The notes beneath the pieces were generated by a model. That model was not told where the DNA came from. It was given only the letters and a program-made list of their open reading frames with translations, and did no database searches. Below, one piece after another: positions 1-37,167 of a DNA stretch of 37,167 nt (positions are counted from its first letter, which is position 1; every line of letters begins with the position of its first letter). The translations under genes were made by a program, and so were the position numbers. The stretch lies in the IMG/VR virus record IMGVR_UViG_3300037847_001567, positions 8,270 to 45,436 of that record. One strand, written 5' to 3'. This DNA is from a virus.

Positions 1-742
1 AAACAGGACCTTCTACTTTAAACTCAGGTGTTTCCATGCCAAAACCTTTAGGAGTTTCAAATCCACTAGAAGTATCAATAGTAGTAGGAGCATTAAGATT
101 AGAAGAAGCATCAGAAATGTCAAAAGCTGATTTGTCAAATGGTTTAACTTCTGCCGTAGCGCTAGGAGTTAAGCCTTCGCCTGTAACAGCTTGTGCTTTA
201 GCTAGTGCTGCAGCCTCAACAGATGTAGGATTAACAACATTGTTACCTATAAGATTGTTAAAATTATCCATTACTTTTCCAGTATTTTCTAAAAACTTAG
301 ATTCTACATTACTCCAAGCAGTTTTAAAACTTTTCTTTGTAATGTCTGGAAATAAAGTTTTAGCTCCCGGAAGATTACTTAGCGCAGCTCCGCCCATTTC
401 TGTTACAAAACTACTTACTCCTTCGGTAACTGTTCTAAATGCTGAGTGTCCCATTTTAGCAAAATTGCCTGAAGCTTCTATCATTTTACCTGCTGCTTGA
501 GCTATTTTACCCCCTTTAGCTAAAGCACCTGTAATACCTTTAAACGCTGCCCCTGCCGTTTTAGACAGGGCTGCTCCAATTCCCGGTAATATAAATGACA
601 TTGCAATTTGACCTACAATACCTATTTTATTCATAAATTTACCAAAGCCTTTAAATAGTTTTTTTATGCCTTTACCAATGCCTTTAAAAATACTTTTAAA
701 ACCTTTCTTTACTTTTTTCCATACTTTGCTAAAAAATCCCAT
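1..742 (-). CDS. Putative internal/ejection virion protein, N-terminal part (runs off window)
   Basis: The start codon is at 740-742, 15 bases downstream of the giant virion gene's stop, and the frame is open to the window edge (247 codons). The first ~40 residues are a Lys/Phe/Gly-rich amphipathic stretch with repeats of the type FKGIGKGIKK. A hydrophobic stretch follows (roughly residues 41-60, containing GQIAMSFILPGIGAAL), then an Ala/Gly/Lys-rich region with helix propensity and a Thr/Ser/Pro-rich tail. No catalytic motif is visible. Its position after holin and giant protein, at the distal end of the structural operon, and its membrane-active-looking start suit a minor virion protein ejected with or before the DNA. 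That role is inference; a tail or internal core protein without membrane activity is equally possible. The C-terminus is missing from the window. Confidence 0.75.
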   Translation of the reverse strand, partial: MGFFSKVWKKVKKGFKSIFKGIGKGIKKLFKGFGKFMNKIGIVGQIAMSFILPGIGAALSKTAGAAFKGITGALAKGGKIAQAAGKMIEASGNFAKMGHSAFRTVTEGVSSFVTEMGGAALSNLPGAKTLFPDITKKSFKTAWSNVESKFLENTGKVMDNFNNLIGNNVVNPTSVEAAALAKAQAVTGEGLTPSATAEVKPFDKSAFDISDASSNLNAPTTIDTSSGFETPKGFGMETPEFKVEGPV

Positions 743-757
743 GTTTGTACCCTCTAA

Positions 758-3700
758 TTAAAAATCAGTATCTAAAATTTCTTCAAATCTTTCAGTAGTT
801 TTTACTAACTGTTCATTACTAATTGCAGTAGCGTACAGCTGTGCTTTACGTTGCTCATCATTTTCATAAGCTTGTCTAGCGTAAGCAGCTTCGTCACGTA
901 ACAACTGCCATAGTTGCGTTTGTTCTTGTGAAGTCAAGTTAAATGCAATTTGTGCATTTTGTTGATTAGCTGCATTTTGAGCTGCAGTATTAGCAGTATT
1001 GGCTTGTCTTCTCCATTGTATATTAGACTGCTCAACAGCTTGTGCGTTCGCAGCATTCCATTGGTCACGAGCAAGGTCTTGCTGCTCATTAAATTTAGCG
1101 ATATCTGCTTGCATCTGTGCGCTAATAGTAGCTGCTTGTAAAGTGTTTCCGGCTTTAATAGCTTCTTGACGATTAGCTTCAGCAGCATTAAATTGATTTC
1201 TAGCTGCCATAGCACTTACATTATATTGTTCAATCTGAACTCCTAAGCTAGCCATGTACTGGTCAGCTTGTTGTTGATTAGCTGCACTAAATTGAGCCGC
1301 AGCATTTTCAGCAGCCAAATCACTTAGCATAGCTTGTTGAGCCATTTGAGCATTCAATACAGCAACCTGTTGGTCGTTACTTAAATTAGCCATGTCCATT
1401 TTTAAAAAGTTTTGAGCATTAGTAATAGCTATTTTAGTTGCCATGTCTGCTTGAGCTATGTTTCTATTTGCAAGCATTGTAGCATTTTGAATAGCTACTT
1501 GCTGTTGTGCATCAAACTCTCTAATTGTCATGGTTTGCATGAATGCACTATTAGCTATCTGAACTTGTTGGTCAGCATCAAACTGTTTAAAATCTAAGTT
1601 AGAATTAATTTGAGCATTAAACATTGCAGTTTGTTGAGCGTTTGATAATTCTTGCAAACCCATTTGTTGAGCTAGTTGTGCATTAACTCTACCGGCTTCC
1701 ATTTGTTTCTCATAGCGTTGAAGCTCAGCGGTATTTTCTGCAGTCATTTTAGCGGAATCAAACTGATTAGTGTAAGTTAAGTTTGCTAGTGCTACACGCT
1801 CTTCTGTATTTAATCTAGCTAAATCTGCATTAAGTCTTAATTGCTCATTGCTTGATAAAAGTTGTGATGCAATAGTAAGACGTTGAAGTTCAAAACGATT
1901 AGCTTCTGTAAAGTTAGCAGCGTCTGCCGCAGCCTTTTCAGTTAAGTTAGCAACAGTAATTTGTTGTTCGTTGCTTAAATTTGCAATTTCCATTTGTTGT
2001 GCAAAAGAAGCGTTAGTCTTTTTAAAGTCAATCAAAGCATTTAAGTTAGCTAAGCGGACTTGATTTTCTGCCGTCATGTTAGCTCTGTTAGTTGCATTCT
2101 TTTCAGTCAACTCAGTTAGCTCTAGTTTTAAAGAAGCATCAAAGTTTATTTCTGCTATTCTTGCGTCTAATTCAGCTTGTCGTATGCTTCGAGCTACTTT
2201 ATTATTTAACTCATTTAATCTAAACTGATTATCAGCTGTAAAGTTTGCAGAATCTGTAGCAGCTTTTTCTTGCAGCATAGCTAACTCAATTTGTTGCTCG
2301 TTCGTAAGATTAGCCATATCCATTTGCTGTGCAAACGTAGCGTTTGTTTTACGTAAGTCTACAAGAGTTTGCAAGTTGACTAAACGCTCTTGATTTTCTG
2401 CAGTCATAGTATCTTTAGCAGCATCGTTTTGTTGCGAAAGATTTTGTAACTCTACTGACAAACTAGCACTCAAGTTAGCTTTTTCAATATCTTGATTTAG
2501 TTCAGCTTGGCGAACCATTGTAGTTATTTGAGCATCGTAGTTTTTCAATCTAGCTGCTTGTTCAGCGTTTAGGTTGTTTACGTTTGCGTCATTTAAAGCT
2601 TTTAAGTTTTCGTAGTCTCTTCGTGAGTTTTCACTAAATTCAGCAATAGCTGCTTGTTGAGCCATTTGTGCATCAGCAGATGCTTTAGCTTGAGCATTTT
2701 GAGTATTAATTAATGCTGTTTGTTGTTGTTGCTCAGAAGAAATTACAGCTGCTTGTTGGTCAAATGTAGATTGTTTTACAGCAATCTCTTGAGCCATTCG
2801 TGCAGTTTCAGAAACAGCTAACTGCCTATTAGCTAAGTTTTGTATGCGTAGCTGCATAGAATTGTTAGCGTTTGTAACAGCTGCTTGCTGCTCGTTGCTT
2901 AGATTAGCTAATGCCATGTCTTTTAATGCTGTAGCGTTTGATTGAGCAATCGGTAAAGCACTTTGAATAATAGCATTAAACATTGCATCTCTACCTACAG
3001 TAGATGCAGATAAACCTCTACGTGCCATAATACCATCTAAGGCAGCTATAGTCGGTCTAGCCCAAGTAGGAATTTCACCGTCATCCATACCTGCAAGAAG
3101 AGTTTCCATTTGAACAGATACCAGAGCTTCTTCAGGAAGTGCAGCAACTTTAACAACAACTTCAGTAACAGGGTCTTCATCTAGTTGAGCCATAACTTCA
3201 GCAGGGTCTTGAGCAATAGCTGCTGACATTTCTTCAGGAAGCTCCGCTACAACTTCTATCATTTCAGTAGCGTTAAGAGTTCTGTCTTCAGAAGTTACTG
3301 CTTGCATTTGAGCAGCTTCGTATGTAGGTACACCTCCAATTTCTGCTGCTGTTCCTTGAGGTGCAGTTCCTGTAATAGCTTCACGAGTTTGTAAATCTAC
3401 TGCAGTATCAGCAGATGAAATTTCAGTAGCTGTTCCTTCCGCAGCTTCAGCTGTTTGTGCAGTCCTACTTGCAGCTTTTGTATATGCCGGAGTTTCTTCA
3501 ATATCAACACTTAATGCATCTGCAACGTCATTTGCTTTAGCTACTTCTGCTTGTGAAGCTTGTGCTATTTGAGCAGCCTCTTCTATTTTAGCTGCTTCGC
3601 CTGCTGCTGCTACAGCTTCTTGAGCTACACGCTGCTTAGCCATGTCATATTCTGGAAGGTCGTTAATATCTACACCACGCTCTTCTGCAATATTAACTAG

Positions 3701-6700
3701 TTCTGTTAAATCTTCAGAGCTTAAAGTAGTAGCATTATATGTATCAGCTGTTCCCGGACCTTCAACTTCAGCTATTTTTTGTGCGCCTTTAGATTCTAAA
3801 AATTCAAGACGTTTTGCTTCAGCTTCTACATATTTATAATGTACAGGCAGCGCATTAATTTGAGATTGGAAATATGCTTTATTTTCTGGTGTTGTAGCAC
3901 TATTTCTTTTATTTACTAAGTCTTTATAACCACCGTCATTTTCTCTTATAGCATAAAGGTCATTTACATTTTGTGACAATGTAATATATTCATCAGTATT
4001 TTTAGCTGCGCTCATTGCTGTTGCTGCAATAGCTAGAGAGTTTTCAGAAAGTTCTCCTGTAGCTGCTGTGCCTTTAGCGGTTTCAATATCTTCTGCGGTT
4101 GCAGTTGCTGCTGTAGCTGTTGATGCTCCGATAGTAGTACCAAATGCTTCCCTAGATACAGTTCCAGCATCAGCCGCTGTAGCTGTAACATTTGCATCGC
4201 TAGTAGCTGCAGTATAGCCCGTAGAAGTTACATCTTCATCTGGACCTACAACTTCGTCAGGTAATGCTTGTCCTTTTACAGTAGGCATTGTCGGAGCAGC
4301 TACAGTAACAGCTCCTACATCTGCGGCATCATCTAACGCTTCAATAGAGTCATCTGCAGTAATCGTATCGCCATCTGTAGGCATGTCAATAGGGTCATCT
4401 ACTGTAACATCAGGAGCAACGGGAACAGTTTGAGTTAAACCTGTAGGTGCTCCTGTTTCACTTTCTCCTGTTACAGTAACACTACTTGTTCTTGTTCTAG
4501 TATTATTTCCTGTACTCATATTTCCTCCGATAAACGAATCATAAATAGGTTGTGCTTGTAAATAAAGTGCTTGTGCTTTTTGATAAATGACATATTGAGT
4601 TTGTTCCTTTTGATAATTTACCATTTGGTCATAACTAGGGTTGTCCGGCAACACAGGAGGATAAACTCTTTCTGGAACTCTTGGCGGAAAACTCATGTTT
4701 TGTCCGTTAATTATAGGGTAATAATGCTCATAAATATCTTTCATTTTAGCAACATTATCACGATATTCTTGCATCTTTATATTATATTCTGTTACAGCTT
4801 CTGCGTATGCAAGTCTATGTCCCGGTCTACTGCTTTCTGGACCTTCAGGTTCTATTGGCTCAACTAAAAAACTATAGTCTTCTTCTGGAGTGCTTTTTGG
4901 AGGTACAAATGGAGTATCATCTATTTCAGGTATTTCTATTTCATCTATCGGCTCTTCAGTTTCTGGGTCTGACTGCTCGCCACCACCTTCCATATTTTCT
5001 ATAACTTGTCTTTCATATTCAGCAGAGCTTAAATCATAAATTGCTTTTTTAATTACATACGCATCATAAGCATCTTTTTCGTCTCTCCAGTTTTCTTGTT
5101 GTTCAGCCAAACTTAAAGCTTCTTCCGGAGAACTAAATAAAGGATAAGGTCCGGGGTGCTGCATAAGTCCGGGATTTGTTGGAGGTTCGGTAGCAGTACC
5201 TGCAAATATAGCATCTCTTTCAGCATAATATAGTTTTAAATCATCTATATGTACCTGATACCTTGCATTTCGTTCTTCAATAAGTGAACGAGAAGTATAC
5301 GGATATTGGTCTGGGTCTACTAATTTATCTTCAAAATAACTATAGTCTGGCTCAGAAGTAGGTGTAACTATTGTGTCGGTAGGCTTCGGCTCTTCAGGAA
5401 ATTTAGGACCAATATCTAATTTGTTTCCTTTATTTGTCCATTCTGTCAGTAACGCCATATATTGAGGAGCTGTTAAGTCTCCTCTTATAGGGAAAGGGTC
5501 GCCTAGTTGTATGTCTTTTGCTGCTGCCCAAGCTTTAAGTTCTTCTTCATAAGCTCCTGCAGGAAAATTAGGATTAGTAAAATTACTTTCTACAGGCGGT
5601 AAACTATTTTTAGAATATTGAGCCGTTACATAATCTTCAAGAGTTATAGGCGCTTCAGGCACTATAGGGTCAGGAGCTTCAGTTGGCTCTTCAGTCTCTG
5701 GCTCTTCTTCTGGTCTAGAATCTAACCAAGCTTGAAATACCGCATCTCGTTGACTTTCAGGATAATTATTTAAATTAGGTTCAGGACTAGATGCATTGAA
5801 TGTAGGCATTACAAAAGTTGCTTCTAGCCAATCATTATATATTTTATCAAATCTTTCTGCAGGATAATCTGCTACAGAAGGCTCAGGACTGTTTGCATCA
5901 AATACTGGGTCAGCTGTAGCTTCTAACCAAGCCTCATAAACTTCATCGAATTTGCCTTCAGGATAGTCACTTATTACCGGCTCAGGACTTAACTGATTAA
6001 AAGTTGGAACTACAAACGAAGCTTTAGCTATTGTATAGGCATCATATACTGCTTGCCTAACTGCTTCTGGATAGTCTGTAAGAATCGGCTCATCACTAAA
6101 AGCATCAAATGCAGGCATATCAAATGTAGCGACCTGCCAAGCTTCAAATACTGCATCTCGTCTATCTTCTGGATAGTGATTAAGATTTGGCTCAGGACTA
6201 TCTGCCGTAAACTCAGGTATTGCGTATAAAGCTTCGTATGTTTCTGGATGATTTTCAAGTAAATTTTCGTTATAATTATCTAAGCCTGATTGTGTGCTAT
6301 TTATAATTAAAAACTGTCTTCTTAGTTTAGCTTCTGCTAATGACGGACTATGGAGGTGAGTTTCTCCTCCGTACCCTTCTCTAATACTATTATCTAAATG
6401 TTTAGGTGTAGGAGGCTCGTCATCTGGAAACAACGTAGTATATATAGTATGTTGACCGTTAAGAAGTAACGTATTTTTAAATTCATTGAGACTAGCTGTG
6501 TCATCAAATTGTTCTAAAGCCTCTTTATATTTTCGAGCATCCCCTAAAGTAGCGCTAGTTTTTATAGGATTAGATATACTTAAACCCGGAGTTACTCTTT
6601 CATCTCGTTCTAAGTCATATCGGTCACTCTTAATATCTGATGGCATATTAGGAGTAGTTACTGCTTTTCTATAGTCGTCTACAAGAGGACCAAGTAAAGC

Positions 6701-9700
6701 TTCTGCTCGTTTATATTGAGCTTCAATATCATCCTGAGCATACGGACTATCTTCAGCGATTGTTTCTTTTATAAAGTCTTCGCCTGTCAATTTAAACATG
6801 TAGCGCATAATGGCTAAGCCATCAGTTAAAGCATCAAGTTTCTGATTGTTATCAATATCCAAAATTTTAAATAATTCTGGATTATCCTTTTCACTTAGCT
6901 TTAAAAGATATCCTACACGTTCATCTATTTCTTCAGGACTTTTAGGAGATTTATCACCTATTGTGTCTTTAGTTAGCGCTTCGCCTGTTAAACCAAACAT
7001 TCCTCGAAAAAGCAACAGTCCATCAGTAAGTGCGCTTACTATACCATCTCTATCTATATCTAAAGGACTATAATTTTTATCAGTGTCATCATAAACAGGG
7101 TTTACTGGAACTAAACCTTTTTGTTGTAAAACTATATGTCCTGAAGGATATTTTTCTTTTATTTTTTCTGCAAGCGGTTCAATCGGCTCTCCGCTATTTA
7201 CAAGATAAACAACCCTTTCTTCAATTTGATTATCAGTAACAGGTAATGAAATTTCTTCAAGAGGGAGAAATTTTACGTCTGAGTCTTCACTAAAAATTTC
7301 GAAAACTTTTTTAGGATATAGTTTTGCATATTCTAATAAAAAACTTTCAGCTGTTTCCGGATAAGATTGCTCAGGAAAAGCTTTTAAAAATTCAAGCCGT
7401 CTTCCAGCTTGTCCTGCATTATGACGTTCAAACCTTTCAAAATAATTTTTAGTATCGGCTGTATTAAATTTAGAACCAGATTTAGTGCGATGACCGTCAT
7501 CTTCAATCGCTTTTAAAAAACCTGATATATTAACCTTATACGAATCTTTTAAAAATTCGTTATACATTTCACTGTCATCAGGAAAGTTTTCTAAAAGATA
7601 TTCTCGTCTTTTTCTTACATAATACTCGTCAAGAGAATCAACAGAAGGATTATTTTCAAGATACTCTGAAATAGGTCTAAACTCATAATAAGCTGCATTC
7701 CTGTCTGGATACCATTCTTTCCATAACTCAATATCATAATCATAAATTTCTTTTTTTCTGTGACTATGTGAATGGTATACAAGCCCTGTTATTGATTCTT
7801 CATATTCTTCTTTTTTAGGCTCTATTGAATTAGAATCGACCCAATCTAAATAACTAATTCCACTTTCTTTAACACTTGGTCTATACTTGTAAAAAATATC
7901 AGGAAGATTTTCTTCAGCCCATCCCGGAATATAGTTTTCTAATGCAAGTATAATATCATCTTCTCTGATTTTTGCTCGTTTAAGAAAAAAATCGTTGTCT
8001 TTATAATTATCTTTAACTGTTCCATCAGGATTATGAAAATGTTCTGAACTGATTTCAATTTCTAAAAGTTCATCGAATATTTTGTTTACATCTTCTACAG
8101 TTGGCTCTTCAAAACCTAATATTTTTAAATTATTAATATAATCTTCAATAAAAAAAGTAGCGTGATTTGTGTCACTTACATAATCGTGAGTAGTAGTGTC
8201 GTATACTAAAAAACCTGTGTTGCCAGACTGTGTTGTATAATCACGTTTAAATTGATTAGCATTAAATTTAAGATTACTAAATATTTCAGGTTCATTTATT
8301 TCTAAATAATCTTTATATTCATTTATTTTATTTAGTTGTTCACTAGTTAAACTATTTATATCTTCAGCATCGTCACTTAAAAATTCAAGTCTTTTACGAG
8401 CTTCTGCTAAGTTAGGGTGAACAGGTCTAAAACTTCCGTCAAATGGTTGACCTGAAATATAACTAACATAAGGGTCTCTAATTCTACGCTGAAGCCTTTC
8501 ATCATTTTCATTAGCTAATTTTTCTTCTTGTCTACGAAGATAAGTATTGAACCCACTAATTTCTTCTTCGCTTAATCCTTCAACAGATATTTGAAGAGTG
8601 TCTTCTATTTTTTTACGTTCGGCTTCTGCAGCGTCTAATGCAGCTTGTTCTTTTCCATACCAATCTAATAAAGTTCCGTTATAACTAATAGCGTGTTGTA
8701 TATTAGTTTGATGGTCTTCTAAACCTAACTCAAACATTTCAGGAACAGAATTTTGCCAAGAATTATAAGCTTTACTATATAAAGCAAGAGAAGAATAAAG
8801 CTCTTGTACAGGCTTGGGCATGCTCATTGTAAAGCCGCCCTTTAAAGGAATAAAATCATAAAAAGGACTTTTAGTATAGTCACCATCACTAAAGTCCATG
8901 CTTAAATGCAAAGCTACGGCTGATACAGTTGCATCATCTGATTTTCTATATTCCTGTTTAGAATTATCATAGCCAAGAGTCTCTATATAATCAAGAGCTG
9001 CTCTTATTTTTTGTGCTTCTTTAATCTTGTCTTCTTCAGATAAATCCACATACGGATTAAGGTCAGGCTCTTTAACTTCTAAAGGTATATCTTTAAAATC
9101 TCTTACAACAGATGAATTGCTTATAAATTCTTGTCTTTGATTGAAATTAGGAGTGCTATATGCACCTGAATAAGGATAAAAGTTTTCGCTAGTTAAAGAG
9201 TTATTAGCTTTATCCTCAAGAATCCACGCTCTTCTAGCTTCAGAAGTGCTATATTCATCTTTATATTCCCTTGCTTCAAGAGGGTCATTAGGATTTTTAT
9301 AAAATATAGGGTCGGTTACAACCTTAGCATAATTTATAGTAGCCCTATTATAATCTGAAAAAGAAGCATAAAACTGTCTTTCAGGTCTAGGAGAATCAAC
9401 TGAAAAAACTAAATTTCCAAAAAACGGACTTTTAGTATAATCGCCATCACTAAAATCTAAAACTTTATGTAAAGCAATAGCCTTTAAATTCCAAAGATTT
9501 TTTCTTTCTTGGTCAACTGAAAATTGTAATTGAGAGTGTATGTTTTTAGAAAGCTCTACTTGATGCGCTAATTCATTTTCTGAAAAACCTACAAAAGGAT
9601 TATTTTGTTCTTCTAAACTATCTCTAGTTACTTCAAAAATATTTAAATAATTATAAATGCTTTGATTAGTAGCTACGATTGATGCTAACTCTGCATCTAG

Positions 9701-10873
9701 CTCATCTATCTGGTTGTCACCATTTAAATCATATCTATTTAATTTTTCGTTCGCAGTTAAATTTAATTGTAAGGGTCTAGCTAATATAATATCATTTACT
9801 TGCTGTGCAGCTTCTTCAGGAGATGTATTTAAACGCTTAATAGCTTGAGCATGAGTTTCATAATTATTTAAATATTCAATACTTGTAGTTATTTTAGGTT
9901 TTGTAGCGTCACTTACCATACCGGTTATATCGCCACTAGTAAGTTCTCCACTTCCATTATAATCGTATCTGTGTAAAAACTCGTTTAAAGTTAAACCTGT
10001 AACATCTAACTGCTTTTCTAGGCTTAAAACAGCTAACTGCGATACTTCTGTCATATAAACAAGAGCATCTTCTCTAGATAAAGCTCCTCCTGCTGCATCC
10101 CTTTCTCTAATCATAAAATCTGCAAATCTTTCACCATTTGCATAATCATCAGGAGTAAAATTAGAAATCCAGATTTCACCATTAATAAGCAATTCTGGAA
10201 AAGCTTCTTTATATAATTCAGGGTTATTGTTTTTTAAATTTTCTTGAAACTCAAATACTGATGGATGATAACGATTGCCGTTTTCATTAACTAAAAATTC
10301 TTTTCGTTTTCTAATAAGAGGAACAGTAACTTCTTTTATTGCGTAAGTGTTTTGAACATATTGTTCAGGAGTTAGTTTTCCATCATAAGCTAATTCAGCT
10401 TGATTTTGCTCCCAAGCTGCTAAACGTGGGTCATAATTTAACTCTGCAAGTTCTTCTTCTCTTCTTGCATTTTCTATCATTCTCCTAGTTTCATAATCTA
10501 GATTGACAGGAAGACCGTCATCACCATACTCAACTTTTGGTGTTATTACAGTATCTTCATCATATTCTAAATCTGGTCTAAATGCAGAACCTAGACCACC
10601 GTGACCAGTAGACTGCATTCTTGTTGAGCGCTGTTGAGCAGCCAAAAAACTTTCGTCACTTTCTTGTATTACTGGTTCTTCTGGTTTTTGTACAGGTGCA
10701 GGCGCAACTGTCTCCTCAGTAGGAACTAAAAGATTATCCTGCTGTATAGGCTCAACAGGAGTCTGTAAAAGACTTTCTTCTTGTTCGGGTACTTCTGGAG
10801 GAACTGGCACAACAGGGGATAAAAGACCGCCTGTGTTATATTTTTTTCTAGGAGACTTTTCAGTCTTTTTCAT
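758..10873 (-). CDS. Giant repeat-containing virion protein (3371 aa), probable internal/ejection protein
   Basis: One uninterrupted 10.1-kb frame, close to a third of the window, with a GGAAG ribosome site about 10 bases before the ATG. Visible regions by approximate residue: Pro/Glu-rich N-terminus (1-80); EF-hand/dockerin-like Asp loops near 300-315 (YDYNGSGELTSGD) and 380-394 (YDLNGDNQIDELD); a duplicated segment containing DFSDGDYTKSPF near 470 and 660; a second pair of Asp loops near 1270 and 1340, each followed by ALTDGL and a hydrophobic helix; five ~34-aa tandem repeats (1553-1720); an acidic Pro-rich linker; an Ala/Thr-rich zone near 2150-2300; and from about 2600 a Gln/Asn/Ala-rich helical region iterating ANLSNEQQ-like words to the C-terminus. 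I see no lysozyme, protease or glycosidase motif. The C-terminal repeat style is one I recall from marine phage structural proteins. Its place between holin and another late gene supports a virion or ejection role (inference). It could instead be an adhesin-like surface protein. Confidence 0.85.
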   Translation of the reverse strand: MKKTEKSPRKKYNTGGLLSPVVPVPPEVPEQEESLLQTPVEPIQQDNLLVPTEETVAPAPVQKPEEPVIQESDESFLAAQQRSTRMQSTGHGGLGSAFRPDLEYDEDTVITPKVEYGDDGLPVNLDYETRRMIENARREEELAELNYDPRLAAWEQNQAELAYDGKLTPEQYVQNTYAIKEVTVPLIRKRKEFLVNENGNRYHPSVFEFQENLKNNNPELYKEAFPELLINGEIWISNFTPDDYANGERFADFMIRERDAAGGALSREDALVYMTEVSQLAVLSLEKQLDVTGLTLNEFLHRYDYNGSGELTSGDITGMVSDATKPKITTSIEYLNNYETHAQAIKRLNTSPEEAAQQVNDIILARPLQLNLTANEKLNRYDLNGDNQIDELDAELASIVATNQSIYNYLNIFEVTRDSLEEQNNPFVGFSENELAHQVELSKNIHSQLQFSVDQERKNLWNLKAIALHKVLDFSDGDYTKSPFFGNLVFSVDSPRPERQFYASFSDYNRATINYAKVVTDPIFYKNPNDPLEAREYKDEYSTSEARRAWILEDKANNSLTSENFYPYSGAYSTPNFNQRQEFISNSSVVRDFKDIPLEVKEPDLNPYVDLSEEDKIKEAQKIRAALDYIETLGYDNSKQEYRKSDDATVSAVALHLSMDFSDGDYTKSPFYDFIPLKGGFTMSMPKPVQELYSSLALYSKAYNSWQNSVPEMFELGLEDHQTNIQHAISYNGTLLDWYGKEQAALDAAEAERKKIEDTLQISVEGLSEEEISGFNTYLRRQEEKLANENDERLQRRIRDPYVSYISGQPFDGSFRPVHPNLAEARKRLEFLSDDAEDINSLTSEQLNKINEYKDYLEINEPEIFSNLKFNANQFKRDYTTQSGNTGFLVYDTTTHDYVSDTNHATFFIEDYINNLKILGFEEPTVEDVNKIFDELLEIEISSEHFHNPDGTVKDNYKDNDFFLKRAKIREDDIILALENYIPGWAEENLPDIFYKYRPSVKESGISYLDWVDSNSIEPKKEEYEESITGLVYHSHSHRKKEIYDYDIELWKEWYPDRNAAYYEFRPISEYLENNPSVDSLDEYYVRKRREYLLENFPDDSEMYNEFLKDSYKVNISGFLKAIEDDGHRTKSGSKFNTADTKNYFERFERHNAGQAGRRLEFLKAFPEQSYPETAESFLLEYAKLYPKKVFEIFSEDSDVKFLPLEEISLPVTDNQIEERVVYLVNSGEPIEPLAEKIKEKYPSGHIVLQQKGLVPVNPVYDDTDKNYSPLDIDRDGIVSALTDGLLLFRGMFGLTGEALTKDTIGDKSPKSPEEIDERVGYLLKLSEKDNPELFKILDIDNNQKLDALTDGLAIMRYMFKLTGEDFIKETIAEDSPYAQDDIEAQYKRAEALLGPLVDDYRKAVTTPNMPSDIKSDRYDLERDERVTPGLSISNPIKTSATLGDARKYKEALEQFDDTASLNEFKNTLLLNGQHTIYTTLFPDDEPPTPKHLDNSIREGYGGETHLHSPSLAEAKLRRQFLIINSTQSGLDNYNENLLENHPETYEALYAIPEFTADSPEPNLNHYPEDRRDAVFEAWQVATFDMPAFDAFSDEPILTDYPEAVRQAVYDAYTIAKASFVVPTFNQLSPEPVISDYPEGKFDEVYEAWLEATADPVFDANSPEPSVADYPAERFDKIYNDWLEATFVMPTFNASSPEPNLNNYPESQRDAVFQAWLDSRPEEEPETEEPTEAPDPIVPEAPITLEDYVTAQYSKNSLPPVESNFTNPNFPAGAYEEELKAWAAAKDIQLGDPFPIRGDLTAPQYMALLTEWTNKGNKLDIGPKFPEEPKPTDTIVTPTSEPDYSYFEDKLVDPDQYPYTSRSLIEERNARYQVHIDDLKLYYAERDAIFAGTATEPPTNPGLMQHPGPYPLFSSPEEALSLAEQQENWRDEKDAYDAYVIKKAIYDLSSAEYERQVIENMEGGGEQSDPETEEPIDEIEIPEIDDTPFVPPKSTPEEDYSFLVEPIEPEGPESSRPGHRLAYAEAVTEYNIKMQEYRDNVAKMKDIYEHYYPIINGQNMSFPPRVPERVYPPVLPDNPSYDQMVNYQKEQTQYVIYQKAQALYLQAQPIYDSFIGGNMSTGNNTRTRTSSVTVTGESETGAPTGLTQTVPVAPDVTVDDPIDMPTDGDTITADDSIEALDDAADVGAVTVAAPTMPTVKGQALPDEVVGPDEDVTSTGYTAATSDANVTATAADAGTVSREAFGTTIGASTATAATATAEDIETAKGTAATGELSENSLAIAATAMSAAKNTDEYITLSQNVNDLYAIRENDGGYKDLVNKRNSATTPENKAYFQSQINALPVHYKYVEAEAKRLEFLESKGAQKIAEVEGPGTADTYNATTLSSEDLTELVNIAEERGVDINDLPEYDMAKQRVAQEAVAAAGEAAKIEEAAQIAQASQAEVAKANDVADALSVDIEETPAYTKAASRTAQTAEAAEGTATEISSADTAVDLQTREAITGTAPQGTAAEIGGVPTYEAAQMQAVTSEDRTLNATEMIEVVAELPEEMSAAIAQDPAEVMAQLDEDPVTEVVVKVAALPEEALVSVQMETLLAGMDDGEIPTWARPTIAALDGIMARRGLSASTVGRDAMFNAIIQSALPIAQSNATALKDMALANLSNEQQAAVTNANNSMQLRIQNLANRQLAVSETARMAQEIAVKQSTFDQQAAVISSEQQQQTALINTQNAQAKASADAQMAQQAAIAEFSENSRRDYENLKALNDANVNNLNAEQAARLKNYDAQITTMVRQAELNQDIEKANLSASLSVELQNLSQQNDAAKDTMTAENQERLVNLQTLVDLRKTNATFAQQMDMANLTNEQQIELAMLQEKAATDSANFTADNQFRLNELNNKVARSIRQAELDARIAEINFDASLKLELTELTEKNATNRANMTAENQVRLANLNALIDFKKTNASFAQQMEIANLSNEQQITVANLTEKAAADAANFTEANRFELQRLTIASQLLSSNEQLRLNADLARLNTEERVALANLTYTNQFDSAKMTAENTAELQRYEKQMEAGRVNAQLAQQMGLQELSNAQQTAMFNAQINSNLDFKQFDADQQVQIANSAFMQTMTIREFDAQQQVAIQNATMLANRNIAQADMATKIAITNAQNFLKMDMANLSNDQQVAVLNAQMAQQAMLSDLAAENAAAQFSAANQQQADQYMASLGVQIEQYNVSAMAARNQFNAAEANRQEAIKAGNTLQAATISAQMQADIAKFNEQQDLARDQWNAANAQAVEQSNIQWRRQANTANTAAQNAANQQNAQIAFNLTSQEQTQLWQLLRDEAAYARQAYENDEQRKAQLYATAISNEQLVKTTERFEEILDTDF
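930..2960 (-). repeat. Degenerate NLSNEQQ/NMTAENQ helical repeats, C-terminal ~680 aa of the giant protein
   Basis: The translated region repeats short words such as ANLSNEQQ, ANMTAENQ, NFTADNQ, LANLN and QMAQQ at roughly 11- and 22-residue spacing, with Ala, Asn and Gln dominant and almost no Pro or Gly. This predicts long amphipathic helices or a coiled coil. The corresponding DNA has recurring gttag/cttg words but no long exact repeats. Confidence 0.75.
5714..6217 (-). repeat. Five tandem ~34-aa repeats inside the giant virion protein
   Basis: Five consecutive in-frame units of about 33-36 residues, each with the pattern P-x-F-(D/N/T)...S-x-E-P-x-(L/V/I)-x-x-Y-P-E/A...(D/E/A)-x-(V/I)-(Y/F)-(D/E/N/Q)-(A/D)-(W/Y). 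Examples of the central word are SPEPNLNHYPE, SDEPILTDYPE, SPEPVISDYPE, SPEPSVADYPA and SPEPNLNNYPE. The alternation of an acidic/Pro loop and an aromatic helix suggests a solenoid or bead-like stalk. The DNA copies have diverged, so this is an old protein-level duplication. Confidence 0.9.
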
Positions 10874-10876
10874 TAA

Positions 10877-11050
10877 TTAGTCTTCCTTTTTATGCACTAA
10901 TTCTTGAATTGTTTTTGACTCGTATATTCTAATTCCTAACCATACAATAGTAAACAATGAAGCAGTAGGTGGCAACCATGCTGCTAATGCTAATATACCT
11001 GTCGATGCTGCCGCTACGTCTACGACTTCTTTACCTTCTTCTACAGTCAT
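10877..11050 (-). CDS. Putative holin (57 aa)
   Basis: I chose the ATG at 11048-11050 because AAGGAGG lies 5 bases before it. The upstream in-frame ATG at 11084-11086 has no such site and lies inside the tail-fibre gene. The protein has a short acidic N-terminus (MTVEEGKEVVD), a hydrophobic core at residues 12-43 broken by LPP at 26-28 (one or two membrane spans), and a charged C-terminus ending KKED. Size, topology and position after the tail-fibre gene match small phage holins, which permeabilise the inner membrane to start lysis. No endolysin gene is recognisable next to it. The stop codon lies 3 bases before the ATG of the giant virion gene, so the two are probably co-translated. Confidence 0.7.
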   Translation of the reverse strand: MTVEEGKEVVDVAAASTGILALAAWLPPTASLFTIVWLGIRIYESKTIQELVHKKED

Positions 11051-11060
11051 GTTAGCCTCC

Positions 11061-12815
11061 TTATAGAGCTGAAATAATAAATGCAAGCAGCTCTGAATAA
11101 CGAACGCCCATCCTAGTTTTTTCTACTGCGCCCTCTGGTGCGTCTTGTGTGTACATTTGACCTTCGTGTTCCCACCAAGTATTAGAACAAAACATAGCGT
11201 ACTTACTAGCATCTAATCCTTCAGCTGCAAATGCCGCTTGCAAGTCTTGAGCTATTATTCCAAAATGTAATCTAGCGTCATCACCTTTTTCTGTTACAGC
11301 TTTTTTCCATCTAAATCTACGCATTAATGATTTTGCAGCAACTGCAACTCTTCTTTCTGCGTCAGTAAGTTCTTGTATGTCTTGTTTTTCAGTTCTATCA
11401 GATGTTTGTATTGTTGAATTAGTAGCATAAATATCATCATATCTATATGCAGACATTCCTAAATCTACTGAATCGTCTTTAAAATCTCCTATTTCATCAC
11501 AAGGACTTATAGTATGAGTAGAGAACTGTGTAGTAGCAAGAATACCGCAACCTGTTCCGGCAAGAAAAGCACCACTTCCGTATGCAATTTCTGTGTATCC
11601 TACACTACCTCTATGGTTAGAGCCTACAATCATAGTAATCATACGACCGTCTTGAGTAGTGCCTGTGTTGCTGTTTACTATTCTAATTAAGTCTTGCTCT
11701 TCAGAAGTTTTAGCGCCTTCTACATAAAAGTCAAAACCAGATGATATACTAGGAGAACCTCCAACAAATAGTTTTCCTACATCAACTATGTTTTGTTCAT
11801 CTGCATCTAAGTCTGCGGATAGTGTGCTAGTAAGATATGTATCAGCTAGTTTTGCTGCCGTTACTGCGCTATCAGCAATTTTTGCTGTGGTTACACAATC
11901 AGCACCAAGATTACCGGAACCGATAGTAGTAGAAGCTATCTTAGCTCCAGTAACTGCTTGAGCTCCTAACCTATCAGTGTTTACTGCTCCATCTGCTATT
12001 TTTGCAGTTGTAACAGCGTCATCAGCTAATCTTGATTCCGTTACAGCACCGGCAGCTATTTGTATGCCTGCTATAGTTCCTGTTAAACTTCCTGCAGGAT
12101 AGTTTGTTGCATCGCTTAGGTCAAACGCAGGAGTAGCATCTGAAGCTCCTAAGGCTAAAGATACGCCACCATAAGACACCGTAGAGTTAGATAGCTTATC
12201 ATTTGCTATGCTGCCTGCTAGCTGTGCATTAGTGATAGTGCCGCTAAGACTTGAAGTAGGATAGTTTGTTGCATCGCTTAGGTCAAATGCCGGAGTAGCG
12301 TCAACGCCACCTACAGCTAACTGTATTCCACCGTATGATACTGTTTGAGCATCTACGTATGCTTTAATAGACTGCTGAGTTGCTAAGCCGTCAGCATCAT
12401 CAGAAGCCATGTTATCTTCGTCTCTTACAGTGTTTACAGCTGTGCCACTTATATCTAAAGTAGTTCCATAAATCGTTTTAAATCGCTTGCTGCTAGTTCC
12501 TAAGTCAATATCGTTATTAGTTTCAGGAGCTAATACACCATCTACAAGATTAAGTTGCTCAACAGCTGCACCACCGACTTCAATGAAGAATTTAACTTCA
12601 TTAGATTCGATAACAATTTTATTTAAAAAGTCACTATCTCCAATCTTGCTAATGTTACCACCACCACCGGCTGTGCCGTCATGCTGATGACCTGTAGTGC
12701 CTGATGAAGCGTATGCAAACGCATTTAAAATTGCATTGTATTCATTATTAAAAAGTGCGGCAGTAATGATGTTGCCGTCATGTAAAGTGCTTTGTCGTGA
12801 TGCGTATGTTGACAT
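11061..12815 (-). CDS. Tail fibre/spike with C-terminal intramolecular chaperone (peptidase S74 type)
   Basis: The 584-aa product has an N-terminal head (MSTYASRQSTLHDG..., then a GHQHDGT turn at about 43) that would join the tail. A region of short beta repeats follows, including two copies of FDLSDATNYP and a run of VTTAKIADGAV-like units (about residues 250-320), typical of trimeric fibre shafts. The C-terminal 113 residues match the S74 chaperone of endosialidase: SDRTEKQDI starting at Ser472, LHFGIIAQDL at about 516-525, and a helical end. In this family the domain helps the fibre trimerise and then cleaves itself off, with Ser472 the likely cleavage residue by position. Receptor specificity would lie in roughly residues 330-470, which show no recognisable domain. 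Confidence 0.88.
   Translation of the reverse strand: MSTYASRQSTLHDGNIITAALFNNEYNAILNAFAYASSGTTGHQHDGTAGGGGNISKIGDSDFLNKIVIESNEVKFFIEVGGAAVEQLNLVDGVLAPETNNDIDLGTSSKRFKTIYGTTLDISGTAVNTVRDEDNMASDDADGLATQQSIKAYVDAQTVSYGGIQLAVGGVDATPAFDLSDATNYPTSSLSGTITNAQLAGSIANDKLSNSTVSYGGVSLALGASDATPAFDLSDATNYPAGSLTGTIAGIQIAAGAVTESRLADDAVTTAKIADGAVNTDRLGAQAVTGAKIASTTIGSGNLGADCVTTAKIADSAVTAAKLADTYLTSTLSADLDADEQNIVDVGKLFVGGSPSISSGFDFYVEGAKTSEEQDLIRIVNSNTGTTQDGRMITMIVGSNHRGSVGYTEIAYGSGAFLAGTGCGILATTQFSTHTISPCDEIGDFKDDSVDLGMSAYRYDDIYATNSTIQTSDRTEKQDIQELTDAERRVAVAAKSLMRRFRWKKAVTEKGDDARLHFGIIAQDLQAAFAAEGLDASKYAMFCSNTWWEHEGQMYTQDAPEGAVEKTRMGVRYSELLAFIISAL
12096..12287 (-). repeat. 30-bp exact direct repeat in the tail-fibre gene
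   Basis: Bases 12096-12125 and 12258-12287 are identical over 30 bases. They encode the same phase of the FDLSDATNYP peptide 54 codons apart, and neighbouring bases remain similar on both sides. Recombination between copies would delete or duplicate 54 codons without a frameshift. Confidence 0.9.
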
Positions 12816-12819
12816 TTAA

Positions 12820-14439
12820 TTATCTCCTGCCTGTTGGCACATAGTTTATATATATACCGTTAATTGTGTATGGGGTAAGTGCGTCTTGACTTTCTAGTCT
12901 AAACGCTGCTGAATAGCAACTGCCTTGTAATATTACTTTTATCATTGGATTATCAGCAGCTCCAAAAATAGCTGTATTAAATTCAGCTGATTCAAAATTA
13001 GCTGCTGCATGAACTTCAGGTAAAAGTTCTTCGGGCGGTTGCTGAACTGTTGTATCTTCAAAATCAAACAAAGTTGTTAGTGTAGGCTGTGAGTTGCCTG
13101 TAGAAAACTTGTCAGGCGTAACTGAAAGTTTTGCATAATATAAAGTTTTTCTAGTTCCTAAATCTCCAAAATCTAAATATGGGGTTTGATACCTAGCCTC
13201 TACATTAAATGCTGAGCCGCCTGTTGTAAATGTATTTCCGACATCGTGATTGTAAACAAAACCATCGTTATCGCCATGAACTATTTTTTCTATTCCATCG
13301 TATCCAAAACCACTTGCGGTTGATACGGCTTCTATTCCTTTTATTTCAGACCACTCAAAACCTTGACCTGTAAATGTTCCAATAATCCCTCTTGATTCTT
13401 CAACACCTTTGCTAGAATCATTATAAAATAATCTATACTGAGATTTAGAGCGCAACACTAAACTTGAAATAGTTAGATTATTTATATTTTTTGAAATGTC
13501 ATCTGACACAACTCTTTGTATATTTCTACTGACAGATGACAATTCAACGTCCCCTAGTCTTGCTGTTCCTGCTACAGTACGAATACCGTCAGGACTGAGA
13601 AATACTAAATCACCTCCTATTTCTTGTATGCTAAATTGGTCTAAACAACCTACATTTTTAGTTACAGGTACTACTGCAATGCTGTTCGCATCATTTATAT
13701 TTACAAGTTTGTGTATGCTGTTCTGACAAAAAATAACGCAGTCGTTACGGAAACTACGCAATCCTATGATTCTATCAGGTACAGCAATAGCGCCTGACCC
13801 CGAACCCGTAAAAGAAGTGGGGTCGTTGGTTGCGCTATAGTAAAGTGTATTAGGATTTTCAGCTGTGCCGCCAACCACTAAATGATTTTCGTGGACTGCA
13901 CAAGCTTTAGGACATTCTGAACCGTTGACGGTTATTTCTTCTGCAAAGAAAGTACGTGTGTTTAAGTTTCCTGTTCCTGTCATTTTAAAACGGAAAGGTT
14001 TATTATTAGCCTCACACATAATTAACTGACCGTAGCCATCGTTGCCTTCATAAATTACTGAAGCTACTCTACCTTGCGAAGTTCTAGCATCTTCTGAACG
14101 ACCTGTAAAAGTTGTGTAATTATCACCGCTTGATGCTACGCTTGCTTTATTTATTTTAATCCAGTCATCTGTAGTTGAGCCAAAGTATATACTTGTGCCC
14201 GTAGCCGCTACAACACCATCTGCATACACAGCTAAACCTAGAATAGGTGTAGTAGAACTTCCGGGTTTAGATGCTCGGAAGTTTGAATAGCCATTTATTC
14301 GTCTATATCCACCGTCAGGGTCAACTTCAAAGTTTAATAACTCTGTAGCAAGTCCCGGCTGTTTAAGCATTTCGATTTCGCTAATATTAGTGTTTAAACC
14401 GCCTTTACACGAAAAACCGTAAGGTTGAGAAGCTGCCAT
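12820..14439 (-). CDS. Tail nozzle/stabilisation protein (T7 gp12 / P22 gp10-type)
   Basis: The 539-aa protein starts MAASQPYGFSCKGGLNTNISEIEM and is rich in short beta strands of beta-propeller style (for example GLAVYADGVVAATGTSIYFG; RIIGLRSFRNDCVIFCQNSIHKL; LVFLSPDGIRTV). Such sequences are typical of the DNA-retaining tail-tube proteins of podophages, which sit below the adaptor ring and close the tail. Gene order supports this: adaptor upstream (sharing the TAATG stop/start) and fibre downstream. I cannot tell from sequence alone whether the nearer relative is T7 gp12 or P22 gp10. Confidence 0.75.
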   Translation of the reverse strand: MAASQPYGFSCKGGLNTNISEIEMLKQPGLATELLNFEVDPDGGYRRINGYSNFRASKPGSSTTPILGLAVYADGVVAATGTSIYFGSTTDDWIKINKASVASSGDNYTTFTGRSEDARTSQGRVASVIYEGNDGYGQLIMCEANNKPFRFKMTGTGNLNTRTFFAEEITVNGSECPKACAVHENHLVVGGTAENPNTLYYSATNDPTSFTGSGSGAIAVPDRIIGLRSFRNDCVIFCQNSIHKLVNINDANSIAVVPVTKNVGCLDQFSIQEIGGDLVFLSPDGIRTVAGTARLGDVELSSVSRNIQRVVSDDISKNINNLTISSLVLRSKSQYRLFYNDSSKGVEESRGIIGTFTGQGFEWSEIKGIEAVSTASGFGYDGIEKIVHGDNDGFVYNHDVGNTFTTGGSAFNVEARYQTPYLDFGDLGTRKTLYYAKLSVTPDKFSTGNSQPTLTTLFDFEDTTVQQPPEELLPEVHAAANFESAEFNTAIFGAADNPMIKVILQGSCYSAAFRLESQDALTPYTINGIYINYVPTGRR

Positions 14440-15209
14440 TAAACAAGTCTCACTCTATCGTCAGTAATAAAAAATGGTGTGGGTTCAAGAAGATTGGAGC
14501 GCATGCTACGTAGACCTTTTTTGTAATCATCTAATGCAAATGCTGCAGCTTGTGGATTGTCTTTAAACTGCCAGATGTAGTATCTAGCTCGTGCTAGCAA
14601 TACAGGTGCATACATATCTGGAAATGCAAGTGTGTCTCCAAATGCGCTTAGTTTTGTTGGTTGGTTGTAGGCATAAAACCAAACTTTATAAACCTTGTCG
14701 GGTATGGGGCTAAGTCCAAACTTGCGAGAGTCTGGGCTTCTAATTATAATGTTTGGTACGCCATACGATTGAGTATCTGCATCATCTAAATTTTCGTGAA
14801 CTCTTCGGAATTTTTTCCATTGTTCTAATGTGCAGTATTCTAAATTTTTGCTTGTGTACGGTGCAGACTCACCGTCAACTCCTACTGTAGTAATGTAGAA
14901 GTTGTCCCAATCTACTGACCCATAATCATCAAATATGGAATCACTAGATGGTTTTAATTCATAAAATCTTTGACCGGCTACAGTATCTACAGATACGTTG
15001 CCATACATTGGGTCAGTTGTTCCGCTTTCACCTGCGGCTAAGAAAGCCCATTGAGGCTCATAATTGACAATATCAAAGTAAGCTTTGTTTACTGAATCTT
15101 TTACATGCTGCTGAACACCGATAGCTGTATCAAAGTTTCCGGTAGTTAGAGGCAGTTCATTTAGTTCTCTAAGAAGCTCATTGGTTAAATCTAAAAAAGT
15201 CGATGCCAT
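14439..15209 (-). CDS. Head-tail adaptor (T7 gp11 / P22 gp4-like)
   Basis: The 256-aa protein has the usual shape of podophage adaptors: an N-terminal helix (FLDLTNELLRELNELPLT), a region preparing the structural bundle (VNKAYFDIVNYEPQWAF), then YGVPNIIIRSPDSRKFGLSPIPDKVYKVWFYAYNQP, and a C-terminal helix pair (YAPVLLARARYYIWQFKDNPQAAAFALDDYKKGL). It would bind the portal ring and connect it to the tail nozzle. It is the first gene after the coat-gene stem-loop and overlaps the next gene by one base (TAATG). Confidence 0.75.
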   Translation of the reverse strand: MASTFLDLTNELLRELNELPLTTGNFDTAIGVQQHVKDSVNKAYFDIVNYEPQWAFLAAGESGTTDPMYGNVSVDTVAGQRFYELKPSSDSIFDDYGSVDWDNFYITTVGVDGESAPYTSKNLEYCTLEQWKKFRRVHENLDDADTQSYGVPNIIIRSPDSRKFGLSPIPDKVYKVWFYAYNQPTKLSAFGDTLAFPDMYAPVLLARARYYIWQFKDNPQAAAFALDDYKKGLRSMRSNLLEPTPFFITDDRVRLV

Positions 15210-15241
15210 GTTTTATTCAGTCCTATATTGTGTTAAAGGTT

Positions 15242-15261
15242 GGGGGCTTTTTACAGCCCCC
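15242..15261 (-). terminator. Stem-loop after the coat gene (probable attenuator)
   Basis: A perfect 7-bp GC-rich stem (GGGGGCT with AGCCCCC) and 6-base loop, starting 18 bases past the coat stop codon on the minus strand. There is no U-tract after it in the transcribed direction (AACCTTTAAC follows), so it looks like a partial terminator or 3'-end stabiliser. Either would raise coat mRNA relative to the tail genes. Confidence 0.6.
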
Positions 15262-15279
15262 TCGCTTATTGAGTTTCTA

Positions 15280-16239
15280 CTATACGTTGTAGAATGCAGC
15301 AACTAGTGCTTCGTCACGAAGGACTTTAACACCAAATACGTGCAAACCACGGCAGATATCACCGAAGCTATCTGGGTCACGGATGACCTCAGTGCTAGTG
15401 ATAGTCTGAGCAGTAGAGATAGCAGACATGTGACCTGCAAGACATTTTCCGTCAGCATTGCTTGGAGATGCAATGTTGTTAGACTTGTACATGCTAAAGC
15501 CACGCAACTTACCAGAAGTTACTAAACCGTTGCGGATAGAGCCTTGACCTGCGTTAAAGTCTACAGATAGTAGCTTAGAGCCAGATTGTGATAGTTCTTC
15601 ATAGAACTCTGGACCTGCTACAAACCAACGACCTTCTTCAGGAACATTTTGCTCATCGAGAAGACGAGCCATGCGAGCTAGCAAGTCTAGTGGGTCAGTT
15701 ACATCAAGACCTACAGCACCTGAGCCATCATAAACGCCTGCACCTAAGTGAGTAGCGCTATCAGTACCTAGAGTGTGGTCTGGAGCTGAAGTAGATACAC
15801 CTGCAAAAGCTGCAGTAAGTACCGCTGAGTCAAACGCATCACGTAGAGCGTAAGCAGCAGATGAAGCTGCAACTTCTTTAAAGTTTACGTGAGACATAGA
15901 AGTTTCAATGTCATCTACTACAAACTTAAAGGCGTTAGCTGTATCAACAACCAAAGTAATTTCTTGGTCAGTTAGTTTAGTTTCAGTAGTATCAGAACCA
16001 CGAGTGTAAGAACTTACAGAAATTACTGGCTCTTTAATGATACGTACAGAATCACCGTATGCTGAGATTTCACCGGCATAATCGGTGTTAGTAATAGCTT
16101 CAGCTACCGATGCTTTACGGAAGAAGTTAAGAACTTTCTTCGAGTAAATTGCAGGTAGGAAGAAGCTGTTGGTTTGTCCGGCTACCGAGTTTGCAAAGTT
16201 AGCATCGGTATCCGTTGAGGGTTCAAAATATTGTGCCAT
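15280..16239 (-). CDS. Major capsid (coat) protein, HK97-fold type
   Basis: The 319-aa product carries the pattern of a family of podo-/siphophage coat proteins: an N-terminal arm, then FFLPAIYSKKVLNFFRKASVAEA; a conserved strand region (SVSSYTRGSDTTETKL, then DQEITLVVDTANAFKFVVDDIE); and MARLLDEQNVPEEGRWFVAGPEFYEEL at about residues 190-216, matching the common DExNVPxxGRW motif. The length suits one HK97-fold subunit without an insertion domain. The ATG follows AAGGAAAC at normal spacing. The gene lies directly after scaffold and before the adaptor, the expected head order. Confidence 0.85.
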   Translation of the reverse strand: MAQYFEPSTDTDANFANSVAGQTNSFFLPAIYSKKVLNFFRKASVAEAITNTDYAGEISAYGDSVRIIKEPVISVSSYTRGSDTTETKLTDQEITLVVDTANAFKFVVDDIETSMSHVNFKEVAASSAAYALRDAFDSAVLTAAFAGVSTSAPDHTLGTDSATHLGAGVYDGSGAVGLDVTDPLDLLARMARLLDEQNVPEEGRWFVAGPEFYEELSQSGSKLLSVDFNAGQGSIRNGLVTSGKLRGFSMYKSNNIASPSNADGKCLAGHMSAISTAQTITSTEVIRDPDSFGDICRGLHVFGVKVLRDEALVAAFYNV

Positions 16240-16273
16240 GATTATGTTTCCTTTTTATAAAGACATTTGTTAA

Positions 16274-17059
16274 TTAAGCCACTACTCTGCCTTCGGAAAT
16301 AGCTAAGTCGATTTCTTTTTCGTACTTATCATATTGGTCCATTGACAGGGCAGCGATTTCCCGTTGTGACCATACTTTTGGTTCGGCTGCATCTACAGTT
16401 TTTGTTTTGGTTGAAACCATATCAGCTGCAGAACCTTTGGTCGTAGATTGCGACCCTCCCGTTGTACGTGAAGAAGTTTTACCAGTTTCTGACTTATAAA
16501 TATCAATAGCTTTAATTGCTAAACCTACGTCATTAGGATTATTGTATACCCAATCTTGAATTGCTTGTGGTTGGGACTTAGCCCAAGAATGAAACTCTTT
16601 ACTTTCTCTAATGTCTGCAAAGTCCGGATGAGCTTGCTGTAAAGACATTTCTGCCTCTTTACGAGCTATCTTAGCTTCACGTTCATCTAAAGCAGGAGTA
16701 GGTTGTCTCAATACTTGAGTTTGTTCAGGAGCTATAGCTTGTTGAGCTTCTACACTTTCTTCATGTCTTACAGTTTGCTCTACACGCTGATGCATGCGAG
16801 CCTGTGCTTCTAGCTCTTTTTCTTTTTGCTTAAACTCGTTAATCTTATTGTCGTAATGTTTTTTTAAATCATCGTATCGTTTTTTATAATTATCATCCGA
16901 AGGGGTCGATTTGCGAGTAGCCTTCTTCTTTGGTTTATCGTAGTAAATCCCTTCAGCACTTTCAAAAGGTTTGTCATCTTCGATGCCATAATCTTTATTC
17001 ATGTTGTATGGGTTTGCTACTTCTTCTTCTACTGTTTCTGTATTTTGTACTTCAGTCAT
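16274..17059 (-). CDS. Scaffolding protein
   Basis: A 261-aa, highly charged, mostly helical protein: acidic N-terminus, a Lys-rich stretch (KPKKKATRKS at about 43-52), a coiled coil (KKRYDDLKKHYDNKINEF, then KQKEKELEAQARM, at about 58-90), a Gln/Pro linker, and a second helical region ending DQYDKYEKEIDLAISEGRVVA. Scaffolds of T7-like and related phages share this composition, with the C-terminus contacting coat. It is immediately upstream of the coat gene. No protease motif is present. Confidence 0.8.
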   Translation of the reverse strand: MTEVQNTETVEEEVANPYNMNKDYGIEDDKPFESAEGIYYDKPKKKATRKSTPSDDNYKKRYDDLKKHYDNKINEFKQKEKELEAQARMHQRVEQTVRHEESVEAQQAIAPEQTQVLRQPTPALDEREAKIARKEAEMSLQQAHPDFADIRESKEFHSWAKSQPQAIQDWVYNNPNDVGLAIKAIDIYKSETGKTSSRTTGGSQSTTKGSAADMVSTKTKTVDAAEPKVWSQREIAALSMDQYDKYEKEIDLAISEGRVVA

Positions 17060-17073
17060 GTCACTCTCCTTTT

Positions 17074-17191
17074 GGGGCTTGAGTCTTTACAAGGTAGCCT
17101 CATTGTTAGCTAGACAATTCGGGGCTTGTTACTACAAGGTCGCCTCTAGGTTAAAATTTATGATAAGGGGTTCTTTCGAAGTAGCCTTATC
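17074..17191 (-). repeat. Three successive stem-loop units between the 405-aa gene and scaffold
   Basis: Unit 1 (17074-17101) and unit 2 (17121-17146) share the frame GGGGCTTG...TACAAGGT-GCCTC and each can fold with CUUG/CAAG inner pairing plus an outer GC stem with one mismatch in the minus-strand RNA. Unit 3 (17162-17191) has a perfect 7-bp stem (GATAAGG with CCTTATC) that includes the stop codon of the upstream gene. The units fill almost the whole 127-base gap before the scaffold start. No promoter or T-run accompanies them, so RNA processing or stability is more likely than termination (inference). Confidence 0.65.
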
Positions 17192-18404
17192 GCCTTACGC
17201 TTGGCATTGCATTTGCTGATAGCATTTGGTTATGGACATCTTCATCATAGTCTTCTCCATCCAGTAAGCTATCCATCATGCCGCCTCCGTATTTCTTTTC
17301 ACGGTCTTTGTCATAGTCACGCTCAGCATCATCCATCATTTCTTGGAGTTTGTCAGCGCCTATTTGGTCAACCGCTTTTTTGGTGAAAACAAATTCACCA
17401 TCCGATAACCTTGCAGGTATCGAATCCGATGTGCCAGTTCCCGGACCTTCTACAGCCCCTTCTCCGGCAAATTCTCCGGCAGTATCCATAATTTTATGAA
17501 AGATACTCCTTAATTGGTCGTTTTGTCCTAAAAGTTCTGATAAGTAATCTTGGTCTTCATCACTTAAAGCTTCTTTTAAAACAAACTCTGAATATTCTTT
17601 TTCCATTACATCATCAGGAAGTTGAGACTCTTCTACTTCTTTTTTCTCATCTTCTGGTATATTATCATAGGTATCGACAGGCATATCATCTTCATTAGCT
17701 TCGCCACCTTCTGCATATTCTTCAACATCGCCACCTTCTGCATATCCAATCTTAGGCATGTTATTAGAAGGCTCAATAGGGTCAGGACCTTCTAAATTAC
17801 TAATGGCTGCTTCTTTTTGTTGACCCGTGCCTTTAATTTTTTGAAGTATTGATTCGCTGTCCCCTTCTTCTGAAAAAAACTGCTCGCCGTGTTTAGCTAA
17901 ATCAACTAATATACCACCTAGCATTTTACCTTCTCGTGGTTCGTCAGCCGCAAAAGTGGTTAATTTTTTAAAATCTTTTTGACTTAACAAAGGCTTGTTT
18001 TCTTCTTCCATTTGCGTTTCGTGCAAGTCTGTAATAAACTCAGCAATAGATTGTTTTGAAGATACAATATTAGAATCTTGAACTGCACTTAAAGATTCCA
18101 TAATGTAAGCCTTATCCATTTTTTTGTTACCGCCTGAAAAATCAAAAGAGTTTATAAGCTTAACAGTTTCTTTCATATTTTCTTGGGACGCATCTTGAGT
18201 CGTGCTTTCAGCGCTTCCGGTCATTTTTGCTACTGCTTCTGCCATTTCAGCAGTTTCTTTTTCTACGGCAGGTTCAGGCTTTCGAGCTGCAACAACGTCC
18301 TTGCGAGCTTCAGACAATAATGAATCAGCTCCTTCTGCTGCTTTCTTAGCGACTGAGCCTACTGCTTTTTTCATTCTTTTTTTACCTTTGTCATCACAAT
18401 GCAT
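17187..18404 (-). CDS. Virion-associated protein of unknown role (405 aa)
   Basis: An acidic protein with a basic start (KGKKRMKKAVGSVAKKAAEG), helical low-complexity regions, two copies of YAEGG (near residues 221 and 230), and a conserved-looking segment at about 317-345 containing GPGTGTSDSIPARLSDGEF and VFTKKAVDQIGADKL. I recall that last segment as a recurring motif in marine phage structural and tail-associated proteins; no function is assigned to it. The gene lies between portal and scaffold, where T7-like phages rarely carry one this long. It could be a minor head, decoration or internal protein. Confidence is high that it is a gene and low for any role. Confidence 0.75.
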   Translation of the reverse strand: MHCDDKGKKRMKKAVGSVAKKAAEGADSLLSEARKDVVAARKPEPAVEKETAEMAEAVAKMTGSAESTTQDASQENMKETVKLINSFDFSGGNKKMDKAYIMESLSAVQDSNIVSSKQSIAEFITDLHETQMEEENKPLLSQKDFKKLTTFAADEPREGKMLGGILVDLAKHGEQFFSEEGDSESILQKIKGTGQQKEAAISNLEGPDPIEPSNNMPKIGYAEGGDVEEYAEGGEANEDDMPVDTYDNIPEDEKKEVEESQLPDDVMEKEYSEFVLKEALSDEDQDYLSELLGQNDQLRSIFHKIMDTAGEFAGEGAVEGPGTGTSDSIPARLSDGEFVFTKKAVDQIGADKLQEMMDDAERDYDKDREKKYGGGMMDSLLDGEDYDEDVHNQMLSANAMPSVRR

Positions 18405-18406
18405 GA

Positions 18407-18637
18407 TTAATCCTCTTTACGTTTTTTAGCTTCGATAGCCTGTTCTTTTAAGTTCATTAAATTAGCCAGTGAACTCGCTTTCCCCTGCCTGCGGTACAGC
18501 TCCAGTTCCGATGTTGCCACCGCCAGTGCCTGTAGCTCCAAGTTCCGGAGGTTGTTCAGGTGCTCCTTGAGGGATTCCCATAGCTCCGGGTTGTTCACCA
18601 GCGGACCCAAGCGCCTCGCCATTTCCTTGTCCAACAT
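18407..18637 (-). CDS. Small helical protein overprinting the portal C-terminus (76 aa)
   Basis: The ATG follows AGGAG at 6 bases, a good ribosome site within the portal coding region. The first 176 bases (18462-18637) overlap the portal tail in another frame, and the stop lies 2 bases before the next gene. The product is a compact amphipathic helical protein (LGPLVNNPELWESLKEHLNNL; then ELYRRQGKASSLANLMNLKEQ), much more protein-like than the Gly/Pro/Ala-rich portal tail it overlaps. I recall similar small proteins after the portal in marine podophages. A role in head assembly or portal binding is possible but unproven. Confidence 0.7.
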   Translation of the reverse strand: MLDKEMARRLGPLVNNPELWESLKEHLNNLRNLELQALAVATSELELYRRQGKASSLANLMNLKEQAIEAKKRKED

Positions 18638-20639
18638 TTTGTGCTCCTATTATTTGTGCCATGATTGCAGCTTCTTCAGGGTCATTAAGAATCTCATTAG
18701 GGTCAAGGTCAAGGCTGTAAGCCAACTCACTGACAATCTTAGAGATTTTAACAAACGGTGCAATCGCAGGGTTTTGTGCAGTCTGCAAAAACATTGTTAG
18801 ACGTTGACTACGTACTTCTTTTTGCATTAAGCTGTTTGTGCCCATTGCGTGTACTTCTAAGTCACCTTGAATGTCTAACTCGCCTTCAAAAAACTGCATA
18901 TTCCATTGATAGTATGCTTGACCTAACGGCTTTAGCAAAAAGTCATCAATGTTTTTAATTACTGTTTTGATGTTAAGTGACGCAGCACCTAGTAGCATAG
19001 ACATACCTGATGCAGTACGTGTCATACTTTGTACGCCTGTTTGACCGTGCGAGTAGCTAGGAATACCTGTTTGTTCATCTGCTAGCTGTCGGAACTTGTC
19101 AAACATCATCATGTTTTCGTTAGATGTATTCGGGAACTTAACACCGTGTATAGCTTGTCCGGGCATTCCTGCTTGTCTGCGGAATACTTTTCCGGGATAT
19201 ATGTCCATAGACTGTCCACCAACAAGAGCTGACTCATCTACGTCAAATACTAACGAACCTGCTAACGCAAGGTTGTCAATAGCCATACGTGCATGCCCAT
19301 TCATTATTTGTTGAGAATCGTCCATATTCTCCGCAACCCCAATCCCAAAGAAGCTGTAAGGGTTGCGTTCGTATGGAAAGGCGTTGTATGGAAGTCTGTA
19401 AGGAGTAAAAGGATTGACCACCCCACGAAGAAGCTTGCCGTTGCTAATCCAAGCATTAACCTGTACTTCATCTAAATCATCAACCTCGTCTGGTAATTCC
19501 ATTCCAACTTCTCTAGCATACTCTGCATCCATAATGCCCCAATACTCTAATACTTCGTATTGACCTGTTGAGTATTCATCTATTCGTTGGTCATCTTTTA
19601 GTTCGTGCTCGTAGTCCTTTTCAACATAATCAGCACCCATTTGTATACATTCACGTAGTGCATCTTTATTAAAGAAAGGCATACGTGCAAGTGCTCGAAG
19701 TTGCGACTTGTTCATTTTGTGACGGTGTACTATGTATTCACATTCATCTATAGATGTAGCTGAAGGGTCAGGGAAGAAATCCCAGATACTTACAAACTCA
19801 ATACGTGGTACACGCACTTCTAGTGGATTATAAGTTCTTTCACCTGACTCGTCAGTAGTCCAACGACTTACAGTTTTGTTGTAGTTGAATGGACCTTTTA
19901 CGATACCTGTGCCAAACAATGTAGACTCAAGTAAAGCATTACGTAGCTCGCTTGAACCTCCAGACTCTTCAATCTGGTCGTGTATAAGTGTTTGCATGTT
20001 TCGTGCCGCCTGCTTCGCAGGAGAACGCTCTAAAGCTTGTGGGTCTGCAGAAGGACCTTCTTCAAACTCAATGCCTGCTTCTTCAATGGCTTCAGTTAGA
20101 TTGTCCTTAACTCCAGAATAAGTAGTCCCTGCTTTAAATACTTTACCGTCACCTTCGTAACCTACATCGTAAATAGAAGGCTCTTCAACAGGTGTTTCTT
20201 CTTCTTCTTCGTATGACGGTGGTGCGCTAGTTTCAATGCCTGTTTGACCTGCTTCCATGTGGCTATACATTGCAATGCCTTCAGGAAGTTTAGTTTCACG
20301 TACACCAATAGGAAACTCACCAGTGCCGAAAATAACATCTACAAGCTGACCAAACGCTGCTAATACTTTAGTCTTAGTTACTTTTACAAAGACTTTAGAT
20401 TTTTCTGATTCTCGGAATCGTACATTCTTGTTGTAGATTCCTCGATAGTTGTGATAGGCTTTTAACCAACGCTGCTCGTCAAACTCTCTAGCATCTTGTG
20501 CTTCAGCATATCTGTCTTGGATTAAACCTACAAAACGATTACGAACATCTTCTTCAAGGTTTAGTTCCATTCCTCCTGCCGTTTCTTCAGGCTCGAAGTA
20601 TATTTCGTTAGCTGTGTCCATCAATTCTTCTTCGTTCAT
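18462..20639 (-). CDS. Portal protein
   Basis: The 725-aa protein is the dodecameric ring at the packaging vertex. Features fitting the podophage portal family: an N-terminal helical region with LIQDRYAEAQDAREFDEQRWLKAYHNYRG, then YNKNVRFRESEKSKVFVKVTKTKVLAAFGQLVDVIFG (about 73-110), an acidic insertion (YEEEEETPVEEP, ~143-154), a central wing region (EFVSIWDFFPDPSATSIDECEYIVHRHKM), PFTPYRLPYNAFPYERNPYSFFG, and a stem/crown helix region near NPEEAAIMAQI-like sequence. The last ~55 residues are Gly/Pro/Ala-rich low complexity and overlap another gene. It starts just 3 bases past the TerL stop codon. Confidence 0.88.
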   Translation of the reverse strand: MNEEELMDTANEIYFEPEETAGGMELNLEEDVRNRFVGLIQDRYAEAQDAREFDEQRWLKAYHNYRGIYNKNVRFRESEKSKVFVKVTKTKVLAAFGQLVDVIFGTGEFPIGVRETKLPEGIAMYSHMEAGQTGIETSAPPSYEEEEETPVEEPSIYDVGYEGDGKVFKAGTTYSGVKDNLTEAIEEAGIEFEEGPSADPQALERSPAKQAARNMQTLIHDQIEESGGSSELRNALLESTLFGTGIVKGPFNYNKTVSRWTTDESGERTYNPLEVRVPRIEFVSIWDFFPDPSATSIDECEYIVHRHKMNKSQLRALARMPFFNKDALRECIQMGADYVEKDYEHELKDDQRIDEYSTGQYEVLEYWGIMDAEYAREVGMELPDEVDDLDEVQVNAWISNGKLLRGVVNPFTPYRLPYNAFPYERNPYSFFGIGVAENMDDSQQIMNGHARMAIDNLALAGSLVFDVDESALVGGQSMDIYPGKVFRRQAGMPGQAIHGVKFPNTSNENMMMFDKFRQLADEQTGIPSYSHGQTGVQSMTRTASGMSMLLGAASLNIKTVIKNIDDFLLKPLGQAYYQWNMQFFEGELDIQGDLEVHAMGTNSLMQKEVRSQRLTMFLQTAQNPAIAPFVKISKIVSELAYSLDLDPNEILNDPEEAAIMAQIIGAQNVGQGNGEALGSAGEQPGAMGIPQGAPEQPPELGATGTGGGNIGTGAVPQAGESEFTG

Positions 20640-20642
20640 GTA

Positions 20643-22328
20643 TTAGTATCCAAAAGTTGAGTCAGAAGGATTAAATGATGCTTCTCTTCTGAATTGTCTT
20701 AGTTGTTGTATTGTATCGTTGATTCTAGGTCTTGACATTATTAAGTATCTTAGTGCATCGTATGCGTGGTCAGATGCGTGTGTATCAACGTCTTCTGGCT
20801 TGCTTTTATCTACAGGAATACTTTGAAGCTCACGTATCAGGTTAGGACATGTATTAAAAATCTGTAATCGTGGTCTACCGTTTTGTTGAAGCTTCAAGTA
20901 TTCGTGAATCTGTATTTTGCCTTGTATTCTATTCTTATCTGCTCTTCTGAGCTTGTGTCCGGCTCTTAGAAGCGTTTCACCAACTGTTGGACCTGTAGTA
21001 CCAGTCCTGTTCCAACACGCTGTATCGAGCACTCCGGGGACTGAGAAGGGGTCTTCATATTCCATCTCGGTCAACATAGACGCAAGGTCTGTACCTAATA
21101 AACCTTTACGGTACAGTTCTCTATATATAATAAGTGTACCATCGTTGGGGTCAACTGCTCCCCATACGCATGCGCTTTCCGATGCATAACCATAGTCAAT
21201 ACCCTTAATGCGTTCCCAACCTAATGGGATTTCAAAAGGTGTAATTACATGGTCTAAAGGATTAAACTCTACAAATGCTGCGCCTTCTGCTACATCCCAG
21301 TTACCTTCAAGTAGTTGTTGACGTTGTGTAGGCGGCAGTGCTTCTAGCATTTGTTCGTATCTACCGTCTTCTGCAAGGTATGGGTTATCTTGTAGTCTAG
21401 CAGGTATAAACTTTCTTGTTAGTCCGTCAGCGCCTCTAAAGCTGTTTCTAGGGACTGCAGGGTCAATGTAACGTTTTTTAACCCAGTTAGCTCCTGCGCC
21501 ACCGGGGTTTGCTGTACAACGCATGTACGGCTCAATCTCAGGGTCTGTAGTACGTAGTCGTGAACCAAGATAGTTCCAAGCAAACTCTGTGGGTAGGTGC
21601 GTAATCTCATCAAAGCCTATCCAACTATATGCTTGACCTTGATAGCGATACACATCTGCGTCACGCTCCAAGAATCCAAACTCTACTTTAGCTCCGCTTG
21701 GGAAGTTCCAAAGCTTTTCTACTTCTTTGTACTTACAGCCGGGAAATGCTTTTGGGTACAGCTCCCGACTTTTGTCAATTAGTTCTCGCAGTTCTGGCAT
21801 AGAGCGTCTGAGTATTAGTGCTCTATGTGCAGCTCTGTGTGCAAAACGGAGGGGGTCAATCAACATTGCGTATGATTTACCACCCCCGGCAGCACCACCA
21901 TATAAAACGTCCACCTCTCCTGCTGCTAGGAAATCTTCCTGTGGACCTTCGTTAGCCTTAAAGATAACATCCGCTTGTGCTTCAGACTGCAAGTCTGTTG
22001 GGATGTTATCCAACTCGGTGGCGCTTATGAGCTTGTCTGTGTTCTCATTTTCGAGTTTGCTGAGAGTCTTTTTTGTTGCGTTGATAGACTTCTTATAATT
22101 ATCTATTTTCTTTTGCGCTGCTGTTAGTTTCTTTTGTTTTTCTTTTACTTTCTTTTTAGCAGCTAGCTTTGCTTTAGTCTTTGAGTGGTAGTTATAACCT
22201 CTGCCCTTTGAACCTTTAGCTCTGCCACCCTTCTTGCGAGGTGTGCCGTCACGTTTTAGTTTAAAGTTACCGTCCTCGTCTTTGAGGTACTTGTCGGGGT
22301 TAATGTCCCAATCATTTTCTTTCTGCAA
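20643..22328 (-). CDS. terL: Terminase large subunit (ATPase and nuclease) with basic N-terminal extension
   Basis: Walker A is GGAAGGGKS at residues 144-152. Walker B ends SWIGFDE with Asp240-Glu241. The nuclease domain has GIDYG (Asp378), VLDTACWN (Asp435) and the closing THASDHAYDALRY (Asp520, Asp524). This is the motor that cuts concatemeric DNA and pumps it through the portal. Before the ATPase core are about 115 residues rich in Lys (KKKVKEKQKKLTAAQKK at ~58-74) forming a likely coiled coil, more than most TerL proteins carry. The start at 22328 overlaps the upstream 76-aa gene by 17 bases. Confidence 0.93.
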   Translation of the reverse strand: MQKENDWDINPDKYLKDEDGNFKLKRDGTPRKKGGRAKGSKGRGYNYHSKTKAKLAAKKKVKEKQKKLTAAQKKIDNYKKSINATKKTLSKLENENTDKLISATELDNIPTDLQSEAQADVIFKANEGPQEDFLAAGEVDVLYGGAAGGGKSYAMLIDPLRFAHRAAHRALILRRSMPELRELIDKSRELYPKAFPGCKYKEVEKLWNFPSGAKVEFGFLERDADVYRYQGQAYSWIGFDEITHLPTEFAWNYLGSRLRTTDPEIEPYMRCTANPGGAGANWVKKRYIDPAVPRNSFRGADGLTRKFIPARLQDNPYLAEDGRYEQMLEALPPTQRQQLLEGNWDVAEGAAFVEFNPLDHVITPFEIPLGWERIKGIDYGYASESACVWGAVDPNDGTLIIYRELYRKGLLGTDLASMLTEMEYEDPFSVPGVLDTACWNRTGTTGPTVGETLLRAGHKLRRADKNRIQGKIQIHEYLKLQQNGRPRLQIFNTCPNLIRELQSIPVDKSKPEDVDTHASDHAYDALRYLIMSRPRINDTIQQLRQFRREASFNPSDSTFGY

Positions 22329-22542
22329 TTTTCTTTAGCCCCATGTGCGATATTGAACGTCCTGTCTCGTGGGTCAACCACAAGCTGCCTTCTCGTAGGC
22401 TCAATGTCTTGTCTTTTATTAGTGGTAGTATTTTGTCTAGCATTTCTAACTGTTCTGGTATTGCGTCTAGTAGCTCTGGGTTATCTTCGTTTAGTTTGTA
22501 GCCAAACGGTATAGTGCTACTAGTTCTCCTCATACTCTCCAT
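22312..22542 (-). CDS. Small protein between TerS and TerL (76 aa), recombinase-HTH-like
   Basis: The start at 22540-22542 is chosen for GAGGTGA about 6 bases before it. The second in-frame ATG (residue 4) has only a poorly spaced site. The product contains STIPFGYKLNEDNPELLDAIPEQLEMLDK, then LSLREGSLWLTHETGRSISHMGLKKI. This resembles the helical recombinase domain found after the catalytic domain of serine recombinases (IPFGY...S-R...L...G...S), but there is no catalytic domain and the gene is far too short to be a recombinase. It overlaps TerS by 23 bases and TerL by 17. A DNA-binding role in packaging is an inference. Confidence 0.7.
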   Translation of the reverse strand: MESMRRTSSTIPFGYKLNEDNPELLDAIPEQLEMLDKILPLIKDKTLSLREGSLWLTHETGRSISHMGLKKIAERK

Positions 22543-22915
22543 CTATAATCACCTCTTGTTTTGCAGGGATTATAAATAGACCACCACCTGTATTAACATT
22601 GACATCAACTCGTTCTGTCTTACCTAAGCCTACACGGTCTAGAAGCTGCTGTGCTGCTTGTATACGCATGTTAGCTTGCGGTATTGGTTCAGGGCTATCC
22701 ATAATCTGAACAAGCTTAGAAGCTGCTTTAGGTGCATTCTGTGCCATTATGTTTGAAGCCATGTCGAGTATCTCAGACTTGAGGCTTTTAACTACAGCGT
22801 AGTGTGTACCTTCTGCATATCCTGCAAGTTCGGCAGCTTCTTTAACATCACCACCACAGCGAGTAAGATTATCTAAAAATGATTGCTGCTTTGTAGTGAG
22901 TTGTTTCTCTGCCAT
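22520..22915 (-). CDS. terS: Terminase small subunit
   Basis: The 131-aa product starts with a helix-turn-helix (TKQQSFLDNLTRCGGDVKEAAELAGYAEGTHYAVVKSLKSE, about 8-48), followed by a helical oligomerisation region with a conserved-looking LVQIMDSPEPIPQANMRIQAAQQLLDRVGL, and a beta/acidic tail ending GEYEEN that would contact TerL. TerS recognises the phage DNA packaging site. It is the first full gene of the minus operon, with its start about 140 bases downstream of the promoter -10 element. Confidence 0.85.
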   Translation of the reverse strand: MAEKQLTTKQQSFLDNLTRCGGDVKEAAELAGYAEGTHYAVVKSLKSEILDMASNIMAQNAPKAASKLVQIMDSPEPIPQANMRIQAAQQLLDRVGLGKTERVDVNVNTGGGLFIIPAKQEVIIDGEYEEN

Positions 22916-22919
22916 CCAT

Positions 22920-22982
22920 TTATGCCTGTATTGTTTTGACGTATCTTACGCCTCTATAAATATATACTAGTTCTTTAGTCAT
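22920..22982 (-). CDS. Possible 20-aa leader peptide upstream of TerS
   Basis: An ATG at 22980-22982 follows AGGAG at 8 bases, a better site than the one for TerS. The peptide begins MTKELVYIYRGVRYVK and contains YRGVRY, a word that also occurs in small YRG-type (DUF4278-like) proteins. Its TAA ends 4 bases before the TerS start, so terminating ribosomes could reinitiate there. It is either a real micro-protein or a translation-coupling leader. Confidence 0.5.
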   Translation of the reverse strand: MTKELVYIYRGVRYVKTIQA

Positions 22983-22992
22983 CGTATAAACT

Positions 22993-23036
22993 CCTATGCG
23001 GATTTCTACGATTCTTTTCACGCATGAACCTATGCG
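22993..23036 (-). promoter_or_regulatory. Leader RNA with two alternative pairings next to the first ribosome site
   Basis: In the minus-strand RNA, CGCAU occurs at 23032-23036 and again at 22996-23000, each within the exact 8-mer CGCATAGG. A single AUGCG lies between them at 23021-23025. AUGCG can pair upstream (a 6-base loop hairpin) or downstream, where the stem would abut the AGGAG of the leader peptide. The two pairings exclude each other, suggesting control of translation, but no ligand or partner is evident. Confidence 0.4.
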
Positions 23037-23063
23037 AACTATTAAAGTATAGTTATACTCTAT

Positions 23064-23092
23064 AGTATACCCGTAATATTAGGGTTTGTCAA
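23064..23092 (-). promoter_or_regulatory. Sigma70 promoter for the minus (virion) operon
   Basis: On the minus strand: -35 TTGACA (23087-23092), 17-base spacer, -10 TATACT (23064-23069), with TTACGGG directly before the -10. An A/T-rich tract at about 23094-23116 lies upstream of the -35 and could act as an UP element. No comparable promoter was found elsewhere in the minus arm. Confidence 0.85.
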
Positions 23093-23139
23093 CCTTTTTA
23101 TAAAAAAATGTTATAAGAGGAGGACCTGCACGAAAGTTC

Positions 23140-23168
23140 TTGACAAAATGGAAATTTACGGGTATAAT
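23140..23168 (+). promoter_or_regulatory. Sigma70 promoter for the plus (early) operon
   Basis: -35 TTGACA (23140-23145), 17-base spacer, perfect -10 TATAAT (23163-23168), with TTACGGG directly before the -10, as in the opposing promoter. The two -35 elements are back to back, 47 bases apart. Transcription would start near 23175, giving a leader of about 580 bases before the first gene. Confidence 0.9.
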
Positions 23169-23347
23169 AAATATTAAGCCCACCGGGGTTATATATAGAT
23201 GTTGGAGCATGGGTTATCGTATTTGTCTGTGTACCCGCTTTTTAGCTCTTGCCTTTAAAGCCCTATGAAGCTGCGGACCTGTCTGGTTTACATCCACCAC
23301 CCCTTCAAAATGTATAAGATTGTATATATATCCATAGTACCCCCCAT
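23169..23347 (+). other. First part of the early leader, no gene recognised
   Basis: This stretch has a few very short open frames (19-34 codons) but none with a well-spaced ribosome site. Two dyads are weak (CCC-acc-GGG; CCAT/ATGG). It is more GC- and C-rich than the hairpin array after it. I see no tRNA or terminator. Confidence 0.6.
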
Positions 23348-23741
23348 GGCAGCTTGCCCACCCCTTTGAAGTCTACCAAGACTTCAAAAATTTCGAAGAT
23401 TCTAAAGAATCTATCGGGCGCACACCTTTGAAAATCTCTAAAGATTTTAGAGACTGCCTAGTTTACAAAACTAGAGCAAAGATTTTCGAGTCTTTAAAGC
23501 TACGCTTTATTTCCCAATCTCCAAAAATTTCAAAGACTTACAAGCATTTCTAAGCTTCGCTTAACTTCCCTCCTGAGACTTTCAAAGTCTCCTATAATTC
23601 TATCGCCTGCACGGAAATCTTCTTCAAAGATTTTACAGAAATTTTAGACCTTTAAAGACTTTAAAATGTCTTTAAAGGTCTATTGAGTTCTACAAATTAG
23701 AAAATTTATTTAGTAAGTTCTAACGAACTAAATAAATTTTC
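23348..23741 (+). repeat. Array of short perfect stem-loops in the early leader
   Basis: Perfect inverted repeats in order, given as arms, loop length and position: GGCA/TGCC, 3, 23348-23358; TTTGAAGTC/GACTTCAAA, 6, 23365-23388; AGATTC/GAATCT, 4, 23397-23412; AAAATCT/AGATTTT, 4, 23431-23448 (alternative CTCTAAA/TTTAGAG, 3, 23436-23452); CTAGTTT/AAACTAG, 3, 23458-23474; AAAGA/TCTTT, 8, 23478-23495; TAAAGC/GCTTTA, 3, 23495-23509; TAAGC/GCTTA, 3, 23551-23563; GAGACTT/AAGTCTC, 3, 23575-23591; AAATCTT/AAGATTT, 5, 23615-23633; a 15-bp arm TAGACCTTTAAAGAC with 8-base loop, 23645-23682; a 15-bp arm GAAAATTTATTTAGT with 12-base loop, 23700-23741. Arms differ from unit to unit, so this is not a copied repeat. 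None is followed by a T-run. It is a strongly structured leader RNA or a DNA feature such as an origin. Confidence 0.85.
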
Positions 23742-23757
23742 AATTTGGAGAACTAAT

Positions 23758-24150
23758 ATGGCTACAGCAACTTTCAACTCAATCGACCCAAATCAAATTG
23801 CAACACAACGTCAAGTCTACGGAGTAGCTTGTCATTTCGCTAACATAGCTAGTAAATCTCCTACGGAGAGATACGGCTTAACCAAAGTGTTCAATGCTAT
23901 ATTGAACAAGCACTACAAAGATAGCGATAGCTATATGACTCATGGCGAAGCCACTGAGTGGTTTGAGTGGGATTGTGTTCCACCACAATTCATGTCACTC
24001 GTCAAGAAGCCAAAGGCTTCGAAGGTCAAGAAGACTGCTAAGAAATCTACCCCGAAGGGGAAGGCGACCGACAGAGTTGACACTCTTGAAAAGAGAGTCG
24101 ATGCAATGGATACCAAGCTAGAGAAAATCCTAGAGATTTTATCTAAGTAA
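23758..24150 (+). CDS. Early protein of unknown function (130 aa)
   Basis: Start ATG 7 bases after GGAG, 16 bases past a long hairpin. The N-terminal half (NSIDPNQIATQRQVYGVACHFANIA, then GLTKVFNAILNKHY) looks like a small folded domain; I recall similar 'ATxxQ-V' starts in short marine phage proteins. Residues ~85-105 are Lys-rich (VKKPKASKVKKTAKKSTPKGK). The C-terminal ~25 residues are a short coiled coil (VDTLEKRVDAMDTKLEKILEIL), suggesting an oligomeric, nucleic-acid-binding protein (inference). The coding sequence itself contains eight perfect small stem-loops. Confidence 0.8.
   Translation: MATATFNSIDPNQIATQRQVYGVACHFANIASKSPTERYGLTKVFNAILNKHYKDSDSYMTHGEATEWFEWDCVPPQFMSLVKKPKASKVKKTAKKSTPKGKATDRVDTLEKRVDAMDTKLEKILEILSK
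23857..24140 (+). repeat. Stem-loop array continuing inside the 130-aa gene
   Basis: Perfect dyads: TCTCC/GGAGA (23857-23869, loop 3), GTTCAAT/ATTGAAC (23889-23907, loop 5), ATAGC/GCTAT (23921-23934, loop 4), TGGC/GCCA (23943-23953, loop 3), GAAGCC/GGCTTC (24006-24020, loop 3), CCCC/GGGG (24050-24060, loop 3), CTCTT/AAGAG (24083-24095, loop 3), AAAATC/GATTTT (24124-24140, loop 5). Loops of gaa recur three times. Confidence 0.75.
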
Positions 24151-24154
24151 GTGT

Positions 24155-24184
24155 TTGACTTGCGACAAGGAAGTCGTGTATAAT
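24155..24184 (+). promoter_or_regulatory. Sigma70 promoter for the small-gene cluster
   Basis: -35 TTGACT (24155-24160), 18-base spacer, -10 TATAAT (24179-24184), placed 4 bases after the stop of the 130-aa gene and 33 bases before the next start. It lacks the TTACGGG element of the central promoters. Confidence 0.8.
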
Positions 24185-24216
24185 ATAAATCTATTCACAC
24201 AACGAGGTATAAAACT

Positions 24217-24321
24217 ATGATATTTAAGAATCCATATTTCTGGTTAGGTATGAGTCTCGGTGCAAATATAGGTATAGCTATATTTGTTTACTTAATGATG
24301 TACTTGGAGGGTTCAATATGA
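24217..24321 (+). CDS. Small membrane protein (34 aa)
   Basis: The first gene after the 24155-24184 promoter, with GAGG about 8 bases before its ATG. Residues ~8-30 form one hydrophobic span (LGMSLGANIGIAIFVYLMMY) with a short cytoplasm-like start (MIFKNP). It overlaps the next gene by 4 bases (ATGA). Function unknown; early phage membrane micro-proteins often alter host physiology or block superinfection, which is only an inference here. Confidence 0.6.
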   Translation: MIFKNPYFWLGMSLGANIGIAIFVYLMMYLEGSI

Positions 24322-24491
24322 TTGAACAGTTTTCGAAACGTGATGTAAAAGTTTATACAGTGTGGGTGGGCGGTATAGAAATAAGTCCAGAGCTGTTTAA
24401 TATAGAGTCTGCTAACGATGTAGCAGATGATTGGCGAAGAATGGGATACACTGATGTAGTTATAGGTTCTTATTACAGACGGGAGCAATAG
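24318..24491 (+). CDS. Small protein of unknown function (57 aa)
   Basis: Starts inside the previous stop (ATGA overlap), with GGAGG 9 bases upstream. The sequence VKVYTVWVGGIEIS, then NIESANDVADDWRRMGYTDVVIGSYY, reads as a beta-alpha-beta mini-fold with an 'A-x-x-V-A-x-x-W-x-x-x-GY' helix typical of many small phage proteins. No assigned function. It is translationally coupled to the membrane peptide before it. Confidence 0.65.
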   Translation: MIEQFSKRDVKVYTVWVGGIEISPELFNIESANDVADDWRRMGYTDVVIGSYYRREQ

Positions 24492-24495
24492 AGTT

Positions 24496-24732
24496 ATGAG
24501 TAGATTTATAGAAGTTTCAAACCATGTGTATAAAGCTATAGATGCAGATGTAGTTAGATATTGTGATGAGACTCAGGTAGTTATATCTATGCTGAGAAAT
24601 CCTAGAAGTGATGATAGATGTTATGCAGTCCATGATGTAGGTTTTAATGATGGCTGTAGTATATTCTGGGGTCATTACGATTTAAACTTCGAAGAGGCTG
24701 TAGAAAGTTTTAACTATAAAGCAGGTAAATAA
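24496..24732 (+). CDS. Small protein of unknown function (78 aa)
   Basis: Starts 4 bases after the previous stop, with GGGAG about 10 bases upstream. The product (MSRFIEVSNHVYKAIDADVVRYCDETQVV; then DRCYAVHDVGFNDGCSIFWGHYDL) is Cys/Asp/Tyr-containing with mixed alpha/beta character. No motif recognised. It is followed by a long bulged hairpin. Confidence 0.6.
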   Translation: MSRFIEVSNHVYKAIDADVVRYCDETQVVISMLRNPRSDDRCYAVHDVGFNDGCSIFWGHYDLNFEEAVESFNYKAGK

Positions 24733-24742
24733 TTAAATTAAA

Positions 24743-24801
24743 TAAGGATTAAATAATTAATAAGAAGTTCAGAATGAACTTATTAATTATTTAATTCCTT
24801 A
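24743..24801 (+). repeat. Long bulged hairpin upstream of the 204-aa gene
   Basis: An apical 7-bp stem (AAGTTCA with TGAACTT, loop GAA), then a 3-base bulge on the 5' side (24762-24764), a 14-bp A/T stem, one unpaired T (24796), and a 5-bp base stem: 26 pairs in all. Its right arm ends exactly 16 bases before the start codon at 24818. Not followed by a T-run. Confidence 0.85.
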
Positions 24802-24817
24802 CAAATGGAGAATGACG

Positions 24818-25432
24818 ATGTTCAACACTCACTGTAAAGCGGTTCAAGAATACTCTCAACGTAGTGCTAACAACATGGCAGATACTGTACTCATGGTAGT
24901 GCTATCTATTCAGCAGAATTGGTTGTCAGTCGGTGAGCAGATGGCTGACGTTAGAGCTAACAAGTTAGACTCCAAGTTTCTTTGGGGTAACAAGATAAAG
25001 ACTTATGAGTATCTTATGTCGAACAAGCACAAGATGTTTGCTCAAGTCAAAGCAGTCCTTAACTCTGATAAGTCTTATGACGAAAAGGCTTTCAGCCTGA
25101 TGACAATCTTCCTGAGAGTTGATGGTCTAGGTTTACCTAAAGCAGGGTTCTGCTGTCAGCTAATAGCAGGAATGGTTGGTTGTATGGACGTTCATAACAT
25201 CAAGATGTATGACATAGACCCTAAGATGCTCAAGCTGAATCCAAAGCCTAAGACTGCTAAAGCAGTTGAAGCTAACAATCAACGAACCAGAACCTATATA
25301 AATCTATGCCATGCTTATGGCTGTGATAATCTATGGAACTCATGGTGTGAGAACCTAGCTACAAAATCTAACAGGTGGCAAGATGCTAATCATGTTAGCG
25401 AAGTCCACTATACTTACCTGATTGGAGAATAG
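24818..25432 (+). CDS. Early protein of unknown function with helix-hairpin-helix-like segment (204 aa)
   Basis: I start at the ATG at 24818 because GGAG lies 7 bases before it. An in-frame ATG at 24812 would leave only one base after GGAG. The product is mostly helical. At about residues 99-123 it reads FLRVDGLGLPKAGFCCQLIAGMVGCMD, where LGLPKAGF resembles the hairpin of HhH DNA-binding or glycosylase folds; no glycosylase catalytic motif follows. The C-terminus carries NLCHAYGCDNLWNSWCEN. A role in DNA handling is an inference from this segment only. Its 5' leader has the same architecture as that of the 130-aa gene. Confidence 0.75.
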   Translation: MFNTHCKAVQEYSQRSANNMADTVLMVVLSIQQNWLSVGEQMADVRANKLDSKFLWGNKIKTYEYLMSNKHKMFAQVKAVLNSDKSYDEKAFSLMTIFLRVDGLGLPKAGFCCQLIAGMVGCMDVHNIKMYDIDPKMLKLNPKPKTAKAVEANNQRTRTYINLCHAYGCDNLWNSWCENLATKSNRWQDANHVSEVHYTYLIGE

Positions 25433-25434
25433 TT

Positions 25435-25602
25435 ATGAATACTTATGAGATTCAAGTAACAGTACAACATGGCTATAAATATATTGTTGAAGCCGAAGAT
25501 GCCGAGCAAGCCGTAGATAAATACTATGAGTGGGAAGGCGTTAGAGAAATAAGAAACGAATTAATAGATGAAATAATAGACTCTGTGGAGGAAGTAGAAT
25601 GA
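25435..25602 (+). CDS. Small acidic protein (55 aa)
   Basis: Starts 2 bases past the previous stop with GGAG upstream and ends in a 4-base overlap (ATGA) with the next gene. The product begins MNTYEIQVTVQHGYKYIVEAEDAEQA, a beta-hairpin plus helix layout common in tiny phage proteins, and is strongly acidic at the C-terminus. No function recognised. Confidence 0.65.
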   Translation: MNTYEIQVTVQHGYKYIVEAEDAEQAVDKYYEWEGVREIRNELIDEIIDSVEEVE

Positions 25603-25901
25603 ACCTACAAGATATGCTTGATGAATATATAAACTTTAAAATACAAGAAGTCCTTGAGGTAGCTTTATCTAACAAGAAAAAGACTATAACCAAAGAGCTA
25701 GAATCTATTCGAGAATGGTTCTCAGATTTCGAGAATCAGTTAGATGAGATTAGAGCGTTGGCTGATGAGAATGAATATAATCTAGAGCGACAGGAAGAAA
25801 GACTTTCCGAGTTGGAAGATGCTAGTGTAGAATCAAACACAGGTGTCATAGAATCTAAGATTAAAGAATCTTTAAACAAAATCAAACTGACTTTGGAGTA
25901 A
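25599..25901 (+). CDS. Coiled-coil protein (100 aa)
   Basis: Nearly all helical, with heptad-like hydrophobic spacing from about residue 30 to 75 (ITKELESIREWFSDFENQLDEI, RALADENEYNLERQEERLSELED). GGAGG lies 10 bases before the ATG. It probably forms a dimer or trimer. No enzymatic motif. It belongs to the coupled run of small early genes. Confidence 0.7.
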   Translation: MNLQDMLDEYINFKIQEVLEVALSNKKKTITKELESIREWFSDFENQLDEIRALADENEYNLERQEERLSELEDASVESNTGVIESKIKESLNKIKLTLE

Positions 25902-25905
25902 AGCT

Positions 25906-26070
25906 ATGGAAGATTTAGTGTTAGATGTTATCAACCAGATTGAAAAGGATATAGAAAACAAAGACTTAGCACCGATATATGAACTACTGTCGATGCTACC
26001 CAAAGAAGCACTTGAAGAATATAAAACGGAGGCAGAAGAATATGACTACTTGCAACTCGACAACCGATAA
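25906..26070 (+). CDS. Small acidic helical protein (54 aa)
   Basis: Starts 4 bases after the previous stop. GGAG near 25895 serves as ribosome site. The pattern VINQIEKDIENKDLAPIYELLSMLPKEAL is one I recall from many phages (Q-I-x-x-D-I-x-x-x-D-x-x-x-I-x-E-L-L-x-x-x-P-x-E-x-L), with no known function. It overlaps the next gene by 29 bases. Confidence 0.75.
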   Translation: MEDLVLDVINQIEKDIENKDLAPIYELLSMLPKEALEEYKTEAEEYDYLQLDNR

Positions 26071-26242
26071 GCTACCATCATGGTCAGTAGAGTTATTGTA
26101 CGAAGACAAGCCGTCTAAACATATCTACTGTCATAGTTATGATGAAGCAAGCACAGAGGGTATACTTCATGGTGGTGCTTACATCATTGCTAGACTAGTA
26201 GTTGAAGAAGGATATAGAGAATATGTCAAAGGAGAAAACTAA
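26042..26242 (+). CDS. Small protein of unknown function (66 aa)
   Basis: I use the ATG at 26042, 8 bases after GGAGG. The longer frame from 25979 would lie wholly inside the previous gene without a ribosome site. The product begins MTTCNSTTDKLPSWSVELLY and includes HIYCHSYDEAS. It is small and mixed alpha/beta, ending one base before the next ATG. Confidence 0.65.
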   Translation: MTTCNSTTDKLPSWSVELLYEDKPSKHIYCHSYDEASTEGILHGGAYIIARLVVEEGYREYVKGEN

Positions 26243-26243
26243 A

Positions 26244-26393
26244 ATGAGCGAGTACGATAGAGGAGTACAAGATTGTATTGATGGATTACCCTGTGATTAC
26301 AACGGCAACGCAGATTATATAGATGGCTATGCCGACCAGTATGCATTTGAACAGATGGAAAACGAAAACTTAATCTTAAAACATGAGGCGTAA
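26244..26393 (+). CDS. Small acidic protein with YDRG motif (49 aa)
   Basis: The ATG at 26244 follows AAGGAG at 9 bases. Starting there gives MSEYDRGVQDCIDG, a start I recall as typical of a small conserved phage family ('YDRG...GY...QY..EQ'); in-frame ATGs further upstream have weaker sites. Tyr/Asp-rich. No function known. Confidence 0.7.
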   Translation: MSEYDRGVQDCIDGLPCDYNGNADYIDGYADQYAFEQMENENLILKHEA

Positions 26394-26397
26394 AACT

Positions 26398-26652
26398 ATG
26401 GAAACTTTGTTTAACTTTGTAGCATCAGCAGTACATTCACTCGTTTTTAGCGGTAAGAAAAACGGCAAACTATTCGGTAAGTCTTTTATTGTAAGACGCA
26501 GAAGCTCTAAGAACCGCTTCGAAATGAGCAGGGGTAAGTGCTTCAATATCTTACACTGCTACAAGTGGGGCTTTTATCTACAGCACAGTGGCTCTAGAGC
26601 TATCAGCTTTAACAACATCAAAGACATCAACGGCATCGAAGGAGTCAGCTAA
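26398..26652 (+). CDS. Small basic protein (84 aa)
   Basis: I choose the ATG at 26398, 9 bases after GAGG; an in-frame ATG at 26383 lies inside the previous gene. Arg/Lys/Ser-rich (FGKSFIVRRRSSKNRFEMSRGK) with a hydrophobic start (TLFNFVASAVHSLVFSG) and a later CYKWGFYLQHSG. Its charge would suit nucleic-acid or membrane binding (inference). It overlaps the DUF932-like gene by one base. Confidence 0.65.
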   Translation: METLFNFVASAVHSLVFSGKKNGKLFGKSFIVRRRSSKNRFEMSRGKCFNILHCYKWGFYLQHSGSRAISFNNIKDINGIEGVS

Positions 26653-27581
26653 TGTCTAACATAACACCTATGTTTCAGAACTACGGTGCTACCCAGTCCC
26701 TTAGAGATAAGGGATATGGGTCAGCAGATTTTGATATAAATACCGCACCCCTATATTATTCTATTGATGATGATGGAACAGAACTAGGTAGCTCCAAGTC
26801 TGTTATCTATCGCACCGATACAGGTCAAGAGCTAGGCGTTCATGGTCATGGCTATCAGGCTGTAGCACCAAAGCACATGATAGACTCTACACGTTCTATC
26901 ATTGAGCGTTCAGATTTAAACACCAGAGACATCGAAGAACGCATCAGAACTTCGCATGACGGTGCTAGATGCTTTGTCCAATATACTCTACCGGCTCATA
27001 CCTATGAGACTCCAGATGGCGATACAGCATCTCTCAGCCTACTTGCTACTAGTTCTATTGACGGCACATTCCCGTTTATGATTAGCGCAGCTGCGATACA
27101 ATCTGCTTGCACAAACCTACAGGTGTTCATTGGTGGTGAGGTAGCTGTATATAAAGCTAAGCACACCAAGAGCCTCAACATTGAGCATGGTGCTAACCTA
27201 ATCGTCAAAGCTCTAGATGTGTTCAGCAATGAAAGAGATTTATGGAGCTACATGCAGAGCGAGTACGTTAGTTCTGACCAAGCTTTCAAGGAGATATGCC
27301 ATGCCGTAGGCTCACCAAAGCTTATCGAAGAATCTCAGCACCATTCGCCATCAGCAGTTGTTGACAGGAACAGAGGTACTGGCAAGAACGTAGCTTATAT
27401 CTGGGACGCTTTCCATAGATATAAAGTACGTCTTGGTCAGAATCGTTGGGCTTTGTACAATGCCTTTACAGATTGGTCTACTCACTCAGGTGCGTACACC
27501 AAAGCATCTAACCGAAACATTGCTTCGGTCAGAGCCAACCGCCAAGAGATTGTGCGTAAAGCTTTTGCGAGGGCGGCATAG
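26652..27581 (+). CDS. DUF932-like protein (309 aa)
   Basis: The arrangement of an N-terminal KSVIYRTDTGQELGVHGHGYQAVAPKHM, the central FPFMISAAAIQSACTNLQVFIGGEVAVYKAKHTKSL and a helical C-terminus matches the DUF932 / phage-plasmid-like family found in many phages near replication genes; the strand 'R-x-D-T-G-x-x-L-x-V-x-G-x-x-Y' is characteristic. The biochemical role of the family is not established. GGAG lies 8 bases upstream. The gene ends the small-gene transcript just before a new promoter. A 7-bp hairpin with a GAGA loop lies 45 bases into it. Confidence 0.8.
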   Translation: MSNITPMFQNYGATQSLRDKGYGSADFDINTAPLYYSIDDDGTELGSSKSVIYRTDTGQELGVHGHGYQAVAPKHMIDSTRSIIERSDLNTRDIEERIRTSHDGARCFVQYTLPAHTYETPDGDTASLSLLATSSIDGTFPFMISAAAIQSACTNLQVFIGGEVAVYKAKHTKSLNIEHGANLIVKALDVFSNERDLWSYMQSEYVSSDQAFKEICHAVGSPKLIEESQHHSPSAVVDRNRGTGKNVAYIWDAFHRYKVRLGQNRWALYNAFTDWSTHSGAYTKASNRNIASVRANRQEIVRKAFARAA

Positions 27582-27700
27582 TGTTAGTGTCTTCCTTTGT
27601 TTGTTTGAGCCTCTATTCACTAGGGGCTTCTCTTGAAGTAATCGTTGGCGGTACAATAGTTTCAGCGCTGTTAGAATTAAGTCACAAATATCCAAATTAG
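27581..27700 (+). CDS. Possible hydrophobic micro-protein with GTG start (39 aa)
   Basis: A GTG overlaps the TAG of the DUF932 gene (TAGTG), with GAGGG about 9 bases upstream. The product is almost wholly hydrophobic (SSFVCLSLYSLGASLEVIVG, then GTIVSALLEL) before a short polar end (SHKYPN), consistent with one or two membrane spans. The frame closes 3 bases before the next promoter, so it fills the gap neatly. With no homolog recalled, it could still be chance. Confidence 0.4.
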   Translation: MLVSSFVCLSLYSLGASLEVIVGGTIVSALLELSHKYPN

Positions 27701-27703
27701 TGC

Positions 27704-27732
27704 TTGACAACAGCAAACTAAATCAGTATAAT
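27704..27732 (+). promoter_or_regulatory. Sigma70 promoter for the replication operon
   Basis: -35 TTGACA (27704-27709), 17-base spacer, -10 TATAAT (27727-27732), 34 bases before the SSB start codon. Both hexamers are perfect consensus, so this should be a strong host-recognised promoter. Confidence 0.9.
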
Positions 27733-27766
27733 ACCTTTTAATTTTTAACCACATGGAGAAAATGAT

Positions 27767-28192
27767 ATGGCAATAGTAGCAGGAACAGCTTATTGGGCAA
27801 GTGTAACAACACCGAATACAACTTATGAACCCGTATACACAGTTAATCTGGTTGTAGATGATTCTACTGCAAGTGACTTTGAGAAGCGTGGCTTCCCTAC
27901 AAAAGATATGGACGAGGGTAAAGCTATCGTTATCAAGCGCAAAGTAAACGGACCAAACGGTATGGTTCGCTCTGCACCAAAGCTAGTAGATGCACAGAAG
28001 AACCCACTTGATGAGCGTGTAGGTAATGGCTCTAAGGTTAAGGTTCAGTACAAGGAGTGGGAGTCAGTCTGGAAAGGCAAGACTTTCAAAGGCTTAGACT
28101 TCCAAGCAATGCAAGTGTTAGACTTAGTTACTGTCGGCTCAGTTGACGGTGGTGAGTTTGAAGTAGAAGATGAGATGGGAGACGAGTTATAA
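27767..28192 (+). CDS. Single-stranded DNA-binding protein (T7 gp2.5-type role)
   Basis: The 141-aa protein starts MAIVAGTAYWASVTTPNTTYEPVYTVNLVV with beta-rich OB-fold-like pattern and ends in a strongly acidic tail (GEFEVEDEMGDEL). Such tails let SSBs touch polymerase and helicase. Basic/aromatic residues lie between (KRKVNGPNG; QYKEWESVWKGKTFKG). The gene is the first of the replication operon, a usual place. It would coat replicating and recombining strands. The assignment is by layout and tail rather than by a diagnostic motif. Confidence 0.78.
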   Translation: MAIVAGTAYWASVTTPNTTYEPVYTVNLVVDDSTASDFEKRGFPTKDMDEGKAIVIKRKVNGPNGMVRSAPKLVDAQKNPLDERVGNGSKVKVQYKEWESVWKGKTFKGLDFQAMQVLDLVTVGSVDGGEFEVEDEMGDEL

Positions 28193-28428
28193 TGCAATAT
28201 ACTTACAAGACTGACGATGGCACATCTTATGATGTGTCGTTGTTGGGTGAGCAGGGACAAGGATTGTTCCAACTCATTCAGCATAGTGTCACAAAAATCA
28301 AAGAGCTTAACAAACATATACAAGTGCTACAAGCAGGAGCTACGCACATCAAAGAACTGTTTGAAGCTGAACTCACGGATGAGGCTATCGTAGAAGAGAC
28401 AGAAGAAGAAACCCCAACCAAACAATGA
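28192..28428 (+). CDS. Small helical protein (78 aa), DUF6447-like by memory
   Basis: Shares a base with the SSB stop (TAATG). A short beta start (YTYKTDDGTSYDVSLL) is followed by one long helix (LIQHSVTKIKELNKHIQVL...) and an acidic end (EETEEETPTKQ). This layout resembles a small family in cyanobacteria and their phages (DUF6447), recalled rather than tested. Coupled to SSB, so possibly an accessory to replication. Confidence 0.65.
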   Translation: MQYTYKTDDGTSYDVSLLGEQGQGLFQLIQHSVTKIKELNKHIQVLQAGATHIKELFEAELTDEAIVEETEEETPTKQ

Positions 28429-28436
28429 GGTAGCTT

Positions 28437-28540
28437 ATGCCATTTGTTAAACATAACCTACCGTGCCCAGAGTGCGGAGGTAGCGACCCAGTATCGCAGA
28501 ATGATGATGGGTCTGCTTATTGCTTTAGTTGCAATACTTA
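28437..28540 (+). other. Zinc-ribbon coding segment of the primase
   Basis: Four cysteines (residues 10, 13, 29, 32) bind zinc for recognition of the template trinucleotide in T7-like primases. Its presence shows this is the full-length primase-helicase form, equivalent to the 63-kDa T7 product. No strong internal ribosome site was noticed for a shorter helicase-only form. Confidence 0.7.
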
Positions 28541-30092
28541 TTTTAGACAATATGGCACATCGGAAGTGCAACAAGATACCGTAACGGACTTTACAAGGTA
28601 TCAATCGAAGCAGGATGGTGCTAGCTTTAACGCACTCACAGACCGTGGTATTAGCCTAGAGACTGCCAAGAAGTATGGCGTTAAATCTACTACTACAGTC
28701 GGTGGTCAAGTTACAAGCCATCACTATCCTTTCTTCAGCAATGGAGAACAAGTAGCCACAAAGATACGCAAACAGGATAAACAGTTTGTGTGGCAGGGTA
28801 ACTCCAAAGAATCAGGGTTGTTCGGAGAACAGCTTTTCAAATCAGGCGGTAAGTTTATTACTCTAGTCGAGGGTGAGTGTGACGCTATGGCGGCATACGA
28901 ACTGCTAGGTAGTAAGTGGTCTGTAGTATCTATCAAGTCAGGAGCGCAAGGAGGCGCTCGTGATGTTAAGAATAGTCTAGAGTTCTTGGAATCGTTTGAC
29001 ACTGTAGTTATATGCTTTGACTCAGACGATGCAGGTAAGAAAGGCGCTAAGGAAATAGCTAAGCTTCTTACTCCAAACAAGGCTAAGATTATGACATTGC
29101 CAGAGGGTTACAAAGACCCTAACGATATGCTCAAAGCTAGACAGCACACAGCATTCGTTAGTGCTTTCTGGGATGCCAAGACGTATACACCGTCAGGCAT
29201 ATTGAATCTATCTACTCAGCTCGATGCTTATCGCAAGCTACAGACAGAGAAGAAAGACTCTATACCATATCCGTGGCACGGCTTGAACCGGAAGCTTGAG
29301 GGTATGCGACAGGGTGAGTTGGTCACTCTGACAGGCGGTACTGGTCTAGGTAAGTCTAGTGTTACTAGAGAGATTGAACACTGGCTCATCAACCACACCG
29401 AAGACAACGTAGGTATTGTCGCACTAGAGGAGAACTGGAGTCGTACAGCCGAGGGTATTATGTCTATCGAGGCTAACGCTAAGTTGCATCTCAACAGCGT
29501 CAAGGAAGAGATAGGCGAAGAGAAACTCCTAGAAACCTACAAGAAAGTATTCATGGATGAGAATGATGGGCGTGTATGGATTCATGCACACCTCGGTGTT
29601 AATCATCTTGAAGACATCTTCAGCAAGCTACGCTACTTGATTGTCGGCTTAGATTGTAAATGGGTTGTTGTTGACCATCTACACATGCTTGTACTTCAAG
29701 CACTAGATGGTGATGAGCGTAAAGCTATTGACGGTATCATGCACCGACTGCGTTCTCTTGTAGAAGAGACAGGTGTTGGTATGATACTGGTGTCTCACTT
29801 GAGGCGTGTCGATGGCAATCGTGGACATGAGAACGGTATTGAGACAGGTCTATCACATCTTCGTGGTAGTCAGTCGATTGCTCAGCTGTCTGATGCAGTT
29901 ATATCTCTTGAGCGCAATCAGCAATCAGAAGATATTATCGAGGCATCTACCACCAAAGTTCGTGTACTAAAGTCTAGATACACAGGTGACGTTGGTGTGG
30001 CTTGCGGTCTACTGTACGACACAGCTACAGGCAGACTGTCAGAGATACCTAACGATGACCACTACGCAGAACTTGATGGAGATGAGCTATGA
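28437..30092 (+). CDS. Primase-helicase (T7 gp4-type)
   Basis: The 551-aa protein (T7 gp4: 566) has a zinc ribbon (Cys10, Cys13, Cys29, Cys32; CPECGGSD...CFSC), a TOPRIM primase with VEGECDA (Glu145) and CFDSDDAGKKGAKE (Asp195, Asp197), then a RecA-fold DnaB-family helicase with Walker A GGTGLGKS at 300-307, ALEENWSRT, and Walker B VVVDHLHM (Asp413). It unwinds DNA ahead of the fork and makes primers for lagging-strand synthesis. All motifs are intact. It overlaps the polymerase gene by 4 bases. Confidence 0.96.
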   Translation: MPFVKHNLPCPECGGSDPVSQNDDGSAYCFSCNTYFRQYGTSEVQQDTVTDFTRYQSKQDGASFNALTDRGISLETAKKYGVKSTTTVGGQVTSHHYPFFSNGEQVATKIRKQDKQFVWQGNSKESGLFGEQLFKSGGKFITLVEGECDAMAAYELLGSKWSVVSIKSGAQGGARDVKNSLEFLESFDTVVICFDSDDAGKKGAKEIAKLLTPNKAKIMTLPEGYKDPNDMLKARQHTAFVSAFWDAKTYTPSGILNLSTQLDAYRKLQTEKKDSIPYPWHGLNRKLEGMRQGELVTLTGGTGLGKSSVTREIEHWLINHTEDNVGIVALEENWSRTAEGIMSIEANAKLHLNSVKEEIGEEKLLETYKKVFMDENDGRVWIHAHLGVNHLEDIFSKLRYLIVGLDCKWVVVDHLHMLVLQALDGDERKAIDGIMHRLRSLVEETGVGMILVSHLRRVDGNRGHENGIETGLSHLRGSQSIAQLSDAVISLERNQQSEDIIEASTTKVRVLKSRYTGDVGVACGLLYDTATGRLSEIPNDDHYAELDGDEL

Positions 30093-31849
30093 ATATAGTA
30101 TTTGATATTGAGGCTGACGGACTAAACCCGACCAAGATATATTGTATTGTTGCACAGGACGTAGATACAGGCGATGTATTTACGTTCGACAATACACAGC
30201 TTGAAGCAGGTTACTTGTTCCTAAAGTCTGCAACAAAACTTATAGGTCATAACATCATTGGCTATGACTTACCTGCCCTCAGAAAAGTAGAGGGTATAGA
30301 TTTATCTGACAAGAAGATTGTAGATACACTTGTCCTGTCTAGATTATTTAAACCTACTCGTGAGGGTGGTCATGGTCTGGAGTCGTGGGGTTATCGCTTA
30401 GGATACAACAAGGGTAGCTACGGTCAGTCAGACGGTGCGTGGGATGCGTACTGTGATGAGATGCTAGAGTATTGTAAGCGTGATGTTATACTCAATACTA
30501 AAGTATACAACGAACTACGCAAAGAGAGTCGTGGCTTTACTGGTCAGTCAGTTAGACTGGAACACGATGTAGCTAGAATCGTAGAGCAACAAAGAGCTAA
30601 CGGCTTTGAGTTTGACATGCGTAAAGCTATGCTTCTTGTAGCTTTGTTTGCTGAGAAGTTGAACGCAGTTGAGGCTGAAGTGCATGAGTCATTCAAGCCT
30701 CGTGTAAACGTACAGATTCTTAGTCCGCAATACACTAAGACTAACAGGCTAGCTAAGACTGCTAAAGACCAAGACGATAAAGGTGTCCGACTCACTGATG
30801 ATGAGTGGTTGGAGATGGAGCTAAACGGTAAACCAATCAGGCGTGAAACACATATACCTTTTAATTTAGGCTCACGCAAACAGATAGGTGAGTATCTAGT
30901 TGAGGCAGGTTGGAAGCCTAAGAACTATACACCAACAGGTCAGCCGATTGTTGACGAGGGAACATTGTCTAAAGTTAAAGACATACCCGAAGCACAAATG
31001 ATAGCTAAGTACCTGATGCTACAGAAACGATTAGCGCAAGTCAACAGTTGGATTAAGGCAGTAGAACCTGACGGCAGGATACGAGGGTACGTAAATCCTA
31101 ACGGTGCAGTAACAGGACGTATGACACACAGCCACCCTAACACGGCACAAGTACCTAGCACTAACTCACCCTACGGTGCAGAGTGTAGAGCTTGTTGGAC
31201 TGTTAAGTCTGGTAACAAACTGGTCGGCATTGATGCTTCTGGATTAGAGCTAAGAATGCTAGCACATTACATGAACGATGAGGACTATACAAATGAAATA
31301 CTCAACGGAGACATTCACACAACTAACCAAAAGCTTGCAGGACTTGAATCTAGAAATCAGGCAAAAACTTTTATCTATGCCCTCCTATACGGAGCAGGAG
31401 ATGCAAAGCTTGGGTCAGTGGCTAAGCGAGGCAAGGCAGTCGGTAAACAGTTGCGAAGACAGTTTCTTGATAGTCTACCATCATTTAAACAACTTATCCA
31501 ACGAGTTCAAAGAGAGAGCAAGAAAGGATTTTTAAAAGGTCTAGACGGACGTAAGCTCTTTGTACGAAGCGAACATGCTGCATTGAACACACTGCTTCAA
31601 GGTGCAGGTGCTATAGTTATGAAAGAAGCTTTGGTAATACTTGAGCATAATCTATGGCTCAAACGTATTGATGCTAAGATAGTAGCTAATGTACACGATG
31701 AGTGGCAGATTGAGTGTCGTCCATCGGTAGCAGAAAAGGTTGGAAAGTTAGGCGTAGAAGCTATAATACAGGCAGGTAAGAACTTAAACTTAAACTGTCC
31801 TCTTGATGGGGACTACAACATCGGAGATGGTTGGCATGAAACCCACTAA
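30089..31849 (+). CDS. polA: DNA polymerase, family A (T7-like) with 3'-5' exonuclease
   Basis: The 586-aa protein (T7 gp5: 704) has an exonuclease domain with FDIEADG (Asp6, Glu8), HNIIGYD (Asp60) and YCKRD (Tyr128, Asp132). The polymerase motifs are TGRMTHSHPNTAQVP (Arg343), motif A GIDASGLELR (Asp382), motif B QAKTFIYALLYG (Lys426, Tyr430, Tyr434) and motif C VHDEW (His536, Asp537). All catalytic residues are present. The residue matching E. coli 762 is Tyr430, as in T7. In T7 this position governs discrimination between deoxy and dideoxy nucleotides. The thioredoxin-binding insertion of T7 appears reduced, which fits the shorter length; processivity may rely on something else (inference). 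Confidence 0.96.
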   Translation: MNIVFDIEADGLNPTKIYCIVAQDVDTGDVFTFDNTQLEAGYLFLKSATKLIGHNIIGYDLPALRKVEGIDLSDKKIVDTLVLSRLFKPTREGGHGLESWGYRLGYNKGSYGQSDGAWDAYCDEMLEYCKRDVILNTKVYNELRKESRGFTGQSVRLEHDVARIVEQQRANGFEFDMRKAMLLVALFAEKLNAVEAEVHESFKPRVNVQILSPQYTKTNRLAKTAKDQDDKGVRLTDDEWLEMELNGKPIRRETHIPFNLGSRKQIGEYLVEAGWKPKNYTPTGQPIVDEGTLSKVKDIPEAQMIAKYLMLQKRLAQVNSWIKAVEPDGRIRGYVNPNGAVTGRMTHSHPNTAQVPSTNSPYGAECRACWTVKSGNKLVGIDASGLELRMLAHYMNDEDYTNEILNGDIHTTNQKLAGLESRNQAKTFIYALLYGAGDAKLGSVAKRGKAVGKQLRRQFLDSLPSFKQLIQRVQRESKKGFLKGLDGRKLFVRSEHAALNTLLQGAGAIVMKEALVILEHNLWLKRIDAKIVANVHDEWQIECRPSVAEKVGKLGVEAIIQAGKNLNLNCPLDGDYNIGDGWHETH

Positions 31850-32261
31850 AGAAGACAGAAAGAAGTTTGATATTGATTTGCAGTATGGAGTTGTGCGTGA
31901 AGATAAGATTGCGGACATGCTCACTAACAAGAAGATAGAAGTAAAGTCCGAGCGAGACTTGTGGCAGAAGACAGGTAACATCTGCATTGAGTACAAGTCT
32001 TACGGTAAGCCATCAGGTATTGATGCAACCGAGTCGGACTACTGGTTTCATAATCTATGTATTGGTGATGATGAATACTGTACCCTAGTGTTTAACACCA
32101 ACACACTCAAAAAGATTGTGAAGAAACTAGACAGCTTTAAAACTGTATCGGGTGGCGATAACCGTGCAAGTCAGATGTACTTACTGAACCTGCAGAAGTT
32201 GTTTTCATCGGACGTAATCAAAGCATTCAAGGAGTTAGAAGATGAGCACGAAGCCGCTTGA
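31836..32261 (+). CDS. Putative PD-(D/E)XK nuclease-like protein (141 aa)
   Basis: I start at the ATG at 31836, 10 bases after GGAG, rather than ATGs at 31803-31827 deep in the polymerase gene. Residues 34-37 read IEVK, followed by GNICIEYKSYGKPSGIDATESDYW. An E-x-K pair followed by an aromatic, Ser/Thr-containing strand resembles small restriction-endonuclease-fold proteins of phages. A matching upstream acidic residue could be Glu22 or Asp27. It is also possible that this fold is used without catalysis. It overlaps the polymerase by 14 bases and the next gene by 20. Confidence 0.6.
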   Translation: MKPTKEDRKKFDIDLQYGVVREDKIADMLTNKKIEVKSERDLWQKTGNICIEYKSYGKPSGIDATESDYWFHNLCIGDDEYCTLVFNTNTLKKIVKKLDSFKTVSGGDNRASQMYLLNLQKLFSSDVIKAFKELEDEHEAA

Positions 32262-33105
32262 TAGTGTAGTACCTGACATCTATAAGATGTTGGAGGGCGT
32301 GTCTCAAGGTGAACCTCTTCCAATAACAGAGGAGGAGCTTGATAAAACTATGGCATCTATGAAAGAAGCTATTATGCATTGGGCTACACCACGCAAACGT
32401 GACACAGACTTTACATTGCGTATGTCTAACGTAGGTAGACCTCAACGCCAGATGTGGTACGAGCAACACGATAAAGATATAAACAGCGAAGTCGATGGTC
32501 CTACTCAGATTAAGTTTTTGTATGGGCATATCTTAGAAGAGCTTGTACTTATGCTTGTTCGTATGTCAGGACATGAAGTGACTGACGAGCAGAAAGAAGT
32601 AGAAGTAAACGGCATCGTAGGTCACATGGACTGTAAAATTAACGGTCAGGTAGTGGATGTTAAGTCTGCATCTAGGTTTGCGTTCCAGAAGTTTAAGAAC
32701 GGTACGTTAAACTCAGATGACCCTTTCGGCTATCTCGGACAGCTTGCAGGTTACGAGAAAGCAGAGGGCACAGAAGACGGTGGGTTCTTGGTTATCAACA
32801 AGGAAAGCGGTGAGCTGTGCATGTTTAAACCTGATGACTTAGATAAACCTAATATAGAAACTACAATAAATACACTACGTGATAATTTAAAGCTTGACAA
32901 ACCTCCAGAACTATGTTATACTCCAGTACCTGACGGCAAGAAAGGTAACATGAAGCTACCTAAAGGCTGTACATGGTGTAAGTATAAACACGAATGCCAC
33001 AAAGATTCGAATGACGGTAAAGGCTTGAGGACATTTAAATACTCTACGGGCTACACATACTTCACGGATGTTGTGGTAGAACCCAAAGTAGAAGAGGTGT
33101 TATGA
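32242..33105 (+). CDS. RecB/Cas4-like exonuclease with possible Fe-S cluster (287 aa)
   Basis: Nuclease core of PD-(D/E)XK type: GHILEE (His96, Glu99), GHMDCKINGQVVDVKSAS (Asp130, Asp139, Lys141) and QLAGY (Gln167, Tyr171), the usual RecB-family motif set. The C-terminal region has Cys225, Cys243, Cys246 and Cys252; the spacing C-x2-C-x5-C after an earlier Cys resembles the cluster-binding pattern of AddB/Cas4-type nucleases. It likely degrades DNA from ends for recombination or host genome recycling, like T7 gp6 in role but not in family. The start is coupled to the upstream gene (GGAG at 7 bases). A sigma70-like promoter sits inside its 3' third. Confidence 0.8.
   Translation: MSTKPLDSVVPDIYKMLEGVSQGEPLPITEEELDKTMASMKEAIMHWATPRKRDTDFTLRMSNVGRPQRQMWYEQHDKDINSEVDGPTQIKFLYGHILEELVLMLVRMSGHEVTDEQKEVEVNGIVGHMDCKINGQVVDVKSASRFAFQKFKNGTLNSDDPFGYLGQLAGYEKAEGTEDGGFLVINKESGELCMFKPDDLDKPNIETTINTLRDNLKLDKPPELCYTPVPDGKKGNMKLPKGCTWCKYKHECHKDSNDGKGLRTFKYSTGYTYFTDVVVEPKVEEVL
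32894..32922 (+). promoter_or_regulatory. Possible intragenic promoter in the exonuclease gene
   Basis: -35 TTGACA (32894-32899), 17-base spacer, -10 TATACT (32917-32922): the same quality as the minus-operon promoter. It would feed the genes from 33102 on, including endonuclease I and RNR. It lies in coding sequence, so chance must be considered. Confidence 0.5.
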
Positions 33106-33395
33106 ATAGAAGACTAAGTAAGCGTATACGGAAACACGCTGAAACTATACAACTTGCGTGGGTCAAGTCGCTGTTGTCGGATGATGAAGCTAACAAAGTA
33201 GATAGAACTAATCTAGCTAAGATGCTTCCGACACAGACTCACGTTTGGGGTATGGGAAGAAAGTACAACAGTGTATTTGGAATGCGTCACGTAATTAAAA
33301 AACTAAAACAACTAATGCGTATTTTCCCTGATAAACAAGTCGAAGACTTTACATTGGCTGATGTCAACTGGAAGATACAACAACGTAGGACATAG
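33102..33395 (+). CDS. Basic protein of unknown function (97 aa)
   Basis: ATG follows GAGG and overlaps the exonuclease stop by 4 bases. Lys/Arg-rich and helical, with a conserved-looking C-terminal half (WGMGRKYNSVFGMRHVIKKL, then MRIFPDKQVEDFTLADVNW). No motif of known function. Sitting between two nucleases and being basic, it may bind DNA (inference). Confidence 0.7.
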   Translation: MNRRLSKRIRKHAETIQLAWVKSLLSDDEANKVDRTNLAKMLPTQTHVWGMGRKYNSVFGMRHVIKKLKQLMRIFPDKQVEDFTLADVNWKIQQRRT

Positions 33396-33400
33396 CACGG

Positions 33401-33868
33401 ATGGCTAAAATAAGGAAAGGCTACAGGAAAGCAAGAGTTAAACGCCCAGTTGAAAAGGATTTGGTTAAGGGCTACGACTCTAATTGGGAGTACGAACTTC
33501 ACTCAGGAATTTTAGACGGGTGGGAGCATCACGTTGATAAGGTAGGCTATACTGTGGAGCATAAGTACGAACCCGATTTTGTAAGAGTTATCAACGGTAA
33601 AAAGATATTACTAGAAGCCAAAGGACGGTTCTGGGATAGTGCTGAGTACAGTAAGTACGTATGGATAGCCAAAGCACTGCCAGATGACATCGAACTGGTT
33701 TTCCTGTTTGCTAATCCTAATGCCCCGATGCCACAGGCTAAGGTCAGAAAGGACGGAACTAAACGCTCCCACGCTGAGTGGGCTGAAGCAAATAGTTTTA
33801 GATGGTTTAGCGAAGATAGCATACCTGATGATTGGATTAACACAAAAAAAAGAGAGACATTTGAATGA
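33401..33868 (+). CDS. Endonuclease I, Holliday-junction resolvase (T7 gp3-like)
   Basis: The 155-aa product (T7 gp3: 149) carries the full active-site set: Glu30 in SNWEYEL, Asp59 in YEPDF, Glu72 and Lys74 in LLEAKGRF, matching T7 Glu20, Asp55, Glu65 and Lys67. Downstream, the order KYVWIAKALPDDIELVFLFANP and later WFSEDSIPDDWI follows the T7 layout (IRIVFSSS...LIPAEWI). It cuts branched DNA during replication and packaging and contributes to breakdown of host DNA. The basic N-terminus (KIRKGYRKARVKRP) would aid DNA binding. It overlaps the next gene by 4 bases. Confidence 0.92.
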   Translation: MAKIRKGYRKARVKRPVEKDLVKGYDSNWEYELHSGILDGWEHHVDKVGYTVEHKYEPDFVRVINGKKILLEAKGRFWDSAEYSKYVWIAKALPDDIELVFLFANPNAPMPQAKVRKDGTKRSHAEWAEANSFRWFSEDSIPDDWINTKKRETFE

Positions 33869-34206
33869 AAAAAGAACCTACATTTGAAGAGTACATGCGT
33901 GACTTAAACTCACATTGGGTTTATGATAGCACCAGAGGTACAGACCCAGAGGTTACTGCTGATGCAGAAGACTTTGCTGATTGTTGGGGCAATGACCCTG
34001 TAAATAATCCTGCACATTACAATACAGGAAAGGTTGAGTGTATTGAAGCTATTGAAGAGTCTATGAGTCTTGACCAGTTTCAAGGTTATCTAAAAGGCAA
34101 CTGCCAAAAATATATTTGGCGTATGTCTTACAAAGGTAAAGCCTTAGAAGACTTAAAAAAAGCACGATGGTATTTAGATAAACTAATTAAATCGTATGAA
34201 GTATAG
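33865..34206 (+). CDS. DUF3310 protein (T7 gp1.7-type domain, 113 aa)
   Basis: Contains DPVNNPAHYNTGKVECIEAIEESM (about 44-67), then LKGNCQKYIWRMSYKGKALEDLKKARWYLDKLI, the DUF3310 signature (NxPxHY...G...ECI...GN..KY.WR......DL.KA.WYL). In T7 this domain occurs in gp1.7, reported as a nucleotide kinase. The extra acidic N-terminus of ~40 residues is not part of it. Close to RNR and nucleases, so a nucleotide-metabolism role is plausible. Confidence 0.88.
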   Translation: MKKEPTFEEYMRDLNSHWVYDSTRGTDPEVTADAEDFADCWGNDPVNNPAHYNTGKVECIEAIEESMSLDQFQGYLKGNCQKYIWRMSYKGKALEDLKKARWYLDKLIKSYEV

Positions 34207-34369
34207 AAAGTGGTGGCGAATATGGGCAAAGTCTCTTGGAGAAAAAGTAGGGGAGACAAACAGCCAAGCAGATACTGTTGCGTTTATACGAACATTTTGG
34301 TGGATTGTCCACATCGCTACATGTTTTATGATTATATTAAATAACTCTAAAAACTTAGGTTGGTGGTAA
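34196..34369 (+). CDS. Small membrane protein (57 aa)
   Basis: Its ATG lies 8 bases before the end of the DUF3310 stop codon, and its TAA shares a base with the next ATG (TAATG). The product has an aromatic/basic start (MKYRKWWRIWAKSLGEK), then one hydrophobic span at about 28-49 and a WW end. I recall near-identical small proteins in marine phages, of unknown function. Confidence 0.75.
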   Translation: MKYRKWWRIWAKSLGEKVGETNSQADTVAFIRTFWWIVHIATCFMIILNNSKNLGWW

Positions 34370-34527
34370 TGGATAGAAAAGAAGAGCGTAGGAATCAGTT
34401 TGCTCGAAAGAAAAAGTTTAAGAAGTACACGAGGTCTAGCAAAGCTAAGACTGCCAGAAAAAAACAAACGAGGAAAGAATATGACGTACCATTTTTTGAA
34501 GAGACTTTGGACGATAGAGTTTCGTAA
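34369..34527 (+). CDS. Very basic small protein (52 aa)
   Basis: Coupled by TAATG to the previous gene. Two thirds of the product is Lys/Arg-rich (RKKKFKKYTRSSKAKTARKK) with an acidic end (EETLDDRVS). Its last 47 bases overlap the next gene in another frame. The composition suggests nucleic-acid binding or disorder; no family recognised. Confidence 0.6.
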   Translation: MDRKEERRNQFARKKKFKKYTRSSKAKTARKKQTRKEYDVPFFEETLDDRVS

Positions 34528-34684
34528 TGGGGTAGGTTTTGATATTGAGTTCGCTGATAGCCGTCCCGTGTGGACAATCAAAAACGGAGAACACGATGTA
34601 ATGCCCTTTCAAGGGACAGTAATCCTACTTCCCTTTTTAACTATAACTATTGGAAATGTGTGGGAGGAAATAGATAATGAGTAA
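34481..34684 (+). CDS. Small protein of unknown function (67 aa)
   Basis: I start at the ATG at 34481, about 5 bases after AGGAAAG, instead of the longer frame from 34400, which lies wholly inside the basic protein gene. It reads RLWTIEFRNGVGFDIEFADS, then VWTIKNGEHDVMPFQGTVILLPFLTITIG, a small all-beta fold with a hydrophobic end. No function known. Confidence 0.7.
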   Translation: MTYHFLKRLWTIEFRNGVGFDIEFADSRPVWTIKNGEHDVMPFQGTVILLPFLTITIGNVWEEIDNE

Positions 34685-34859
34685 AGATTGGAGAGTAAAA
34701 CTTACAGAAAAACAAAAGCTATTTGTAAAGGCGGTAGTTTTATTTGCAGTATCGCCAGTGTATGTACCTGCAGTTATACTGTGGGATAACCGACAAGAGT
34801 TCTTAAACTTTTACAAAGAAGTGTGGACAGCGATAACTTTTGGAGACTTAGATGGATAA
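34677..34859 (+). CDS. Small membrane protein (60 aa)
   Basis: GGGAGG lies 9 bases before the ATG. A single hydrophobic span at about 16-36 (FVKAVVLFAVSPVYVPAVIL) is flanked by basic residues in front and charged/aromatic residues after. Overlaps its neighbours on both sides by 8 bases. Function unknown. Confidence 0.65.
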   Translation: MSKDWRVKLTEKQKLFVKAVVLFAVSPVYVPAVILWDNRQEFLNFYKEVWTAITFGDLDG

Positions 34860-36735
34860 ATATCAACAGTTTATACACAAGTCACGGTACGCTCGTTGGC
34901 TCTCTGATGAGGGCAGACGAGAGACTTGGGAGGAAACTGTACAAAGATATGTAGACTTTTGGGTTAATCGAAAACAAATAGATAAGAAAACAGCTGAAAA
35001 ATTGTACGAAGGAATACATAGTTTAAAAGTTATGCCTTCTATGCGATGCTTGATGACAGCAGGTCCTGCATTAGATAAAGATAATGTAGCAGGGTTTAAC
35101 TGTAGTTACTTAGCTATTGATTCTCCTAGAGCATTTGATGAGTTAATGTACGTACTTATGTGTGGCACTGGCGTAGGATTTAGTGTCGAGCGTAACTTTA
35201 TTGGCAAGCTTCCTGTAATTGCAGAAACATTCCACCCTACAGATACTACCATCGTAGTAGCCGACAGCAAGATTGGTTGGGCTAGTGCATTCCGTGAGCT
35301 GATTAGTTTGTTGTACGCAGGTAAAATACCTAAGTGGGATATGCACAAAGTACGTCCTGCAGGTGCTAGACTCAAGACCTTTGGTGGTCGTGCGTCAGGC
35401 TCACAACCTCTTGAAGACTTATTTAGATTCTGTGTAGAAGTATTCCAGAAAGCAGGTGGACGTAAACTTACAAGCATTGAGTGTCACGATATTGTGTGTA
35501 AGGTTGCAGACATCGTAGTTGTTGGTGGCGTTAGACGTTCAGCACTTATAAGTCTATCAAACTTATCTGACAATCGCATGGCTAAAGCTAAGACAGGTGC
35601 GTGGTGGGAAGCAGATGGTCACAGACGTTTAGCTAACAACAGTGTAGCATACACCGAGAAGCCTGACTTCGAAGCATTTATCAATGAGATGAAGACGCTG
35701 TACGAAAGCAGAGCAGGTGAGCGTGGTTTGTTTAGTCGTGTAGCTGCACAGAATATTGCAGCTCGTAATGGACGTAGAGATTCTGAGCAGGACTTTGGTA
35801 CTAATCCATGCTCTGAGATTATACTACGGTCTAATCAGTTCTGTAACTTATCTGAGGTTGTAGTTCGTGAAGACGATACAGAAGAAACTCTAAAAGAAAA
35901 GGTAGAACTAGCGGCTATTATCGGTACGTTACAAGCTACGCTTACAGACTTTAGATACTTACGTAACGTGTGGCACAAAAACACAGCTGAAGAAGCTCTA
36001 CTTGGTTTAAGTATGACAGGCATCATGGATAATAAACTATTGTCTGGTCAGGAAGACCAAGAGAAACTAGAAAAAACTTTGGAGAACTTGAGAGATGTGG
36101 CTATCAAAACTAATGAGAAGTGGGCTAAGAAGCTTGGTATTGAACAGTCTGCGGCTATTACTTGCGTTAAGCCTAGTGGTACTGTGTCTCAACTTGTTGA
36201 TTCTGCTTCTGGTATTCACCCCCGTTTTTCTAAACACTATATTCGCAGAGTACGTTCAGACAAGAAAGACCCACTTGCAGTCTTTATGGAAGCAGCAGGA
36301 TTTCCAGTAGAGCAAGACGTTATGTCCGAGTCTTCTGTGGTGTATAGCTTTCCTGTTAAAGCGCCTGAGTCTAGTGTTACAGTAAAAGACGTAGGAGCTA
36401 TGGAGCAGTTAAAATTGTGGAAGACGTATCAAAACTTCTGGTGTGAGCATAAGCCCAGTATTACTGTGTATTATACGGATGATGAATATCTGCAAGTAGC
36501 ACAGTGGATATGGGAAAACTTTGATATTTGCTCTGGCATTAGTTTGTTGCCGGTTAGTGACCATGTTTATCAGCAAGCTCCTTATGAGGACATAACCGCT
36601 GAGAAGTATGATGAAGTCTTAGCGGCTATGCCAAGTAATGTGAACTGGAATGACTTGGTTTACTTTGAACAAGAAGATAATACTACAGGCTCTCAAGAAC
36701 TAGCTTGTGTAGGGGGAGCATGTGAAATTACCTAA
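34852..36735 (+). CDS. nrdJ: Ribonucleotide reductase, class II (B12-dependent, monomeric type)
   Basis: The 627-aa protein has the fold and cysteines of the adenosylcobalamin enzyme: Cys84 (AGFNCSYL) and Cys331 (SNQFCNLSE) as the redox pair, NPCSEI (Asn318, Cys320, Glu322) as the radical Cys motif, and a C-terminal pair Cys619 and Cys624 (ELACVGGACEIT) for re-reduction. HDIVCKVADIVVVGGVRRSALISLSN and GTVSQLVDSASGIHPRFS are also family hallmarks. No Tyr-radical subunit gene is present, as expected for class II. It makes deoxynucleotides from host ribonucleotides without oxygen, but depends on host or environmental B12. It overlaps neighbours by 8 and 14 bases. Confidence 0.95.
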   Translation: MDKYQQFIHKSRYARWLSDEGRRETWEETVQRYVDFWVNRKQIDKKTAEKLYEGIHSLKVMPSMRCLMTAGPALDKDNVAGFNCSYLAIDSPRAFDELMYVLMCGTGVGFSVERNFIGKLPVIAETFHPTDTTIVVADSKIGWASAFRELISLLYAGKIPKWDMHKVRPAGARLKTFGGRASGSQPLEDLFRFCVEVFQKAGGRKLTSIECHDIVCKVADIVVVGGVRRSALISLSNLSDNRMAKAKTGAWWEADGHRRLANNSVAYTEKPDFEAFINEMKTLYESRAGERGLFSRVAAQNIAARNGRRDSEQDFGTNPCSEIILRSNQFCNLSEVVVREDDTEETLKEKVELAAIIGTLQATLTDFRYLRNVWHKNTAEEALLGLSMTGIMDNKLLSGQEDQEKLEKTLENLRDVAIKTNEKWAKKLGIEQSAAITCVKPSGTVSQLVDSASGIHPRFSKHYIRRVRSDKKDPLAVFMEAAGFPVEQDVMSESSVVYSFPVKAPESSVTVKDVGAMEQLKLWKTYQNFWCEHKPSITVYYTDDEYLQVAQWIWENFDICSGISLLPVSDHVYQQAPYEDITAEKYDEVLAAMPSNVNWNDLVYFEQEDNTTGSQELACVGGACEIT

Positions 36736-36958
36736 AGAACAAGAAGCAAATCTTTTGTCCTTTAGGATTATAGTTAATCATTCGGGGGCTATCCTAACTG
36801 AAATGGGTGGTCTTCCCGAAGATAAACTTCACACTGTATTCAAGGGAGATGACTTAATACTTATTCGCAAGATTATAAGGGATGCGAAACCTAAGCTTGA
36901 GAAGATGCATAAGTTCTTAGAAGAAGAACTCAACGTCTTCAAAGAACCTACCACTTAA
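36722..36958 (+). CDS. Small protein of unknown function (78 aa), GTG start
   Basis: Begins at GTG inside the RNR end (14-base overlap). AGGGGGAG lies just before the start and the nearby ATG at 36720 is followed at once by a stop, so GTG is the only sensible start. Helical and charged (RKIIRDAKPKLEKMHKFLEEEL). Ends in an 11-base overlap with an opposing gene. No function recognised. Confidence 0.65.
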   Translation: MKLPKEQEANLLSFRIIVNHSGAILTEMGGLPEDKLHTVFKGDDLILIRKIIRDAKPKLEKMHKFLEEELNVFKEPTT

Positions 36959-37167
36959 CTTTATCAGCCCAGTATGCGGCAGACATCTTACCCTTAGCGA
37001 TGTTCTTGCCGTGTCTGGCTTTAAAGCTTTTACGTTTAGCTTTCATTCTAGCTGACTCACCTGCTTTAGGTTTGCCTGCTGTCTTAGCTCCCTTCTGTCC
37101 GAAGCGGATTGTTTTAATCTTATCGCCTTCCTTTGCTACAACTATGTGAGACTTCTTAGGGTGGTTA
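36948..37167 (-). CDS. Conserved small basic phage protein, DUF6321-like (5' end outside window)
   Basis: The frame is open from the right edge to TAG at 36948-36950 (73 codons). The product contains GDKIKTIRFGQKGAKTAGKP, then ESARMKAKRKSFKARHGKNI, AKGKMSAAYWADKVKW at the end. This 'KTIRFGQ...KA-RKSFKARHxKNIAKGKMSAAYWA-KVKW' pattern is one I recall as widely conserved in phages (DUF6321, name from memory). Highly basic, hence probably DNA- or RNA-binding. It converges with the RNR operon and belongs to a second minus-strand unit outside the window. Confidence 0.85.
   Translation of the reverse strand, partial: NHPKKSHIVVAKEGDKIKTIRFGQKGAKTAGKPKAGESARMKAKRKSFKARHGKNIAKGKMSAAYWADKVKW

Follow-up and report, generated by a model that had tools for sequence, protein, structure and literature searches.

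Small hairpins with defined roles have been described in several phage and bacterial systems. The phage lambda N leader and the RNase III sites of the T7 early mRNA involve a single functional hairpin or a few of them instead of a string of about 20, and they resemble the locus described here in having a sigma-70 early leader with a long hairpin at the first gene's ribosome-binding site. Sponge RNAs such as CsrB and RsmZ carry many small hairpins on each transcript. The early promoters of phage N4 are DNA hairpins with a 7-bp stem and a 3-base loop, in which non-conserved bases are free to change as long as the hairpin forms; N4 has single hairpins at three promoters, with conserved bases and GC-rich loops (PMC4496689). 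Template switching is known from hairpins of RNA genes such as those for rRNA and microRNA, where its footprints are fully inverted loops and multiple paired changes (Monttinen and Loytynoja, PMC8794818).

We analysed a stretch of viral DNA of 37,167 nucleotides, here called the window (bases 8270-45436 of the 49178-base contig IMGVR_UViG_3300037847_001567), in which an array of small hairpins covers an early leader and the first gene. The array shares with N4 its small early-region hairpins, short stems, 3-base loops and partly free stem bases, but it comprises about 20 units without a shared motif and is served by ordinary sigma-70 promoters. N4-type hairpin promoters were rejected because both loops and arms vary and no conserved bases are common to the hairpins. 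Like CsrB and RsmZ, the array places many small hairpins on one transcript; however, it has no common binding motif and overlaps a gene, and the absence of GGA from the hairpin loops of the window led us to reject a CsrA sponge. Its stems are perfect, several bases change together in pairs and loops can be fully inverted, as in the template-switching cases (PMC8794818), but its hairpins are mostly unrelated to each other and lie in the leader and coding sequence of a single phage transcription unit.

The sequence-only reading that drew attention to this locus had set aside terminators and copied repeats such as CRISPR, and we agree. On the + strand the units are not followed by T-runs and no terminator was matched, which excludes intrinsic terminators; the units are not copies of one sequence, as those of a CRISPR or REP/BIME-type array would be, and only the arms AAGACTT/AAGTCTT recur. 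That reading also knew of no described element with this layout. Consistent with this, a search of Rfam 15 gave no match above the gathering score (the sub-threshold matches were chance matches, mostly to microRNA families on the long hairpin), and our literature search found no paper on such an array in phages. The pattern of the array appears categorically new, and its function may prove to be of a known kind.

The phage and its early region

The terminase, capsid and class II ribonucleotide reductase show that the phage is related to the HMO-2011-type marine phages, the group to which its terminase, capsid and replication genes are nearest and whose divergent layout it shares. The nearest isolates are the Pelagibacter phages HTVC115P, HTVC103P and HTVC104P, with TerL 69% and capsid 58% identical to those of HTVC115P. 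The early/late arrangement is that of HMO-2011: in the window the late genes point left from about 22915 and the early genes point right from 23758, and the gap between them contains two divergent sigma-70 promoters. Each of the 29 non-redundant relatives has a TTGACA/TATAAT-type promoter 5' of gene 1, mostly between -566 and -853, and the array of the relatives sits downstream of this conserved early promoter. The main features are:

23064-23092, - strand: late promoter, sigma-70-type, divergent; TTGACA-17-TATACT, 11 of 12 consensus positions
23140-23168, + strand: early promoter, sigma-70-type; TTGACA-17-TATAAT, predicted start near 23175
23281-23363, + strand: conserved element directly before the array, from alignment; GGTTTACAT ... 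TGTATAAGATTGTATATATATCC ... TACCCCCCATGGCAGCTTGCCCACCCC
23758-24150, + strand: gene 1, a 130-aa protein with a hairpin-dense coding sequence; helical N-terminal part, K/P/A-rich linker, C-terminal helix

A layout like that of the 23281-23363 element is visible by eye in HMO-2011, CRP-1, HTVC103P and HTVC115P. The motif CTAGTTTACA (or GGTTTACA/GTTAACA) occurs at 23286 and 23458 of the window and was also noted in loci L140 and L205. Its copies lie about 170-190 nt apart and flank the TATA/C-rich element, an arrangement also present in HTVC103P, which has no array. This paired motif may be the reason that one hairpin (CTAGTTT-ACA-AAACTAG, 23458) stays invariant.

A near-consensus promoter lies right behind gene 1 (24155-24184, + strand) in the window and its closest relatives; as a boundary of the unit it was rejected, being found in just 5 of 29 loci. 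On the late side, positions 758-10873 (- strand) encode a 3371-aa protein without a significant match in PHROGs, Pfam or the PDB, and its gene's positional counterpart at that end of the late operon is far shorter, with 3387 bp in HMO-2011 and 5016 bp in HTVC103P. We also rejected this protein as a sign of an N4-type system, as it lacked catalytic motif strings as well as matches, divergence beyond detection being possible. A search of the phage's own genome for a T7-type RNA polymerase gave no match, and the family control was silent as well.

Hairpin content of the leader and gene 1

About 20 perfect inverted repeats had been noticed over some 800 bases, and counting bore this out: 19 non-overlapping perfect dyads (arm of at least 5, loop 3-8) lie between 23348 and 24200. 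The array itself extends from about 23365 to 24140, within the transcription unit with a predicted start at about 23175. The leader (23348-23757, 410 nt) holds 8 dyads with an arm of at least 6 and a loop of 3-8 (1.26 expected), 6 of them with an arm of at least 7 (0.41 expected); a ninth, at 23700-23741 (arm 15, loop 12), brings the total to the nine first reported. The gene 1 coding sequence (393 nt) contains 4 dyads with an arm of at least 6 (0.47 expected) and 7 with an arm of at least 5 (1.79 expected). Each of these four counts was matched by none of 500 dinucleotide shuffles. When protein and codon usage were preserved, the expectations for gene 1 rose to 1.10 and 2.33, and the observed counts were reached in 5 and 1 of 1000 shuffles, respectively, which upholds the enrichment claimed for the 130-aa coding region. 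Outside the array, no 400-nt stretch of the window held more than 3 dyads. The hairpin array is thus confirmed as real, and its individual hairpins, all on the + strand and from the dyad count unless other evidence is given, are:

23365-23388: arm 10, loop 4; dyad count and homologues in relatives
23397-23412: AGATTC-TAAA-GAATCT; loop TAAA, TTTA or TATA in relatives
23435-23453: arm 8, loop 3
23458-23474: invariant hairpin CTAGTTT-ACA-AAACTAG; dyad count and relatives
23495-23509: TAAAGC-TAC-GCTTTA (helix 4); one pair covaries GC/CG/TA with no G.U intermediate
23551-23563: TAAGC-TTC-GCTTA (helix 5); TTAGTC/GACTAA in relatives
23575-23591: GAGACTT-TCA-AAGTCTC (helix 6); dyad count and covariation model
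23615-23633: AAATCTT-CTTCA-AAGATTT
23645-23682: long hairpin, arm 15, loop 8 (helix 7); 13 of 13 modelled pairs covary in relatives
23686-23754: long near-perfect hairpin (helix 8) ending just 5' of the ATG; 3' arm holds the ribosome-binding GGAG
23857-23869: coding hairpin TCTCC-TAC-GGAGA
23888-23908: coding hairpin, arm 8, loop 5
23921-23934: coding hairpin, arm 5, loop 4
23972-23989: coding hairpin, arm 6, loop 6
24006-24020: coding hairpin GAAGCC-AAA-GGCTTC; encodes linker residues K-P-K-A-S
24083-24095: coding hairpin, arm 5, loop 3
24124-24140: coding hairpin at the end of gene 1, arm 6, loop 5

Almost every loop has 3-4 nt and most arms have 6-7 bp, and the stems are strictly Watson-Crick. 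The claim that arms are unrelated from unit to unit held for most of the array and failed for AAGACTT/AAGTCTT: AAGACTT is present in 3 copies in the leader (0.15 expected), and AAGACTT-TNA-AAGTCTT is a repeated unit in the relatives.

Leader hairpins with one internal mismatch had G.T in 8 cases vs. A.C in 12, compared with 154 hairpins with perfect arms of at least 7, and G.U pairs were rarer than in shuffles (5.8% vs. 9.6%). There is no preference for wobble, and wobble pairs therefore do not decide between RNA and DNA; the missing wobble tolerance is the main point against selection at the RNA level and speaks for a mutational attractor or for action at the DNA level. That the minus strand folds equally well or better also counts against the RNA reading. 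The loops of unique leader hairpins contain little G (32, against 65 C; p=0.001), a strand asymmetry that fits the expectation for a single-stranded molecule.

Conservation and covariation in relatives

A protein search with gene 1 yielded 63 IMG/VR relatives, and an alignment search reached further members. The array is kept in about 60 IMG/VR relatives and is limited to about -600 to +500 around the gene 1 start. The 29 non-redundant loci average 1.2-2.4 dyads per 100 nt between -500 and 0, and 0.4-1.0 between +100 and +500, against about 0.1 elsewhere; the first 100 nt of gene 1 are at background. Full-length leaders mostly have 5-10 dyads where about 1 is expected, with fewer in the most distant members, and folding z-scores range from about -8 to -19 for main-group members and from -3 to -12 for more distant ones.

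Between leaders of 60-70% identity, 75% of hairpins are matched by a hairpin at the same spot, compared to 36% if the arms changed independently. In gene 1, at the same identity, individual hairpins come and go (16% kept, 12% expected), yet 28 gene-1 sequences together contain 78 hairpins against 12.9 +/- 3.3 in the codon-preserving test (maximum 24), six times the expectation. Therefore, position is held in the leader and density alone in gene 1. Downstream control genes gave 53 hairpins vs. 30 expected in the same test.

Covariation was assessed for 65 modelled leader pairs (helices 1-8) in 20 sequences, which is the better count, since MAFFT alignments shift the register of some hairpins and make other pair counts noisy. 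In this set 94.3% of cells were paired (83.4% when shuffled), 134 cells had changed on both sides (43.8 in shuffles) and the covariation score was 0.339 (0.148 shuffled). Sliding the partners by one column reduced pairing to 50-60%. The linkers between leader hairpins are conserved as well. Positional retention and covariation thus support a constrained structural element in the leader. The idea that arms would show compensatory changes in related phages holds for the leader, whose dyads are kept by compensation, but not for the coding region, where individual dyads are lost and replaced.

Cultured phages with and without arrays

Similar arrays are present in three isolates, with 20 hairpins in the early region of HMO-2011 (1.6 expected), 16 in CRP-1 (2.1) and 10 in CRP-345 (1.7). 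Their first genes are also enriched: 9 hairpins vs. 1.33 in CRP-1, 5 vs. 0.8 in CRP-345 and 8 vs. 0.73 in gp74 of HMO-2011. The geometry of these arrays equals that of the window and their sequence is unrelated to it. In HMO-2011 the excess over shuffles comprised 21 arms of 6 (1.6) and 7 arms of 7 (0.5), with none of 8 or more. HTVC103P, HTVC115P, CRP-207 and CRP-738 were examined and have no array. The array is therefore tied to part of this phage group rather than to a single protein family.

Gene 1

The gene 1 protein has no Pfam match and a weak match to phrog_17155. A structure search with its AlphaFold model (mean pLDDT 72) returned no match, and the fold therefore gave no functional clue. 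No host or prophage relative was found in a search of genome contigs, and no homology was detected to the first genes of CRP-1 and HMO-2011. The linker is written in palindromic codons (24006-24020 in the window; also L012, L026 and L034), as in GAAGCC-AAA-GGCTTC and GAAGTC-TAC-GACTTC, so that a paired base change alters two residues together. Compared with L005 and L008, gene 1 of L010 looks recombinant, since it joins the start of one lineage to the C-terminal end of another.

Evidence for template switching

One footprint of template switching is that stems are perfect. A second is that the two sides of a stem change together: in helices 4-7, the best-aligned ones, 88 cells had changed on both sides and 3 on one side only (G.U); helices 1, 2, 3 and 8 were less clean, with one-sided changes that came partly from outer pairs and register shifts. 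A third footprint is the inversion of loops. Identical arms enclosing reverse-complement loops were found in 11 pairs (at least 2 differences), compared to 2.7 expected and a maximum of 9 in 2000 permutations. The flips are mostly at homologous places (AATA/TATT at -395, CAAA/TTTG near -415, TAAA/TTTA at -360, AAA/TTT at -148 and -122), and HMO-2011 itself contains the loop-flipped copies AGTCCG-ACAG-CGGACT and AGTCCG-CTGT-CGGACT. Perfect stems, inverted loops above chance and, in the best-aligned helices, paired changes nearly free of wobble intermediates support the view that template switching during DNA replication creates the hairpins and maintains them.

Possible functions of the array

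The sequence-only reading had offered three origins: a structured regulatory RNA, a replication origin or recombination site, or template switching. Template switching and a constrained leader structure have gained support, and action as RNA or as DNA is not settled. We see an even chance that this is an undescribed class of element, a hairpin string, in which a phage transcription unit, with both its leader and its coding sequence, is selected for the density and geometry of its hairpins and not for their sequence, and template switching supplies the hairpins. Our preferred reading, to which we give slightly less than even weight, is that a selected string on the earliest transcript is kept perfect by template switching and acts as RNA. 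The region would then form the first early transcription unit in a marine phage related to HMO-2011, with small perfect hairpins strung along its long leader and gene 1, and hairpin sequences would be largely free to vary, CTAGTTT-ACA-AAACTAG and the AAGACTT/AAGTCTT arms excepted. DNA-level template switching in phage replication would make the stems, re-perfect them and flip the loops, and selection would preserve the string. With 6-7 bp stems and 3-4-nt loops the hairpins would be below RNase III size, and we infer protection of the mRNA, since so packed a molecule would leave few unstructured stretches for RNase E or Rho. The long hairpin with the ribosome-binding site (23686-23754) would gate translation of gene 1 and is possibly an RNase III site.

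Action in the early transcript is suggested because the string starts 170-190 nt past the predicted start and lies on the early side only, because it covers leader and gene 1 with strand-biased loops, and because the main-group leader ends with the ribosome-binding-site hairpin. However, translating ribosomes would melt the gene-1 hairpins, and some array-free related phages share the same gene layout, which also counts against this explanation, as do the loss of the long hairpin in more distant members and the one-sided changes in helices 1, 2, 3 and 8. If the hairpin string is true, it would be the clearest natural example of an element evolving by palindrome repair. It provides dozens of aligned natural hairpins that change by paired steps and loop flips, so that the origin of compensatory changes could be tested in the culturable HMO-2011, CRP-1 and CRP-345. 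In gene 1, palindromes shape the disordered linker of a coding sequence, and the array points to an early function in an abundant marine phage group.

It is also possible, if rather doubtful, that the array is a DNA-level element, such as a replication origin or protein-loading sites at the early promoter, in which the formation of extruded or single-stranded DNA hairpins matters and their sequence does not. Such hairpins could be extruded by supercoiling as at N4 promoters or form on the strand displaced by transcription. Stems that are strictly Watson-Crick and tolerate G.T no more than A.C fit this, and loops and stems are near the size of the N4 early-promoter DNA hairpins (PMC4496689); the hairpins also run on into the coding sequence irrespective of translation. 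The array lies at the GC-skew minimum between the divergent modules and adjoins the conserved AT-rich/C-rich element, but GC skew shifts with coding direction regardless, and the array is confined to the early side and tracks the early transcript. In addition, neither the 3371-aa protein nor the genome yields a recognisable polymerase of T7 or N4 type.

A mutational attractor, in which frequent template switching (for example in a long single-stranded stretch) makes and repairs palindromes and the array has no function, seems unlikely to us. The leader hairpins keep their position over deep divergence, the linkers between them are conserved too, and the remaining genome is at background dyad density; arms in the isolates end at about 7 bp, which an unselected palindrome maker does not predict. 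It would, however, account for the perfection of the stems, for loops that flip and arms that change in pairs with no intermediate, for the turnover of gene-1 hairpins at steadily high density, and for linker codons that track palindromes, such as K-P-K-A-S.

That the hairpins are repeated binding sites for a single RNA-binding protein of the host or the phage, a CsrB-like sponge or platform whose protein is perhaps the gene-1 product itself, is highly improbable: a recurrent AAGACTT-TNA-AAGTCTT unit, an invariant CTAGTTT-ACA-AAACTAG unit and a lysine-rich gene 1 linker would suit it, but most units lack a common sequence or loop motif, no loop of the window has GGA, and the HMO-2011 and CRP arrays are unrelated in sequence. 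A product of chance or composition in an AT-rich region (0.38 GC around the array) is refuted by the dinucleotide- and codon-preserving shuffles and by conservation in about 60 relatives, and its probability is negligible.

Other hairpins in the early region

The long ribosome-binding-site hairpin before the ATG is absent from more distant members. In L035, upstream of 2934, an extra small hairpin (GTGTC-GAA-GACAC) is inserted near the apex of this hairpin and may have arisen recently. The gene at 24812 of the window is also preceded by a long perfect hairpin (24748-24795, arm 17), whose apex, AAGTTCA-GAA-TGAACTT, recurs as the apex of the ribosome-binding-site hairpins at gene 1 of many relatives.
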